In this document: in pieces, positions 1-64,000 of the stretch | Position numbering within the stretch: the stretch's first letter is position 1 | Layout of the letters: each line of letters opens with the position of its first letter | Assembly (NCBI GenBank): GCA_021173225.1 | Contig: JAJOLK010000014.1 | Coordinates: 1-64,000, forward strand | Length of the DNA stretch: 64,000 nt | Direction: 5' to 3' | Origin: Phycisphaerales bacterium PN19_bin_20 | Lineage (GTDB): Bacteria > Planctomycetota > Phycisphaerae > Phycisphaerales > UBA1924 | Program-made: the position numbers and the translations under genes | Notes under the pieces: model-generated | What the model was told of the DNA's origin: nothing | The model's input: the letters and a program-made list of their open reading frames with translations, nothing else | Database searches by the model: none

Positions 1-2
1 AG

Positions 3-242
3 TGCTTGCCCATGGTCGAACGCGGCTTCCGCAGGCCAGATAGCCACTTCGCCCCAGACCATCCCAACTTCGGGATCAGGTACATCAACTTGGCGACAAT
101 CTTCTACCACGAAGGCGACCGCGCCGCGGCCTGCGTCAACTTCAAGAAGGCTCTGGCCATCTTCCTCAAGCACTTTGACGAGAGCCACCCCCACGTGAAG
201 ATCGTCCGCAAGTGGATGCAGGCCGCCAGCTGCGACGCGTAG
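3..242 (+). CDS. C-terminal fragment of a TPR (kinesin-light-chain-type) protein
   Basis: The frame is open to the left edge, so this is probably the 3' end of a longer gene; an internal ATG lies at 12. The readable part holds one tetratricopeptide unit of the kinesin light chain type (NFGIRYINLATIFYHEG followed by an FKKALAIFLKHF helix and an HPHVKIV link), then ends. TPRs of this kind are protein-binding scaffolds, so no catalytic role can be given. The next gene starts about 200 bp downstream; 243-445 shows nothing I can identify. Confidence 0.55.
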   Translation, partial: CLPMVERGFRRPDSHFAPDHPNFGIRYINLATIFYHEGDRAAACVNFKKALAIFLKHFDESHPHVKIVRKWMQAASCDA

Positions 243-445
243 GCCGCGGCCGCCTCAGCCAGGCTAGTCGCCGGGCCGGAACTCATGCGCGGCGCGGCTG
301 TCCGGCCAGCCCGCCGGCCGCGACCAGCCCGCATGCCGCGCAAGTACGCCCCGCCCGCGCCCGCGCTGCACATGCTCTCGCAAGCCTTGCTCGTGTGGCC
401 GCGCACTTGGCAACCGCCGTGCGCGTCTGCTCGTACCCTTCAACC

Positions 446-874
446 ATGACGGCGGCGGGGCCTGGGGGCCCATCGATCACGACGAACCTGCAAGCCGACA
501 CTCAGCCGGGTGTAATTGGCGGCACTAGAAGCACTGGAGCCACTGACGGCACTGGCGGCGCTGGCGGCGCTGGAGCCACTGGTGGCACTGGCAACGCGCG
601 CGAGCTGATCGCCACCCTTAGCGGCGCGTGGATGTGGCTGCTGCTGGCGCTGCTCGCCGGGCTGGTGATGCTGGTCATCGCGCGCGGGCTTGCGCGCGGT
701 TCGGGTGGGTGGGGCTCATTGGGGGGCTCTTGGGGTGGGCTGGGTGGCTCGCGCAAACGCCGCCGCCCGACCGACACCCGCAGCGCGTGGGTCGAGGCTG
801 GTCGGCGCATGGCCGTGCCGCCAGCCGATGAGCCCGATGTCGAGAAGCCCGAAGACCAGCGGCCTCGATGGTGA
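446..874 (+). CDS. Small single-pass membrane protein, unknown function
   Basis: About 142 residues from ATG 446. A Gly/Thr/Ala-rich N-terminal third (repeats of TGGAGG/TGATGG type) is followed by one hydrophobic segment (WMWLLLALLAGLVMLVIAR, near residues 56-74), a second Gly/Ser/Trp stretch and a short charged tail (EPDVEKPEDQ). The layout suggests a membrane anchor with a cytoplasmic tail. An in-frame start at 212 would add a low-complexity Arg/Ala leader and is less likely. I recognise no family; it could be a lineage-specific protein. Confidence 0.4.
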   Translation: MTAAGPGGPSITTNLQADTQPGVIGGTRSTGATDGTGGAGGAGATGGTGNARELIATLSGAWMWLLLALLAGLVMLVIARGLARGSGGWGSLGGSWGGLGGSRKRRRPTDTRSAWVEAGRRMAVPPADEPDVEKPEDQRPRW

Positions 875-1095
875 CTCGCCAGAGCGTGATTCGCCAGAGC
901 GCGACACGCCAACTGTTACTCGCCAGCTCGCGACGGGCCAGATCGTGGCCAGCCAGATGTGGCATGCCAGATCGCGGCTCGCCCAATGGCAAGCGGCCTG
1001 GGCCAAGCTAAGACCGCCTCTTTCAAGCGCAGTCACAGCCCGCCTCAAAGGCAACACATCTTCACCATGCAAACACCACCGCCCGTCCACTTCAC
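875..1095. other. Gene-free gap with imperfect short repeats
   Basis: About 220 bp between a plus-strand gene end and the 3' end of the GH31 gene. The stretch 877-970 contains imperfect copies of a CGCCAGAGCG(T/C)GA-like unit. ORFs cross it on both strands, but their products look like random Arg/Ser/Thr-rich translation and none has a recognisable motif. Confidence 0.35.
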
Positions 1096-3387
1096 TCAGG
1101 GCAGTTTGATCGTGATCGGCTGGCCATCGGTGCCCTCGCCGCGCAGAATGCCCGCGTCGGTGATGATCTCCACAATGACCCGCCGGTTCGCGGGGCGCTT
1201 CATCTGCCCGTCGGTGCCGATCACATCCACCGTGACCACGCCGTTGGCCGTCGTTGCGCCGTAGCGGGTCACAAGAAACTCACCCTTGGTGTAACCGAAG
1301 CCGTCGCCGGCGTCCTCGTACAGCTCGCCGCGCGCACCGCCTGAGGCATCAAGGCTGACCAGCAGCGTCAGCGGATCAAGGGGCTTCTCGGCCGTAAACT
1401 CCATGATCGGCCCGGCGGGCACGATGCTGCCGCCCTTGAGCTTGAGCACCGGCATGTCCTTCATCGCGGGGCTGCCGCCCTCGTTGACCAGCGTGAAGGG
1501 CCGCCAGATGCCCCTGGGCTCGATGGGCCGGCGCGTCGAGTCGGGCTGGAGCTGCGGGACCACCAGGATCGCGTCGCCGATGAGGAAGCAGTCGTCCTCG
1601 CTGCGCAGGGCCGGGTCCTTGGGGTCGGCAAAGAATACCGGGCGCATAACCGGCATGTTTGTTACACTCGCCTCGCGAAAGAGCGTGTAGTAATAGGGCA
1701 TCAGGCGGTAGCGGCGCTGCAGGCTCAGCTTGGAGACCAGCTCGGTGGCGGGGCCGAAGCTCCACGGCTCCTTGTCAATGTTGCCCTTGGCGGTGTGCCC
1801 GCGTGAGAACGGGAACAGCGCGCCCACGCCCATCCAGCGCGAGAACTGCAGCGCCCGCTCGGCGGGGTCGCGCGGGCCGTTGCCGATGAACCCGCCGATG
1901 TCGGGCCCGCTGAAGGGCTGGCCCGAGATGCCCAGGTTGATGATCATCGGGATCGACTGCTCAAGGTCGTTCCAGTCGGAGCTGTTGTCGCCCGTCCAGG
2001 TCGCGGCGTAGCGCTGGCTGCCGATATACCCCGCGCGCGTCAGCACGAAGGGGCGCCTGTCGGGGATGGTCGCCTTGATGCCGTCGTACGTGCCCTTGGC
2101 CATGAGCATGCCGTAGACGTTGTGAAAGCGGGCGTGGTCGCCGGGCTTGACCTCGCCGAAGGGCTCGGTGCCGCCCTCGTGCTTGTTGTCCTCCGGCATG
2201 GTCTTGCTGGCGACGTTGAAGATCGCCGGCTCGTTCATGTCGTTCCAAACGCCGTCAACCCCGTAGCCCATGAAGTCCTTGTAGAGCCCCGCCCACCAAG
2301 TGCGGACGTCGGGGCGTGTGAAGTCAGGGAAGACGCACATGCCGGGCCAGACGGCGCCCTGGTAGATCTCACCTTGCGCGTTGCGGACCCAAACGTTATT
2401 CTTATCACCACTCTCACGAATCGCGCGGAACCGCGCCAGCTCGGCCTCGTAGCGGGCCTTGATCTCGGGGCTCGCCGCGTCGACCTGCTCGGTGGTCGGG
2501 TCGTTGGTGCTTGCGCCCAGCGCGTCGGCCTTGACGCCCGGGTTGATCATCCAGATCCGCCGCCAGCCCATCTTGCCAAGGTCCTCGTTGAGCTTCTTCA
2601 CGTCGGGGAACTCAAAGGGGCTGAACGAGAACGTCCGGAAGCCCAGCATGTAATCGATGTCAAACCAGATCACGTCCGCCGGGATGTCGCGGTCGCGGAA
2701 GCCCTGCGCGATCTCGCGGACCCGCGCCTCGGGGTTGTACGAGTACCGGCACTGGTGGTAGCCAAGCGCCCACAGCGGCGGCAGCGGCATCGGATCAATC
2801 AGCTTGGTCAGCCCCTTGAGCACCTCTTGCGGCGAGGCCCGCTCGATGATAAAGACCGGGAAGGGGTTGCCCTCGGCAGTAAACTGGATGCCGTTCTCAA
2901 GGTTGATCTCGCAGCGCCAGGTCGTGTCGGCCAGCACGCCGAAGGCCGTGCCGTCGGGGCGGACGGCCAGGACCCACGGGTGGCTCTGATACAGGCTGGG
3001 CGTCTCGGGCTTGTAGCCGAAGGCGTCGGTGTTCCAGGTCGTGATAGTCCGCCCGTTGCGCAGCAGCGGCCCACCGACCTCGCCGGTGCCGTACAGGCTC
3101 GTGCCGGGGGTGATGTCGATGATCGCGCGGTGCTTGCCGCCCTCGACCTTCTCAAACTTGGGCACGATCTGGCCCGGCGCCGTGGGGCTGGTGGCCCGAA
3201 GGGCCTTCTCGGTAGCGTAGCTGGGAACCGCGTCAGCCTCAGTAAAGTACGGCGCAACCCAGCGCGATATGTCGGTGCGAACGCCGTCGCCGCGGCCCGC
3301 CTCCGGCGCGGCCAGCGCGGGTGTGGGCCCACCGGCGCACAGTGCAAGGGCGAGACCCGCGACACACGCCAGACGACACATAGCCAT
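1096..3387 (-). CDS. Exported glycoside hydrolase family 31 (alpha-glucosidase-type)
   Basis: About 763 residues. It should hydrolyse alpha-linked glucosides or xylosides outside the cytoplasm. The start at 3387 (ATG after a GGAG ribosome site) gives a clean signal peptide (MCRLACVAGLALALC...LAA); an upstream in-frame start at 3444 would spoil it. GH31 hallmarks: the WFDIDYM strand near residue 240, the nucleophile Asp in WNDMNEPA (about D383), and the acid/base Asp in WTGDNSSDW (about D467). A C-terminal beta domain follows. The EamA transporter lies just upstream on the same strand with a 93-bp gap. Substrate specificity cannot be read from the sequence. Confidence 0.93.
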   Translation of the reverse strand: MAMCRLACVAGLALALCAGGPTPALAAPEAGRGDGVRTDISRWVAPYFTEADAVPSYATEKALRATSPTAPGQIVPKFEKVEGGKHRAIIDITPGTSLYGTGEVGGPLLRNGRTITTWNTDAFGYKPETPSLYQSHPWVLAVRPDGTAFGVLADTTWRCEINLENGIQFTAEGNPFPVFIIERASPQEVLKGLTKLIDPMPLPPLWALGYHQCRYSYNPEARVREIAQGFRDRDIPADVIWFDIDYMLGFRTFSFSPFEFPDVKKLNEDLGKMGWRRIWMINPGVKADALGASTNDPTTEQVDAASPEIKARYEAELARFRAIRESGDKNNVWVRNAQGEIYQGAVWPGMCVFPDFTRPDVRTWWAGLYKDFMGYGVDGVWNDMNEPAIFNVASKTMPEDNKHEGGTEPFGEVKPGDHARFHNVYGMLMAKGTYDGIKATIPDRRPFVLTRAGYIGSQRYAATWTGDNSSDWNDLEQSIPMIINLGISGQPFSGPDIGGFIGNGPRDPAERALQFSRWMGVGALFPFSRGHTAKGNIDKEPWSFGPATELVSKLSLQRRYRLMPYYYTLFREASVTNMPVMRPVFFADPKDPALRSEDDCFLIGDAILVVPQLQPDSTRRPIEPRGIWRPFTLVNEGGSPAMKDMPVLKLKGGSIVPAGPIMEFTAEKPLDPLTLLVSLDASGGARGELYEDAGDGFGYTKGEFLVTRYGATTANGVVTVDVIGTDGQMKRPANRRVIVEIITDAGILRGEGTDGQPITIKLP

Positions 3388-3480
3388 AGTTGCAAACTCC
3401 AGATTGGGAGGCGTGCCAGCCGATCGCGGCCGCCCCGGGGGCAAAGTCTACCACCAACGCGGGCAGTGCGTCTGGCCAAC

Positions 3481-4380
3481 CTAGCTCTGCGTGCCGATTG
3501 CCGCGGGCACCCGCGCGGGCCACCTCAGCAGCCCCGTGCTCAGCCCCAGGCCTACCAGCACCAGCCCCGCGCCGGCAGCCATCGCGGGCGTGAAAGCCTC
3601 GCTTAAGAACAGCACGCCCCACAAGACCCCGAACATCGGGATCAAGAACGCCACGGTGATCGTCCGCGTCGGCCCGATGCTGGCAAACAGCCGGTAGAAC
3701 AGCACGTATGCAAAGCCCGTGCAGATTACCCCCAGCACCAGCACCGCCCACAGCGCCGTCGAGCCCGGCACCGCCGCGGGGGCGAAGTAGATCCCCATCG
3801 GGAGCAGCATCAACGCCGCCGTCACCTGGCTGCCCGCGGCGACTGTCAGCGGCGGGATGCCCGCCAGATACCGCTTGGTAAAGTTCAGCGACAGCCCATA
3901 GAGGAACCCGCCACACAGACCCGTCAGCACGGGCCAGGGCCCGAGCTGCTTGTTGAAGTCCAGCTTGTGCCAGCTCAGCAAGAGCACGCCGCCAAAGCCG
4001 ATCATCAGCCCGACAACGCGCAGCGGCGTCAGGCGTTCGCGCAGCCAGAGCCACGCCAGCAGCGCGCCAAACAGCGCCGCTGTGGCGTTCAGGATGCTGG
4101 CGAACCCAGCGCCAATGTGCTGGACCGTGAACGCCAAAAGCCCAAAGGGCAGCGCGGTATTGATCAGCCCCAGCAGCGTCACGGCCCACCACCGCCCAAC
4201 CAGCGCGTCGCGCCGACGGGGCCGAACCAGCCATGGCAGCAGCACCAGGGCCGAGATCACCACGCGCGTGGCAATCAGCGCCGGGATGCCGAACTCCGCC
4301 ACCGACAGACGCGTGAACATGAACGAGCCGCCCCAGATGGCGCCAAGGGCGACAAGCTCAAGAACGTGCAGCGGCTTCAA
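3481..4380 (-). CDS. EamA/DMT-superfamily transporter
   Basis: About 299 residues with around ten hydrophobic segments in two repeats, the usual size and layout of the drug/metabolite transporter (EamA) family. The N-terminal GAIWGGSFMFTRLSV and the second repeat's SIGPTRTITVAFLIPMFGVLWG are typical. It should move a small metabolite across the inner membrane; the substrate is unknown. The only plausible start in frame is TTG at 4380, with no strong ribosome site, so the N-terminus is uncertain. It sits upstream of the GH31 gene on the same strand and may be co-transcribed with it. Confidence 0.88.
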   Translation of the reverse strand: MKPLHVLELVALGAIWGGSFMFTRLSVAEFGIPALIATRVVISALVLLPWLVRPRRRDALVGRWWAVTLLGLINTALPFGLLAFTVQHIGAGFASILNATAALFGALLAWLWLRERLTPLRVVGLMIGFGGVLLLSWHKLDFNKQLGPWPVLTGLCGGFLYGLSLNFTKRYLAGIPPLTVAAGSQVTAALMLLPMGIYFAPAAVPGSTALWAVLVLGVICTGFAYVLFYRLFASIGPTRTITVAFLIPMFGVLWGVLFLSEAFTPAMAAGAGLVLVGLGLSTGLLRWPARVPAAIGTQS

Positions 4381-4406
4381 GCCCGAAGGTAGGCACCGCG
4401 AAAAGA

Positions 4407-5657
4407 CTACTTCAGGCTCGCGATGAACGCCGCCAGTCGCTTGGCACCCTCAAGGATCAGCGCCTCGTCGCACGCGAAGCTCAGGCGGATGTGCTTGTAC
4501 CCCTCGCCCAGGAAGTCTTCACCCGGGACCACCGCAACATGGTGCAGGCCCAGGAGCTGCTCGGCAAAGGCCGCCGCCGAATCGATCTTGACGCCCCCCG
4601 GCGTGCTCTTGCCGAAGTGCGCCGAGACGTCAGGAAAGACATAGAAGGCGCCGACCGGCCGAGCGAGCTTGACGCCGGGGATCGCCGCCAGCGCGTCGTA
4701 CATCACCACCGCGCGGCGCTTGAAGGCGTGCTTCATGCGGTCAAGGTCCTCGTCGCACTCAGTCAGCGCGGCGCGGGTCGCGGCCATCGTGAAGCCCGGG
4801 ACCGCCGTGATCGTCTGGCCCTGCAGCTTGGTCAGCCCCTCGATAAACCGCTTGCCGAAGGCCCCGCTGCCCGAGACCCACCCGATCCGCCAGCCCGTCA
4901 TCGCGAAGCTCTTGCCCGAGCCGTTGATGGTGATGGTCCGCTCGGCGATGCTGGTAAAGCTGCCGATGCTGCGGAACGGCACGTCACCAAAGACGATGTG
5001 CTGATACAGCTCGTCAGCGACGACTACCAGCCCCGGCGCGGTGGTCTTGGCCGCCGCAGCGATCACCTCCGCCAGGGCCGCGAGCTCATCGGGCGTGTAC
5101 ATCGTGCTGCACGGGTTTGATGGGCTGTTGAGCAGCAGCGCGCGGGTCAGCGGGGTGATCGCCGCCGCGAGCTGCGCGGGGGTGATCTTGAACCCGCTGG
5201 CCGTGGTGGTCGGCATCTGCACGACCTTGGCACCGGCCAGCTCGCCGATGGGCGCGAAGCTGACCCACGCCGGCGTCGGCAGCAAAAGCTCCTGGGCCTC
5301 CTGCCCCGGCGCGGGCACGTCAAACAGCGCCTGCATCGTCAGGTACAGGGCCATCTTGACCCCGGCGGTCACCAGCACGTGGTCCTTGGTCACGCCCGGC
5401 ACGCCGTTGCGCTCAGTCATGATGCGGGCGAGCAGCTCGCGCGTCTCGGTGTCGCCGGCGGTCGGCTGATACTTGGTGTTGTTGTGCAAGATCGCCTTGA
5501 CGCCAGCGATCTTCGCCTTGTCAGGGGTGAAAAAGTCAGGCTCACCGGCGGCGAAGGAGAGCACCGGCACACCCTGGGCCTTCAGCGCCGCCGCGCGGTT
5601 CATCACCGCGACAGTGGACGATGGCTTCAGACCCGCGACACGCCGTGAGAGTTCCAT
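4407..5657 (-). CDS. Class I/II pyridoxal-phosphate aminotransferase (aspartate aminotransferase type)
   Basis: About 416 residues from ATG 5657 (MELSRRVAGLKPS, the usual N-terminus of the Igamma subgroup). Seen: substrate-binding NSPSNPCST with Asn near 181, the PLP-contacting DELYQHIVF (D215, Y218), the Schiff-base lysine in NGSGKSFAMTGWRIGW (K249) and the following Arg257. It transfers an amino group between aspartate (or a similar amino acid) and a 2-oxo acid in the cytoplasm. A longer start at 5702 adds only an Arg/Pro leader. It ends 26 bp before the EamA start. Confidence 0.93.
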   Translation of the reverse strand: MELSRRVAGLKPSSTVAVMNRAAALKAQGVPVLSFAAGEPDFFTPDKAKIAGVKAILHNNTKYQPTAGDTETRELLARIMTERNGVPGVTKDHVLVTAGVKMALYLTMQALFDVPAPGQEAQELLLPTPAWVSFAPIGELAGAKVVQMPTTTASGFKITPAQLAAAITPLTRALLLNSPSNPCSTMYTPDELAALAEVIAAAAKTTAPGLVVVADELYQHIVFGDVPFRSIGSFTSIAERTITINGSGKSFAMTGWRIGWVSGSGAFGKRFIEGLTKLQGQTITAVPGFTMAATRAALTECDEDLDRMKHAFKRRAVVMYDALAAIPGVKLARPVGAFYVFPDVSAHFGKSTPGGVKIDSAAAFAEQLLGLHHVAVVPGEDFLGEGYKHIRLSFACDEALILEGAKRLAAFIASLK

Positions 5658-5708
5658 GCCGCAATATAGAGCGCCGGGCCTCGGCGCGCGGCGCGCCCTC
5701 ACGGCCCC

Positions 5709-6188
5709 TTAGTCCACGCGGATCAGCTCGAGCACGTACCCGTCGGGGTCAAGCATTTGAGCTGCGCGGTCGTCGGGAACGGGCGCCTTCGCGATCCAGC
5801 GGGCCTGCTCGCCCAGCGCCGCCGTCATCGCCCCGACCGCCTCGGCCCAGCCGGTCACCGGCAGGTCAATTGACAGCAGCGCTCCGGGCTGGCTGCCCGT
5901 GACGCGCTTGCCGAACGCGGCCCGCAGCGACAACCGCAGCCCCGGCACGCGCGGCGAGATGAGCCAGCGCCGCTCCAAAAACATCCCGGCCCGCGCCGTC
6001 TCTACGACCGCAAACCCCAGCGCAGCAGCGTAAAACGCGCACGAACGCTCAAGGTCCTGCACATCGATAGTCAGCCCCAGACTCCAGGGCCCGTGGCCCC
6101 CGCCTGACCCGGCGGGCGCCGCGCTCGCAAGGGCCGAATCACTGTTGCTGGCGGCCGAACCCCGGCCCGGAACGGTCGAACTTGGCAT
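5709..6188 (-). CDS. VOC-fold (glyoxalase/bleomycin-resistance-like) protein
   Basis: About 159 residues from ATG 6188. After a Ser/Ala-rich leader comes a single VOC module: SLGLTIDVQDLERSCAFYAAALGF, a middle strand and the closing DPDGYVLELIRVD. VOC proteins bind a metal and act as lyases, dioxygenases or binding proteins. The first strand lacks the usual metal histidine, although the closing Glu is present, so activity is doubtful. A 45-nt longer start exists at 6233. Confidence 0.78.
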   Translation of the reverse strand: MPSSTVPGRGSAASNSDSALASAAPAGSGGGHGPWSLGLTIDVQDLERSCAFYAAALGFAVVETARAGMFLERRWLISPRVPGLRLSLRAAFGKRVTGSQPGALLSIDLPVTGWAEAVGAMTAALGEQARWIAKAPVPDDRAAQMLDPDGYVLELIRVD

Positions 6189-6242
6189 GCCCAAAGTGTA
6201 GCGGAAACCGCGCGTTAGCGCCGCCCCCGCCAACGCGCGGCG

Positions 6243-7805
6243 CTACAGCAGCGGGGCCAAGAGCTGCGCGGCGTTGTCGCGCAGGTTCTGCCACCACGTC
6301 CGCTTGGCCCACACCGCGGGGTTGATGCGGACCGACTCGCCCAAATACCGCTCGTGCAGGCGCTTGAGGTCGCGGGCCATCGCCTCGTCATAGATCAAAA
6401 GCGTGCACTCGAAGTTGATCCAGAAGCTCCGCATGTCCAGGTTCGCCGAGCCGATCATCACCGCTTCATCGTCGACCACCGCGCACTTGGAGTGCAGCAG
6501 CCCGCCAGAGTCGAGGTCGGCCTTGTGCGGGACGTGCTGCATGATCCGCACCCCGCTCTCGAGCAGCTGCGCAAAGTGCGCCCGCGCCGCCGCCGCAACC
6601 GTGTAGTTGTCAAGGTGCGCCGGCAGGATCAGCGTCACGTCAACCCCGCGCAGGCTCGCGTTGATGATCGAGGCCTTGAGCGCCTCGTCGGGCACGAAGT
6701 ACGGCGTGGTCATCACCACGCTCTTGTGCGCCACGTTCAGCATCGTCTTGATCGACTGGTGGATCGCGTCGGTGCGTGACAGCGGCCCCGAGGGGATTAC
6801 GTGCACCACGCTGCTTCCCGCCCGCTCGGGAGTGCGCAGGTACGCCCCATCACCGGTCAGCTCTTGGGTCTCGCGGTCGTGCTCAGGGTGCCCGGTCAGC
6901 CAATCGGCCAAGAAGCTCAGTTGCAGGTCACGAACGCACGGGCCGCGGGCCCGCACGTTGGCGTCCAACAGGGGGCGTTTGCGCAGCGGGACGCGCCGCG
7001 TCCGGACCCGCTCGTCGAGCAGGTTCTGGCTCCCGCAATAGCCAATTGCCCCGTCGATTACCGCGATCTTGCGGTGGTTGCGCAGGTCAATGCGGTGCAG
7101 ACGCCGCCGGAAGATGTTCACCGCCAGCCCCCGCTGCACCCGCACGCCCGCGGCCTGAAGTCGCGCGGGCCACGACGAACGGAAGAACGCCAGAGACCCA
7201 ACATGGTCGGCCATGAACCGGCAGACCACCCCGCGCGCCGACGCACGCTCGAGCGCCTCGTACACCTTCACGCACGACTCGCTCTGGCCCACGATGTAAT
7301 AGATCATGTGCACGTGGTGCTCGGCCGCATCAATGTCAATTGCCAGCCGCTCAAGCAACGCTGGCGCGTGGTCGATCAGCTCAAGCTCGTTGCCGCTGGT
7401 GGGTTCAAGGCCCGTCACCGCCTCCGCGGCTTTGGCAAGCTGCTGGCACGGGCCCGCGCGGGCCCACCACTCTTGCGTCGGGTGCGTGCTCGCTTGTGCG
7501 GCCCCCTGGCCCTTTACGCCGGGGACAAGCTGCTGCTCAAACTCATCGTGCCGACGAACGCGCGAAAGCCCCAGCTGCCGCTCGCCCAGCAGCACGTACG
7601 TCGTCAACCCGATCAGCGGGACCAGCGCAATGAGCACGATCCAACCCAGGCTCTCAGGGCCCGGGCAGCGCCGCGACAGGATCCGCGCAATCAGCAGCAC
7701 GCGGATCAGCCACTCGGTCACCAGCAGCGCGGTCCACGACCATGAGCCCCCCGGGCGGACCGCGGCACCCACAAACTGGCCAACGTGTTCAAGCCAAGAG
7801 GGCAC
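6243..7805 (-). CDS. cls: Cardiolipin synthase (phospholipase D family)
   Basis: About 520 residues, the usual Cls length, from GTG 7805. Two N-terminal membrane helices (including LGWIVLIALVPLIGLTTYVLLG) precede two HKD motifs: NHRKIAVIDG in the first half and LHSKCAVVDDEAVMIGSANL in the second. The paired HKD sites join two phosphatidylglycerol molecules into cardiolipin plus glycerol at the inner membrane. YCGSQN and GSANLDMRSF are typical family sequences. It starts back to back with the RNase HII-like gene (48 bp between starts), so they must share a short divergent promoter region. Confidence 0.93.
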   Translation of the reverse strand: MPSWLEHVGQFVGAAVRPGGSWSWTALLVTEWLIRVLLIARILSRRCPGPESLGWIVLIALVPLIGLTTYVLLGERQLGLSRVRRHDEFEQQLVPGVKGQGAAQASTHPTQEWWARAGPCQQLAKAAEAVTGLEPTSGNELELIDHAPALLERLAIDIDAAEHHVHMIYYIVGQSESCVKVYEALERASARGVVCRFMADHVGSLAFFRSSWPARLQAAGVRVQRGLAVNIFRRRLHRIDLRNHRKIAVIDGAIGYCGSQNLLDERVRTRRVPLRKRPLLDANVRARGPCVRDLQLSFLADWLTGHPEHDRETQELTGDGAYLRTPERAGSSVVHVIPSGPLSRTDAIHQSIKTMLNVAHKSVVMTTPYFVPDEALKASIINASLRGVDVTLILPAHLDNYTVAAAARAHFAQLLESGVRIMQHVPHKADLDSGGLLHSKCAVVDDEAVMIGSANLDMRSFWINFECTLLIYDEAMARDLKRLHERYLGESVRINPAVWAKRTWWQNLRDNAAQLLAPLL

Positions 7806-7852
7806 GGTCCACGGTAGTGGGCCCGCCCGCTGGGCGTGTATGCTCTCGCGGC

Positions 7853-8995
7853 ATGCCCCTGGTGGTCGCAGGCATTGACGAGGCCGGCTACGGACCGATG
7901 CTCGGGCCGCTGGTGGTCGCCCGCGCCGTCCTGCGCGTCGAGCGCTGGCTCCCGGGCGAGCCCGCGCCAGACTTCTGGCAGCTTCTCACCCCGGCTGTCA
8001 CCGACAGGCCCAGCGACCCGCGCCGCCGCATCCCCGTCGCTGACAGCAAGAAGCTCAAGCTCTCCAACGACACGCCCGACCCGCTGATCCACCTGCGCCG
8101 CGGCGTGGCCGCGATGCTCGCCCAGCTCCCCGGCGTCAGGCCCGGGCACATCGCTGATGACGACGCGCTGCTGACCGCCCTGGGCGTCGGTGAGCTGCCG
8201 CAAGCCTGGTACGCACCGGTGGAACCCGATGGCACGCCCCCCACTAGCAGCGCCACCACGGGCAGCGCCACCGCCAGCAGCGCCACCGCCAGCAACGCCA
8301 CCGCCAGCAACGCCACCGCCAGCAACGCCACCGATTGGGCCTCAACGCCAAGCTCGCACCTGCGCGGGATCGACGCCAACATGCTCGCCGGCGCGCTCAC
8401 CGACGCGGGCGTGCAGGCCCTCGAGCTGCGCGTCCGCGTAATCGACGAGGCCGAGTTCAACGACACGCTCCGCCAGCACGCCACCAAGGCCGCCACTACC
8501 GCCCTGGCCCTGGGCGAGCACCTGCGACATCTCTGGGCCCAGTTCGCCAATGATGGCGATGGCCCGCGCGTGGTCTGCGATCGGCAAGGCGGGCGGCAAG
8601 CCTACGGCGACGAGCTGTACAACATGCTGCCGACCGTGCGTGACGCCGGGCTCGCAAAGGCCGGCGGCGTCACAATGCTCGAAGAAACACCGCAGCGCTC
8701 GCGCTACCTCTGCGAGGTGCTTGATCCGCCCGTCCGGCGCGGCCGGCTCTCGGCGGTCTTCCAGACCGAAGGCGAGTCCGCCCACCTGCCCATCGCGCTG
8801 GCCAGCATGGCCGCCAAGCTCACCCGTGAGCTGCTGATGAAGCGCTTCAACGCCTATTGGCGGGCCCGGGCCCAGCTCTCGGGCGTCGCGCTCAAGCCCA
8901 CCGCGGGCTACGTTCAAGACGCACGACGATGGCTCACCGACGCCAAGCCGCTGCTCACACCTGATGACCGCACCAACCTCGTTCGCCGCGCGTAA
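7853..8995 (+). CDS. RNase HII-like protein with a tandem-repeat insertion
   Basis: About 380 residues from ATG 7853. The N-terminus VVAGIDEAGYGPMLGPLVVA matches the first active-site strand of RNase HII (Asp9, Glu10), but the GRG tripeptide that reads the RNA-DNA junction is GYG here. Later parts fit the fold: VVCDRQGGRQAYGDE (a further Asp) and LPIALASMAAKLTRELLM, like the HII helix. A Ser/Ala/Thr/Asn repeat (units like SATAS, NATAS) is inserted near residues 132-160. It likely cuts RNA-DNA hybrids or is a relative with altered specificity. It is much longer than typical RNase HII (about 200-260 residues). Confidence 0.7.
   Translation: MPLVVAGIDEAGYGPMLGPLVVARAVLRVERWLPGEPAPDFWQLLTPAVTDRPSDPRRRIPVADSKKLKLSNDTPDPLIHLRRGVAAMLAQLPGVRPGHIADDDALLTALGVGELPQAWYAPVEPDGTPPTSSATTGSATASSATASNATASNATASNATDWASTPSSHLRGIDANMLAGALTDAGVQALELRVRVIDEAEFNDTLRQHATKAATTALALGEHLRHLWAQFANDGDGPRVVCDRQGGRQAYGDELYNMLPTVRDAGLAKAGGVTMLEETPQRSRYLCEVLDPPVRRGRLSAVFQTEGESAHLPIALASMAAKLTRELLMKRFNAYWRARAQLSGVALKPTAGYVQDARRWLTDAKPLLTPDDRTNLVRRA
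8246..8334 (+). repeat. In-frame 15-bp tandem repeat inside the RNase HII-like gene
   Basis: Six units of AGCARCGCCACCRCS type, 15 bp each, the last four nearly identical. Each adds five residues (SATAS/NATAS) without shifting the frame. Confidence 0.85.
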
Positions 8996-9023
8996 GCCCA
9001 AGACCGCACTGAGAGTCGCCCCG

Positions 9024-9893
9024 ATGCACATGGACCGCCAAGCCTGGGCCCGCGCGCTGCACGCCGCCGCTGAGCAAACCCTCGGCACCGCTCCGGTTAT
9101 CCCCGCGCCAGGAAGCCTTCGCGACGAGCGAGGCAGCACGCTCAGCATCGACTGGCCGTTCTTCGCCGCGCTCGCGGGCGTCAAAGCGGGCCTGAGTCAG
9201 AACGCTGCCCCCCACCCCCACCCCCGACTCCACCCCCAACTCCAAACCCAACTCCAACTCCAACTCCCCAGCGAAGGCGAACGCGCGGTCGTGCCGCGGA
9301 CCGCGCGCCGCGCACCGAGCCTCGAACAGCTCGGCTTTGACGAGCGGCTATGGGCCGCCGCCGCTGGCGAGCCGATTGATGTTGACGCGCTGCTGATCGG
9401 GGGCGACCCGAGCAACATCAGCACCAACACCGGCCCCGGCCCCAGCCCCGGCCCCAACAACATCACCAGTAATGAGCCAGACCAGCGCGCCGGGTCGGGC
9501 CCGCGCCCGCTCTTTGCCCAGTCCGGGCGCTACCAGTCCGCCATTGAGGTCTACACCGAGCGCCTGCTTTGCGCGGTGCACGCGCTGTGGCGCCTGGCTC
9601 GCCTGCACAACCGCCCCGACTGGCGCGATCGCGCGACCGCCTGCTCGCTCTGGCTCATCGAGCACCTGCAGCCCGACAACGCGACCAACTACCCATGGGG
9701 TGTTCACGTGCTTGTCGACTTGGCCCAGCAACCTGTCACCGCTGGCGTCTCGGCCAGCACCGCCGCCGCCGCCGACATGTACGCCCAGAGCCTGCTGCAC
9801 AACTGCCAGGTCAGCCACGGTCGTGCCGACGTCCGCAGCGCCTGGGTGCTGCGTGACGCCGCGGCAGAGCTCATGCTCAGCCACCATCAATGA
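9024..9893 (+). CDS. Conserved-looking protein of unknown function
   Basis: About 289 residues from ATG 9024 (MHMDRQAWARALHAAAEQTLG); a start at 8964 would overlap the previous gene by 32 bp. Two low-complexity stretches (a His/Pro/Leu/Gln run near 9207-9270 and a Gly/Pro/Asn run near 9415-9475) separate folded parts. The C-terminal half is helical and looks structured (YTERLLCAVHALWRLARLH, then NATNYPWGVHVLVDLAQQ). There is no signal peptide and no motif I can name. It is probably co-transcribed with the RNase HII-like gene, whose stop lies 28 bp upstream. Confidence 0.6.
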   Translation: MHMDRQAWARALHAAAEQTLGTAPVIPAPGSLRDERGSTLSIDWPFFAALAGVKAGLSQNAAPHPHPRLHPQLQTQLQLQLPSEGERAVVPRTARRAPSLEQLGFDERLWAAAAGEPIDVDALLIGGDPSNISTNTGPGPSPGPNNITSNEPDQRAGSGPRPLFAQSGRYQSAIEVYTERLLCAVHALWRLARLHNRPDWRDRATACSLWLIEHLQPDNATNYPWGVHVLVDLAQQPVTAGVSASTAAAADMYAQSLLHNCQVSHGRADVRSAWVLRDAAAELMLSHHQ

Positions 9894-9897
9894 ACAA

Positions 9898-9916
9898 GGG
9901 CGGGTCAAACCCGCCC
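9898..9916 (+). terminator. Hairpin after the unknown gene
   Basis: A perfect 8-bp stem GGGCGGGT / ACCCGCCC with a CAA loop lies 5 bp after the stop codon at 9893. There is no T-run, so it may be a mixed terminator or a mobile palindrome; the same core recurs at 20567 and 24343. Confidence 0.5.
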
Positions 9917-9958
9917 CTGCGCTCGAATGCTCTTGATTCCAAACCCGGCTCGAACGCC

Positions 9959-10537
9959 TCAGCTCACCGGGCTGGCCACGGCCTCGATCGCCTCGATCAC
10001 CTGACGAACCTGAAAGGGCTTGCGCAGCCACCCATCAAAGCCCTGCGGCTTCAACCCCGCGAGCTGCTGCTCGGTCAGCTTTCCGCTCATCGCGATGGCG
10101 CGGGTCAGGTGGAAGTCGTCGCTCCCGCGCAAAAACCGGGCGATGTCGCGTTGATCGATCTCCTGAAGATGCACGTCCAGCAGCACCACGTGCGGCTTGA
10201 AGCGGTCGCATTCCACGCCCGCCGCGAACGGGCTCGTCGCCGTCCGCACCTCGTAGTTGGCCTGCTCAGAGAGCACCTTTGAGAGCACGTCCAGCACGTC
10301 CTGCTCGTCGTCCACAATGAGCACGCGCGTCCGCCCCGAGACAACCCCGTCGAACGGGATTCCGTGGGCCTTCATGAACTTCAGCAGCTGGGCCACCGGG
10401 ATCCGGCGGTCCTTGCTCCCGGGGATGCGGTACCCCTTGAGCGACCCGCTGTCGAACCACTTGCTCACCGTGCGCGGCGCCACGTTGCAAATCTTGGCGA
10501 CCTCACCAGTCGTCAGCACGTCCTTTTCCAGGCTCAT
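9959..10537 (-). CDS. Response regulator with N-terminal excisionase-type HTH and C-terminal receiver
   Basis: About 192 residues from ATG 10537, preceded by a GAGG site. Residues 8-58 form a MerR/excisionase-type helix-turn-helix (LTTGEVAKICNVAPRTVSKWFDSGSLKGYRIPGS). Residues 70-186 form a receiver domain: acidic pair in LIVDDE (D76, D77), phospho-acceptor D121 in VVLLDVHLQ, Ser151 in AIAMSGK and Lys173 in LRKPF. All receiver residues are intact. The domain order is reversed from usual response regulators. No histidine kinase lies next to it, so the partner is unknown. A longer frame to 10723 is Arg/Pro-rich and unlikely. Confidence 0.9.
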   Translation of the reverse strand: MSLEKDVLTTGEVAKICNVAPRTVSKWFDSGSLKGYRIPGSKDRRIPVAQLLKFMKAHGIPFDGVVSGRTRVLIVDDEQDVLDVLSKVLSEQANYEVRTATSPFAAGVECDRFKPHVVLLDVHLQEIDQRDIARFLRGSDDFHLTRAIAMSGKLTEQQLAGLKPQGFDGWLRKPFQVRQVIEAIEAVASPVS

Positions 10538-10792
10538 ACCTCGTCCCCTGACCTCCGGTGCACGTTGATCCGCCTCCTGCGGACGCGCACGGGGTATGGG
10601 ATGAGTGATCGACGCTCTCAGGGCCGGTCTTGACGCGTGCGCAGTCCACGCGGGGCGGATGCAGGGAGAATGCTCAACTAGCACGCGCGCGCCGCGCGTT
10701 CTCGGCCCGTAATCGCCACGCACGCACGCCCCCGCGCCCAGTTATCAGGCACCGGTCCCATCGCGGCCCACGCTCAGCGAGCTCTCGATCCA

Positions 10793-12934
10793 TCAAGTCC
10801 GCGCGGGCGTCGTGCGCCCCGCCGGTCGCCGCACCCAGCGCGACAGCACTGGATCGCCCAGCAGCGCGTCGCGCGCGTCGTCGCTGGTGGCGTACTTGCG
10901 GAACAGCGCCGCCGCCACAAGGCCCATGAACATCGGCTGCGGACGCAGCGGGCGGCTGGTCAGCTCGGGGTGGAACTGCGCCCCCATAAAGTACGGGTGC
11001 GCCACCCGCGCATCAGGGTGCTCCGCCGGCAGCTCAAGCACCTGCATGATGGGCTGCTTGGGATGCCGACCGCTAAAAATCAGCCCCGCCGCCGAGAGCT
11101 GCTGGATGTAGTCGGGCTCGACCTCGTAGCGGTGGCGAAACCGCTCGCGGACGCTGCTGCGCTTGCCGTAAAGCTGCCAGGCCAGCGTTCCTTCGGCGAT
11201 CGCCACGTCCTGCCCGCCCAGGCGCATCGAGCCGCCAAAGCCCTCGATCCGCTTCTGCTCGGGCAGCTCGCTGATGAGCGGGTGGGCCACGCCGGGGTCA
11301 AACTCGGTGCTGTTCGCGTCGCTCAGCCCCAGCACGCTCCGCGCAAACTCGATCACCGCGACCTGGAAGCCCAGGCAGATCCCCAGGTACGGGACCTTGT
11401 TCTCACGGCAGTAACGCACGCACAGCACCTTGCCCTCAACCCCGCGCCGCCCAAACCCGCCCGGCACGATCACCGCGTCCATCGCGCCTAGCCGCGGGGA
11501 TACATCCGCCTCCGCAAGGTTCGTCGTCTCGATCCAGTGCACCTTCACTGACGCGTCCAGCTTCGCCGCGCAGTGCTCCACGGCCTTGTCAATGCTCGCG
11601 TACGCGTCACGCAGGTGCGCGTACTTGCCCGTGATGCCCAGGTTGATCTCGCGCGTCTTCGGCTTCGTCAGAGTCCGCACAAACGTCGACCAAATCTCAC
11701 GCGCGCGGTCCTCCGCCGGCGCATCAACACGGTCGTGCAGCGAGAGGATCGACAGGATCTCGCGGTCCAGCCCCTCCGCACGCATCTCATCAGGGATCGT
11801 GTAGATGCTCGGGCGGTCGTGCATGCTGAACGTCCGCTTCAACGGCACGTTGCTGAACATCGCGATCTTCTCGATCACCTTCGGCTCAACCGGCTCCTCG
11901 GCCCGGCACGCCACGATGTGAGGCTGGATGCCCGCCTCCATCAGCCGGCGCAGGCCAAGCTGCGCGGGCTTGCTCTTCTGCTCGCCCAGCGCGCTGGGCT
12001 TGATCACATACGTCAGGGCCACAAAGCAGCAGTTGCCCGGGCCCTCTTCAAAGGCCAACTCGCGCAGCGCCTCGATGTAGAACCCGTTCTCGTAGTCGCC
12101 CACCGTCCCGCCAACCTCGACAAAGACCGTGTCGGCCGGACGCTGCCCGTCACCGAACATCGCCAGCTCGCGGATCTTGCGCTTCACCTCGCCTGTCACG
12201 TGCGGGATCATCTGCACATCACGCCCGAGGTACTTCCCGTCGCGCTCGCGCCGCAAAATGTCGCTGAAGATCTGCCCGCTGGTCGTGAAGTTCCGGCGCG
12301 TCAGGTTGCTCTCGAGCATCCGCTCGTACGTGCCCAGGTCCATGTCGCACTCGGTCCCGTCTTCGAGCACGAAGACCTCGCCGTGCCGGTACGGGTTCAG
12401 CGTCCCCGCGTCGATGTTCAGGTACCCCTCCATCTTCATCGGGCACACGCACAGGCCCTTGTCGCGCAGCAGCTTGGCAAGGCTCGCGGCAAAGATCCCC
12501 TTGCCCAGGCCCGACATCACAGTCCCAAACACCACCACATACTTATGGAAGCCCTTGCGGTAGCCGGGGGGCACCGGGCTGTAGAACTCGCTTGAGCTGG
12601 TCGCACTGGTATCCGCCACACTCGCCAGCATCCCGCTCGCGTCGACGATGCGCTCACCCGGCTGCTCGTCCTCCGGCGGCTGGCTCGTCGCCCGCTCGCT
12701 CGCCGCGCCCCGTACCTCGCGCTCAAGCGGCGCAACTTCAGACTCATCGTCAGGCACCGCCACACGCCCACCATGCGGCGCATGCGATCCCGCCGACGCA
12801 TGAGGTCCCGAGTGCTGCCGAGCCGACGGTTGCTCCGATACCTCCACCCGCACCGGCGAAGAAGGCCTGGGGGCGCGGGCGACAGGGGTGCCTTGATCGG
12901 GCACCTCGGACTGGCGGGAAGTCTGGGGGGGCAT
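10793..12934 (-). CDS. pyrG: CTP synthase with a long N-terminal extension
   Basis: About 713 residues. It makes CTP from UTP, ATP and glutamine. The synthetase domain begins near residue 130 (KYVVVFGTVMSGLGKGIFAASL, a modified P-loop) and includes KMEGYLNIDAGTLNPYRHGEVF and VEVGGTVGDYENGF. The C-terminal class I glutaminase shows the Cys in YLGICLGFQ and the His/Glu pair in GAQFHPELTSRP. The first 100-130 residues are disordered (Pro/Ser/Glu-rich) and absent from typical family members (about 540 residues); translation may instead start at ATG 12631. Several canonical residues differ (KLDPY is KMEGY; GGVVSS is GTVMSG). Transcribed alone on this strand. Confidence 0.95.
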   Translation of the reverse strand: MPPQTSRQSEVPDQGTPVARAPRPSSPVRVEVSEQPSARQHSGPHASAGSHAPHGGRVAVPDDESEVAPLEREVRGAASERATSQPPEDEQPGERIVDASGMLASVADTSATSSSEFYSPVPPGYRKGFHKYVVVFGTVMSGLGKGIFAASLAKLLRDKGLCVCPMKMEGYLNIDAGTLNPYRHGEVFVLEDGTECDMDLGTYERMLESNLTRRNFTTSGQIFSDILRRERDGKYLGRDVQMIPHVTGEVKRKIRELAMFGDGQRPADTVFVEVGGTVGDYENGFYIEALRELAFEEGPGNCCFVALTYVIKPSALGEQKSKPAQLGLRRLMEAGIQPHIVACRAEEPVEPKVIEKIAMFSNVPLKRTFSMHDRPSIYTIPDEMRAEGLDREILSILSLHDRVDAPAEDRAREIWSTFVRTLTKPKTREINLGITGKYAHLRDAYASIDKAVEHCAAKLDASVKVHWIETTNLAEADVSPRLGAMDAVIVPGGFGRRGVEGKVLCVRYCRENKVPYLGICLGFQVAVIEFARSVLGLSDANSTEFDPGVAHPLISELPEQKRIEGFGGSMRLGGQDVAIAEGTLAWQLYGKRSSVRERFRHRYEVEPDYIQQLSAAGLIFSGRHPKQPIMQVLELPAEHPDARVAHPYFMGAQFHPELTSRPLRPQPMFMGLVAAALFRKYATSDDARDALLGDPVLSRWVRRPAGRTTPART

Positions 12935-13012
12935 GAGACAGCGTAGCCGCCATGCGCTTCAGTGTGAAGCTTTTGCGAAAGGTCTTACGCCGCGCGAACC
13001 GTAAATAGGTTT

Positions 13013-13117
13013 CTACCTCAGCCCCGCTGCCTTCGCCAACCCATTACCCACCATCGCCCCCACCAGCGCCCCCACCAGCGCTACCACCCGCCAGCCCAGC
13101 ACATCAACCTCCACCAT
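13013..13117 (-). CDS. Putative 34-residue hydrophobic small protein coupled to the M42 peptidase
   Basis: A start codon overlaps the M42 stop as TGATG (stop 13119-13117, ATG 13117-13115), and the frame runs to TAG at 13013. The product is a short polar N-terminus (MVEVDVLGWR), a hydrophobic helix with repeated Gly-Ala small-residue spacing (VVALVGALVGAMVG) and a basic end (KAAGLR). The overlap argues for translational coupling, and the GxxxG-like face suggests a membrane peptide that self-associates. It is too short for homology by eye, and a chance frame is possible. Confidence 0.4.
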   Translation of the reverse strand: MVEVDVLGWRVVALVGALVGAMVGNGLAKAAGLR

Positions 13118-14226
13118 CACCGGATCGTCGGCAGCCACGCCGCCAGCACGTCACGCGCCGCGAGCAGATCCTTCAGGTCGATCATCTCGCTGGTCGTGTG
13201 GATGTACCGCGTGCCCACCACAATGCCCACCGCCCGAGCGCCCGCGCCAGCCTGCTGCGCCGCCGCCCCGTCCTGCCCGCCCGCCAGCAAGATCGTCCGC
13301 TGGTACGGGATTTGCTTCGCCTTGGCTATGTCCTCAACCTCATCAAGCAGGCGGTGGTCGCTGATGAACGATGAGTCCATCACATGCAGCCCGAAGCCCT
13401 TGCCGTGGTCGGTGATCGCCTCGTCGCTGGGCACGCCGGGGGTGTCGCAAGAGAGCGTCACATCGATCCCGATGCCGATGTCGCACCCGACCGCGAACGC
13501 CGCAGTTCTTGCCCCGCGCAGCCCGACTTCTTCCTGCGTGGTAAAGACCACCACCACCTCGCACGCGTGCCCCGACCCAGAGCGGTCAAGCTCGCGGACG
13601 GCCTCGATCCCCAGCCAGCACGCCACGCGGTTGTCCAGCGCCTGACTTACGGCTTTGCCCGGCGCCTTGGCGCTGTGCCCCAGCACCATGAACGGATCGT
13701 TGTACACCACATAGTCCCCGATCCGCACGCGCTTCTTCACTTCATCAGCGGGCAGCCCCGTGTCAACGATCAGCTCCTTGACCAGCGGGATCTTCTTGCG
13801 GTCCTCGTCGGTCGCAATGTGCACCGGACGCCCGCCGGGGTTCATCACCGCGTCAAGGTCGCCGTCCTGCGTCACCACCTTCACGCGACGGCTGAACAGG
13901 TTCCGCGTGTCAAAGCCGCCCGCCGCCGCCACACGAATAAAGCCCTTGTCGTCGATGTGCCGCACGTAGAACCCGATCTGGTCCATGTGGCACAGCATCG
14001 CCACACGCGTCGCCTTACCCGCGTCGCGCTTCGCCTTGGCCCCCTTCGCTCCCTTGCCGGCCTTGCCCGCACGCGGGCCACGCACGCAGATCAATGAGCC
14101 CATCGCGTCGGTCCGCACATCGTCAAACAAACCCTTGATCTCGCGCTCAATCAGCGCCCGCACGCGCTCCTCACGCCCAGGAATACCGGGCGTTTCGCAC
14201 AGACGCTTGAGCAGCTCGATGTTCAT
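13117..14226 (-). CDS. M42-family metallo-aminopeptidase
   Basis: About 369 residues from ATG 14226 (MNIELLKRLCETPGIPGREE). It is a cytoplasmic two-metal aminopeptidase of the FrvX/tetrahedral aminopeptidase type that trims peptides. Metal ligands seen: H80 and D82 in LCHMDQIGF, Asp in SQALDNRVACW, Glu pair in FTTQEEVGLRGA, then IDVTLSCDTPG. A Gly/Ala/Lys-rich insertion lies near residues 50-72, just before the first ligand, and is unusual for the family. An 81-nt longer start at 14307 crosses the 13-bp repeat and is unlikely. Confidence 0.9.
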   Translation of the reverse strand: MNIELLKRLCETPGIPGREERVRALIEREIKGLFDDVRTDAMGSLICVRGPRAGKAGKGAKGAKAKRDAGKATRVAMLCHMDQIGFYVRHIDDKGFIRVAAAGGFDTRNLFSRRVKVVTQDGDLDAVMNPGGRPVHIATDEDRKKIPLVKELIVDTGLPADEVKKRVRIGDYVVYNDPFMVLGHSAKAPGKAVSQALDNRVACWLGIEAVRELDRSGSGHACEVVVVFTTQEEVGLRGARTAAFAVGCDIGIGIDVTLSCDTPGVPSDEAITDHGKGFGLHVMDSSFISDHRLLDEVEDIAKAKQIPYQRTILLAGGQDGAAAQQAGAGARAVGIVVGTRYIHTTSEMIDLKDLLAARDVLAAWLPTIR

Positions 14227-14265
14227 GGGCCCAGCGTAGGGCCCGACACTCGCCACGGGCCATCG

Positions 14266-14311
14266 CACGCCCATCGGCCACGCCCATCGGCCACGCCCAT
14301 CGGCCACGCCC
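14266..14311. repeat. 13-bp tandem repeat in a divergent promoter region
   Basis: Three near-identical copies of a CACGCCCATCGGC unit, with a degenerate fourth, between the M42 start and the ygfZ start. The array sits where the two divergent promoters must lie. Confidence 0.8.
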
Positions 14312-14346
14312 AGTACACTTCACACGCAAAGCCCAGCACCGCACAC

Positions 14347-15630
14347 ATGCACCCCACACCACTGCTCGCCAATCTTGACGCCGCCGACGCCCAGTGGGAG
14401 CGCTACGGCCCGGCCCGTGAGGGCGGGCCCTCGATCGCTGTCGCCGGGGCCTTCGACGCCGTCGAGCTCGAGTACGCCGCCATCCGCAAGACCGCCGCAG
14501 TGCTCGATCAGCCCGCCCGCGGCACGCTCGAAGTCACCGGCGCCGACGCCGCGGCGTTCCTCAACCGCATGGTCACGCAGGAGCTCAAGAATTGGCCCGT
14601 GATGACCACACGCCGCGCCTTCTGGCTCAGCCGAAAGGGCCGCATCGACGCCGACCTCCGCCTGCTCAACCTGGGCGACCGCATCTTGCTTGACGTTGAC
14701 GCGCTGGTCGCGCCAGACGCGGCCAAGAGCCTCGGGGCGTATATCATCGCCGACGACGTCAACCTTACCGACGTCACGCAGCGCTGGCACCGCCTTGGTT
14801 TGCACGGGCCCGGCGCCGCCGCCGTGCTCGCGACACTCACCGAACCCCTCACCGCACCCACAACCCCCGCCAACGACGCTCTCCCCGCAGCCCCGGGCTC
14901 TGCGCTCGTGCCGGTCGCCGAGCTCGCCCCGGGCCAGATCACCCGCGCCCTGTGCGCAGGCACCGAGATCATCATCGACCGCGCCGACACCGCCGGCGAA
15001 ATCGGCCTTGAGCTGACCATCCCCGCCGCCGCGGCACGGGCCGTCTTCGAGCACCTGCTTCAGGCCGCCCACACGCCCGACATACAGCAACGCCATGCGA
15101 ACCCGACCAGTCTGCACACCCGCGCTGCCTTACGCCCCATCGGCTGGCACGCCTACAACATCGCCCGCATCGAGGCCGGCACGCCGCTGTTCCTGCTCGA
15201 CTTTGGCACCAGCGCCCTGCCCGCCGAGTCCGGCGTGCTCGCCGACCGCGTCAGCTTCACCAAGGGTTGTTATCTGGGCCAAGAGATCGTCGCGCGAATG
15301 CACGCGCTGGGCAAACCCAAGCAGGTCGTCGTTGCACTGCGAATCGGTGAGCGCCCAACCCACGCCGGCGGCGAGCATGAACCCGCAACCGTCCCCGAGC
15401 CGCACGCCGCCGCAGCGCTCTACATCCCCGGCGGCACCGAGCCCATCGGTGCCATCAGCAGCGCGACCGCCAGCCCGATGCTCGGCGGCAGCACCATCGC
15501 CCTTGCCAGCGTCAAGACCGCCCAAAGTGCCCCCGGCACTACGCTTGAGCTCCAGCTTCATCCCGACGCCCCGCGCGTTCAAGCGATTGTTCAGCCCAAG
15601 CTCGCCTTCTGGTCGCGCGCCGGGGTTTGA
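14347..15630 (+). CDS. ygfZ: YgfZ/GcvT-like folate-binding protein
   Basis: About 427 residues. The N-terminal GcvT-type fold (VLDQPARGTLEVTGADAAAF, FLNRMVTQEL) and the signature KGCYLGQEIVAR near residue 307 identify the YgfZ family. These proteins use tetrahydrofolate to help assemble or repair certain iron-sulphur enzymes. The Cys of the signature is present. It is longer than E. coli YgfZ (326 residues) because of Ala/Pro/Thr-rich insertions near residues 160-180 and 350-375. The start ATG 14347 is the only good one and lies about 120 bp from the divergent M42 start. Confidence 0.88.
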   Translation: MHPTPLLANLDAADAQWERYGPAREGGPSIAVAGAFDAVELEYAAIRKTAAVLDQPARGTLEVTGADAAAFLNRMVTQELKNWPVMTTRRAFWLSRKGRIDADLRLLNLGDRILLDVDALVAPDAAKSLGAYIIADDVNLTDVTQRWHRLGLHGPGAAAVLATLTEPLTAPTTPANDALPAAPGSALVPVAELAPGQITRALCAGTEIIIDRADTAGEIGLELTIPAAAARAVFEHLLQAAHTPDIQQRHANPTSLHTRAALRPIGWHAYNIARIEAGTPLFLLDFGTSALPAESGVLADRVSFTKGCYLGQEIVARMHALGKPKQVVVALRIGERPTHAGGEHEPATVPEPHAAAALYIPGGTEPIGAISSATASPMLGGSTIALASVKTAQSAPGTTLELQLHPDAPRVQAIVQPKLAFWSRAGV

Positions 15631-15688
15631 ACTCGCCCGCACCCCCTTGGCCCCGCGCATCGCCGCATAGCTCACCTCGCCCGCGCCA

Positions 15689-16639
15689 TCACCGCTCCGC
15701 CAAAAGCGCGTACGCCTCGCGGTACTTTGCCAGCGTCCCAGCCACAACCTCCGCCGGCAGCTCGGGCCCGGGCGGCGTCTTGTCCCAGTCGCCCCGCGCC
15801 ACCAGCTTTTCCAAATACTCCCGCAAGAACTGCTTGTCGTAACTCCGCTGCGAACGCCCCGGCTCGTACCCCGCCACCGGCCAGAACCGCGAGCTGTCCG
15901 GCGTCAATGCCTCGTCGATCAGTATCGGCGGCTGCCAGACCCGACCCACCTTCTCCTGCGCGCCTTCAGGAATCCCGAACTCAAACTTCGTGTCAGCGAT
16001 GATGATGCCCCGCGCCAGCGCGTGCTCCGCCGCCGCCCGATAGATCGCCAATGACGTATCGCGCAGCACGCCCATCGTCTCCAGCCCCACCAGCTCGCTG
16101 GCCCGCTCAAAGCTGATGTTCTCATCGTGCCCGCTGTCGGCCTTGGTCGCGGGCGTAAAAATCGCCTCGGGCAACCGGTCACACTGCCGCAGCCCCGCGG
16201 GCAACGCCACCCCGCACACCGTCCCGCTTGCCTGATACTCCCTCCAACCAGAGCCCTCAAGATACCCGCGCACCACGCACTCAATCGGCACCACTTGGCA
16301 GCGCCGACCGATGGTCATACGCCCCTCAAGCCACGCCCGCTGCGCGCTGCCGACGGGCGCGACGCCCGCGGGCAAATCCTCCACGCGCGTGCTCACCGCG
16401 TGCACCTCACACAGCCGACGCGCTGCGATGAACCCAAACCAAAACGACGCCATCTGCGTCAGCAGACGCCCCTTCCCGCCAATGAGCGTGGGCATCACCA
16501 CGTCAAACGCGCTCACGCGATCAGACGCCACAAACAGCAGCCGCGGCTCTACACCAACCTGCTCAGGCAGCTCGTACACATCGCGGACTTTGCCGCGCCG
16601 CACCAAGGGCAGATCGATCTTCGCAGGCTCGTCGTGCAT
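15689..16639 (-). CDS. purC: SAICAR synthase (phosphoribosylaminoimidazole-succinocarboxamide synthase)
   Basis: About 316 residues from ATG 16639. It joins aspartate to CAIR in purine synthesis, using ATP. Seen: the N-terminal RRGKVRDVYEL, the ATP/CAIR contact SDRVSAFDVVMP, VPIECVVRGYLEGSGWREY, the ENISF segment and IADTKFEFG. The length fits the longer (fungal-like/bacterial type 2) branch, which ends in WDKTPPGPELP. A 102-nt longer start at 16741 adds an Arg/Gly leader that is not family-like. The GH10-like gene starts 79 bp away on the other strand. Confidence 0.95.
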   Translation of the reverse strand: MHDEPAKIDLPLVRRGKVRDVYELPEQVGVEPRLLFVASDRVSAFDVVMPTLIGGKGRLLTQMASFWFGFIAARRLCEVHAVSTRVEDLPAGVAPVGSAQRAWLEGRMTIGRRCQVVPIECVVRGYLEGSGWREYQASGTVCGVALPAGLRQCDRLPEAIFTPATKADSGHDENISFERASELVGLETMGVLRDTSLAIYRAAAEHALARGIIIADTKFEFGIPEGAQEKVGRVWQPPILIDEALTPDSSRFWPVAGYEPGRSQRSYDKQFLREYLEKLVARGDWDKTPPGPELPAEVVAGTLAKYREAYALLAER

Positions 16640-16718
16640 GGCCTGAGCGTAGCAACAACCCCTCCCCACGCCAACACCCACCCGCGCGCGGCCCCAGCGT
16701 GCCCTACATTCAACGTTC

Positions 16719-18404
16719 ATGCTCCGATTCATCGCGCCCAAGCTGCCCGGATGGTCGCCCTCGCACGCTTATCTCATGGGCCCTGATGACCTGGCCATTC
16801 CCGCCGAGGTCTCGCTGGACAACGACGTCATCCAGTGCGTCAAACGCGTCGAGGGCGCAGCCGCACTCGCCATCCAATATCCCGCCAGTATTCTGAGCCC
16901 TACGCCAGCCGCCACACCCAACGGCATCCCCCTCGCAAACCCCCACGCAGTCACCGACGGGATGCTCACCCTCCGCACCGCCCTGCTGCCTGACCGCAAA
17001 GCCCCGTACCTGCTGACACTTGAGCTGGCCCGCCACCAAGTCATGCTCATGCTCACCAAGCTTGAGGAATGGGCCCTCTTCGAGACCGCCCCGACCGACC
17101 CCGCGATGGCCAAGGTCGATCACGCCCGCGAGCTTTACACCGCCGCGCTCGTCCTGCTCGGGCGCGTCGGCAGCGGCCGCTTCACCCCCGAAGCCCAGCA
17201 CGCCGCCCAGCTCGCCCTCGCCGCCGCCATCGATGCCGGCGAAGAGCTCGCGCTGCTCAGCGCCCGCGTGCAGCACGCCCGACGCATCAGCGGCGAGCTT
17301 CAATTACTTGCCTCCAAGCCCCCGCCCGACAGCGCCATCACCGACCATGAGGTCAAGCTCGCGCGCAAGCGCCAGGCCGGGTGCGCGGGGGTCATCCTGG
17401 GCCACGCGCCCAAACTGGGCGTCGCCGTCCCCCCCGCGATCTTCTCGCCCGGTCTCTGCGCGGTGGTCGAGTCCGTCGCCGACTTTGTCGCCATCCCGAT
17501 GCGCTGGAGCCAGATGGAGCCTAACGAGGGCCGCTACGCCTTCGCCAACACCGACCGCTGGATCGAGTGGGCCGTCACCAAGGCCAAGCTCCCGGTCGTC
17601 GCCGGGCCGGTGCTTGACTTCGAGGCCGGCAGCGTCCCTGACTTTGTCTACGTCTGGGAGCACGATTACGAAAGCCTCCGCGACGTGGTCATCGAGCACG
17701 TCAAGGCCCTCGTCACGCGCTACCGCCGAACCGTCGACACTTGGACGATCTGCGGCGGGCTTCACATCGGCAGCAACTTCGCCATCAGCTACGAGCAGGC
17801 CGTAGACCTCACGCGCGTCTGCGTCACCATCGTCCGCAAGCTGCACCCCTCTGCGAAAGTGCAAATCGAGATCTCGCAGCCCTGGGGCGAGTACACCGCC
17901 GAGGCCAGCGCCCGCTCCGCCCGCAGCATCCCCCCAGCTATCTACGCCGAGCTGCTCGGGCAGGTCCAGCTTGAGATCGACGCGATCGCGCTGAAGGTCC
18001 AGATGGGCTACCCGCTCCCCGGCCGCAGCACGCGCGACCTGATGAGCTTCAGCAGCCTCCTTGACCGCTTCGCCGCGATGGACAAGCCCGTCGCGCTGAC
18101 CATGCTCGGCGCACCCAGCGCGCCCGTAATCGCTGGCCCGGGCCAGCCCGGCGCAGGTCACTGGCGCGGCCAGTGGTCAGAGACGCAGCAGGCCCAGTGG
18201 GTCGCCCGCGCCGGGGCCATCGCCGCCGGAAAGCCCTACGTCCAGAGCATCTGCTGGCAAGAAATCATCGACTCGCCCCCGCCCAGCTCGCCCCACGGCG
18301 GGCTCCTCACCGCCGCCGGCGTCCCCAAGCCCGGCCTCGCCCAACTCAAAGCCCTCCGCGACGCGCTGCGCTCCAACGCACCGCTCCCCGGCGCACAGCG
18401 CTGA
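16719..18404 (+). CDS. GH10-like (xylanase-fold) protein lacking the catalytic glutamates
   Basis: About 561 residues, no signal peptide. Residues 1-210 hold a helical N-terminal domain I do not recognise. From about 215 the chain follows a GH10 endoxylanase: LGVAVPPAIF, FVAIPMRWSQMEPNEGRYAF (the MKW..TEP step), RWIEWAVTKAKLPVVAGPVL, and a late strand PVALTMLGAPSA. In active GH10 enzymes the acid/base lies in a WDVVNE-like strand; here it is TWTICGGLH. The nucleophile strand (ITELD) is LTMLGAP. Both Glu appear to be missing, so a binding or scaffold role is more likely than hydrolysis. The family link is by eye. Confidence 0.65.
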   Translation: MLRFIAPKLPGWSPSHAYLMGPDDLAIPAEVSLDNDVIQCVKRVEGAAALAIQYPASILSPTPAATPNGIPLANPHAVTDGMLTLRTALLPDRKAPYLLTLELARHQVMLMLTKLEEWALFETAPTDPAMAKVDHARELYTAALVLLGRVGSGRFTPEAQHAAQLALAAAIDAGEELALLSARVQHARRISGELQLLASKPPPDSAITDHEVKLARKRQAGCAGVILGHAPKLGVAVPPAIFSPGLCAVVESVADFVAIPMRWSQMEPNEGRYAFANTDRWIEWAVTKAKLPVVAGPVLDFEAGSVPDFVYVWEHDYESLRDVVIEHVKALVTRYRRTVDTWTICGGLHIGSNFAISYEQAVDLTRVCVTIVRKLHPSAKVQIEISQPWGEYTAEASARSARSIPPAIYAELLGQVQLEIDAIALKVQMGYPLPGRSTRDLMSFSSLLDRFAAMDKPVALTMLGAPSAPVIAGPGQPGAGHWRGQWSETQQAQWVARAGAIAAGKPYVQSICWQEIIDSPPPSSPHGGLLTAAGVPKPGLAQLKALRDALRSNAPLPGAQR

Positions 18405-18437
18405 GCTTGATAAGCCCCTCACCCGAGGCGAGGGAGT

Positions 18438-18457
18438 GGGTCGGGTCGGGTCGGGTC
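18438..18457 (+). repeat. GGGTC x4 with G-quadruplex potential
   Basis: Four GGG tracts separated by TC lie between the convergent GH10-like and beta-CASP genes. A short CCTC-ACCC-GAGG hairpin lies just upstream (about 18417-18426). It may mark transcription ends of both genes. Confidence 0.6.
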
Positions 18458-18477
18458 GAATGTTCTAACAGTGGGCC

Positions 18478-19962
18478 TCACACCTCCACCACCGCCCCAT
18501 ACCCCGGCAGCTCGCACGCCACGCCCAGCCGCTCGCGCAGCACGCCCGCTAACGCCATACGCGGGCCGCGCTCGCCGTGCGTCAGCATCACCCGCGGCTG
18601 CGCCCTTACCGCGCCCGCGCCAGACCCTCCCGTGACAGCCGCGCCAGCACTTATTGCGTCGTCGCCGCACTGCCCCAGCACCTCCTGCGCCCACTTCACC
18701 AGCACGCTCTGACCGCCGTGCGCGCTAAAGCCGCCCATCGTGTGCACCTGCGCCCGAACTTCAACGCCCTGGCCCATGATCCGCACGAACTTCTCCCGGT
18801 CCACCAGCCGGCGCCCCAGCGTCCCGTGCGCCTGGTACCCCGCGATCACCACGTGCGTCCGCGCGTCAGACAAGTGGTGCAGCAGGTGGTGCACAATCCG
18901 CCCGCCCGTGCACATGCCCGCACCGGCAATCACCACCGCGCAGCCCTTCATCGTGTTGACCACCTGGCTCTCCTGCCCCGTCCGCAGCATCCGCAGCCCC
19001 GGAAACCGCAGTGGCCGGTGCCCCTCGCGCATCAGCGCACGAGACTCTTTGTCAAAGAAGCTCGCGTCCATCTCGTACAGCTTCGTCGCCTCGATGCCCA
19101 GCGGCGTATCCACCAGCACCGCCAGCCCATTGGGCAGCCGCCCCGCCTCTTGAAGCCGTGCAAAGTGGTAGATCAGCGTCTGAGTGCGCCCAACCGCAAA
19201 GCTCGGGATCAGCACCTTGCCACCCTCGGCCCACGCGCGGCTCACCACCTCCACCAGCTCATCAATTGTCGCGTCAATAGGCTTGTGGTCGCGGTCGCCG
19301 TACGTGCTTTCGAGCACCACCACGTCTGCCCCGCCCGGCCCAATCGACGGCGCAATCGGGTCTCGCAAAATCGGCGTGCCCGGGTTGCCGATGTCTCCGC
19401 TAAACACCAGCCGCGCCGTCCGTCCGCCCTCATTTGCCGTCACCACCACGCTGGCGCTACCGATGATGTGCCCGCTATCCACAAACCGCACGCTCACCCC
19501 CGGCGCGACCCGCTGATCCTGCTCCAGCGCCACCGGACGCATCTGACGCACCAGCCGCGCCACATCCTGCTCCACAAACAGCGGCTCGCAGAACCGCCCC
19601 GGCGGGCACCCGCGCTCGCCGCGCGCCCGCGCTCGCCGACGCACGTCCGCCGCCTGCAGCTCCGCGGCGTCACGCAGCAACAGGTCCGTGAGCGGCACGG
19701 TGGGTCGCGAGCTCCACACCGGCCCGCCGAACCCCTCGCGCACCACAATTGGCAACCGCCCCGTGTGGTCCAGGTGCGCGTGCGTCACCACCATCGCGTC
19801 CAGCGACCGCGGATCAAACGGCAGCGCCCGCGCATTGCGCACCAAGTCACCCGCCGACCCCTGAAACAGCCCGCAGTCAATCAGCACCCGCGCACCACCC
19901 GCCTCAAGCAGATAGCACGAGCCCGTGACTTCCCCCGCCGCGCCAAAGAACGAGAGCTTCAT
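18478..19962 (-). CDS. Metallo-beta-lactamase/beta-CASP RNA-processing nuclease
   Basis: About 494 residues from ATG 19962 (MKLSFFGAAGEVTGSCYLL). Motif 2 THAHLDHTGRLP, then DSGHIIGSASVVV, FSGDIGNPG and, in the beta-CASP and RMMBL part, VVLESTYGDRDH, VLIPSFAVGRTQ, ITGAGMCTGGR-like sequence and GFSAHGGQ. This is the two-zinc hydrolase set of the YSH1/TTHA0252 type, which cuts RNA. One insertion near residues 95-130 is Arg/Ala-rich. The target is probably mRNA or rRNA; neighbours do not narrow it. A start at 20004 is possible but less family-like. Confidence 0.92.
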   Translation of the reverse strand: MKLSFFGAAGEVTGSCYLLEAGGARVLIDCGLFQGSAGDLVRNARALPFDPRSLDAMVVTHAHLDHTGRLPIVVREGFGGPVWSSRPTVPLTDLLLRDAAELQAADVRRRARARGERGCPPGRFCEPLFVEQDVARLVRQMRPVALEQDQRVAPGVSVRFVDSGHIIGSASVVVTANEGGRTARLVFSGDIGNPGTPILRDPIAPSIGPGGADVVVLESTYGDRDHKPIDATIDELVEVVSRAWAEGGKVLIPSFAVGRTQTLIYHFARLQEAGRLPNGLAVLVDTPLGIEATKLYEMDASFFDKESRALMREGHRPLRFPGLRMLRTGQESQVVNTMKGCAVVIAGAGMCTGGRIVHHLLHHLSDARTHVVIAGYQAHGTLGRRLVDREKFVRIMGQGVEVRAQVHTMGGFSAHGGQSVLVKWAQEVLGQCGDDAISAGAAVTGGSGAGAVRAQPRVMLTHGERGPRMALAGVLRERLGVACELPGYGAVVEV

Positions 19963-20114
19963 ACGCGCAGCATAACCCCAACGCAGGTGCTGAAACACCA
20001 CCAAACTGGCCCGCCGAATCGCTCAGACTCCAAGCACCCCAGCCCCTTGCCCCACCACCCCGCACCCACCTACACTCACCCCCTTGCGGACGCTCCCCCG
20101 GGCCTTCAAAAGCC

Positions 20115-20147
20115 GGGCGAGGCAGGTTCAAACGAACCCGCTCGCCC
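20115..20147 (+). promoter_or_regulatory. Leader hairpin upstream of rplU
   Basis: A 7-bp stem (GGGCGAG / CTCGCCC) and a 5-bp stem (GGTTC / GAACC) with a four-base AAAC loop stack into one hairpin. A second weaker stem-loop (CCCGG...GCCGGG) precedes it at about 20096-20117 and shares bases with the first, so the two are mutually exclusive. The rplU GGAG ribosome site (20167-20170) follows. This layout suggests ribosomal-protein autoregulation or a transcription-terminating leader, but neither is proven. Confidence 0.55.
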
Positions 20148-20177
20148 CCCCGGCCGCTCCCAAGCTGGAGTTCGTCC

Positions 20178-20504
20178 ATGTACGCAATCATCGAAGAAGG
20201 CGGCGGTCAGCGCAAGGTTGAGAACGGCGACATCGTCCTGATCGACCTCATCAAAGAAGGCCAAGCCGTCGTCGGCAGCTCGATCGCCTTCGACCGCGTC
20301 CTGCTGCTCAGCGGCGAGGGCGTCACCCTCAAGCTCGGCCAGCCCTACGTCGTCGGCGCCAGCGTCACCGCTGAGGTCATCGTCCCTGAGTTCAAGGGCG
20401 AGAAGCTCTTCATCCAGAAGTTCCGCCGCCGCAAGGCCTTCGATAAGAAGACCGGCCACCGCCAGCGCTACACCCAAGTCAAGATCACCGGCATCACTGG
20501 CTGA
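20178..20504 (+). CDS. rplU: 50S ribosomal protein L21
   Basis: About 108 residues, standard L21 length: MYAIIEEGGGQRKVENGD at the start and FKKTGHRQ-like KKTGHRQRYTQVKITGI at the end. A GGAG site lies 7 bases before ATG 20178. L21 binds 23S rRNA in the large subunit. In most bacteria rplU is followed by rpmA (L27); here the downstream gene is a lipoprotein on the other strand, so rpmA must be elsewhere. Confidence 0.98.
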   Translation: MYAIIEEGGGQRKVENGDIVLIDLIKEGQAVVGSSIAFDRVLLLSGEGVTLKLGQPYVVGASVTAEVIVPEFKGEKLFIQKFRRRKAFDKKTGHRQRYTQVKITGITG

Positions 20505-20566
20505 GATCCGCGGCCCGCTCCGGCGCTTTTCAGCGCTTGCGAGTACATCCAACCGCAAGCCTTCCG

Positions 20567-20592
20567 GGGCGGGTTCAACAACCCGCCCTTTT
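20567..20592 (+). terminator. Rho-independent terminator after rplU
   Basis: A perfect 9-bp stem GGGCGGGTT / AACCCGCCC with a CAAC loop is followed by TTTT. It lies 62 bp after the rplU stop and just before the convergent lipoprotein gene's end. Confidence 0.85.
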
Positions 20593-20630
20593 CATTGCAC
20601 GCTGAACTCACGCGGTAGATCACAAAGCCA

Positions 20631-21296
20631 TCACCGAACCGCGGAACCAATCCGCGCCGGCAGCCGCCACGCCCCGCGCAGCTCCTCGCGCACGCCCGGC
20701 ACGCCCCGCACGCGGCTCGCCACGCCCACCCCCGTCACGCCCACCCCCGTCACGCCCACCCCCGTCACGCTGGTACCACCCTCGACGCGCCAAGCCGCGC
20801 TCGGTGCGCCCTGAAACCAGACTACTTCCACCTCAGCACCAGCCCAAGACGTCGGCACGCTGCGCCGCAGCACATAGGTCCGCGTCACCGCGTCCCAGCT
20901 CGCCGCGTTGGCCGCCGGATCGGTCAGATCAAGCCACCACTGGCCCACGTCATCCCCGTCAGGATCGATCACCACCCCCAGCACGCCCGGCCACTTAACA
21001 CCCTGGCTCCCCGCGTCCAGCAGCTCTACATGCACAATCAGCGTCGCAGAAGCACGACCCAACGCGCCCCGCCCCGCGCCATCGTCACCGGCCGCCTCCC
21101 AGCGGCTTAGCGGATGAACACGCACAGAGCGCGGGCGAAAGCCCTCAACCACCCGCTCGCCCGCTGGCAGCACCACGGCCTGCGCACCAGCCTCGTCCAT
21201 GCCCATCACCACGCGTCCAACCTTCGGCGCACAACCTCCCGTCAACACGCCAAGCACCAACGGCACTAAGAGTGCCGACACCACGCGCACGCGCAC
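20631..21296 (-). CDS. Putative lipoprotein of unknown function
   Basis: From GTG 21296 the product is about 221 residues with a lipoprotein signal peptide (RVVSALLVPLVLGVL) and the lipobox LTGGC. A longer frame opens with TTG at 21416, touching the upstream stop, but would bury the signal peptide. The body has a WPGVLGVVIDPDGDDVGQWW strand and a YVLRRSVPTSW segment but no motif I can name. The C-terminus contains a TGVGV repeat x3 from a 15-bp tandem repeat (20721-20770). It is probably anchored in a membrane outside the cytoplasm. Confidence 0.6.
   Translation of the reverse strand: MRVRVVSALLVPLVLGVLTGGCAPKVGRVVMGMDEAGAQAVVLPAGERVVEGFRPRSVRVHPLSRWEAAGDDGAGRGALGRASATLIVHVELLDAGSQGVKWPGVLGVVIDPDGDDVGQWWLDLTDPAANAASWDAVTRTYVLRRSVPTSWAGAEVEVVWFQGAPSAAWRVEGGTSVTGVGVTGVGVTGVGVASRVRGVPGVREELRGAWRLPARIGSAVR
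20721..20770 (-). repeat. 15-bp in-frame tandem repeat in the lipoprotein gene
   Basis: Three copies of CACGCCCACCCCCGT on the plus strand, encoding TGVGV on the minus strand, followed by a partial fourth. Confidence 0.85.
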
Positions 21297-21412
21297 GCAA
21301 TGCCCACGCGCTCGCGCCGCGCACCACGGCCCCCGCAGATTAAAACGTTTGCACCTCAAGAGTTCAGCGTAGACCCCGCCACGCCATCGCTGCCGACCGC
21401 TCACGCGATAGC

Positions 21413-22375
21413 TCAAATCACGTCCCCAAAGTACCGTGACCGCGTGGCCAGCTCGGGCTCGTCGGTCAGCGTGTACAAGCGGTTGACCTCCAGCAAGCCG
21501 ACGAGCTGGTAGGGCATGCCCTTCATGTACGCCGTCAGCTCGTTGTCCTGCCCGCGTGTGTTGTCCTCGACAATCAGCACGCGCGGGCGCCAGCGCTTCA
21601 GGTCAAACCCGTCCAGCACGTCCAGCTCGGTGCCCTCGACGTCGATCACCGCAAGGTCGACCCGCGCCGGCGCGCCGCCGGGGTGCGAGTCAAGCAGCGC
21701 GTTCAGGCTCGTCAGCGGCACCTCAACCGCGCTGGCGTTGTCCACCCCCTGTCCCAGCATCGGACGGTGCGCACCCGTGTACGAGAACATCCCATCCAGC
21801 GGGTCGGCCGTCGTCCGCAGCGTCGTCGTCCCCGCGCTGCCAGCGCGCCCCAGCGCCGCGTGCACGACCCGCGCCTCAGGCCGCGCCCGTCGGCACGCCG
21901 CGGCCTTCTCGGGCAGCGGCTCAACCAACAGCCCATCCCAACCCATCGCGTCAAACGCATAGCTCACGCTGAAGTGCTCGCCGTTAAACGCCCCGGCCTC
22001 GATATAGAACCCGCGCGTCTGCGGGCCCAGCATCTCCCAGGCCGTCACGTCCTCGCCGAACTGACTGCGGAACTCGATCACCCTTCGCGCCCGCTTGCCC
22101 TGCACGTCAAGCACATGGGCCGCAAACGCCGCGTACGCAAAACGCCTGGTCCGCATCCCGCCCCAGTATTGCATCGACTGCGCTGCGTTGAGCTTCTCGA
22201 CCAGCCTTTGCAGGTCCGCTCGCCACGGCGCGGACCCGCCTCCACCACCACCAGCACGACCACCGCCACCAGCAGGTCCGCCACTTCCAGCGACTCCGCC
22301 ACTTGATTCGTACATCCCGTCGCTCACGCCGCACCCTCCCGCCGGACGCCCCGGCATGAACTTCATCAACCACAC
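21413..22375 (-). CDS. FkbM-family methyltransferase
   Basis: Up to 320 residues; starts at 22375, 22366, 22357 and 22315 are all possible and none has a convincing ribosome site. The first 45 residues are Gly-rich. The SAM-binding core starts with FYIEAGAFNGEHFSVSYAF (motif I), then WDGLLVEPLP, VVHAALG, and the FkbM-typical LAVIDVEGTELDVLDG and RVLIVEDN. The family transfers methyl groups to sugars or antibiotics. It lies between accC and a lipoprotein gene on the same strand; target unknown. Confidence 0.82.
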   Translation of the reverse strand: MWLMKFMPGRPAGGCGVSDGMYESSGGVAGSGGPAGGGGRAGGGGGGSAPWRADLQRLVEKLNAAQSMQYWGGMRTRRFAYAAFAAHVLDVQGKRARRVIEFRSQFGEDVTAWEMLGPQTRGFYIEAGAFNGEHFSVSYAFDAMGWDGLLVEPLPEKAAACRRARPEARVVHAALGRAGSAGTTTLRTTADPLDGMFSYTGAHRPMLGQGVDNASAVEVPLTSLNALLDSHPGGAPARVDLAVIDVEGTELDVLDGFDLKRWRPRVLIVEDNTRGQDNELTAYMKGMPYQLVGLLEVNRLYTLTDEPELATRSRYFGDVI

Positions 22376-22404
22376 CGCGCCCCGCTCCAGTCACCACCGC
22401 CACC

Positions 22405-23760
22405 TCAAGTCTGCGGCGAGCTCTTCAGCAGCCGCTCCAAGTAGTGAATGTCCACGCCACCCTTGCGGAAGTCGGCGTTCTCCATCAGCCGCTGGTGCAG
22501 CGGGATTGTCGTCTTGATCGGCCCGACCACAAACTCGCGCAGCGCCCGCGCCGTCCGGTCCATGCACGCCTCGCGCGTGTCCGCGTGCACGATCAGCTTC
22601 GCCACCATGCTGTCGTAATACTTCGGCACCACATACCCCGGCTGAACGTGCGTGTCGATCCGCACCCCAGGCCCGCCCGCCACGCCCCACTGCTCGATCC
22701 TCCCCGGCTGCGGCATAAAGCCCCGCGCCGGGTCCTCAGCGTTGATCCGGCACTCTATCGCGTGCCCGCGCACATGAATATCGCCCTGCTTGTACGCCAG
22801 CTTCTCACCCGCCGCCACGCGGATCATCGCCTTGACGATGTCAACACCCGTGATCTCCTCGGTCACCGGGTGCTCAACCTGCACACGCGTGTTGACCTCC
22901 AGCATGAAGAAGTTGTGCTTCTCGTCCATCAAAAACTCGCACGTCGCCGCCCCGTGGTACTTCGCAAGCTTGATCAGCCGCACCGCCGACTCGCACGTGG
23001 GCCTGATCTGCTCGCGCGTCAGCCCAGGGCTCGGCGCCTCCTCAATCAGCTTCTGATGCCGGCGCTGCAATGAGCAGTTGCGCTCCCACAGGTGGATCGC
23101 GTTGCCATACTTGTCGCCGATGACCTGCACCTCAACGTGCTGGGCGTGCTCGAGATACTTCTCGATGAACACCGCCCCGTTGCCAAACGCCGCCTGCGCC
23201 TCGGTGCTCGCGGCCTGCAGGTTGCTCCGCAGGCTCATCTCGTTGTGGCACACGCGCATCCCGCGACCGCCGCCGCCGGCGCTGGCCTTGATGATCACCG
23301 GGTACCCGATCTTGTCGGCAACCTTCACCGCCTCCTCCGGGTCCTCCACCGCGCCCTCGCTGCCCGGGAAGACCGGCACCCCCGCCTCCTTCGCCGCCAG
23401 CTTGCAACTCACCTTGTCGCCCAGCCGCGCCATCGCCTCGGGCGTCGGCCCGATGAACTCGATCTTCACATCACGGCACGCCTGCGCAAACTCCGCCCGC
23501 TCGCTTAAAAACCCGTACCCGGGGTGGATCGCGTCCACGTCCGCTACCTCCGCCGCCGCGATCAGACGGCTGATGTTCAGGTAGCTGTCCTTCGCCGGCC
23601 CGGGGCCGATGCAGATCGAGCGGTCCGCAAGCTTCAAATACGGCGCGTCGCGGTCCGCCTCGCTGTACACACAAACAGCCTCCACCCCCAGCTCACGGCA
23701 GGCGCGAACGATGCGAAGGGCGATCTCACCACGGTTTGCGATCAGTATGCGATTGAACAT
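22405..23760 (-). CDS. accC: Biotin carboxylase subunit of acetyl-CoA carboxylase
   Basis: About 451 residues from ATG 23760, the standard AccC length. It carboxylates biotin on AccB with ATP and bicarbonate, the first step of fatty-acid synthesis. Seen: MFNRILIANRGEIALRIVRA, the ATP-grasp Gly loop KASAGGGGRGMR, EKYLEHAQHVEVQVIGD, the ERNCSLQRRHQKLIEEAPSP stretch and FLEVN-type FMLEVNTRVQVEHPVTE. In most genomes it directly follows accB; here a four-helix-bundle gene and structured repeats separate them. Confidence 0.97.
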   Translation of the reverse strand: MFNRILIANRGEIALRIVRACRELGVEAVCVYSEADRDAPYLKLADRSICIGPGPAKDSYLNISRLIAAAEVADVDAIHPGYGFLSERAEFAQACRDVKIEFIGPTPEAMARLGDKVSCKLAAKEAGVPVFPGSEGAVEDPEEAVKVADKIGYPVIIKASAGGGGRGMRVCHNEMSLRSNLQAASTEAQAAFGNGAVFIEKYLEHAQHVEVQVIGDKYGNAIHLWERNCSLQRRHQKLIEEAPSPGLTREQIRPTCESAVRLIKLAKYHGAATCEFLMDEKHNFFMLEVNTRVQVEHPVTEEITGVDIVKAMIRVAAGEKLAYKQGDIHVRGHAIECRINAEDPARGFMPQPGRIEQWGVAGGPGVRIDTHVQPGYVVPKYYDSMVAKLIVHADTREACMDRTARALREFVVGPIKTTIPLHQRLMENADFRKGGVDIHYLERLLKSSPQT

Positions 23761-23869
23761 AGAAACTCAGGAAACAAGGGGTCAAGGAATCAAGGGAATA
23801 AGCAAGCAAGAGATCAAGAAATTAAGCGAACATAAGATCAAGACAACGAGGTACAGCAAGCAGTCCGGT
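23761..23869. repeat. Low-GC (C)TTGATT-rich degenerate repeat between accC and the four-helix gene
   Basis: About 110 bp much richer in A/T than its surroundings. On the minus strand it reads as an irregular series of CTTGA and CCTTG-type units (such as CCCTTGATTCCTTGACCCC). It contains no ORF and looks like part of an inserted element. Confidence 0.6.
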
Positions 23870-24268
23870 TCATACGTGCCAAGTCACGGGTCGGCGCATC
23901 TCCAATGACCCGATCAGCCCAGCGGGCACCCGCTCACACTCGCGGCCCGCTTTGACAAGCTCTTCATGGCTTTCGTTCGAGACATAGCCCAAGTCCCGCG
24001 CGAAGCTCAGTTTGGTGTCAATTTCGTCCAGGCTGCCACGCGCCGGCTTCAGGCATCGCACGCAATCAGGTCGCCCGCTGCGGCCGTAGCCCTCGGCGAT
24101 GTTCGAGGCGATCAACTCGACGCCCTGCCGCAGCTGGCTCGAACGGCCAAATCGCTCCTTAGCTGGAAAGAGCGCAGCCGCTCGATAGACGCTCATGCCA
24201 AGCTCGTAATCCAACCTCCACGCGACCAGATCGCGGAACGTGCTGACTGATTTGCGCACCTGCGTCAT
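23870..24268 (-). CDS. Four-helix-bundle (23S rRNA intervening-sequence-type) protein
   Basis: About 132 residues from ATG 24268 (an in-frame ATG at 24286 adds six). Family marks: FRDLVAWRLDYELGMSVYRA, FPAKERFGRSSQLRQ, IASNIAEGYGRSGR and ARGSLDEIDTKLSFARDLGY. These proteins are encoded in rRNA intervening sequences and, widely, as free genes; the fold is a pentameric four-helix bundle and its function is unknown. Its position between accB and accC, with AT-rich DNA on one side and palindromes on the other, marks it as an insertion. Confidence 0.9.
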   Translation of the reverse strand: MTQVRKSVSTFRDLVAWRLDYELGMSVYRAAALFPAKERFGRSSQLRQGVELIASNIAEGYGRSGRPDCVRCLKPARGSLDEIDTKLSFARDLGYVSNESHEELVKAGRECERVPAGLIGSLEMRRPVTWHV

Positions 24269-24295
24269 GTGAACGCCTCCGCTCAATCACATCCG

Positions 24296-24360
24296 CCGCC
24301 TGCCCTTTGACAGGCGGGTTGCCAACCGGCGCGCCTCTCGGAGGGCGGGTTTCCAAACCG
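24296..24360. repeat. Cluster of palindromes between accB and the four-helix gene
   Basis: Three adjacent stem-loops: CCGCCTG/CAGGCGG (24296-24317), GGTT-GCC-AACC within GGCGGGTTGCCAACC (24313-24327) and GGTTT-CC-AAACC within GGGCGGGTTTCCAAACC (24343-24359). The first two overlap and are alternatives. The last two share the GGCGGGTT core seen in hairpins at 9898 and 20567, as in a REP-like element. They sit just downstream of accB and could end its transcript. Confidence 0.6.
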
Positions 24361-24379
24361 ACTCTTCCCTCTGCCCCCC

Positions 24380-24856
24380 TCATGGCCGAATCATGAACAG
24401 CTTCTGGCCATACTCCACCGACTGACCGCTCTGCACCAAGATCCGCTCCACCGTCCCGCTGCTCTCGGCCTTGATCTCGTTGAAGACCTTCATCGCCTCC
24501 ACCAGGCACACCGTCGTCCCCGCGCTTACCTTGGTCCCGACGTTCACAAACACCGGCGTGTCCGGGTTCGGCGCCGCGTAGAACGTCCCGACCATCGGGC
24601 TCAGCACCGCCACCAAGCCCGCGTCGCTATCAGCCGCCGCCGCCGCCATCGCCGCACCAGCCGCACCCGCACCACCAGCCGCCGCGGCCACCGGCACCGC
24701 CGATGGCATCGCCACCGGTGCCGTGCTCGCCACCGGCGCGCCACCCAACCCACGCTTGACCTGCACCGTCTCGGCCTGGTCCTGCAGGTTCAGCTCGCTC
24801 AGGTCGTTCTCGACCATCAGCTTGACCAGTTCCTTCAGCTTGCGGATGTCGATCAT
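24380..24856 (-). CDS. accB: Biotin carboxyl carrier protein of acetyl-CoA carboxylase
   Basis: About 158 residues from ATG 24856. N-terminal MIDIRKLKELVKLMVENDLS, a flexible Ala/Pro/Gly linker (residues 40-80), then the biotinyl domain with PMVGTFYAAPNPDTP and biotin lysine K123 in EAMKVFNEI, closing with GQKLFMIRP. It carries biotin between AccC and the carboxyltransferase. Gene order on this strand is accB, four-helix gene, accC. Confidence 0.96.
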   Translation of the reverse strand: MIDIRKLKELVKLMVENDLSELNLQDQAETVQVKRGLGGAPVASTAPVAMPSAVPVAAAAGGAGAAGAAMAAAAADSDAGLVAVLSPMVGTFYAAPNPDTPVFVNVGTKVSAGTTVCLVEAMKVFNEIKAESSGTVERILVQSGQSVEYGQKLFMIRP

Positions 24857-24964
24857 CGCTTGTTCCCTCGCGCCCCGCTCAGGCGGGGCCTACAGCCAAC
24901 CAACCCTATTACCCCACGAATCAAAGCTTGCGCCTCCGCGCCCACAAGTGAAACGCCGCCGGGC

Positions 24965-26221
24965 CTACCGGCTGCTCCACTTCATCCCCATCCCAAGTCG
25001 GCTCAGGTTCTTGCAACCGTCCTCGGTAATCAAATAGTCGTCCTCAAGCCGCACGCCGCCCACCCCAGGCAAGTAAATCCCGGGTTCGACAGTCACCACC
25101 ATCCCCGCCTTGAGCTCTTGCCCCTCGCCGATATGGCTCAGCCGCGGCTCCTCGTGAATATCCAGCCCAATCCCGTGCCCCAGTGAATGCGAGAACCGCT
25201 CGCCAAAGCCCGCCTCCGCGATCACATCTCGCGCCACCTTGTCAACGGCCTTGCCAGTCACGCCAGGCCGCAGCGCCGCCGCCGACGTCACATGCGCCCG
25301 CTCAACCACCGCAAAGACCTCCGCGATCGCCTTGGGCCACTTGCCCCAGCACACTACACGTGTCATGTCGCCGTGATACCCACCCACCACCGCGCCCCAG
25401 TCAATCAGCAACGGCACGCCGGGCTTGATGATCCCCTTGCCCGCGCGATAGTGCGGCAGGCTCCCGTTCGCCCCCGCGCCCGCGATGGTCTCAAAGCTCG
25501 CCTCAGTCGCGCCACCCATCTTCATCTCGTACTCGAGCATCGCTGCAAAGTGCGCCTCGGTCAGCTTACCGCTCTTCTTGATGATCTTGCCCGCCTCCGC
25601 CAGCGCACTCTCCAGCGCCGCCTCCTGCACCGCGATGGCCTTCTTGATCAAGCCCACCTCGCCCGCGTCCTTGATGATCCGAAGCGCCCCAACCACGCCG
25701 CTGGTCTCCACCAGCTTCACGCCCCCGGCCTTGCCAGACCGCAACGCCTTGGCGATCAGCCCACGCCGCGCCAGCGTCACGCTCTCACCCTGCAGGCCCA
25801 GCGCCGCAAGGTCAAGCTCAGTGCAGATCTGCGCCAGCGCGTCAACGATCGTCCCGCCGCGGATGTGCACACGCACCGCCCCGCCCTTGGACACATCCAG
25901 CGGCGCCAGCTCCTCGGCAAACCGCCCGTCGCTAATAAGCACGTGCCCGCGGCCACTGACCACCAGCCACGAATCACCACCCAAAAAGCCAGTCAGGTAC
26001 CCAACATCCTTCGGGTTCGTTACCAGTAGCCCCGCCCGCACGCCCGAAAGCTCGCCGCCCGCCAGGCCCGACAGCACCCGGCCCAGCCGCGCCTGGAAGG
26101 TCGTACCCCCCCCTCCAGCACCACCCCCAATACCCCCACCTGCACCCTCATTTGCTGAAGATGACCGCCCTTTGGCGGAAGATGCGGGCACAGCTTGACG
26201 GCGAGGAGTTCTGCTAGCCAT
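24965..26221 (-). CDS. M24-family Xaa-Pro peptidase (PepQ/PepP type)
   Basis: About 418 residues from ATG 26221. A Gly/Ser/Ala leader is followed by a creatinase-type N-terminal domain (LLVTNPKDVGYLTGFLGGDSW) and the pita-bread catalytic domain: metal Asp in LLIDWGAVVGGYHGDMTRV (both Asp), His in FSHSLGHGIGLDIHEEP, Glu in VTVEPGIYLPG and the last Glu in RLEDDYLIT. It removes N-terminal residues before proline in the cytoplasm. A longer start at 26320 is possible. It lies about 110 bp upstream of accB on the same strand. Confidence 0.93.
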   Translation of the reverse strand: MASRTPRRQAVPASSAKGRSSSANEGAGGGIGGGAGGGGTTFQARLGRVLSGLAGGELSGVRAGLLVTNPKDVGYLTGFLGGDSWLVVSGRGHVLISDGRFAEELAPLDVSKGGAVRVHIRGGTIVDALAQICTELDLAALGLQGESVTLARRGLIAKALRSGKAGGVKLVETSGVVGALRIIKDAGEVGLIKKAIAVQEAALESALAEAGKIIKKSGKLTEAHFAAMLEYEMKMGGATEASFETIAGAGANGSLPHYRAGKGIIKPGVPLLIDWGAVVGGYHGDMTRVVCWGKWPKAIAEVFAVVERAHVTSAAALRPGVTGKAVDKVARDVIAEAGFGERFSHSLGHGIGLDIHEEPRLSHIGEGQELKAGMVVTVEPGIYLPGVGGVRLEDDYLITEDGCKNLSRLGMGMKWSSR

Positions 26222-26384
26222 AGGGAAGGGGCCATGATACCCAGCCCACGCCCCGGCTTCATCCCCGCCCCGCCCAGCACCTGCCCGCCGCCTCCAAAGA
26301 CCCTCAAGAGCCCCCATCACAGCGCAAGATCGCCCCTAGATCACGCGCGTACGCCCGATCACCCCGTCGCGGGTACGCTCCGGT

Positions 26385-28151
26385 GTGCCCCAAGGCCACC
26401 CCAAACTACCCGCCCTCCCGCGCCGTCGCACCGCCCCAAACTGGGCCGCCCTCGCGCTGCTGGCCGTGGGGATCGCCCTCATCGCGGGCCCACTGATCCT
26501 CTCGCTCTGGCGCTCGCTGGCCCCATCTTCGGCCCCGCCCATGGCGCTGCTCAGCCCGCCACCGCCATTGGCCAGCCCAGAGCTCGCCTGGTCGCTCGGG
26601 GCACCCTTGGCCATCGCCCTCACCGCCACGGCACTTGCCTGGCCAACCTGCTGGCTGCTGCTGAGCCTGCCCCCACACCGCCGCCGAGCCCTCGCAATCT
26701 TGATCGCCCTGCCCGCCCTGATGCCCAGCACTCTCTCCTTCGCCGGCTGGGGTCTGCTTACCTCACCCGTCGGCCCCTTGCACGCCCTGCCTCAGATGCT
26801 CATCGCGCGCGGGAACCCTGAGCTACCCATCCTGCTCAACAAGCTCGTCGCGCTCGCCAGCCTCGCCCTCTGGCTCTGGCCCTTGAGCACCGCGCTGCTC
26901 TGGCCCGCCCTGCGATCAACCCCCGCCGGCGAGCTGGACGCCCTGGCCCAGTTGACCCCCTCATACCTCCGGCGCACGCGCACGTTGCTGGCCCGCCACC
27001 GCCGAAGCGTCCTGACCGCACTAGGCGTCGCCGCGCTGCTGGCCACCGGCGCAACTGTCCCGCTCCATCTCGCGCAGGTCCCGAGCCTGGGCGTCAGCCT
27101 TTGGGCCCGCCTGGCCCTAGACCCCACCGCCCGCTCGGCCTGGACTATCGCCTGGCCCCTGCTACCAACCTGCTTGGCACTAGCCATTGTTCTGGCCCGG
27201 CAGGCAAGCTGGCCCGCGCCCGCCGCCGCCGCAGTCGAGATCTCACGCGCCGCTCGCCCACTCCCAAACGCCCTCTGCGGGTCGCTCTGCTTGCTGGCCA
27301 TTGCGTGCGCTTTGGCGGGCCCGCTGCTTGCCGCCGTCACGCTCGCGGGCTCGCGCGGTAGTTATGCCCTCGCGTGGCAAGACCTCACCACCGTCACCCC
27401 GGGCTTTACCACCACCCCGCTGACGGCCTCCGCCCTCGTCGCGCTCCTGGTCGCCCTTGCCAGCTTCGCCCTGGGCGCGCTCGCACTCCGCGCCAGCGAA
27501 CCGCAGAACTCACCAACGCCCGTCGCACGCTGGACGCGGACCACCAACACTTCGCGCCCAGCGATTTCGCTCACGGCACCGCTCTCGCTCACCCTCACGC
27601 TGACTGTGGCGATCCTGGCTCTAGGTGCATCGCTCCCGGGCGTATTGATCGGTGCTGCCATCGCCGGCACAATCGCCACCCTCACCGCAACCCTCGGCCT
27701 GCTCGTCGGTCAAGATCTCACCCTTGGCGTCTTCGCCGTCGCCCTCGGGCACATCGCGCGGCTCGCGCTCATCCCCGTACTGGCCGGTTTGGTGCTGGCC
27801 CGCCTCGAGCCCCCAGAGCTTGCCGAAACGCGCCGCCAGCTCGCCGGGCCCGGCCTGCGCCCCTGGTTCCGCACAACCCTGCGCCCCGCCCTCGCGCCGT
27901 TGGCCGCCTGCGCCCTCGCCTGCGCGGCACTCAGCCTGCACGAGATCGAGGCCACGATCCAGCTCCAGCCCCCGGGCTATCGGGGCGTCGCCCAGCTGTT
28001 GCTTGACTACCTGCACATGAACTCGGCCCGCCAGCTTGGCGCAACCCTGACCATCATCATCGGTGCCGCGCTGGCCCTGGCCCTCTTGGGCGCTGGCGTG
28101 GCGGGGGCGCGACTCTGGCGGGGGCGATGGACCGAAACGCCAGGAACCTAG
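26385..28151 (+). CDS. Fused iron-type ABC transporter permease
   Basis: About 588 residues from GTG 26385, with about 12 hydrophobic segments in two halves. Each half has a degenerate EAA-like loop for the ATPase: one after ELDALAQLTPSYLRRTRTLL and one at ETRRQLAGPGLRPWFRTTLRPAL. This double-permease layout is that of FbpB/ThiP-type importers for ferric iron or thiamine. No ATPase or binding protein is adjacent, so it may pair with one elsewhere or have drifted. It overlaps the next frame by 25 bp only if that gene starts at 28127. Confidence 0.72.
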   Translation: MPQGHPKLPALPRRRTAPNWAALALLAVGIALIAGPLILSLWRSLAPSSAPPMALLSPPPPLASPELAWSLGAPLAIALTATALAWPTCWLLLSLPPHRRRALAILIALPALMPSTLSFAGWGLLTSPVGPLHALPQMLIARGNPELPILLNKLVALASLALWLWPLSTALLWPALRSTPAGELDALAQLTPSYLRRTRTLLARHRRSVLTALGVAALLATGATVPLHLAQVPSLGVSLWARLALDPTARSAWTIAWPLLPTCLALAIVLARQASWPAPAAAAVEISRAARPLPNALCGSLCLLAIACALAGPLLAAVTLAGSRGSYALAWQDLTTVTPGFTTTPLTASALVALLVALASFALGALALRASEPQNSPTPVARWTRTTNTSRPAISLTAPLSLTLTLTVAILALGASLPGVLIGAAIAGTIATLTATLGLLVGQDLTLGVFAVALGHIARLALIPVLAGLVLARLEPPELAETRRQLAGPGLRPWFRTTLRPALAPLAACALACAALSLHEIEATIQLQPPGYRGVAQLLLDYLHMNSARQLGATLTIIIGAALALALLGAGVAGARLWRGRWTETPGT

Positions 28152-28234
28152 CGGTGAACGCCGCGGCTTTGCGCAGTCTTGCGCACCTCGGGCCCGAAAC
28201 GCGATCCGCCGGGCGACTTCGTGCGTCTGGCGTT

Positions 28235-29488
28235 ATGCTGTTGCAATGGGTGGGCCATCTGGTTGCTTGGTCCGGGGTGCGCTTGGTCTGGTGTGCTTGG
28301 GGGGGTTCGCTGGTGAGGATCGCTGCGTCACAGCCTGTCGTCGGCCAGCTCGCGCAGAGTGCGCGGCCTTGGCTGCGCGCGGGCCACTCGCGCCTGCTCT
28401 CACTTTCATTGACCTTGCCCCTCACTCTCGCGCTCGCGCCGTTCATCGTCGCGTGCGACGCCCACGACTATGGCGCTGCCAACGCGCCCGGCGAGCCGAT
28501 GAAGCCGGGCACGAGCCTCGGCGGGCCGGGCAACGGGCCGGGCCTGTTCAGCAAGCCACGCGCGATCGATACCGACGGCACGCACCTGGTGGTCATCGAC
28601 CGCTCGGGCCGCGTGCAGGTCATCGATCCAAACTCAGGCCGCGGACTGGCCTTCTGGCGCTTGCCGGACATGAGCGGCGGCTTCCCCACCGGCGTCACAG
28701 TCGCGCCATCACCCACCGGCGACGGGACCACGGCGGTCTGGATTGCCGACACGCACAACCACCGCGTCAGCGTCTACGCCATGCCGACACTTGACAACGG
28801 CGCCTGGCTGCTGGCACCAACCAACCCCGCGCTGCTGCTGCGGTTTGGTGGCATCGGCGATGGCCCCGGCAAGTTCACCTACCCCAGCGACATCGCGGTC
28901 CTGACCGGGCCCGACGGCAAGAGCATCGATCGCGTCTACGTCAGCGAGTTTGGCGGGCACGACCGCGTCAGCATCTTCACCTTGAGCAGCACACCCGCGG
29001 GCGAGCTGGCCGCGAAGTTTGTCAGCAGCTTTGGCGTTGAAGGCCCGCCCAGCGACACGGCCATCACCTTCCAGCGTCCGCAAGGCATGAATTTCTTGAA
29101 CCTACCCGTCGGGCCGCGCAGTCAGCGGCGCACGCGACTGTTGCTCAGCGACTCGATCAACCACCGCCTGGGCGTGTTTGAGCTTGATGGCGCGCTGGTT
29201 CGGTGGTTCGATACGCCGGGGCAGTTCCTGCACCCGCGCGGGATCGAGGTCCTCGCCGACGGCTCGGCGCTGGTGGTTGAGTTTGGCCGCAACCGCGTGC
29301 AGCGCATCGACACGCAGACGGGCGCGACGCTGGGAGTGTGGGGCCGCGCGGGGCGCGGGCTTGGTGAGCTGGCCGAGCCGTGGACCCTTTGCAGCGTCGG
29401 GGGCGTGACGTTTGTGGTTGACGCGCTGAATCATCGGTTGGTGCGGATGCAGACCCCAAGGCCTGACTGGAGGCCGGCGAGCCCGTGA
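28235..29488 (+). CDS. NHL-repeat (beta-propeller) lipoprotein
   Basis: About 417 residues from ATG 28235; the signal/lipobox region (LTLPLTLALAPFIVAC) begins about 50 residues later, so a downstream GTG start is also possible. The body has about five NHL blades: GPGNGPGLFSKPRAI, GDGPGKFTYPSDIAV, FQRPQGMNFL, GQFLHPRGIEVL and RGLGELAEPWTLC, with ADTHNHRV- and NHRLGVFEL-type ends. Such propellers bind proteins or ligands outside the cytoplasm. Its TGA overlaps the start of the VWA gene by 4 bp, indicating an operon. Confidence 0.8.
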   Translation: MLLQWVGHLVAWSGVRLVWCAWGGSLVRIAASQPVVGQLAQSARPWLRAGHSRLLSLSLTLPLTLALAPFIVACDAHDYGAANAPGEPMKPGTSLGGPGNGPGLFSKPRAIDTDGTHLVVIDRSGRVQVIDPNSGRGLAFWRLPDMSGGFPTGVTVAPSPTGDGTTAVWIADTHNHRVSVYAMPTLDNGAWLLAPTNPALLLRFGGIGDGPGKFTYPSDIAVLTGPDGKSIDRVYVSEFGGHDRVSIFTLSSTPAGELAAKFVSSFGVEGPPSDTAITFQRPQGMNFLNLPVGPRSQRRTRLLLSDSINHRLGVFELDGALVRWFDTPGQFLHPRGIEVLADGSALVVEFGRNRVQRIDTQTGATLGVWGRAGRGLGELAEPWTLCSVGGVTFVVDALNHRLVRMQTPRPDWRPASP

Positions 29489-32400
29489 GCGAAACGATCA
29501 CCATCCTGAGCTTCGCGCAAGCTGTTCCCACGTTGGGCTTTGGCCTCGGCCCGCTCGCGTTTGAGCGGCCGCTGTGGTGGCTGGTCTACCTGCCTGTGTC
29601 GGCACTGATCCTGCTGATTGCCCGGCGAACCCTCAGCGGCGGCACCTCGCGCACACGCCTGTGGGCGCTAGGCCTCCGCCTGCTGCTGGCGGCGGTGCTG
29701 GTGGGCGTGCTGGCCCGCCCGCAGCTTCGGCGTGTGGCCAAAGACCTGGCGGTGACGTTCATCGTGGATGTCTCGCGCAGCCAGCCCAAGGACACACTCG
29801 CGGCCGCGCAGAAGCTCATCCGCGAAGGGACCATTGGCGCACGCGGGGACGACCTGGTCGGGCTCGTCACAGTCGGGCGCGAGGCGGGCATCCAGAAGGT
29901 TCCCGCGCTGATCCGCCAGGCCAGCCTTGATACGCCCGCGCAGGTCCGCACCGACGCGACCGACCTGGCCTCGGGCGTGCGCGCGGCGCTGAGCATCATG
30001 CCGCCGGGTGTCGCGGGCCGGCTGGTGCTCTTGAGCGACGGGAACGAAACGGCGGGCGACCTGCTGCGTGCGGCCCGAGCGGCCGAGGCTGGCAAGGTGC
30101 CTATCGACGTGCTGCCGACGCGGTACACCATCGAGCGTGAGGTGATCGCCGACCGGATCATCGCGCCGGCTACCGCGCGCCCGGGCGAGGTTGCGCCGCT
30201 GCGCGTGGTGCTGGTGGCGACCAAGCCCACCACCGGCAAGCTGACGCTGCTGATGAACGGCCAGCCCGTTGACCTTGACCCCGGCGCGCCGGGGGCGAGC
30301 CTGGCGGTCTCGCTCAAGGCGGGCACGAACGTTGAGCCGGTCGCGGTGCGACTGCCTGACCGCGGGCCGGTGCAGTTTCAGGCGACCTTTGAGCCCGACG
30401 GCGCGTCACCTGGTGCGCCGGGCGCGGGCGACACGCTGGGCGAGAACAACTCGGCCCTGGCGGTAACGTTCATCGGCGGGCAGGGCCGCGTGCTGGTGCT
30501 GACAAGCCGCGGCGATGAGGCCAACGCGCTCAGCGGTGCGCTGGCCGCGCCGGGGCGGAGCATCGACCAGCGGACACCCGCGGACGGCTGGGCGAGCATC
30601 GCGGAGCTTGGCAGCTTTGAGTGTGTGGTGCTGGTGAACGCGGCGGCGTTTGAGTTCAGCCAGAAGCAGCAGGAAGAGCTGCGCTCGTACGTGCACGACC
30701 TGGGCGGCGGGTTGGTGATTGTCGGCGGCGATCAGAGCTATGGGGCGGGCGGGTGGATCGGCAGCACACTGGCGGAGGTGATGCCCTTGAAGCTTGACCC
30801 GCCGCAGAAGCGGCAGATGCCGCGCGGCGCGCTGGCGCTGGTCATGCATAGCTGCGAGGCGCCGGAGGGGAACTTTTGGGGGCGGCGCACGGCCGAGGCG
30901 GCGATCAAGGCGCTCCAGGGGCAAGACCTTGCGGGCGTGGTCGAGTACGACTGGGGCAGGGGGGGCGGGCACTGGGTGTATCCGATGAGCGTGCTGGGTG
31001 ATAAGTCTGCCGCGCTGCGGTCGCTGCAGGCGCTGACCTTCGGCGACGCGCCGAGCTTTGACGACATGATGAGCAAGGTCATTGTCGAGATGAAGAAGGT
31101 GCAGGCGGGGCAGAAGCACACGATCATCATCAGTGACGGGGACCCCAGCGGGCCCAGCGCGGCGCTGCTGCGCGAGTTTGTCGACAACAAGGTCTCGATC
31201 AGTACGGTGGCGGTCTTCCCGCATCCCGGCGCGGTGGGCGACTTGCGGAAGATGGAGCGGATCGCCAAGGCGACCGGCGGCAGCTACTACGAGATCACCC
31301 AGCAGGGGCAGCTCAATAGCCTGCCGGAGATCTTCATCAAGGAGGCGCAGACGGTCAAGCGGTCTTTGATCTGGGAGGGAGACCCCACGGCGCTGACGCA
31401 GACATCTGTGACCGACGGGCTGCGTGGCATCGTGGGGCTGCCGCGGGTGCAGGGGTACGTGGTGACCAGCGACCGCGAGGGCCTGAGCCAGGTGGTGCTT
31501 CGTGGGCCTGAGAACGATCCGCTGCTGGCGCAGTGGCAGCACGGGCTTGGGCGCGTGGTGGTGTGGACAAGCGACGCGACGAGCAAGTGGACGCCGGCGT
31601 GGCAGAGCTGGGCGCAGTACCGGCAGTTCTGGGATCAGCACCTGCGCTGGGCGATGCGGCCGGCGAGTGACCCGAACGTGCGTGTGGTGACCAGCGACCG
31701 GGGCGACCGGACGCAGATTATCGTCGAGGCGACCGACGCGGAGGGTGAGCGGCTGAACTTCTTGCGCTGGCAAGCGCGGGCCGTGACGCCCGAGGGCGCG
31801 AGCGTGGCGTTTGACCTGGTGCAGGCGGGCCCGGGGCGGTACGAGGCGACGCTGGATACGGCACGCGCGGGGGCGTACACGCTGAACATGAACTATCAGC
31901 GCCCGGGGGGCGACGGCGCGGCCGGTCAGGGTGGCGGACAGGGCGGAAATCAGCGGGGTGCGGTTCAGGCGGCGGTGACCAGGCCGTTTGCAGATGAGTT
32001 CCGTTCACTGCGCGACAACGCCGCGCTGCTGGAGCAGGTGGCGCAGCGGACGGGCGGGCGCGTGCTCTCTGGGGCTGACGCGGCGAAGTTGTGGGACCGC
32101 CAGAGCGTGACTATGCCGATCAGCCTGCGGCCGATCTGGCTGGCGGCGCTGGTTGGCGCGCTGGGCCTGCTGCTGACGGATGTAGCGGTGCGGCGCGTGC
32201 GGATCGACGTCGCCGGTGCGTGGCGGCGAGTGGGCAAGCTGTGGGGCCGAGCCCAGAGTGCCAAGGCCGGGCAGACCGAGGGGCTGGCGGCGGCGCGCGA
32301 GAAGGCCCGCGCGGACCTGCGGCGGCGCGAGCGCGGCGAGCGGGTCGGCGAGTCTGTGGCGCTGGACGCGAGCGAAGCTGGTGCCGGGGTGAGCGCGGCG

Positions 32401-32613
32401 CGGGGTGCGAAGTTTGAAGCGACCAAGGCCGAGCTTGAGGCCGCGGCCAAGAGCGCGGGCGCGATTGTGGACCAGCCGAGCGGGGCTGGGTCGGGCCCGG
32501 CGGCGCCGATTGTCACGCGTAGCGAGCCGGGCGAGCAGGCCGAGGATGAGGGTGGGATCTCACGGCTGAAGAAGGCTAAACAGCGTGCGCAGGATGAGTT
32601 GAAGGAGGAGTGA
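29485..32613 (+). CDS. Large VWA-domain membrane protein with glutamine-amidotransferase-like core
   Basis: About 1042 residues from GTG 29485. Two N-terminal membrane helices (WWLVYLPVSALILLIA; LGLRLLLAAVLVGVLA) precede a VWA domain (FIVDVSRSQPKD, VLLSDGNETAGD). A second region has a GATase-like strand (YVHDLGGGLVIVGGDQSYGAGGW) and another VWA-like part (HTIIISDGDPSGP). A late helix near residues 880-900 and a charged helical tail (RRRERGERVG) end it. The family is common in planctomycetes, with no fixed function; it resembles BatA-like stress or complex-assembly proteins. Overlap with the NHL gene suggests the two act together. Confidence 0.85.
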   Translation: MSETITILSFAQAVPTLGFGLGPLAFERPLWWLVYLPVSALILLIARRTLSGGTSRTRLWALGLRLLLAAVLVGVLARPQLRRVAKDLAVTFIVDVSRSQPKDTLAAAQKLIREGTIGARGDDLVGLVTVGREAGIQKVPALIRQASLDTPAQVRTDATDLASGVRAALSIMPPGVAGRLVLLSDGNETAGDLLRAARAAEAGKVPIDVLPTRYTIEREVIADRIIAPATARPGEVAPLRVVLVATKPTTGKLTLLMNGQPVDLDPGAPGASLAVSLKAGTNVEPVAVRLPDRGPVQFQATFEPDGASPGAPGAGDTLGENNSALAVTFIGGQGRVLVLTSRGDEANALSGALAAPGRSIDQRTPADGWASIAELGSFECVVLVNAAAFEFSQKQQEELRSYVHDLGGGLVIVGGDQSYGAGGWIGSTLAEVMPLKLDPPQKRQMPRGALALVMHSCEAPEGNFWGRRTAEAAIKALQGQDLAGVVEYDWGRGGGHWVYPMSVLGDKSAALRSLQALTFGDAPSFDDMMSKVIVEMKKVQAGQKHTIIISDGDPSGPSAALLREFVDNKVSISTVAVFPHPGAVGDLRKMERIAKATGGSYYEITQQGQLNSLPEIFIKEAQTVKRSLIWEGDPTALTQTSVTDGLRGIVGLPRVQGYVVTSDREGLSQVVLRGPENDPLLAQWQHGLGRVVVWTSDATSKWTPAWQSWAQYRQFWDQHLRWAMRPASDPNVRVVTSDRGDRTQIIVEATDAEGERLNFLRWQARAVTPEGASVAFDLVQAGPGRYEATLDTARAGAYTLNMNYQRPGGDGAAGQGGGQGGNQRGAVQAAVTRPFADEFRSLRDNAALLEQVAQRTGGRVLSGADAAKLWDRQSVTMPISLRPIWLAALVGALGLLLTDVAVRRVRIDVAGAWRRVGKLWGRAQSAKAGQTEGLAAAREKARADLRRRERGERVGESVALDASEAGAGVSAARGAKFEATKAELEAAAKSAGAIVDQPSGAGSGPAAPIVTRSEPGEQAEDEGGISRLKKAKQRAQDELKEE

Positions 32614-32654
32614 GGGGGGAGAGAGATCGAGAGAGGTCGGGCCTGCGGCCTGAA

Positions 32655-32673
32655 GGCAGGATGAAATCCTGCC
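32655..32673. terminator. Hairpin between convergent genes
   Basis: A perfect 8-bp stem GGCAGGAT / ATCCTGCC with a GAA loop, 41 bp after the VWA stop and 32 bp before the thiC stop. It can act in both directions; no T-run is evident. Confidence 0.55.
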
Positions 32674-32705
32674 CCACGCGAGGCAGAGGCAAGCACCGCG
32701 CGGGG

Positions 32706-35003
<2,298 letters not shown>

Positions 35004-35006
35004 TGA

Positions 35007-35097
35007 GCGCTTCCCTCCGCCGGTATGAGCCGGATCAGGTTCCACGGGTGCATCTCAGCGCCGGCCGAACAGTTTGGCTGGCGCGCCCCGAGCGGAT
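35007..35097 (-). promoter_or_regulatory. TPP (THI-box) riboswitch controlling thiC
   Basis: On the minus strand the conserved aptamer parts occur in order: CGCTCGGGG, then CTGAGATG, CACCCGTGGAACCTGATC, a CCGG...CCGG stem with TCATA, and the closing GGCGGAGGGAAGCG. CGCT and AGCG close P1. The closing GGAGGG lies 9 bases before the thiC ATG and is its only ribosome site, so thiamine pyrophosphate binding should block translation directly. Confidence 0.95.
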
Positions 35098-35134
35098 GAG
35101 CCGGAGTCTAGCGCGAGCGCGGGGGCGATGAGGC

Positions 35135-35680
35135 TCAGGGTTCCTCCGCGATCTGCCACTCCAGCTCGTCGAGGTCGGCGTTGACGGGGCGGCCCAGATG
35201 GCGGAGCATGTTCATGCACTGGGCGCGGTGGTGCATGCCGTGGTTGGTCACGTGGATGACGGCGGCGGCGACGGTGAAGGTCTCGGGCGGGTAGTCGGCG
35301 ATGGTCCAGGTTCGTGTGGTGTTGAGGGTTCCGTGGTCGCGGAGCTGAGCGACGAGGTGGGCGAAGTCGGGGGCGATGTCTTGAAGCTGGGCGCTGAACT
35401 CAGCAGCGGTGAAGCGCTTGGCTGGCGCGGGGTCTGTGTGCGAGGTCCGGCCGTCGAGGCGCGGGCGCAGGGGGCGCTCGCCGATGCGGTCTGCCCAGCG
35501 GTGCATGGCGCCGATGATGTGGGCGATGGTGTCGTGCAGTGAGCCGGGGCCGATGGGGAACTGCTGGTGGAACTGCGCCTCGGTCAGCGGGCGGCAGCGG
35601 TCGATGATCTGGGCGGTGGCCCAGCGATCATGGCCCAGCAGGATGTCGAAGGCATCTGTTGAGAGGGGCTTGGTGGGCAT
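35135..35680 (-). CDS. DinB-like four-helix metalloprotein (first of three)
   Basis: About 181 residues from ATG 35680 (MPTKPLSTDAFDILLGHDRWA). DinB fold marks: LLGHDRWATAQII (first His), SLHDTIAHIIGAMHRW (second His) and NHGMHHRAQCMNML (third His region). The metal-binding histidine triad appears intact. Relatives include bacillithiol/mycothiol S-transferases and unknown thiol transferases. An in-frame ATG at 35785 gives a basic leader that is less plausible. Confidence 0.85.
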   Translation of the reverse strand: MPTKPLSTDAFDILLGHDRWATAQIIDRCRPLTEAQFHQQFPIGPGSLHDTIAHIIGAMHRWADRIGERPLRPRLDGRTSHTDPAPAKRFTAAEFSAQLQDIAPDFAHLVAQLRDHGTLNTTRTWTIADYPPETFTVAAAVIHVTNHGMHHRAQCMNMLRHLGRPVNADLDELEWQIAEEP

Positions 35681-35965
35681 GGCGTAGTTTATCCTGATGG
35701 CGGTGACGGTCGCGCAGAGGGCGAGGCTGCGTCGTGCGTGTGATGTGCTGTTGCTTGGTAAAGCGCGATGCTCGTGCGGCATCAAGTTCGGGCGGCACAG
35801 AGGTCTTCCGAGGCTCGGCCGATCTGGGTGAAGGCGTAATTGAACCCGTTAGGCTCGAGACGGCGCGAGGTGATACCGCGGCCGTAAGGCGACAGCTCTG
35901 GATCGGTCCGCGGCACCAGTGGCGCACCGACGCGACCGCCCGCGCGGGGGGCGGGTGCGCAGGCG
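35681..35965 (+). other. Gene-free gap with a T-box-like motif
   Basis: About 285 bp between the first DinB gene start and the DUF1572 gene end. On the plus strand, AGGTGATACCGCGG (35868-35881) resembles the T-box antiterminator core, and CCGCGGCC (876-883 of 35k) can pair with GGTCCGCGG at 35905-35913 with one bulge. No synthetase gene follows on this strand, so a functional T-box is doubtful. Short ORFs in the region have no recognisable content. Confidence 0.25.
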
Positions 35966-36508
35966 CTAGCGGCTGGCGGTTTGTTGGCGCACGTGCTGGT
36001 TGAAGGCGTCGGAACCGCCGCGGGGGATGGTCAGGGTGGTCCAGGGCGTGGCGGACTGTGCGGCAAGGACTCGCGCGGTTTGGACGATCTGCCCGACGTG
36101 GTAGCTGGTGTGAGACAGCGACCGCGTGAGGGCCAGGGTGAGGGTGTGCGGCTGGTTGCGGATCGTGAGCACGCGGGGCAAGTCGGCGTCGGTGAGCGCG
36201 GCGAGCTGAGCCTCGAGCGCGTTCCAGCCAACGTCCCAGCAGGCGATAAGGGCTTGATGGTCGGCGAAGTCATCGACAAACTCGGTATCGCGGAGTCGCC
36301 AGGGCTTCTCGCCGTCGGTGGTCAGCGCGTCGGTCCAGCGCGAGCGAAGGTTGCCGCCGACGTGCTTCATGACGACGGCGACGGAGTTGACCTCGGGGTT
36401 CAGCGGCGTGCGGAGCTGGGCCCAGGTGAGGTGGGCGGCGGCCCTTTGGGCATAAGCGCGGTAGCGGGCGAACTCGTGCTCAAAGGCGCGGAGGGTTTCG
36501 CGCTGCAT
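35966..36508 (-). CDS. DUF1572/DinB-like protein (second of three)
   Basis: About 180 residues from ATG 36508. DUF1572 marks: AVVMKHVGGNLRSRWTDALT, WDVGWNALEAQL and SHTSYHVGQIVQTAR; the histidines at MKH, SH and YH fit the DinB metal site. Function unknown. It lies about 285 bp upstream of the first DinB gene on the same strand, and its start is about 90 bp from the divergent isoaspartyl peptidase gene. Confidence 0.82.
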   Translation of the reverse strand: MQRETLRAFEHEFARYRAYAQRAAAHLTWAQLRTPLNPEVNSVAVVMKHVGGNLRSRWTDALTTDGEKPWRLRDTEFVDDFADHQALIACWDVGWNALEAQLAALTDADLPRVLTIRNQPHTLTLALTRSLSHTSYHVGQIVQTARVLAAQSATPWTTLTIPRGGSDAFNQHVRQQTASR

Positions 36509-36595
36509 GGTCGCTCCGCGTGAGGGAACAGGGGCAGGAGGGTGGGGAAATCATCGGGCGCAAAGGCGGGGGAGCGAGACTGTACACTTATGGGT

Positions 36596-37696
36596 ATGAG
36601 CGCAACAACCCTGACGAAGGCGGCGTGGTGCCTGGCCACTTTCCTGCTGGTGACGCTGGCGTCAACGCTGGTGATGGGAGGTTGCGCGGGCGGTGGTGGT
36701 GGAGCTGGTACTGGTGTGGGGTCGGGCGCGGGGTCGGGGTCGGGCGTTGGTGGCGTGCGGCGCGATGGTGCCGCGCTGTGGGCGGTGGCGATTCACGGCG
36801 GGGCGGGGACGCTGGACCGCGGCGCGCCGGCAGAGCAGATTAAGGCGTACCGCGCCGCGCTGGAGGGTGCGCTGGCAGAGGCGACGGCGCGGCTTGAGCG
36901 CGGCGAGGCGGCGGTTGATGTCGCGCAGGCGGTGGTGATGAGACTGGAGGATGACGCGAAGTTCAACGCGGGCGTTGGTGCTGCGTTTACGGCCGAGGGC
37001 GGGCACGAGCTTGACGCGTCGATCATGGAGGGCCACACGCTGCGGTGCGGGGCGGTGGCGGGGGTGACGACGGTGAGGAGCCCGATCGGTCTGGCGCGCC
37101 TGGTGATGGATCGGACGCGGCATGTGCTGCTGGCGGGGGCGGGGGCTGAGAGGTTTGCGGATGGGATGGGCGTGGCGCGGGTGCGCAATGCGCACTTTGA
37201 CACGCCGCGGCGACGCGAGATGTGGGAGCAGTGGAAGCGCGAGCAGGCGGGAGCAACTTCGGCGGCGATAATGGGCACTCCTGATGTCCGCTTCGGTACC
37301 GTTGGCTGCGTGGTACTGGACGTGCGCGGGCACCTGGCCAGCGCGACGAGCACCGGTGGCCTGACGGGCAAGCGCTGGGGGCGTGTGGGCGACTCGCCGG
37401 TGATTGGCGCGGGGACGTATGCCGACGCGCGGGTTGCGGTGAGCTGCACCGGCACGGGCGAGGAGTTCATCCGTCACGGGGTGGCGCGGGCGCTGGCCTC
37501 GCGCGTTGAGCTTGCGGGCGAGAGCGTAGATGAAGCGGCGCGGCATCTTGTGTTCAAGGTGCTCAAGCCCGACGACGGCGGGTTGATCGCGGTGGACGCG
37601 GGCGGGAGCATCAGCACGCCGTACAACAGCGAGGGGATGTACCGCGCGGGGGCGAGTAGCAGGGGCGTGCGGTTTGTGAGCATTTGGCAGGAGTGA
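36596..37696 (+). CDS. Lipoprotein isoaspartyl peptidase/L-asparaginase (Ntn hydrolase)
   Basis: About 366 residues from ATG 36596. Signal peptide and lipobox end in LVMGGC. The Ntn-hydrolase chain follows: WAVAIHGGAGTLDRG, FNAGVGAAFTAEGGHELDASIM, and the catalytic Thr (T235) in RFGTVGCVVLD, followed by ATSTGGLTGKRWGRVGDSPVIGAG. Such enzymes split themselves before the Thr and cleave beta-aspartyl dipeptides or asparagine. The next gene, a cyanophycinase, starts 5 bp after its stop, so the pair probably degrades cyanophycin. A Gly-rich linker follows the lipobox. Confidence 0.9.
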   Translation: MSATTLTKAAWCLATFLLVTLASTLVMGGCAGGGGGAGTGVGSGAGSGSGVGGVRRDGAALWAVAIHGGAGTLDRGAPAEQIKAYRAALEGALAEATARLERGEAAVDVAQAVVMRLEDDAKFNAGVGAAFTAEGGHELDASIMEGHTLRCGAVAGVTTVRSPIGLARLVMDRTRHVLLAGAGAERFADGMGVARVRNAHFDTPRRREMWEQWKREQAGATSAAIMGTPDVRFGTVGCVVLDVRGHLASATSTGGLTGKRWGRVGDSPVIGAGTYADARVAVSCTGTGEEFIRHGVARALASRVELAGESVDEAARHLVFKVLKPDDGGLIAVDAGGSISTPYNSEGMYRAGASSRGVRFVSIWQE

Positions 37697-37701
37697 GCGG
37701 C

Positions 37702-39063
37702 ATGAACATTGCATGGCGAAGGGTGCGTGGTGAAATCTTGGCTGTGGTGGCGAGCGCGCGGCTTGCTGCTGTGCGGCTTGCTGCTGTCCGGCTTGCTGCT
37801 GTAAGGCTTGCAGCCGTGATGGTGGGCGCGACGTTGGGGGTCGCACTCTTGGGCGCCTGCGCGCCCGGAGCGGGCGGTGGGCGCGTCGTGCTGATCGGCG
37901 GCGGGCTTGAGGACGACAATGCGGCGGTGCTCGGCACGTGCATATTGGCTGAGGGGACGGCGCGGGCGCTGGTGGTGCCGTGGGCGAGTGGGGATCAGGC
38001 CGGCGCGGGCGCGAGCACGAGCAGGCGGCTGCAATCGCACGCGCCGGGTGCGCGGGTGAGTGTGGCGGGCCCTGATTTACAGGGCGAAGCGGCCAATCAA
38101 TTGGCTGCCGAGCTGGCGCAGCTTGAGTCGGGCGATCTGGTGTACTTTACCGGCGGCGATCAGAAGCGGATCACGCAGCGGCTGCTGGCAGAGGATGGCG
38201 GCGGGAGAGGTGTGCTCGAGGCGCTGCGCGCGGCGCACGCGAAGCGCGGGGTAACCATCGGCGGGACCAGCGCCGGCGCGGCGTGCATGTCAAGCCCGAT
38301 GTTCTTGGGTGGGCAGAGCGATGCGGCGCTGGGCGTTGTGCGGGCCCGGACAGACCGCAACCCAGCGGCGGCGGATGACGATGATGAGCCGGTGGTGGTC
38401 GGGCCGCGGCTGGGCCCGGGCCTGGGGCTGGTGCAGGCACCGGGCGGGGTCATTGTTGACACGCACTTTCTTGAGCGCGGGCGGATCGGGCGGTTGATCG
38501 CGGCGCTTGAGGCCTCGGGCACGCGCTGGGGTGTGGGGCTCAATGAGAACCGCGCGGTGCTGTGGGAGGGCGCGGGAGCGGATGCGCTGATGACGGCCAT
38601 TGGAGATCAGGCCGCGGTGCTGGTGGATGCTTCGAGCGTGACGCGACGCGGGCTGTCGCGGTTTGGCGCGCGGGTGAGCGTGCTTAGTGATGGTGACACA
38701 TGGACGGCGGCGCGGGGCGTTGTGACCTCAGCGCCTGCGTGGGACGCGAGCACGGCCTTGGTGCTGGCACCGGCGGGGGCGGGGGCGGGGACGGGTTCAC
38801 GCGAGTCAGCAGATCGCGCGACGGGCGCGGGTGGCGCGGGTGCTCGTCGGCCTGCCGGTGGGCCATGGGCGCGCAACGGGCTGCGGAGACTGCTGGCGGA
38901 GCTCGCGGCCGAGCCACGCGCGACGCACGGCGTGCAGGGGACGCACTTTCGGCTGGTGGTTCGCGCTGACGAGCGGACGCGGTTTGCCGGCGATGCGGCG
39001 CGGCCCGGTTCGCTGCGGGTGATTGACGCGGTGATCGACATCGAGGCGACGGGCGAGCGCTGA
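37702..39063 (+). CDS. Lipoprotein cyanophycinase-like peptidase (S51)
   Basis: About 453 residues from ATG 37702, with a GGAG site at 37690-37693 inside the upstream gene's end. The signal peptide carries four RLAAV repeats and ends in the lipobox ALLGAC. S51 marks: VVLIGGGLEDDNAAV, LVYFTGGDQKRITQ, and nucleophile Ser190 in GGTSAGAACMS. The family (CphB) cleaves cyanophycin to beta-Asp-Arg. It is longer than cytoplasmic CphB (about 275) by the leader and a Gly/Ala/Arg-rich insertion near residues 355-390. It pairs with the upstream isoaspartyl peptidase. Confidence 0.87.
   Translation: MNIAWRRVRGEILAVVASARLAAVRLAAVRLAAVRLAAVMVGATLGVALLGACAPGAGGGRVVLIGGGLEDDNAAVLGTCILAEGTARALVVPWASGDQAGAGASTSRRLQSHAPGARVSVAGPDLQGEAANQLAAELAQLESGDLVYFTGGDQKRITQRLLAEDGGGRGVLEALRAAHAKRGVTIGGTSAGAACMSSPMFLGGQSDAALGVVRARTDRNPAAADDDDEPVVVGPRLGPGLGLVQAPGGVIVDTHFLERGRIGRLIAALEASGTRWGVGLNENRAVLWEGAGADALMTAIGDQAAVLVDASSVTRRGLSRFGARVSVLSDGDTWTAARGVVTSAPAWDASTALVLAPAGAGAGTGSRESADRATGAGGAGARRPAGGPWARNGLRRLLAELAAEPRATHGVQGTHFRLVVRADERTRFAGDAARPGSLRVIDAVIDIEATGER
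37759..37818 (+). repeat. 15-bp in-frame tandem repeat in the cyanophycinase signal peptide
   Basis: Four copies of CGGCTTGCTGCTGTG type, encoding RLAAV each time, placed before the hydrophobic core of the signal peptide. Confidence 0.9.
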
Positions 39064-39110
39064 CGCGGACCCGGCGAAGGTGTGTGGAACCCGGCGGGTG
39101 CGCGCAACGG

Positions 39111-40238
39111 TCAGCGGCCGGTGGCCTCGCGCAGTTTGGCGTCGGTCTGCTCTGTGCCCTCGGGGTCGGGGGCGGTGTCGTCACGCAGGGTGTGTTCAAT
39201 GAACGCGGCGATCGGTGCCTGATAGCTGGGGAAATCAAGGAAGGCGCCGACGTGCTCGCCGCCGGGCAGCAGCAGGATCTGGGCGCGCCCGCCGACGGCC
39301 CAGTTACTTTTGGCGAGCTGGTCGCTGTGCCAGGCGGGGATGATGCTGTCGTTGCGGGCGTGCACGAGCAGCAGCGGGGTGCGGCGGAGCTGCGCGGCGT
39401 GCGCGGTGGGGTTCAGTGCGTCTACGCCGCCGACCAGGAAGCCCAGCGGCGCGAGCACCGGGCCCAGGTTGTTGCTTACGGCGATGCGCCAGTTGCTGAA
39501 GGGTGCCATCGCGACTACGGCGCTGACGGGCCGGCCTTGCCGCTCAGCGCGGGCGGCGACGGCGAGGGCCATCGCCCCGCCCATGCTGTGCCCAGCGACC
39601 ACGATGCGGCTTGGGTCAACGTCAGGGCGTGAGCGTAGATAGTCAAGCGCGGCGGAGGCGTCTTCGATGATGCCCTGGATGGTCGAGGCGTTGTTGCGGT
39701 CACTGGCACCGAAGCCGCGGTAGTCGAACTGAAAGACGCGATAGCCGGCGGCGCGGTAGAGGCGTGCCATGGGTGAGGCGTTGTTATCGAACACGCCGTG
39801 GCAGAAGAGCACGACCGCGCGGTCGGGGCCTTTGGTTAAGCGAGCGCGGTTGCGAAGCGCGCGGTCGAGAAGATCGGGGTTGATCGACTCAACCGGGTAC
39901 ATGCGGCCTTCAAGCATGACGCGCGGCGCGCCGGAGGCGACGGCCGCGGGCGGGGCGACGAGTGTCGAGTCCGGGTTGGCGTCGGCCTCGCGCGATGGCG
40001 TGATGGGGCCGCCGGCGAAGCGGACGACTTCGACACCCTGCGGCGTAGTCAGCGGCGGGCCCTTGACGGGGATGAAACGCGCAGCGAGGCAGCCGGGCAG
40101 AACGACCGCGGCCAGAACAAGGGCGGTGAGCACGAGCGGGGCGAGCCGCGGACGAAGCGGCCCAGCGCTCGGCGCGGGATCGCGGTGAGGGCAGTGGCGC
40201 GGGCAGGAGGGTTGCTGTGCGGCGGGCGAGTTAATCAC
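39111..40238 (-). CDS. Alpha/beta-hydrolase lipoprotein
   Basis: About 375 residues from GTG 40238, overlapping the AlkD-like stop by 4 bp. Lipobox AVVLPGC after a long leader. The hydrolase shows VVLFCHGVFDNN (oxyanion region), the nucleophile Ser in VAGHSMGGAMA, Asp in VHARNDSIIP and His in LLPGGEHVGAF. It acts on esters or amides outside the cytoplasm; substrate unknown. It may be co-transcribed with the AlkD-like gene. Confidence 0.85.
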   Translation of the reverse strand: MINSPAAQQPSCPRHCPHRDPAPSAGPLRPRLAPLVLTALVLAAVVLPGCLAARFIPVKGPPLTTPQGVEVVRFAGGPITPSREADANPDSTLVAPPAAVASGAPRVMLEGRMYPVESINPDLLDRALRNRARLTKGPDRAVVLFCHGVFDNNASPMARLYRAAGYRVFQFDYRGFGASDRNNASTIQGIIEDASAALDYLRSRPDVDPSRIVVAGHSMGGAMALAVAARAERQGRPVSAVVAMAPFSNWRIAVSNNLGPVLAPLGFLVGGVDALNPTAHAAQLRRTPLLLVHARNDSIIPAWHSDQLAKSNWAVGGRAQILLLPGGEHVGAFLDFPSYQAPIAAFIEHTLRDDTAPDPEGTEQTDAKLREATGR

Positions 40239-41170
40239 GCACGGGCCTTGAGCGCGTTGCGCCGTGGTTGGGCCGCCGGGGTCGCGGCGCGGTTGCCAGC
40301 GGTGGATTTGGGCTTGGAGGTAGGCTTGGGCTTCAAGGTGGGCTTGGTCAGTGTGCTGGGATTGATCTTGGCGCTGGGTTTGGTCTTGGCGCTGGGTTTG
40401 GGATTGTCGCTGGGCTTAGCTTTGGGCTTGGCTTTAGGCGAGGGGTCGCGCTTTACGCTGCGTCGCGAGCCGTGATCAGCACGGGGCGCGGTGCTCGGTT
40501 CGGTGTTGGGTTCGGTGCTCGATTCAGTGCTGGGATGTGAGCCGGGGCCGCGCAGTTCGATCATGATGTCAAGGCGGTCGCAGAGCTCGGCTACTTCGCG
40601 TGCGCAGACCGGTAGTTGCTGGCCGATGAAGACCAGCAGCGGGATCATGCCCTCGCGGACGGGCTCTTGCTCGTTGGCGAAGCGGTCCTCGACCTTGCGG
40701 AGCAGGGCGCGTGCGTCTTCAACATCAACGCGGCCTTCGAGCACCAGCCACGCCAGGCACTGCCAGCCCGCGCCGCGCTCGTGCTCGGCCCGAGAGGTCA
40801 GCCAGCGGTGGGCGCGTTCGACGGCGTGGGGCGAGCCGGCGGCGAAGCGTGTGAAGCGGACGAGCAGGTCGCCGTCGTTGCACTGTGCGCACCAGCGGTC
40901 AAGGTCGCTGGGGGCCATGGCCGTGGGGTCGGCGATGAGCAGCGCGAGCAAGCGGGGGGAGAGGGCCGTGGCGTCCCAGAGCTTCAGGGCGAGGGCGTGG
41001 TCAACGTTGATCTTGCGCGCGAGCTGATTGACGAGGCGGAGGGCGGCCTGCTCTGAGCCGGCCGCCGCGAGCGAGGCGACGATCGCGCCGGCGCCAGTCA
41101 CGCTGGTGGTCACGGGCTGAGCGGTGCGCGTGGTCTTGGGCGCGGCGGGGGCCTTGCGTGTCGGCGGCAT
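40235..41170 (-). CDS. AlkD-like DNA alkylation repair protein with a Lys/Pro tail
   Basis: About 311 residues from ATG 41170. The middle (residues 30-190) is a HEAT-like helical repeat of the AlkD family: HALALKLWDATALSPRLLAL, APSDLDRWCAQCNDGDLLVR and RAHRWLTSRAEHERGAGWQC. AlkD removes alkylated bases. The last 85 residues are a basic Lys/Pro/Ser repeat (units like KPSAKTKPSAK), likely disordered and DNA-binding. The family match is by eye and catalytic residues are not certain. Confidence 0.65.
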   Translation of the reverse strand: MPPTRKAPAAPKTTRTAQPVTTSVTGAGAIVASLAAAGSEQAALRLVNQLARKINVDHALALKLWDATALSPRLLALLIADPTAMAPSDLDRWCAQCNDGDLLVRFTRFAAGSPHAVERAHRWLTSRAEHERGAGWQCLAWLVLEGRVDVEDARALLRKVEDRFANEQEPVREGMIPLLVFIGQQLPVCAREVAELCDRLDIMIELRGPGSHPSTESSTEPNTEPSTAPRADHGSRRSVKRDPSPKAKPKAKPSDNPKPSAKTKPSAKINPSTLTKPTLKPKPTSKPKSTAGNRAATPAAQPRRNALKARA

Positions 41171-41238
41171 GGTGCACTCCCGGGCGGGTGGTTAGGGCTT
41201 GGGCTCACGCACGGACATAACAACTGTACGGCGGCGCG

Positions 41239-41787
41239 TTAGGCGAAGACCGACTTGAAGCTCAGGGCCCTTCGCATGTCGGCGATCTGCCCGGTGTGGA
41301 AGCCGTTGTGGAAGACCATCCGCGCAATCAGGGCCCAGAGCGGGAACTGGGCCTGGCCCCAGGGCACGACCTCGTCGAGGCGGGCGTCGGGGACGGCGGC
41401 GGCGGCGGCGCTCAGACGGTCGCAAGCGGAGCTAAAAATCTCGGTGCAGCGCTCGAGTTTGGGGAAGCGGTCGTGGCGTTTTTCGGGGCGGCTGCCGAAG
41501 ACGATCGCTTCGGTATCGAAGTAGCCCTTCTCGCGCGAGCCGCCGAAGCCGTCGGCGGTAATGAAGTCTTTGGTGGGCAGGGGCTGCGCGTCGAGCATGG
41601 CGGCGACGCGGTGGATCGTGAAGGCGAGGTGCCCAAGCTGCCAAGCGAGGTGGTTAGGCAGGTCGGGGGTCTGGCGGACGTGCGTGACGTCATTGAACCC
41701 GGCGAGGTAACGAACGACCAGGGCCTTATTGGTCTCGAGGATGGCCGCCAGAAGCTCGCCGCGGGTGGTGGGGCTGGTGGTCTGCAT
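41239..41787 (-). CDS. DinB-like protein (third of three)
   Basis: About 182 residues from ATG 41787 (MQTTSPTTRGELLAAILETN). His-rich helices HLAWQLGHLAFTIHR and MVFHNGFHTGQIADMRRAL fit the DinB metal site. It is possibly a thiol transferase of unknown substrate. A 183-nt longer start at 41970 runs into carB and is unlikely. Confidence 0.85.
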   Translation of the reverse strand: MQTTSPTTRGELLAAILETNKALVVRYLAGFNDVTHVRQTPDLPNHLAWQLGHLAFTIHRVAAMLDAQPLPTKDFITADGFGGSREKGYFDTEAIVFGSRPEKRHDRFPKLERCTEIFSSACDRLSAAAAAVPDARLDEVVPWGQAQFPLWALIARMVFHNGFHTGQIADMRRALSFKSVFA

Positions 41788-41869
41788 GAGCAGATGGTAA
41801 CAAGGCTCGGGGGCAAGCTGCGCGGCGTCTCGCGCCAGCTTGCGGCGATGGATCGATAGCGGCGCTCGC

Positions 41870-44800
41870 TCAGGTCTTAAGCGGCGCACCGCGCGCGACG
41901 GTGCGGACCTGCGGGACGGGCGTGGCGAGGTGCGGGTGATAGTCCTGCAGGGCCGCGACGCCCCAGTCACCAGCGCGGACGGCGGCGATTGCCTTGACGG
42001 TCGCGGCGGCGCCGGTCATGGTCGTGATCATCGGCACGCCCAGGCGCACCGCGGCGGCGCGGATGCGGCCCTCGTCGGTCTGCCAGCCCGTGCGCGTGGG
42101 GGTGTTGATGATGAGTTGGATTTGCCCGTTGCTCATAAGGTCAAGCACGTTGGGGCGCACGGCGTCGGCGATCTTGGGCAGCAGGAAGGTGCCGTAGCCC
42201 GCGTCGGCCAGGAACTTGCCGGTGCCCGGGCTGGTGTAGATGGCAAAGCCCATCTCCATGAGCTCGCGGACCATCGGGATGGCGGAGGGGCGGTCTTCAA
42301 CGCGGACCGATACGAAGACCGCGCCCTTGGTTGGCATGTTCATGCCCGCGCCCATCTGGGCCTTAGCGAAGGCCACGGCCAGGCTGCGGTCGATGCCCAT
42401 GACCTCGCCGGTGCTTCGCATCTCGGGGCCGAGGACGACGTCAACACCCGGGAACTTGGCGAAAGGGAAGACCGATTCTTTGACCGCAAAGAAACCCTGC
42501 GGGACCTGCTCGGTGGTGCCGAGCTCCGCCAGGCTTGCGCCCATCATGACCTTGGCGGCGACGCGGGCCCACGGGACGCCTGTGGCCTTGCCAACAAACG
42601 GCACGGTGCGGCTGGCGCGGGGGTTGACCTCCAGGATGTAGACCTTGGAGTTCTTGACCGCGAACTGGACGTTCATGAGCCCGCGGACGCGCAGGTGCCG
42701 CGCAAGCAGGCGACCGATGCGTTCGATCTCCTGTCGGGTCGCGTGGTCGAGGGCGTAGGGCGGGATGGTGCAGGCGCTGTCGCCGCTGTGGATGCCGGCC
42801 TGCTCGATGTGCTCCAGGACGCCGGCGACCAGCGCGGTGCGGGTGCCCTGGGCGGGGTCGTTGACGGCGCGCGAGGGGTCAAAGTCAGCGACGATGTCGC
42901 AGTCAACCTCGGTGGCGTCGCCCAAGAAGCGGTCGATGAGCACCGGGGCGTCGTCCATCTCGCTAATGCGCACGGCGCTGGTCATATAGCTGACCAGCGC
43001 GGCCTGGTCCGGGCATACCTCCATCCCGCGCCCGCCCAGCACGTAGCTGGGGCGGACCAGCACCGGGTAGCCGATGCTGCTGGCGATATCTACGGCCTGC
43101 TGCAGCGTCCGGGCCGTGCCGCTGGGCGGCTTGGCCAGGCCCAGCTCGGTCAGCAGCTCGTCGAAGCGTTTGCGGTCTTCGGCCAGGTCGATCGAGTCAA
43201 CACTTGTGCCGATGATCGGCGCGCCGGCGGCCTGCAGCCCGTGGGCGAGGTTCAGCGGCGTCTGCCCGCCGAACTGAACAACGCACCCGAGCACGCGGCC
43301 GGTGGTCCGCGCGGGGGCACCGTTGGCGGCGGGCACCAGCGGCGCAACGTTCAGGCGCTCGACCACGTTGAGCACGTCTTCGAGCGTCAGCGGCTCAAAG
43401 AACAGCAAGTCGCTGGTGTCGTAGTCGGTGCTGACAGTCTCGGGGTTCGAGTTAATCATCACGCTCTCGAGGCCCAGCTCTCGCGCGGCCATGGCGGCGT
43501 GCACGCAGCAGTAGTCAAACTCAATGCCCTGGCCGATACGGTTGGGCCCGCCGCCGAGGATGATGACCTTCTGCTTGTCGCTGAGGCGGACCTCGTCGTC
43601 ACGCTGCGGCACGCCGGCGACGGTGAACGGCGTCTCGTACGTGCTGTAGTAGTAGGGCGTAACGGCGGCGAACTCGGCCGCGCAGGTATCGACCAGCTTG
43701 TAGACCGGCTCGATGCCCAGGGCCTTGCGCCGCGCGCGGACCTGCAGGATCGTCGCGGGCTTGATGTCACCGAGGTAGACCATCGCGAGCTGCGCATCGC
43801 TGTAGCCCAGGCTCTTGGCCTTGGCGAAGACCTCGGCGGGGACACCATCGAGGGTGGCGTACGAGAGCAGCACGTCCTCAAAGCTCACAAGGCGCTGGAT
43901 CTGGTCGAGGAAGAAGCGGTCGATGCGCGTGAGGGTGTAAACCTCTTCAACGCTCATGCCCGACTTGAAGGCGTAGCGCACGTAGTAGAGGCGGCCCTGG
44001 CTGGGTACCGCCAGCTTGCGGCGGAGCTTGTCGGGGGCGATGGGCCACTCGATCTTCTGCCCGTCGGCCGTGCGCTGCTCGGCGCCGGCGCGCTGGGCGG
44101 CGAGCCACTTGTCGTTGCGGTCAAGCCCCAGGCCGAAGCGCTTGACCTCCATGCTGCGGATGGCCTTTTGCAGGCTCTCTGCCAGCGTGCGCCCGATGGC
44201 CATGGCCTCGCCGACGCTCTTCATCTGCGTTGTGAGGGTCTCGTCGGCCTCGGGGAACTTCTCAAAGGTCCAGCGCGGGATCTTGATGACCACGTAGTCA
44301 ATCGCCGGCTCAAAGCAGGCGCTGGTGGTGCCGGTGATGTCGTTTCGCAGCTCATCTAGGCTGTACCCCACGGCGAGCTTGGCGGCGACCTTGGCGATGG
44401 GGAACCCGGTGGCCTTGCTGGCCAGGGCCGATGAACGCGACACGCGCGGGTTCATCTCGACTACGACCATCTCGAAGGGGATCGACCCATCGGGCCTTGG
44501 CAGCGGGCTGGGGTTGACGGCAAACTGCACGTTGCTGCCGCCGGTCTCAACGCCCACGGCCCGCATGATCGCCAGCGCCGCGTCGCGCATGGCCTGGTAC
44601 TCGCGGTCAGTAAGGGTCTGGATCGGCGCAACGGTGATCGAGTCGCCCGTGTGGACGCCCATGGGATCGAGGTTCTCAATCCCGCAGACGATGATGCAGT
44701 TGTCCTTCTTGTCGCGGACGACCTCGAGCTCAAACTCCTTCCACCCGATGACGCTCTGGTCAAGCTGGATCTGCCCGATCATGCTGGCCCGCAGCCCGCG

Positions 44801-45394
44801 CGTGACGATGTCGCGGAACTCATCAAGGTTGTAGGCGATGCCGCCACCGCTGCCGCCGAGTGTGAACGCGGGGCGGATGACCGCCGGCAGCCCGATGTGC
44901 TTGAGGAACTCCTCGGCCTCTTCGAGGGTCTTGACGGTCTTGGCCTTGGGCATCTTCAGGCCCAGGGCCTCGACGATGTCCTTGAACTCCTGGCGGTCCT
45001 CGGCGCGGTGGATGACCCGCCGGTCGGCCCCGATCATCTCGATACCGTGGGCCTGCAATACGCCGTCGTCCCACAGCTTGCACGCGCAGTTCAGGGCCGT
45101 CTGACCGCCCAAGGTCGGGAGCACGGCGTCAATCGGCTCGCCGATTTCCCTTTGCTTCTGGATGATCTTGGTGACCGCCTCGGCGGTGATCGGCTCGATG
45201 TATGTGCGGTCGGCCGTCTCAGGGTCGGTCATGATCGTCGCGGGGTTGGAGTTGACCAGCACCACGCGGTAGCCCTCGGCCCGCAGAGCGCGGCACGCCT
45301 GGGTGCCCGAGTAGTCAAACTCGCAGCCCTGCCCGATGACAATCGGGCCCGAGCCGATGATCAGGATTGTCTTGAGGTCGGTGCGCTTGGGCAT
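41870..45394 (-). CDS. carB: Carbamoyl-phosphate synthase large subunit
   Basis: About 1174 residues from ATG 45394 ([20 protein letters not shown]). It makes carbamoyl phosphate for arginine and pyrimidine synthesis. Two ATP-grasp halves are seen: [13 protein letters not shown] and, in the second, [12 protein letters not shown]; two start strands [11 protein letters not shown] and [16 protein letters not shown]; and a C-terminal allosteric domain. It is longer than the usual 1070-1080 through small insertions. carA is not adjacent. A 97-codon longer frame to 45685 is Arg/Gly-rich and should be ignored. Confidence 0.97.
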
Positions 45395-45561
45395 GAGGCG
45401 GGGCCCCTTCTTTGGCGCGGTTCGCTCGCGCCGGGCGGGTTCAATCGTGAGGTCTTCACGCCCTGCGCTGGGCGGGGCCGTGGTTTGCGGCGGCCCTGGT
45501 CCGGGCGCAAACTTGGCCAGCATAGCGCCCACTTGATGCCGATGGAAGCGCCGGGGCCAAC

Positions 45562-47007
45562 TCAGCGCGATTCCCAGCCTTTGGCGTCGGCGGCGGCCTG
45601 CGTGTCTTTGTCCAGCGTCCGCGCGCCGATGATCCAGAAGACCCCGGCCAGCAGCAACGCCAGCGCGACGAGTGCAAAGCCCCACTGCAAGCCCCGCGCC
45701 GGGCTCTCACCCAGCGAGACGCGCCAGTCACTGATGGCGCCGATGAGCACCGGGCTGATCGCGTCGCCCAGGGCGTGGATGACGAAGATGTTGAGCGCAA
45801 AGGCCGAGGAACGCACGAACGCGGGGACCACGTTGGCAATCGCGGTGTTGCTCGGCCCAGTGTTGAGGAAGACCAGCAGCACCGTGAGGGCGACAAAGAC
45901 CCACGCGAGCGGGAACGGCGCGATGAGCACGCCAAGGAACGCCGGGAAGGCCAGGAACATCGCGACCCCTGATGTGAGCAGATATGCCCCGGGGACGCGC
46001 GAGCGCAGGCGGTCGGCCAGCCAGCCGCCGGCGAGGGTCGCAAAGACGCCGCAGACCACGGTGATGCCGCCAAAGACCACGTTGATGTGCGCCAGCGCAT
46101 CATCATCTAGCGGTTGCCCCGGCGCGACCGTCCGGGCGTATACAAATCGCGGCATGAAGAACGCGATGCCGCCGATGGCGAAGGTCATCGCCGTCTGACC
46201 CGCGCAGTTCCAGACAAAGCTGCGCACGCGCAGCAGATGGCGGAAGTCGGCCTTCGTCAGCGCGCGCGGCTTGATGGGTGCGGTGCGCTCCCCCCCACTG
46301 CCCCCGCCAACACGCTCTGACGCGCCGCGGCGCGGCTCGCTCAAGAAGAAGCAGATCACGCCCAGCAGCAGCGCCGGCGGCAACAGCAGGTAGAAGGCCC
46401 ATTGCCAGCCCAGGGCCTTGCCGACGAGCCCGCCGTAGACGTAACCCAGCGCACTGCCCACAGGGATGGCCAGGTAAAAGACGGCCAGGGCCTTGCCGCG
46501 ATTCTTGACGTCGAAGAGATCAGAGATGAGCGTGGGGGCCGCGGGCCCGTAGGCAGACTCACTCACTCCCACGAGCATGCGCATCATGAACATCACGGTG
46601 AAGGCAGAGATGAGCCCGGCCCCGACCGGTGCAAGCATGGGCGCAAGCCCGGTGCCAAAGGAGGCGATCCCGCCGCCAATGACCCCGAGCCCGACGATCC
46701 ACCAGCGCTTCCAGCGGTCGGCCAAGATGCCGAAGGCGGGCGCCAGCAGCATGTAGGTGACGAGGAAGGCGAACATCAGCGAGCCCATCTTGGAGGCCGA
46801 GAGCGGGTCGTCTGGGGCCAGCACGTCGCGCGAGATGGGCTTTTCGAGCGCCGAGAGGACCGAGCGGTCGGCGTAGTTCAGCAGGTTCAGGCCCAGCAGC
46901 AGGCACAGCGCGATTGCTGGCGAGAGCACGCGGGCCCGCTTGCCCGCCGACGGCTGTGCCGCCTCTGGCGCGGGCGGCGTCGGGTCGGTCGTCGCAGGCG
47001 TGCTCAT
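45562..47007 (-). CDS. Major facilitator superfamily transporter (Spinster-like)
   Basis: About 481 residues from ATG 47007, with 12 hydrophobic segments. The first helix reads [20 protein letters not shown], typical of the Spinster/ACS-type MFS, followed by the loop motif [12 protein letters not shown] between helices 2 and 3. It probably moves a lipid, sugar or organic anion; the substrate is unknown. It is 167 bp upstream of carB on the same strand, with no shared function evident. Confidence 0.9.
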
Positions 47008-47087
47008 GGGTCCAAGGTAGCGTGTGATCGCGGCGGACGCAGACGGCCCGCGCCGCGTCACCGGGACCCCAACAATCCAGCACGCTG

Positions 47088-47837
47088 ATGCTGGTCACCA
47101 AGCTCTCCAACCCGTCACGCAAGGGCCACATTGCCGTGTACGCACGCGCGGCTGAAACTTCCGAATTGCCGCCGGGCAGGAGCACGCCTCACAGCACGCC
47201 CCAAAGCAAGGGACAAAGAAAAGCCAAAGGTAAGCCCAAGACAGTCAAGGTTGCAACGCTGGACCGTGGGACGATCGAGCGGCTGGGCATCGCGCCGGGC
47301 GCCGCGTGGACGCCCGAGCTGGCGAGCGCCGCGCAGCAGACGTCCTCACGCGTGCTGAGCAAGCAAGATGCCGTGGCGATCCTCTCGCGTAGCGCCGTGA
47401 CGCGCAAGCGGCTAGTGGAGCGCCTGACGCGCCGCGGGCACGACAAATCCCAGGCCGAGCAAGCCGCCGTCTGGTGTGACCAGCACGGGCTGATCAACGA
47501 TGACGCGTTCGCGGCCAGCGTTGCGACCTCCGCCTCTCGCAAGGCTGGCGTCCGCGGGGTTGAGGCCAAGCTGCGGCGCAAAGGCGTAAGCGCCACCACC
47601 GCGCGGACTGCGGCCAAGGCGGCCGACGCGCAGCGCGACCCCACCAGCGACGCCACGCGCCTCGCACAGGCCCGTTTGCCGCGGCTGCTCAAGCTCGATG
47701 CGCAGGCGCGCCAGCGCCGGCTGTACGCCTTCTTGGCCCGCAAAGGCTTCGATCACGGCGACATCGCACGCGCGGTCAAGAGCGTGCTGAAGTCGGCTCG
47801 TACCGGCGAAGAGGTCAAGCCCGGCGACGACGCGTAG
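47088..47837 (+). CDS. recX: RecX-family regulatory protein
   Basis: About 249 residues. RecX three-helix repeats: AVAILSRSAVTRKRLVERLT, AAVWCDQHGLINDDAFAASV and KAGVRGVEAKLRRKGVS, with a final FLARKGFDHGDIARAVKS. RecX limits RecA filaments. The first 60 residues are an unrelated Lys/Ser-rich extension, and recA is not next to it. Its last 23 bp overlap the convergent PEP-CTERM-like gene. Confidence 0.85.
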   Translation: MLVTKLSNPSRKGHIAVYARAAETSELPPGRSTPHSTPQSKGQRKAKGKPKTVKVATLDRGTIERLGIAPGAAWTPELASAAQQTSSRVLSKQDAVAILSRSAVTRKRLVERLTRRGHDKSQAEQAAVWCDQHGLINDDAFAASVATSASRKAGVRGVEAKLRRKGVSATTARTAAKAADAQRDPTSDATRLAQARLPRLLKLDAQARQRRLYAFLARKGFDHGDIARAVKSVLKSARTGEEVKPGDDA

Positions 47838-48633
47838 CGGCGAGGCCGGCGAGCGCCAGCAGGCTTGCGCCGGCGGGGCTGGGGATGATCCCGCTGAAGG
47901 TTGCCGTCGCCATCTGCTGCTCGCTGCTGTTGATGAGGTAGTCATCTCCGAGCTGACGGGTGATCGTGCCCGCGCCGAGGCTGGCCTGGGCCGAGATCGC
48001 CAGATTAAACTGCGAAGGGGTCCCCGGGGGCAGGTCGAGCATGAAGTAGTAGACAATCGTCCAGGGCGACCAGGTGTTGGGGGCGATCGACGCGCCCCAA
48101 GGGCTTGAGCCATCGCCAAGGGCCGGGCGGGAGATGCCCACGTACGAGTCGAACAGGATGATGCTGCGATCGGCACCAGCGTTGGTCACACGCCCGTTCT
48201 CGTTGCCGGTCAGTAGGTTGGGGTTGGTCTGGTTGGGCCCGTTGGTGAACTGAGCCTCCCAGAGGCTCGCGGGTTGGGGGAGGCCTCGGCGCGGATCAAC
48301 GAAGCGGAACGCCTCGGGCCTGCCGCGGCGGGCACCATTGGAGTCATTGATGTCGCGCCCGATCCGCGCGCTGGCGGGCGCGGTGCCAACGGTGATCGCC
48401 GAGCGGGTCGAGGCGGTCGTCCCGCCGGGACCGGCGCGGGTGATCCCAAAGTTGTTCCCGCTGGCGGCCTGCGATCGCGCCTCAAGGGCGAAGAGCACCT
48501 GCCCCGAGCCGTCGGGCTGCAACGCCACCGACCGCGCGGTGATCTGGAGCCCGAAGCTCAACTGGCCAAAGCTGGCCGAGGTGAGACAGGTAACGCCCGC
48601 AAGTGCGAGCACGGTGGTGATCTCTTTGCGCAC
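47815..48633 (-). CDS. PEP-CTERM-like exported protein
   Basis: About 272 residues from GTG 48633, with a GGGAGGG site 5 bases upstream. A signal peptide (VLALAGVTCLTSASFGQ) opens it, and the C-terminus has the sorting signal form IPSPAGASLLALAGLAATRRRR (Pro-rich start, hydrophobic helix, Arg tail). It should be cut and anchored by an exosortase. The middle has no known domain; it may be a surface or matrix protein. Confidence 0.82.
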   Translation of the reverse strand: MRKEITTVLALAGVTCLTSASFGQLSFGLQITARSVALQPDGSGQVLFALEARSQAASGNNFGITRAGPGGTTASTRSAITVGTAPASARIGRDINDSNGARRGRPEAFRFVDPRRGLPQPASLWEAQFTNGPNQTNPNLLTGNENGRVTNAGADRSIILFDSYVGISRPALGDGSSPWGASIAPNTWSPWTIVYYFMLDLPPGTPSQFNLAISAQASLGAGTITRQLGDDYLINSSEQQMATATFSGIIPSPAGASLLALAGLAATRRRRA

Positions 48634-48646
48634 AACAACCCTCCCG

Positions 48647-48670
48647 CCCCCGGTGAGAAAGCACCGGGGG
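48647..48670 (-). promoter_or_regulatory. 5'UTR hairpin before the PEP-CTERM-like gene
   Basis: A perfect 9-bp stem CCCCCGGTG / CACCGGGGG with a 6-base loop, directly upstream of the ribosome site. It could slow decay or affect translation. Confidence 0.6.
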
Positions 48671-48689
48671 AAGACGACGCGACGCGAAC

Positions 48690-48717
48690 AACTTACCACC
48701 AAGCAGCACGGCGTCAA
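48690..48717 (-). promoter_or_regulatory. Likely sigma-70 promoter of the PEP-CTERM-like gene
   Basis: On the minus strand, TTGACG and TAAGTT are 16 bp apart, about 57-83 bp before the start codon. A transcript starting near 48683 would carry the hairpin just before the ribosome site. Confidence 0.45.
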
Positions 48718-48873
48718 GGGGGATGGAGTCAGAATTGCGGATTTCATGCGGCCCGGGCAGCGCACAGAACCGAGAGACCTTCGTTTTTACGGCCAAATCT
48801 AGGTCGATCGGTAAGGCTGGCTGAGTTATCGGGCTTTGGGCCGCACCCCGCGCTGGTTTACTGGCTGGCTAGC

Positions 48874-49884
48874 TCAGGCCTGGACGGGGGTCCGAGCTCG
48901 TAAGGGCTCGATGACTGCGGGCAGCAGGTCGCAGAGCTCGCGGGCCAGCAGCCCGGCGCTGCAGTGGGTCCGTTGCCGCCAGAGCTCGCCGGCCAGGCCG
49001 TGGACGCGGACGGCGAGCACGGTCAGCTCGAGCAAGTGTCGGCGTGCGGGCGCGTGGTCGGCACCTTGGACCGCTGGGCCTGGGAACTGGGCGATGAGCC
49101 CGGCGATGAGGCCTGAGAGGACGTCACCGGTGCCGCCGGTGGCCAGTGCATCGTTGCCGGTGGTGTTGATGATGACCTCGCGCCCGTCGGTGATGATCGT
49201 GCGGTGGCCCTTGAGCACGACGATCGCGCCGGTGGCGAGGGCGAGTGCCTTGGCGGCGGCGGGTCTTCGCAGCGGGTCCACCGGGTCATGGCTCATCAGG
49301 TCACTGACGCCCGTGCCGGCCTCAGAGAAGGTCGCGGCCAGGCGGCGATACTCGCCAGGGTGGGGCGTCATGACGATGCGCCCGGGCAACGGATGGCCGG
49401 CGCTGGTGCTCGGGAGGTTGTTGATTCCGTCGGCATCGAGCACGATCGGGCAGTTCAGGCCGCGGAGAGCCGCGAGGACCAGCTTGCGCTCAGAAGGGCC
49501 AACGCCCAGGCCCGGGCCGAGGACCGCGGCGTCAACGTCAGCCAGCGACCCAACGACCTCGCTGGCGTGGATTGACAGCCCGGTGGCGTGGTCATGCTCC
49601 ATGGGGGTGCCGGTGGCTGAGGGGCACATGACCAGGGCCTGGGCCAGGATCGGCGCGGGCATGACGAGTCGGGCCAGCCCAGCGCCGGCGCGCAGGGCGG
49701 CGGAGGCGCTCAGGGCGGGCGCGCCGATCATCATGCGTGTGGCGCTGGCGTGCCCGCCGACGACCGCGACGGTGCCAAAGGTGCCCTTGTGCCCGGCGGG
49801 TTCGCGGGCGGGCAGGTGCGGCCCGGTGAGCGCGCCTGGATGAATCGGCGCGGTTGGCCCGTTTGGCGCAGCGGGGCTTGTCAC
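48874..49884 (-). CDS. nnrD: ADP-dependent NAD(P)H-hydrate dehydratase
   Basis: About 336 residues from GTG 49884, overlapping the upstream stop by 4 bp. YjeF C-terminal family marks: FGTVAVVGGHASATRM, VLGPGLGVGPSE, LDADGINNL, MTPHPGEYRRL and the TGNDALATGGTGDVLSGL nucleotide loop. It repairs hydrated NADH/NADPH. The epimerase half (NnrE) that is often fused is absent here. Confidence 0.92.
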   Translation of the reverse strand: MTSPAAPNGPTAPIHPGALTGPHLPAREPAGHKGTFGTVAVVGGHASATRMMIGAPALSASAALRAGAGLARLVMPAPILAQALVMCPSATGTPMEHDHATGLSIHASEVVGSLADVDAAVLGPGLGVGPSERKLVLAALRGLNCPIVLDADGINNLPSTSAGHPLPGRIVMTPHPGEYRRLAATFSEAGTGVSDLMSHDPVDPLRRPAAAKALALATGAIVVLKGHRTIITDGREVIINTTGNDALATGGTGDVLSGLIAGLIAQFPGPAVQGADHAPARRHLLELTVLAVRVHGLAGELWRQRTHCSAGLLARELCDLLPAVIEPLRARTPVQA

Positions 49885-51488
49885 GGCTTGATGACCTCGA
49901 TCTTGAGCTTGCCGATCAGCGGCGCGGTGGCGACCAGAAAGTTCTGGCTCTGGCCATCGGCCAGGCTGGATGTGCTGATGATCAGGTGCGTGGCGTCATA
50001 GGGATAGATGTCGGGGAGGGTCGCGTCGAGGTTGATCCACTGCAGCCCGCCGCCGGGGGCCTCGACCAGGGCCTGCGTCCACATGTGATAGCCGAAGACG
50101 CCGCTCATGCCCGCGAACTGGTCGGCATAGACCAGCCCGCTGGCGACCCGGCTGGGAACGCCCTTGGCCCGGAGTATCGCGGCCAGCAGCACGGCGTGCT
50201 CGGTGCAGTCACCCGCGCGGGTCCGGCAAACCTCGCTGGCGCTCGCGAAACCCACCGAGAGGTCCTTGGCCGAGATGAACGAGTGCACGAACCGGCGGGC
50301 CTGCTCGGCGACTTGCGAGGGCGTGCGGCCGTGGGACTCGATGCCCGCCGCCAGCTCGATGATCTTGGGGTCTTGATGGTTGACCATCGGGCCGAGGATC
50401 ATGAACTCAGCGCGGGTCGCGTCGGCCAGCTCGGGCTTGATGCCCTCGGCCCCGTTGTCACGCGCGTCGATATGCAGCAGCGCGGCGGTGGGCGTTTCGC
50501 GCTCAAAGCGCTGCCCGGTGACGCTGGGCATCTCGGGCAGATCACCCTTGGTGCTGCTGACGCGGTACGTCGCCTGACGGAGCGTGCGGGCCCCGCTGAT
50601 CGGGCGGTCGGGCGTCACCAGCGTGCTGGCCAGCAACTCGGGCGCGTCAAGCTTGCTGAGGGCCAGCTCTTTGTCGGCGGCGAGCTGCACGAGGCTGATC
50701 CCGCCCAGGTTGATCTCGGAGCGGATGGTTTCGCCCTGCTCGTCGACCAGCTCGGTCACGTCGGTGCCTGCCAGCGCATCAACGGTCGTCTTCCACTTGA
50801 CTGCCGGGACGACGCGCCCAAACGCTTCGGCGGTGGTCGTCTCGATGATGGTTCGGGTGATCGTTACGGGCGCCTCGCCCAGCGAGGGGTCAAGCACGCG
50901 CAGCGTCATCGTCTTGGCACCGGCGGCGAGCCCAGCCTTGACCTTGCGGGCCGCGGCGGCGGGCGTGAGCCAGTCGCCTGTGGGCATCGGGCGCGTGTCG
51001 GTGCTCGTCACGGGGCCAGAGGGCGTCGCCTGGGTGCTGACGGAGGTCACGGTGCCATTGCTGTTGAAGGTCAGCTCGCGCTTGGTCTCCATCGCGCCAA
51101 GCTTGCTGACGGACTTCATGCTCAGGGGCTTGCCTTCGAGGGTTTCGACAAACTCGGTCTGGACGGCCACCGAGATGGTCAGGCGCTCGCGCTTGATCTT
51201 GAGGATGACGTCACTGCTGCTGGTGATGCGGCCGTCTTCGGTCCGCTCGGTGGAGCGCAGGTGCCCGGCGCGCTGGCCTTGCAAGAGCAGCACGTACCAG
51301 CGGTCGCTGCTGAGCCGCTCGTGCGCGGCTTGTGGTACTGATTCGGGCGCGGCTTTGGTTGCGGGCGGTGGCGTGAGCGCGCGGTCAGCGGCGAGCGCGG
51401 GGGCGGTGAGCACCGGCGTGAACGTGCAGGCCAGCAGGAGGGCCGAGGCCGCGGAACGTCGGAGCGCGCGAAGAAGGAGCGTGGTCAT
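49881..51488 (-). CDS. Exported transglutaminase-like protein
   Basis: About 535 residues from ATG 51488, with a signal peptide (LLRALRRSAASALLLA...ALAA). The papain-like transglutaminase core is in the last third: Cys in RTRAGDCTEHAVLLAAIL, His in FGYHMWTQALVE and Asp in LQWINLDATLP. This triad can be a cysteine protease or crosslinker. The N-terminal 300 residues are strand-rich and not a known domain. It is 4 bp overlapped with nnrD, implying joint translation. Confidence 0.85.
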   Translation of the reverse strand: MTTLLLRALRRSAASALLLACTFTPVLTAPALAADRALTPPPATKAAPESVPQAAHERLSSDRWYVLLLQGQRAGHLRSTERTEDGRITSSSDVILKIKRERLTISVAVQTEFVETLEGKPLSMKSVSKLGAMETKRELTFNSNGTVTSVSTQATPSGPVTSTDTRPMPTGDWLTPAAAARKVKAGLAAGAKTMTLRVLDPSLGEAPVTITRTIIETTTAEAFGRVVPAVKWKTTVDALAGTDVTELVDEQGETIRSEINLGGISLVQLAADKELALSKLDAPELLASTLVTPDRPISGARTLRQATYRVSSTKGDLPEMPSVTGQRFERETPTAALLHIDARDNGAEGIKPELADATRAEFMILGPMVNHQDPKIIELAAGIESHGRTPSQVAEQARRFVHSFISAKDLSVGFASASEVCRTRAGDCTEHAVLLAAILRAKGVPSRVASGLVYADQFAGMSGVFGYHMWTQALVEAPGGGLQWINLDATLPDIYPYDATHLIISTSSLADGQSQNFLVATAPLIGKLKIEVIKP

Positions 51489-51632
51489 GCTGATGTATAT
51501 CGGTCCGGCGGCGTGCAGGCCGCACCCGGCGCGGGGGTGGTGCGGATGTTCAGGTGGGGGTGCCTGGCGTACGGCGCGGCTTTGGAAGTGTCGCGCGGGG
51601 CTCAATTGGTGGGCACCGGGCTACGCTCGCGC

Positions 51633-52445
51633 GTGATCGACACGCACTGCCACCTGACGTTTCCCGAGTTTGCTGATCGCCTGGAGGCGACCATCGGGCT
51701 GGCCGAGCAGGCCGGGGTGGACGGGCTGATCACGATTGCTACCACGCACCCCGACGCGGCGCGGGCCCTTGCGGTTGCGCGGCGGTTTGCGCGGGTCTGG
51801 AGCAGCGCGGGCGTACACCCGCTGTACGCCGATGAGCTGGAGCACGACTTTGCCACCCTGCGGGCGTGCGCGCGGGAAGACAAGTGCGTGGCGTGGGGCG
51901 AGCTGGGGCTGGACAACCATCACGCGGAGCCGTCAAAGGCCGTGCAACTGAAGGTGTTGCACGCGCAGCTTGAGCTGATCGCGGACGCGCGTTCGGCGGC
52001 GGGGGCGGGGGCGGGGTCGGGGGCGGCGGATCGCATCGATAAGCCGGTGATCATCCATTGCCGCGAGGCCTTTGAGGAGCTGGTGCCGATCTTGCGGGCC
52101 AGCGGGATTCCTGGCGAGAGGTTTGTGTTTCACTGTTTTACGGCGGGCCCGGCGCAGATGCGCCTGGTGCTGGAACTTGGCGCGATGCTGAGCTTCACGG
52201 GCGTGGTGACGTACAAGAACGCCGGCGAGGTCCGGGCGGCGCTGGAGCTTGTGCCGCTGGATCGGCTGATGGTCGAGACCGACGCGCCGTTCCTGCCCCC
52301 TGAGCCCAGGCGGTCGGAGCGGCCGTGCCAGCCGGCGTTTGCGCGCATCACGGCAGAGTTCATCGCCAAGCACCGGGGCGTGGCGTGGGAGGCGTTTGAT
52401 GCGCAGCTCAGCGCGAACACGCGGCGGTTCTTTGGCGTGGCGTGA
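51633..52445 (+). CDS. tatD: TatD-family metal-dependent hydrolase
   Basis: About 270 residues from GTG 51633 (MIDTHCHLTFPEFAD), the usual TatD length; an ATG at 51546 would add a leader. Metal ligands: THCH, the Glu in WGELGLDNHHAE, HCREAF, FHCFTAG and the Asp in VETDAPFLPPEP. TatD proteins are 3'-5' DNases or RNases. The insertion near residue 123 is Ala/Gly-rich. It faces rnpB. Confidence 0.92.
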   Translation: MIDTHCHLTFPEFADRLEATIGLAEQAGVDGLITIATTHPDAARALAVARRFARVWSSAGVHPLYADELEHDFATLRACAREDKCVAWGELGLDNHHAEPSKAVQLKVLHAQLELIADARSAAGAGAGSGAADRIDKPVIIHCREAFEELVPILRASGIPGERFVFHCFTAGPAQMRLVLELGAMLSFTGVVTYKNAGEVRAALELVPLDRLMVETDAPFLPPEPRRSERPCQPAFARITAEFIAKHRGVAWEAFDAQLSANTRRFFGVA

Positions 52446-52500
52446 GCGCGAGCTGGGGGCAGGCTGGAGATCGCCTCAGCGCTCAGCCAAGGTGGCGATT

Positions 52501-52538
52501 CAATAAAAACGCCCCCGACCTTGGGAGCCGGGGGCGTT
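52501..52538 (-). terminator. Rho-independent terminator of rnpB
   Basis: A 10-bp stem AACGCCCCCG / CGGGGGCGTT is followed on the minus strand by a T-rich tail. Confidence 0.9.
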
Positions 52539-52542
52539 ACCC

Positions 52543-52973
52543 GCGTGGGCGGTAAGCCGAGTTCTGTCGGGCCCGGTGGTATCCGCGGGGTATTGACGGG
52601 GGCGTCCCTGCGGACCTTCCGGGCCGTGCGGCCATTTCTCTGCGAGCGCGGTTGCCCGCGCTCTGGAGCGGTCTACCCGCCGCCTTCCAACCGGGCCGGT
52701 TGTCGAGGTGCTCAAAGCGCCTCGCGGCGACTGCGTGACCTTGCACGCGCTGGGGTTTGCCGTGCCCCGACGCTCACGCGCCGGGCGGTGGGCTCTTACC
52801 CCACCGTTTCACCCTTACCTGATCGTCTTTCGACGCCATCGGCGGTCTGTTCTCTGTGGCACTGTCCCTCACCCCGGGCCGGGGCGGGTGGGCGTTACCC
52901 ACCAGCGTGCCCTGTCGTGCTCGGACTTTCCTCCGACCGGGCTGTGTGCCCGGCGGCGGCCGCATGCCCACGC
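52543..52973 (-). ncRNA. rnpB: RNase P RNA (bacterial class A)
   Basis: About 430 nt on the minus strand. P1 is closed by GCGTGGGC at the 5' end (52973) and GCCCACGC at the 3' end (52543). Conserved blocks: GGAGGAAAGTCCGAGC near the start, CAGAGAACAGACCGCC and GGTAAGGGTGAAACGGTG in the middle, and CAGAACTCGGCTTACCGCC at the end. It trims the 5' ends of tRNAs. The ends are set by the P1 pairing and are approximate. Confidence 0.97.
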
Positions 52974-53019
52974 TTTGTACTTGTCAACTGGCGATTCTAG
53001 AGCGCGGCGCGGAGCCCGG

Positions 53020-55098
53020 CTATCTGGGTATGGGCGCGGGTGTGGGCGCGGGTGTGGGCGCGGGTGCGGGCGCGGGTGTGGTGACGCGCTCAAGCGTGTC
53101 GAGCGAGCGCAGCAGCTCGAGCACGGCCAGCAGCGTCATGCTGGTGGCGTCCATCGAGACGGTCTGGTCAAGCGTGCTGGCGCGGACGCCGCCGATGGCG
53201 AAGCTCGGCTCGCTGACCATCCACGTCAGCGTGCGATCAACCTGGAGCTGGCGGAGGTATCGCACGGCACCGATGAGCTTGGCGATCTGCTCAGGGCGCT
53301 CGCTCGGGCTGGTCAGGCGGTCGTCGCCGAGCATGGTTGCCAAGAACGCGACGGCCCGCGCGGTCTGCCACGTGGGCAGCGCGGCGCGAGAGCCCGGGAA
53401 GACCAGCCCGCCGACGAGGTCTTGCCCATCGTCGCCCGCGTCCAGCGCGGTCAATTGCAGTTGCCAGAGGCTTGCGCGCATCTGTCGCAGCGCGGCGGCG
53501 GAGGGTACGGGCTCGCCCTTGGCCGCGCTGTCGAGTTCAGCCCAGCCAAGCCAGGGCATGTCGTTGACGAGCGTGCCGGGGGTGCGATCGGCCATCGCGG
53601 CGCGGACCCGCGCGGGGTCTTGCAGTGACCAGGCCAGCAGGCCGCCGAGTGCGGGGGCACGGCCCTGCGGAATGGAAGCGGTGAGCGCTTCGAGGGTTGC
53701 ACGCAGGGGCTTGTCGTCGTGCGCAAGCAGGGCCGCGGCGAGCTGAGCCTGACCGGACTGGGCGTCGGCATGGAGCTCGGCGCGGTTGGGGAGCGCGGCG
53801 CGGTCCATCGCGGCGAGGACCTCGCGCGTCAGCGGCACGCGAAGCTCTTGCGCGAGGCGGCCCTTAGATGTGACCGTGGGGGTGCGGACATCCGCCTCGA
53901 CGATCGTCGCGAGCGCCTCGTAGGCCTCTAGCGCAACGACCAGGCCTGCCGCCTGCGTGAGCGACACGGGCCGCTCGTCGCTGGTGCCCGCCGGGCGGTC
54001 GCCCTCGAGCGCCAAAGCGGCGGAGCTGATGGGGTAACCCCCGCGGTGACGGCGGCGCAGGTGGTCCGCCAGCGTCATGGCCATGATGCTCAGCTCGCGG
54101 CGCTGGTCAACGTCGCCCAGCGTGATCAGCCGCTGCCCGCGGTAAAGCACCTCGGCGGGGCGGCCCGGTTCAGGCTCGGCGGCGTGATCGACCTTGAAGC
54201 GGTAGAAGACCAGCCCATGCTTGGCGCGCAGCTCTGCGGGTTCGAGCAGCGCCAGCTCGCCGCGGCCGGTTAGCATCGTCACCGCGCGGCGCAGCGCGTC
54301 ACTGGGGGTGATGCCTGAGGCGAGCATCGCTGAGGGGAAGACGGCCTGCACGGCGCTGGCGTCTGGCCGCGCGTCCTGCCCTGCTTGGGGCCCCCCTGGC
54401 GGCCCGGCGAACGCCGCGGCGACGCCCGCAAGGCCCAGCGGGACGCTCGCGTCTATGTCGGCATAGGTCGCGTCGGCAAGGGGCTCGACCCCTGAGGCCA
54501 GCTCAACGCTGATGGTCACGCCACCGGCGGCTTCGTGCAGCTTGTCGGCGCGGGCCTCTGGACTGAGGCCCGAGACGTTGACGGCCAAGCGGCGCAGCGC
54601 CTCAGCGATTGCGCCAGAAAGAGCCGCGCGGGCCGGGTCAGCATCCCTTGGGATACCAGGGGCTGCGGCGCCGGCGTGCAAGGTCAGCACGGCGCTGCGC
54701 CCGATGATCTGGCGGTCAAATCGCAGCACCACGGCGGCACCGATGGCCGTCGGCGGCTGAACGTCAGGTGGCGCCGCGTCGCCGGGCCCCGTGTTGAGGC
54801 CAGTTATTGGGCCCGTGTTTGGGCCCGTGTTTGCGCCCGTGTTTGGGCTAGCGACTGGACGACCCCACTCCTCCACGGCCCGGCGTGCGAGCGTTGAGTA
54901 GGCCAACAGCCGTTGAGCACTGCTGGCGGGCGCACTTGCGGTAGATGGCACGGCGGGCACGCCTGCCGGCGGCTTCGGGGCTGATGGGTCCGAGAATGGC
55001 GGTGTGCCAAGCGCGGGCGCGAGTGTGGTCAGCGCCGCCACAACGCAACACCCGGCAACACTGCGGAGCAACACCTTGGTACCGGGGCGATCAAGCAT
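53020..55098 (-). CDS. Large secreted protein of unknown function
   Basis: About 692 residues from ATG 55098, with a signal peptide (LLRSVAGCCVVAALTTLAPALG). The chain has a TGPN repeat near residues 77-95, a long mixed region, and a helical C-terminal third (TWQTARAVAFLATML, LIGAVRYLRQLQVDRTLTWM, AIGGVRASTLDQTVSMDA) that recalls the alpha/alpha-toroid of terpene-cyclase-like proteins. It ends in an Ala/Pro repeat. No catalytic motif is visible. Tandem repeats lie at 54790-54845 and 53026-53078. Confidence 0.6.
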   Translation of the reverse strand: MLDRPGTKVLLRSVAGCCVVAALTTLAPALGTPPFSDPSAPKPPAGVPAVPSTASAPASSAQRLLAYSTLARRAVEEWGRPVASPNTGANTGPNTGPITGLNTGPGDAAPPDVQPPTAIGAAVVLRFDRQIIGRSAVLTLHAGAAAPGIPRDADPARAALSGAIAEALRRLAVNVSGLSPEARADKLHEAAGGVTISVELASGVEPLADATYADIDASVPLGLAGVAAAFAGPPGGPQAGQDARPDASAVQAVFPSAMLASGITPSDALRRAVTMLTGRGELALLEPAELRAKHGLVFYRFKVDHAAEPEPGRPAEVLYRGQRLITLGDVDQRRELSIMAMTLADHLRRRHRGGYPISSAALALEGDRPAGTSDERPVSLTQAAGLVVALEAYEALATIVEADVRTPTVTSKGRLAQELRVPLTREVLAAMDRAALPNRAELHADAQSGQAQLAAALLAHDDKPLRATLEALTASIPQGRAPALGGLLAWSLQDPARVRAAMADRTPGTLVNDMPWLGWAELDSAAKGEPVPSAAALRQMRASLWQLQLTALDAGDDGQDLVGGLVFPGSRAALPTWQTARAVAFLATMLGDDRLTSPSERPEQIAKLIGAVRYLRQLQVDRTLTWMVSEPSFAIGGVRASTLDQTVSMDATSMTLLAVLELLRSLDTLERVTTPAPAPAPTPAPTPAPIPR
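53026..53078 (-). repeat. 12-bp in-frame repeat encoding an Ala/Pro tail
   Basis: Units of GCGGGTGTGGGC type repeated about four times on the plus strand, read on the minus strand as APAPTP-type residues. Confidence 0.75.
54790..54845 (-). repeat. 12-bp in-frame repeat encoding NTGP-type units
   Basis: Units of GGGCCCGTGTTT type, about four copies on the plus strand, coding for NTGA, NTGP, ITGL and similar on the minus strand. Confidence 0.75.
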
Positions 55099-55320
55099 TG
55101 ACGAGCTTATCACCCGAGCCCGCGCGGACGGGCTGCCGCTCGGCCCGCGGGCCAACCGAGGGCGGCTTGCGGGCGAGTGGCGGGCGTGATTCCCGGACCC
55201 GTACCGAGCACGATCTGATGCGCGGACCAAGCGATCTTGGTCCTTGTTGCCGCCGTGCGCTGGCACGGTGGTTGTTTCTGTGGTCCATTGTCAGCACAAC
55301 CAAAGACAAGGACCTCGCCC

Positions 55321-55401
55321 ATGAGCCGCCTCTTTACCCTCACCGTCAGCCAGCAGCGCATCGCCGTCTTGTTCATGCTGAGCTTTGCCGCGATGTGCTG
55401 A
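55321..55401 (+). CDS. Putative 26-residue hydrophobic peptide upstream of the methyltransferase
   Basis: ATG 55321 has an AAGGA ribosome site 8 bases upstream and a TGA stop at 55401. The product starts MSRLFTLTVSQQRI, then a hydrophobic stretch (VLFMLSFAAM) and a final Cys. It could be a leader peptide or a signal-like small protein. The rest of 55099-55482 (about 380 bp) holds the divergent promoters and shows no other gene. Confidence 0.3.
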   Translation: MSRLFTLTVSQQRIAVLFMLSFAAMC

Positions 55402-55482
55402 GGCGACCGCCCGTACAATCCGATGCTGCTGAGGCGGGCGTGCTGACGCCGGCGGCTCAGGGCGCAGCGGAGGGCGTGGCGG

Positions 55483-56178
55483 ATGCTTCGATCGGTGGTC
55501 TTTAACACGCTGCGAAAAGCCACCAGCCCGGCGGTGCGCGGCTGGATCAAGTCCAGCCCGCTGTTCATCCCCGTATCGCGCGCGCTTTTTGGCACACAGG
55601 TCTACTGCGACAGCTACTTCCGTGACATCGAACGGCTTGAGGCGACGAGCGTTACCGCCGTGGCTGACTGGATCGTCGCCAACCTGCGGCCCGCCTCGGT
55701 CATCGACATCGGCTGCGGGCCCGGGCACCAGATGAAGGCGCTGGTTGATCGCGGCGTGAAGGTCTTCGGGGTTGATATCGCCGACTCGGCGCTGGCGATC
55801 GCCAAGGGCGAGAAGGGCCTGAGCGTTCAGGCCTTTGACCTGACCAAGCCCGGGGCCGTGCTGCCCGGCGTGCCGTACGACCTGGCGGTCTCGTGCGAGG
55901 TGGCCGAGCACCTGCCGGCCGAGCACGCGCCACGGTTTGTTGAGCACTGCGCCTCGGCCTCTTCGGTGGTCTATCTGACGGCCGCTGAGCCCAGCGCCGA
56001 TGGCACCACCGGTCTGCACCACTTCAATGAGCAGCCTCACGAGTACTGGATCGAGCTGTTCGCCAAGCGTGGCTATGCGCTAGACGCGGGCCTGACCAGC
56101 GACGCGCAGGCGCACCACGCAGGCAAGGGCGTGATTTCATACCTGGCTAGGCCGATGGTCTTGCGTCGCAAGGGCTGA
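55483..56178 (+). CDS. Class I SAM-dependent methyltransferase
   Basis: About 231 residues from ATG 55483, with a GGAGG site 9 bases before it. SAM motifs: VIDIGCGPGHQMKAL (motif I), FGVDIADSALAIA and YDLAVSCEVAEHLP. These enzymes methylate small molecules or quinones; the substrate is not readable. It lies head-to-tail after the small peptide and convergent with the fumarylacetoacetase gene. Confidence 0.87.
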   Translation: MLRSVVFNTLRKATSPAVRGWIKSSPLFIPVSRALFGTQVYCDSYFRDIERLEATSVTAVADWIVANLRPASVIDIGCGPGHQMKALVDRGVKVFGVDIADSALAIAKGEKGLSVQAFDLTKPGAVLPGVPYDLAVSCEVAEHLPAEHAPRFVEHCASASSVVYLTAAEPSADGTTGLHHFNEQPHEYWIELFAKRGYALDAGLTSDAQAHHAGKGVISYLARPMVLRRKG

Positions 56179-56216
56179 GGTTGACCGGCGCACCGCACGG
56201 CGCTCCTCCGGCCTCA

Positions 56217-57560
56217 TCAGGCTGGCTCGATCACTGCGCGGCACTCGCCAAAGCCCAGACGCAGGCCCAGGTCTTGCCGCTCGCACCACGCCGTGAGGAT
56301 GATCTCGTCGCCGTCCTCGATGAACGTGCGCTGCTCGCCGGTGGGAAGCTCGATGGGCTTACGTGGGAGGGGCTTGCCGTCGGGCCCGTTGCCCTGCCAG
56401 GTCTTCTCCAGCAGGCACCCGCGTGCCTCGGGCGTGGGCCCGCTGATGGTCCCGGTGGCCAGCAGGTCACCGGCCTCGAGCGGGCACCCGTTGCTGGCGT
56501 GGTGCGCGACCATCTGGGCGATGGTCCAGTACAGCGTCCGCGCGTTGCCGGTGCAGATCACCAGCGGCGCGGCGCCGGCGGCCCGCATCTTGACGCTGCT
56601 GAGGCTCGCACGCACGTGGACGTCAAGGCCCCAGTCGGCGCTCGTGCGCAGGTACTCAAGCGGCTGCGGGTCGCCCTCTGACCGCTGCGGGCCGGCGACG
56701 CGGAAGGGTTCGAGCTGTGGGCGCGTGACGATCCACGGGCTGATGGTCGTGGCAAAGTTCTTGGCCAGGAACGGGCCCAGCGGCTGGTACTCCCAGGCCT
56801 GCATGTCGCGGGCCGACCAGTCGTTCACCAGCACCAGACCGAAGATCGAGCGGTCGATCTGGTCGATGGGGATGGTCTGGCCCAGCGCGTTGCCCTCGCC
56901 AATCAGCACGCCCAGCTCAAGCTCGTAGTCGAGGCGCTTGGTGGGCCCGAAGATCGGCTGAGCCGCGCCCTCGGGCATCGTTTGTCCGCGTGGGCGCTTG
57001 ATCGGCACGCCGCTAACAACCACCGAGCTGGCCCGCCCGTGATAGCCAATGGGCACATGCTTGTAGTTGGGCAGCAGGGGGTTGTCGGGGCGGAACATGC
57101 TGCCGACCGTGCGGGCGTGGTCGATGCTGGAGTAGAAGTCGGTGTAGTTGCCGACGTGGCAGGGCTCGACGAGTTCGGTTTCGCTCAGGGGCGTCAGGGC
57201 CTTCTCGCGCAGGCGTCGAGCCTGCTGCCCGCCGGGTGCCGCATCAAGCAACCAGGCCTGCACGCGCTGGCGGACCAGCGGCCAGAGCCGCGCGTCGGTC
57301 ATCAGCGCGTTGGCGTTGCCGTGGTGCAGCGCGGCGTGGGCGGCCTCTGCAAAGTCGTCATCGCCCAGCGCGCCGGCGTGCATCAGCATGTCGAGGTTGA
57401 CGACGCGATCACCCACGGCGGTGCAGAGCACCGGGTTCTCCTCTTCGTCAAGAGCGGTGCCAAGCGGGAGGTGCTGGAGCGGGAAGTCTGTGCCCGCTTG
57501 GTGCGCACTGGGAAGCCAGCTTCGGAGGTTGGGGCTGAGGGTTGCGTCGTTGGTGATCAT
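56217..57560 (-). CDS. fahA: Fumarylacetoacetase
   Basis: About 447 residues from ATG 57560. It splits fumarylacetoacetate into fumarate and acetoacetate, the last step of tyrosine breakdown. Family marks: FYSSIDHARTVGSMFRPDN, YHGRASSVVVSG, LDYELELGVLIGEGNALG, LVNDWSARDMQAWEYQPLG and the closing GDEIILTAWCE. Other tyrosine genes are not adjacent. Confidence 0.95.
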   Translation of the reverse strand: MITNDATLSPNLRSWLPSAHQAGTDFPLQHLPLGTALDEEENPVLCTAVGDRVVNLDMLMHAGALGDDDFAEAAHAALHHGNANALMTDARLWPLVRQRVQAWLLDAAPGGQQARRLREKALTPLSETELVEPCHVGNYTDFYSSIDHARTVGSMFRPDNPLLPNYKHVPIGYHGRASSVVVSGVPIKRPRGQTMPEGAAQPIFGPTKRLDYELELGVLIGEGNALGQTIPIDQIDRSIFGLVLVNDWSARDMQAWEYQPLGPFLAKNFATTISPWIVTRPQLEPFRVAGPQRSEGDPQPLEYLRTSADWGLDVHVRASLSSVKMRAAGAAPLVICTGNARTLYWTIAQMVAHHASNGCPLEAGDLLATGTISGPTPEARGCLLEKTWQGNGPDGKPLPRKPIELPTGEQRTFIEDGDEIILTAWCERQDLGLRLGFGECRAVIEPA

Positions 57561-57614
57561 GGCCCGCCAGAGTAGCGGCGTGGGTGCAGGGCCGGGCGCG
57601 CAGACAAGCCAGGC

Positions 57615-58676
57615 TCATGCGCCGAGCATCATCAGCACCTGGTGGCCCAGGCGAACAACGGCTTCTGATCGCTTGCTGTCGGCCTTCTCGTTGCGGTGGT
57701 GCACAATGTGGGCGAACAGGTCGCAAACGCCCTTGTTCATGGCCACAAGGTCGGTCCCGCCCAGGCTGCGGTGCACGCGGGCGAGGGCCTCATCGATGGC
57801 CTTGATCGTTGCGCTGCGCGGCTGCAGCGGGCCGAGCGCGCTCTTTTTCTTCCAGACCTCTACGGGCCAGAACCCGTTGACAAGCTCTGACGCATCGGTG
57901 GGCGCGTAGCCCTTGGTTGCAACCATGTTTGAGACGTCATTTCGGAGCGTCACGGCATTGTCGTTGAAGCGGTTGATCTGTAAGAGCAGATCATTGGCGT
58001 ACCGCTCGACCTGCACCGGCTCGGTGTAAACCGTCACGCTGGGGAGCTTCAGGAACGCCTCAGATCCGCCGGCTTTGAGGCACATCAAGGCCACGCCCGC
58101 GCAGTTCTGAAACCCAAGGGCCTGGTACTTCGGAGCGCTGACCTTGAAGCCCCGCCACCAGTTGTAAGCCGCAACGGGTGAGAGTCCGAAGGTGCTCCCT
58201 CCGGCGCCCATCGCGGGGATACTGACCTTGGACTCCGCCGACTGTCGCCAGTCGTAGATGACGTCCTCGTCGTCGAGGTCGCGTAATTTGGCACTCTCGT
58301 GGTCACGGACCTGACCAGGGCGGGGGTTGGTGATCGGGGCCTTACCGAACTGGGCGAGCGTCTGGTCCCACTCCGCGGGGTACGGGACGTTGTTGGCCTT
58401 GCGGAAGCCGACCTCCAGGCGGAAGGCGGTGAGTTTTTGCATCTCGTCACCGGCGTCGTCTTTGTAGTTGGCCTGGAACGCCGCACCCTGCTTTTTAAAG
58501 GCCGACTTTCCCTTGCTCGCGCCGTCCGCAGGCCAGAAGCTGACGTACTCGACCCCGCCGGGGATGGCTGCGTTCTTGATCTTCACCGCGGCGTGCCCGA
58601 AGTGGCTCGTGGGCATGAAGCCCATCTTCTTCACGTTGCGCCAGATGTGGACGACGAACTTGTCGGTGCCGGACAT
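57615..58676 (-). CDS. Unknown protein with a permuted papain-like (NlpC/P60-type) signature
   Basis: About 353 residues from ATG 58676, after a TGGAG site. Near the start, HIWRNVKKMGFMPTSHFGHA (H25/H28) and YVSFWPADG, then FQNCAGVALMCLKAGG with C192. A His-first, Cys-later order is that of permuted NlpC/P60 (YiiX/LRAT-like) enzymes, where the strand after the His carries the YVSFWP-like sequence. It has no signal peptide. The C-terminal part is helical. It could be a cytoplasmic hydrolase or a toxin-like effector; the match is by eye. Confidence 0.5.
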   Translation of the reverse strand: MSGTDKFVVHIWRNVKKMGFMPTSHFGHAAVKIKNAAIPGGVEYVSFWPADGASKGKSAFKKQGAAFQANYKDDAGDEMQKLTAFRLEVGFRKANNVPYPAEWDQTLAQFGKAPITNPRPGQVRDHESAKLRDLDDEDVIYDWRQSAESKVSIPAMGAGGSTFGLSPVAAYNWWRGFKVSAPKYQALGFQNCAGVALMCLKAGGSEAFLKLPSVTVYTEPVQVERYANDLLLQINRFNDNAVTLRNDVSNMVATKGYAPTDASELVNGFWPVEVWKKKSALGPLQPRSATIKAIDEALARVHRSLGGTDLVAMNKGVCDLFAHIVHHRNEKADSKRSEAVVRLGHQVLMMLGA

Positions 58677-58761
58677 GACAGGGCTCCAGAGTGGGCGCGG
58701 GCGGAAGCTGGACCAAACACTTTGACGGGTCGTTAGCAGGTTATCCGAAGCTCAATCGTTG

Positions 58762-58814
58762 AAGTTGCGCGCAGGCCACCCGAGCGCGCCAACATGCGGC
58801 CAAAGGCGCAACTT
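58762..58814. promoter_or_regulatory. Inverted repeat between divergent genes
   Basis: AAGTTGCGC (58762-58770) and GCGCAACTT (58806-58814) form a 9-bp inverted repeat with a 35-bp spacer, in the 218 bp between the papain-like gene and the Nudix gene. It may be an operator or a hairpin. Confidence 0.45.
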
Positions 58815-58894
58815 TAGAGATCGCGGGCGGTGAGCACGGGCCTCGAGGTGATCTACGTCCGCGCTTGGCCGTTTACGCCAACAGGGCCCTACGT

Positions 58895-59437
58895 ATGCTT
58901 GCCGTCGTTACCGATCCCACCCAGTGGTTGGATGCGTGCGAGGCGAGTGCCAGCAATCTCAGAACGTCCTCCATGCTTCCGCGATTCTGCTGCGCCATCC
59001 TGATTGACCCACAAGGCCGCTTGCTCATGGAGCTGCGTCCGCCTAGTGGGGGCGCGCCGCCGCGCCGGCTGACGTGCTTTGGTGGCTCGCGTGAACCGGC
59101 CGAGCCGCCGTTGTTTGCGGTGCGGCGTGAGCTGCGCGAGGAGCTGGCGCTGACTGAGGCGCAGGTCGAGGCCTTGGGTCTGACGACCGACCCGGTGGTC
59201 AAGCTGAGCGTCGAGCGTCCCCGGCGCCCCGACAAGCCCCGACGCCTGATTAAGCTGACGGCGTGGTTCTACGCGGGCCGCGCGCCGGACCCGGAGCTGA
59301 TCCGCACCGAGCCCGGGCACGAGGCCGTCTGGCTGAGCTGGGACGAGCTGCGCGAGGACCCGCGCCTGGCGGCCTGGCATCGCGTGGTGCTGACAGGCTG
59401 GCACGATCGCGCGCCGCTGGTGACCATTCACGAGTAG
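58895..59437 (+). CDS. Nudix hydrolase
   Basis: About 180 residues from ATG 58895; starts at 58865 and 58973 are also possible. The Nudix box is FGGSREPAEPPLFAVRREL followed by REELAL, with the two Glu for metal. The chain opens with FCCAILIDPQGRLLMELRPP. It cleaves nucleoside diphosphates linked to other groups; the substrate is unknown. It converges on fapA. Confidence 0.87.
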   Translation: MLAVVTDPTQWLDACEASASNLRTSSMLPRFCCAILIDPQGRLLMELRPPSGGAPPRRLTCFGGSREPAEPPLFAVRRELREELALTEAQVEALGLTTDPVVKLSVERPRRPDKPRRLIKLTAWFYAGRAPDPELIRTEPGHEAVWLSWDELREDPRLAAWHRVVLTGWHDRAPLVTIHE

Positions 59438-59518
59438 CCAGGGAGTAACCCCACGGGCCGCGCGCGAACAGCACGCGACGAGCTCGGGGATGCAATGGGC
59501 GCGAGAGAGTTGAGCGGA

Positions 59519-61111
59519 TCAGGCGGCGCGCGCGGCGCTGAGCGAGTCGAGCTTGCGGACCCGCGCGTAATGCGTCAGGTCTCCCGAGGGCTTGCCGTCG
59601 GGTGTGCAGAGCTTGGGCTTGGCGCTGCGTGAGTGGGCGGTGATGCGTACCGGCCCGCGCAGCTCTTTGATGAAGTCCACGGTGAACCCGGGGGTAACCA
59701 GCTGCACCTTGGCGTGAATGCGCCCGTACACCGTCACGTCGACGCTCGTTTGCGCCTCAAGCAGGTCGCGCAGTCGTTGAAGCCGCTGCTCGATCGGGCC
59801 AATCTTGTCGATGACGCGGCGGTACTCAAACTCGAGCTCAGTGAGCTTCTCGGCGTCGCCGGCCTTGAGCTTGCCGGCGAACTTGCGCAGCGGCTCGAGC
59901 TGCGCCACAAGCTTCTCGCGCCGCTTGATCATCTGCGGCAGCAGGGCCTCGGCCTGCGCGATCGGGCCCGCCAGCTCACCGATGATCGCCAGCTCCAGCA
60001 CCGTGCTCACGCCCGCCTCCGAGCCGAGCTCGGCGATCTCAACCCGGTCGCCCGCGCGCACGTACCCGCCGGTGATGCACGCGACGGGCGAGAGCAGCGC
60101 GCGCCCCACGCTTAGCCGGCTGTTGATGATCTCTTTGCTCACACGCAGATCGCGCCCGATGACCGCGTCGGCGTTGTTGAGGTACTTGCAGGTGCAGTCA
60201 CGGCCCACGGCCACGCGGCCCTTCTCCTTGGAGGCGACCCCGCCGTGGAACTGCCCGTCGCGACCGGCCCTCAGCTCGGCCGCCTCGACCAGCCCGTGCA
60301 CGACCACATCACGCGCGGCGGTCAGGCGGAACCCGTCTGTCACAGTGCGCCCGACCACAACCGTGCCCGGAAAGTCCACGTGCCCGGTCGCAAAGTCGAT
60401 CGACCCTGGGATGCTGATGACCTGCGAGACCCGCACCAGCGGCGGCGCATGCTCGACCACGCCGGCGCGCTGGGCGAACAGCTCGCCTTGCGGGGTCAGC
60501 AGCAGCGAGTCGTCGAGGATCAGGCGCAGCTTGACGCCCTGACGCGCAAGGATCGTCCGGCCCGTCACGTCGGCCCCGTCCAACCCCACCAGCGGCGGGT
60601 GGACGGTCGCGATGCGCTCGCCCGGCCGTGCCAGTGTGAACAGACCTTTGGTGTAGTGGTCGATCCGCGTCACCGAGTCGCCCTGCGTTGACATTGCGGG
60701 CACGCTGGCTTGATCGCTGGCCTGATGCGTGTCGGGCTCGGTGACACCAGACTGGTTCTGCGTGGTGAGTCCTTCGGCGGCCTGGGTCAGGCGGCGCTCG
60801 CGGTCGCGCGGGTCAAAGCCGGGGCAGAACTCAAGGCGACCGGGCTCGCCGTGCACGGCCTGAGTCCCGCGCGCGATGACCACTCGGCGCGGACCGTTGG
60901 GGTCGGGGGCATCTCGCGCCAGCGTGACGGCCTCACGGATCGCCGCGAGAACTTTGTCGTTGATCTGGACGCCTCGGGTCTGCACAAGGGCCTGCGCGGT
61001 CATTTCGTCGAGAGAACCGGGTGGGAGCGTTGGCGCAAGCTCGATAACAGCCAGCAGGCCGCCGTCCTCGATAAGCACCCGCACGTGCTGGCTGGCGTCC
61101 ACGTCGAGCAT
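59519..61111 (-). CDS. FapA/DUF342 protein
   Basis: About 530 residues from ATG 61111. The middle half is a beta-helix of the DUF342 type (GSIDFATGHVDFPGTVVVG, VVHGLVEAAELRAG, RVAVGRDCTCKYLNNADAVIG, VGRALLSPVACITGGYV), followed by a coiled coil (QMIKRREKLVAQLEPLRKFA). FapA proteins act in cell-wall, flagellar or polar organisation. It is the last gene of the che cluster, 32 bp after cheY, so it may be linked to motility. Confidence 0.85.
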   Translation of the reverse strand: MLDVDASQHVRVLIEDGGLLAVIELAPTLPPGSLDEMTAQALVQTRGVQINDKVLAAIREAVTLARDAPDPNGPRRVVIARGTQAVHGEPGRLEFCPGFDPRDRERRLTQAAEGLTTQNQSGVTEPDTHQASDQASVPAMSTQGDSVTRIDHYTKGLFTLARPGERIATVHPPLVGLDGADVTGRTILARQGVKLRLILDDSLLLTPQGELFAQRAGVVEHAPPLVRVSQVISIPGSIDFATGHVDFPGTVVVGRTVTDGFRLTAARDVVVHGLVEAAELRAGRDGQFHGGVASKEKGRVAVGRDCTCKYLNNADAVIGRDLRVSKEIINSRLSVGRALLSPVACITGGYVRAGDRVEIAELGSEAGVSTVLELAIIGELAGPIAQAEALLPQMIKRREKLVAQLEPLRKFAGKLKAGDAEKLTELEFEYRRVIDKIGPIEQRLQRLRDLLEAQTSVDVTVYGRIHAKVQLVTPGFTVDFIKELRGPVRITAHSRSAKPKLCTPDGKPSGDLTHYARVRKLDSLSAARAA

Positions 61112-61143
61112 GGTTCAGTCCGTAACGCCCTGGGCCGGCCCGC

Positions 61144-61518
61144 TCAGGCGGCCAGCTTGGTCTTGGCGAGCGTCTCGTTGATGCGCTGGCTGAGCAGGTC
61201 TGGGGTAAAGGGCTTGATGACGTAGTTGTTGACGCCGGCCTTGATCGCCTCGATGACCCGTGACTTCTCGCTCTCGGTGGTCACCATGATTGCCGGGGTC
61301 GTCTTGTTGGTCTGGCGGAAGGCCTTGACGAAGCTCAGCCCGTCCATGGTCGGCATGTTCCAGTCAACCAGGATCAAGTCTGGCTGGAAGGCGCCAACCT
61401 TTGACAGGGCGTCCTGCCCATCGCAGGCCTCTTCGATCTCCGTGTACCCCAGCTGTGCCAGGACGGACTTCTGGATGTTCCGCATCGTCTTGCTGTCGTC
61501 GATCAGAAGGATCTTCAT
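61144..61518 (-). CDS. cheY: CheY response regulator
   Basis: About 124 residues from ATG 61518. Stand-alone receiver: acidic pair in LLIDDS (D7, D8), phospho-acceptor D52 in ILVDWNMPTMDG, Thr in IMVTTES and Lys in YVIKPF. It carries the signal from CheA to the motor or an effector. A longer frame to 61713 would be Arg/Pro-rich and crosses repeats, so it is rejected. Confidence 0.95.
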   Translation of the reverse strand: MKILLIDDSKTMRNIQKSVLAQLGYTEIEEACDGQDALSKVGAFQPDLILVDWNMPTMDGLSFVKAFRQTNKTTPAIMVTTESEKSRVIEAIKAGVNNYVIKPFTPDLLSQRINETLAKTKLAA

Positions 61519-61554
61519 CGGGTTCACCCTTGCAGCGTTGCGCGGTCGTTGGAT

Positions 61555-61622
61555 CTGGGGCTGGGTCGGTCGAGGCTGGGTCGGTCGAAGCTTGTTTGGT
61601 CGAGGCCTGGTCAGTCGAGGCT
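61555..61622. repeat. About 15-bp degenerate tandem repeat between cheX and cheY
   Basis: Four to five units resembling GGTCGAGGCTGGGTC in the 116-bp gap. They may space the two genes or lie in the cheY leader. Confidence 0.75.
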
Positions 61623-61634
61623 TGGTGCAGCGTC

Positions 61635-62120
61635 TCAGGCGGCTTGAGCGGCCATGGCCGGGCGTTCCTGAACCGCAATCTCCATGACCACCTCGCCGCA
61701 GTCGGTCATGCACGGGATGGCCACGCAGGGCACGTCCTTCGGACGCGCAACGATGTGCGAGGGGCCGATGATCACGCTCGGGCAGGAGATCGAGACACGC
61801 TTCTTGCCTTGAAAGTGGCCCTTGGCGTTGCCCGAGATCATGTTGGTCAGCTCGCCGATCGCGTCGGCGAAGTCGGGGTTCTCGACAGGCACCTCGTTGC
61901 CGGTCAGCAGTTGCACAATCCGCTGGGCGGTGCTCTTGGGGAAGCTCAGCACGATGTTGCCGGTCACGTCGCCTGACATGCCGATGATTCCAGAGACGTC
62001 GTAGGTCGTCGAGGGCGACTGCTTGATGGTCGGCTCACCGATCGTGACCGGCAGCTGCATCATCGTGCTAAAGACGTGCTGGATCGAGCTGACAAACGCG
62101 GAGATAAACATCGGATCCAT
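61635..62120 (-). CDS. cheX: CheX-family CheY-P phosphatase
   Basis: About 161 residues from ATG 62120. CheX mark: AIGELTNMISGNAKG, with the catalytic Glu and Asn, and the fold GNIVLSFPKSTAQRIVQLL. It removes phosphate from CheY-P and is the likely signal-ending enzyme here. It sits between cheA and cheY on the same strand. Confidence 0.93.
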   Translation of the reverse strand: MDPMFISAFVSSIQHVFSTMMQLPVTIGEPTIKQSPSTTYDVSGIIGMSGDVTGNIVLSFPKSTAQRIVQLLTGNEVPVENPDFADAIGELTNMISGNAKGHFQGKKRVSISCPSVIIGPSHIVARPKDVPCVAIPCMTDCGEVVMEIAVQERPAMAAQAA

Positions 62121-62256
62121 GGTGCTTGTTCCTGTGCCTGCGCGACTCGCCTCGGTGCATCGCTGGAATGGGGATCGGACGATCTGTCAATGAACTTTCG
62201 CGCCCGCCTCTAAATCCGGCTCTTGGCCGATCAATGTTCGAAAGTGGCACCCCGCG

Positions 62257-64000
62257 TCAAGGGGCCGTGACCGCCGAGGCCGCCACTGGCCTGCCCTGGA
62301 CCGGGCCGGCCGCAATCGACGCGCGGGCCTGCTGCTGGGCCATCGCCACCAGGCGCGCCACATCAACGATCAGCGAGACGCCGCCGTCATCGCGGACCGT
62401 CGCGCCGCTGATCGGGCCCGTGTGGTCCACCGTGCTGTCGAGCCGCTTGATGACGACCTCCTGCTGGCCGATCAGCCGCGTGACCAGCAGCCCGACGCTC
62501 GTCTCGCCCACGCTCAGGACGACCGCGAAAGACCGCGGCGCGACCGCCTGGGGCAGCCCGAAGAGCTCGGCTCCGTCCAGCAGCGGCAGCACGCGGTCGC
62601 GCAATCTCATCACGTGCCGCCCGCGGATCGTGCTGACCTGCGTGGGCTCGGGCTTGACGATCTCGGTGATGCTCGAGAGCGGGACGGCGTAGATCTCAGG
62701 CCCGATGGCGACCATCATCGCCGTGACAATCGAGACCGTCAGCGGGATCTTCACGATCATCGCGCTGCCAACGCCGGGCGTGCTCTGGATCTCGATGGTC
62801 CCCTTGAGCTTCTGGATGTTGGTTCGGACCACGTCCATCCCGACGCCGCGCCCCGAGACGTCAGAGAGCTTCTCGGCCGTGGTGAAGCCGGGGGCGAAGA
62901 TCAGCGCACGCTTCTCGCGCTCGCTCATCGCGTCAACCTGGGCCCGCGTCGCGACGCCCTTCTCGACGGCTTTCTGACCGATGAACGCCGGGTCGATCCC
63001 GCGCCCGTCGTCTTGGATCACGATCTGCACGTGCGAGCCCTCGTGGCTGGCGGCAAGGCGGATCGTGCCCAGGCGCGGCTTGCCGGCGCGCTCGCGCACG
63101 TCCGGGGCCTCGACGCCGTGGTCGCAGCTGTTGCGCATCAAGTGGATCAGCGGATCGCCCAGCTGTTCCAGCACGCTCTTGTCCACCTCGGTGTTGCCGC
63201 CCTCGACTACGAGGTTGATGTCCTTGTTGAGCTTGCGGGCCAGGTCACGCACCAGGCGCGGGTACTTGCCAAAGAGCTTGTCCAGCGGCTGCATCCGCGT
63301 CTTCATCACCGCCACTTGCAAGTCGCCCGTCACGCGGTCAAGCGCGCCGGTAGCCTGCGTGACGGACTCGCGGAAATCCTGGTTCGCCCAGCCAGAGCCC
63401 GCGAGCTGACGGCCCAGCGCCGAGACGCGGTTCTTCTGCAGCACAAGCTCGCCAACAAGGTTCAGTAGCGACTCAAGCCGGCCGACCTCAACGCGGATCG
63501 TTTCTTCGAGGCCCTTCTCGCCGTGCTTTTCGGGGTGCTTATCCGCGCCGTGGTCCGCCCCGCCCGCGGCTGGCGCACCGCTGACACCCGGTGCCTGCGC
63601 GCCCTCGACCGGCACGGACGTTGCACCTCTCGAAGCCTCAGCGCTCACGTCAGCCGCGCTGTCACCATGCGCGCCGAGCGCGGGCACCGACGCCGAAGCA
63701 AGGCCCGCCTGCGCGGTCGAGGCCGAAGGTTCATCGTCAAGCAGCCCGAGCACCTCGGCGATCATCGCCTCGATCGGGCGCTGGATCAGCTTGCCCTCGG
63801 CGATGCCCTTGGACTGCAGGCGCAGCACGCCCAGCATCGCAGAGCACCGCTCGGCCAGCCTGCCCGCCGACGCCGCGGGCACGTCCGCCCCCTTGCCGCC
63901 CACGGTCTTGAGCACACCGGCGAGACGCGTCATCGGTGCCACGTCAAAGAAGTCCACACTGCGCTGCAGGGCGTCGGCAAGATCGCTGATGCTGGATGCC
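62257..64000 (-). CDS. cheA: Chemotaxis histidine kinase CheA (partial, cut by right edge)
   Basis: The open frame runs through a GTG at 63957 to the window edge with no stop (reading ...SSISDLADALQRSVDFFDV), so the Hpt N-terminus lies outside. Present: a linker of low-complexity Ala/Pro/Ser near residues 80-150 of the visible part, the dimer helix (VGELVLQKNRVSALG), the ATPase boxes (LMRNSCDHGVE, DDGRGIDP, GRGVGMDVV) and the CheW-like end domain (AVPLSSITEIV, LIGQQEVVIKRL). It phosphorylates CheY. No cheW or methylation gene is inside the window. Confidence 0.96.
   Translation of the reverse strand, partial: ASSISDLADALQRSVDFFDVAPMTRLAGVLKTVGGKGADVPAASAGRLAERCSAMLGVLRLQSKGIAEGKLIQRPIEAMIAEVLGLLDDEPSASTAQAGLASASVPALGAHGDSAADVSAEASRGATSVPVEGAQAPGVSGAPAAGGADHGADKHPEKHGEKGLEETIRVEVGRLESLLNLVGELVLQKNRVSALGRQLAGSGWANQDFRESVTQATGALDRVTGDLQVAVMKTRMQPLDKLFGKYPRLVRDLARKLNKDINLVVEGGNTEVDKSVLEQLGDPLIHLMRNSCDHGVEAPDVRERAGKPRLGTIRLAASHEGSHVQIVIQDDGRGIDPAFIGQKAVEKGVATRAQVDAMSEREKRALIFAPGFTTAEKLSDVSGRGVGMDVVRTNIQKLKGTIEIQSTPGVGSAMIVKIPLTVSIVTAMMVAIGPEIYAVPLSSITEIVKPEPTQVSTIRGRHVMRLRDRVLPLLDGAELFGLPQAVAPRSFAVVLSVGETSVGLLVTRLIGQQEVVIKRLDSTVDHTGPISGATVRDDGGVSLIVDVARLVAMAQQQARASIAAGPVQGRPVAASAVTAP

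Follow-up and report, generated by a model that had tools for sequence, protein, structure and literature searches.

A putative one-armed IVP/S23-family element with an AG array between accB and accC of a Phycisphaerales bacterium

Why is the space between accB and accC in a Phycisphaerales bacterium occupied by a gene of the rRNA intervening-sequence protein (IVP/S23) family, and do the repeats beside this gene belong to it? The locus lies in the first 64,000 nucleotides of contig JAJOLK010000014.1 of Phycisphaerales bacterium PN19_bin_20 (the window). The host genome (G000) comprises 3.1 Mb in 59 contigs and is 91% complete. To our knowledge, no function has been found for the IVP/S23 family since its discovery in split 23S rRNA genes.

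The gene-bearing spacer of the window

Along the minus strand, accB is followed by a 111-bp spacer, the IVP gene, a 109-bp spacer and accC. The features of the locus are as follows.

24380..24856, minus strand: accB, biotin carboxyl carrier protein of acetyl-CoA carboxylase, upstream host gene (TIGR00531, 156.7 bits, cut-off 115.2)
24269..24379, minus strand: accB–IVP spacer, where relatives have the upstream arm (longest AG run 2; unmatched to the other arm)
24296..24317, no strand assigned: perfect palindrome CCGCCTG(N8)CAGGCGG, an ordinary GC-rich hairpin
24276..24280, minus strand: GGAGG, Shine-Dalgarno-like, 7 nt before the IVP ATG (read from the sequence)
23870..24268, minus strand: IVP/S23-family gene, 132 aa, predicted four-helix bundle (PF05635, TIGR02436, AlphaFold2, Foldseek, alignment)
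23827..23852, plus strand: degenerate continuation of the AT-rich tract (GC profile, periodicity)
23761..23826, plus strand: AG array, nine AGs at exact 8-nt pitch, read as the retained downstream arm (AG-run count)
22405..23760, minus strand: accC, biotin carboxylase, downstream host gene (TIGR00514, 660.5 bits)

A preliminary description, made from the sequence, had noted a gene-bearing spacer of about 620 bp. Indeed, the spacer measures exactly 619 bp (24379–23761) and contains one intact gene of the 23S_rRNA_IVP/S23 family. The family assignment in that description was also borne out, as the protein matched PF05635 (77.9 bits, cut-off 33.8, E 8e-22) and TIGR02436 (72.8 bits, cut-off 24). 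The reading frame is intact and retains every residue that is invariant across an alignment of 22 relatives. The only Rfam matches in the 64-kb window were a class A RNase P RNA of 439 nt (52537–52975, minus strand) and a TPP riboswitch (34995–35100, minus strand).

The AlphaFold2 model of the protein comprises four helices (pLDDT 84). Querying Foldseek with this model returned 2GSC as the nearest structure (TM 0.7–0.86), followed by 2RLD and then by Avd (4DWL). Both 2GSC and 2RLD contain five chains, and 2GSC is described as a toroidal homopentamer of four-helix bundles (PMC4990558), which is also reported in the title of Lin et al. 2006, as listed in PMC10053308. We infer that the window protein would form a pentameric ring like its solved relatives. 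The likeness to Avd (TM about 0.67–0.82) raises the idea that the gene is an Avd-type accessory gene of a diversity-generating retroelement. This is hardly credible, because the host genome, at 91% completeness, yielded no reverse transcriptase (RVT_1) match. A general association of IVP genes with reverse transcriptases was likewise rejected: IVP genes occurred in about 15 of 23 genomes bearing a reverse transcriptase vs 60 of 97 others.

The tract adjoining accC has a GC content of 0.40, compared with ~0.63 in its surroundings, and its 8-nt periodicity was reached by none of 2000 dinucleotide shuffles. From position 23761 it reads AGAAACTC AGGAAACA AGGGGTCA AGGAATCA AGGGAATA AGCAAGCA AGAGATCA AGAAATTA AG, that is, nine AGs spaced exactly 8 nt apart; the register is exact over all nine units and the filler between the AGs has drifted. 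No run longer than 8 at any spacing from 4 to 12 arose in 20,000 shuffles, and the array is the sole AG run of at least five at a pitch of 7 or 8 nt on both strands of the 64 kb. The low-GC repeat tract of the preliminary description is thus real, with an AG every 8 nt. Its AGs lie on the plus strand, appear as CT on the mRNA-sense strand and stand directly upstream of the accC ATG. The unit resembles an arms-only remnant at another accB–accC junction (L027) and an arm of locus L097.

The accB side differs. Its spacer carries no array (longest AG run, 2), and holds one perfect palindrome (24296–24317) and two smaller GC-rich hairpins. Two hairpins within 24269–24379, CGGTTTGGAAACCCGCCC and CCGGTTGGCAACCCGCCT, are similar to each other. 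Alignment of the two IVP flanks for complementarity gave a score of only 6–7.5, with no stem around the frame. The palindromes had been proposed as the other border of the cassette; this could not be upheld, because they are GC-rich and uncomplementary to the AT-rich tract, and no second copy of them was found in the genome. A second copy of the element DNA was not found in its own genome either, so it is not a dispersed repeat there. Judged from its sequence, the window copy is one-armed, its accB-side arm having been lost.

Inverted arms and the AG rule

The preliminary description had suggested looking for similar flanks at other four-helix genes. Among about 300 IVP loci from many phyla, roughly nine of ten have such flanks, in the form of two arms that are complementary and locus-specific. 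To score the arms, the upstream flank was locally aligned with the reverse complement of the downstream flank, and the 95th percentile of mismatched arm pairs served as threshold. This threshold was exceeded by 84 of 98 loci in the family set, 27 of 29 in the wider-phylum set and 79 of 87 in the cross-phylum set of named genomes and plasmids. When the frame was shifted by 800–1000 bp in the same loci, none of 357 control positions reached the score attained by 79 of 95 real positions. Consistently, complementary arms were present in 53 of 60 new phylum loci and 25 of 29 viral loci, all fetched after the AG rule described below had been seen. That the repeat tract of the window belongs with its gene, as the preliminary description had supposed, is thereby supported.

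Within the genus, IVP genes have short repeats on both sides that differ between loci and are complementary within each locus. At a given site, copies from different genomes differ in their units, but the two arms of each locus match; the arms thus evolve in concert. One locus in a Planctomycetota MAG (L235, JACRIP010000419.1) has unusually long arms with an inverted match score of 117.5 and the unit ACGGTGG/ACAGTGG. At two other loci (L116 and L135), arm polarity is reversed, as if the gene had been flipped between its arms.

The arms follow a simple rule. Their repeat period is 7 or 8 nt and hardly ever another, and each upstream-arm unit has one near-fixed AG or GG, the remaining positions being locus-specific. 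In the unit logo, G (0.93) and A-or-G (0.92) occupy adjacent positions, above permuted-unit controls. Pitch is equal between the two arms in 92 of 93 loci. Among 214 upstream arms, uninterrupted AG runs number five in 58 arms, four in 23 and six in 10; downstream arms likewise peak at five, as do all three data sets when taken singly and pitches 7 and 8 when separated, which argues for a count rather than a length. Because the number five had come from the data, the later samples (60 phylum and 29 viral loci) served as its test. Supporting the rule, their runs of at least four contained five AGs in 42 arms, four in 18 and six in 8 (five vs four, p = 0.003). Five is a peak and not universal, as roughly half of the arms have strict runs of only 1–3, in part through replacement of AG by GG. 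Complementarity alone could impose an equal count on both arms. The window copy departs from the peak, having nine AGs in a single array and on the strand opposite the mRNA.

These observations bear on the reading that an rRNA-type intervening sequence moved into an mRNA, where the arms matter only as a long stem whose cleavage by RNase III splits the accB message from that of accC, and the AG pitch is a by-product of stem growth. Supporting this reading, arms are complementary across the family, and the Coxiella 23S intervening sequence, which RNase III excises, has its S23p frame in a loop closed by a 28-bp terminal stem, with tandem heptamers ahead of that frame (PMC4990558). However, a constraint on stem length would not yield five units in both the 7-nt and the 8-nt class, and the window copy keeps its nine-AG register without a second arm. 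RNA duplex energies of whole flanks also separated own from mismatched arms only weakly in GC-rich flanks (38 of 98 loci), and none of 80 named loci overlapped rRNA or another known RNA. The window element itself lies between accB and accC rather than in a 23S rRNA gene, where such sequences are placed. A terminal stem is absent from the window copy and present in nine other accB|accC copies. Altogether, we consider this reading rather doubtful. Compared with a gene flanked by two inverted AG arrays, the window copy has one array at 8-nt pitch and lacks the complementary second.

Recurrent sites and history of the accB–accC copy

Eight recurrent sites account for 76 of the 98 family loci. They are dcd|nrdJ, groES|groEL, accB|accC, DUF58|BatA-like, recR|rpoN and sdhC|sdhA-like (groES and sdhC being putative), a gene without Pfam match|polysaccharide deacetylase, and the inside of dnaE. 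Orientation to the operon is constant at the recurrent family sites; as a general rule, fixed orientation was rejected, as it fails for L111 and for some cyanobacterial plasmid copies. In L111 (G106:C73:93896-94201), the IVP gene is antisense to the dnaE that it interrupts.

In all 13 co-oriented dnaE insertions (L064, L005, L083, L086, L092, L096, L098, L104, L112, L114, L117, L123 and L125), the +2 frame crosses the IVP gene without a stop and continues the DnaE frame at either end, compared with 10 of 85 loci outside dnaE (Fisher p = 2e-10). Because the dnaE frame stays open through the whole IVP gene, this one DNA stretch appears, from its reading frames, to code twice. A genome search likewise found one open frame over both dnaE halves in most split cases. 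Comparison of an empty and a filled genome of the same genus (G026 and G109) placed the element in a variable DnaE linker. Two further dnaE genes have halves 67–80 bp apart (G091:C37, ~173110–173175; G089:C64, ~121965–122045), possibly arms-only remnants.

The accB–accC junction was compared in 30 relatives that have both genes in one locus. An IVP gene lies between them in five (spacers of 456–619 bp), and in many others the spacer is just 3–40 bp. Since accC starts 3–40 bp after accB in the empty relatives, this close coupling is lost in the window. Arms or gene remnants, with no intact IVP gene, were found at L020, L021, L022, L024, L027, L028 and L033. Complementary arms, which differ in sequence, flank the gene at each of the nine other occupied accB|accC sites.

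On the AccC tree, G000, G001, G002 and G088 are all filled and G021, of the same clade, is empty; the IVP label changes 7 times across the family. The IVP copies of the same four genomes cluster, so one lineage holds the junction in three genomes of the genus and in one related genus, and the other accB|accC copies form another lineage, on a tree of 105 columns with many forks unresolved. Together, the two trees argue that the junction was filled at least twice and emptied repeatedly, and that the window copy is therefore old. The preliminary description had seen an insertion here. This holds relative to the many relatives with spacers of 3–40 bp; a fresh intrusion it is not, since G001, G002 and G088 share the lineage. 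That description had also named an ancestral arrangement, in which close relatives carry the gene at this site with no AT-rich flank. The close relatives do have the gene, but they also have repeat flanks, which differ in sequence and complement each other.

The junction also bears on whether the arms are the terminal inverted ends of a DNA-level mobile element, bound as single strands by the ring and moved by a host or trans-acting enzyme. Such mobility would fit a junction that is patchy, with empty, arms-only and full states, the presence of at least two IVP lineages at accB|accC, and dnaE genes both filled and empty within one genus. However, IVP trees track the site and not the genome (18 vs 88 changes), indicating that movement between sites is rare, and near-identical copies at different sites were not seen. 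Moreover, the arm sequence varies at every locus, unlike transposon ends, and the host genome is without an RVT_1 match. We regard this explanation as unlikely. Apparent recent transposition in Calothrix brevissima NIES-22, where the same gene occurs on two plasmids, was rejected; the pair is a shared segment, because the surrounding annotated genes are the same.

Alternatively, the window copy could be a decaying, functionless relic, in which an S23-type selfish gene and simple repeats made by slippage persist in a tolerant spacer. It is indeed one-armed and fast-evolving, with ~50% identity to its sister copy vs 91% for AccC. The genome's other IVP copy, at dcd/nrdJ (L001, G000:C14:137761-138048), has an in-frame stop codon and decayed arms. 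Decay is nevertheless improbable for the window copy, because its intact frame has the conserved residues and follows a good Shine-Dalgarno motif, and because all nine units keep the AG in exact register despite the drifted filler.

A possible ring-on-array element and its known counterparts

Taken at the level of sequence, the pattern speaks for a widespread genetic element that has escaped recognition and whose ring and arrays may fit each other. The pentameric relatives and the five-AG peak together suggest a TRAP-like interaction of ring and array. In the reading that we prefer, to which we assign about an even chance, the window holds an old one-armed copy of such an element, an IVP gene with inverted AG arrays whose AGs would be read by the ring. 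An IVP pentamer would contact one AG per subunit along an array of single-stranded RNA or DNA. Pairing of the arms would fold the transcript so as to leave the IVP frame in a loop, an arrangement known from 23S rRNA intervening sequences. The window copy, short of one arm, could no longer close this long hairpin, but it retains its gene and its array. Within the accB–accC transcript, the window element would accordingly form a segment that is tolerated and bound by the ring. Counting against this explanation, S23p of Coxiella was considered not to be produced in vivo (PMC4990558).

More tentatively, at somewhat below an even chance, S23/IVP pentamers in general may read their own arms, one AG per subunit at a 7- or 8-nt pitch, and would then represent a second, unrelated TRAP-like solution, carried by an element that has spread among bacteria through operons, dnaE and some rRNAs. 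A simple arm rule that crosses phyla and matches a pentameric ring would give the IVP/S23 family a directly testable function. It would also trace rRNA intervening sequences, and perhaps the cyanobacterial heptamer repeats, to a single element. For annotators, it would mean that the IVP element accounts for many insertions within operons and dnaE. A search of the open-access literature yielded no account of AG arrays or of IVP elements located in protein genes; within it, the Coxiella paper alone joins S23, intervening sequences and heptamers (PMC4990558). The novelty of the AG-array element is accordingly provisional.

Among known systems, the 23S rRNA intervening sequences with S23p (Coxiella, Leptospira and Brucella; PF05635) share the protein family and its position in a loop between complementary ends. 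That of Coxiella also has tandem GACAGAT heptamers before the frame, with an AG in each (PMC4990558). In contrast, the IVP elements described here lie between or inside protein genes, rRNA not being their usual host (0 of 80 named loci), and their arms form AG-pitched arrays, mostly of five strict AGs, in which the filler is specific to the locus.

Short tandemly repeated repetitive (STRR) heptamers of cyanobacteria are tandem units of 7 nt that lie in intergenic DNA. So are the TAACTGA heptamers of Beggiatoaceae, whose description mentions neither an IVP gene nor two arrays in inverted pairing (PMC4679880). Because their opposite strand has an AG every 7 nt, these TAACTGA direct repeats may, by their sequence, be arrays like those beside IVP genes. 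Avd of diversity-generating retroelements (4DWL; DGR ribonucleoprotein 8UB7) is a related four-helix-bundle ring that acts within a ribonucleoprotein, and differs in its reverse-transcriptase partner, which was not found in the host genome.

TRAP, whose 11-subunit ring reads 11 GAG/UAG triplets (PMC3913778), compares only in the way it works, as a homo-oligomeric ring with a repeat count that matches its subunits; here, the match is between the five AGs found most often and the five chains of 2GSC and 2RLD. TRAP has an unrelated fold and a pitch of 5–6 nt, compared with 7–8 nt for IVP arrays. The IVP element, for which binding is putative, has instead mostly five repeats per array and two inverted arrays around the ring's own gene.
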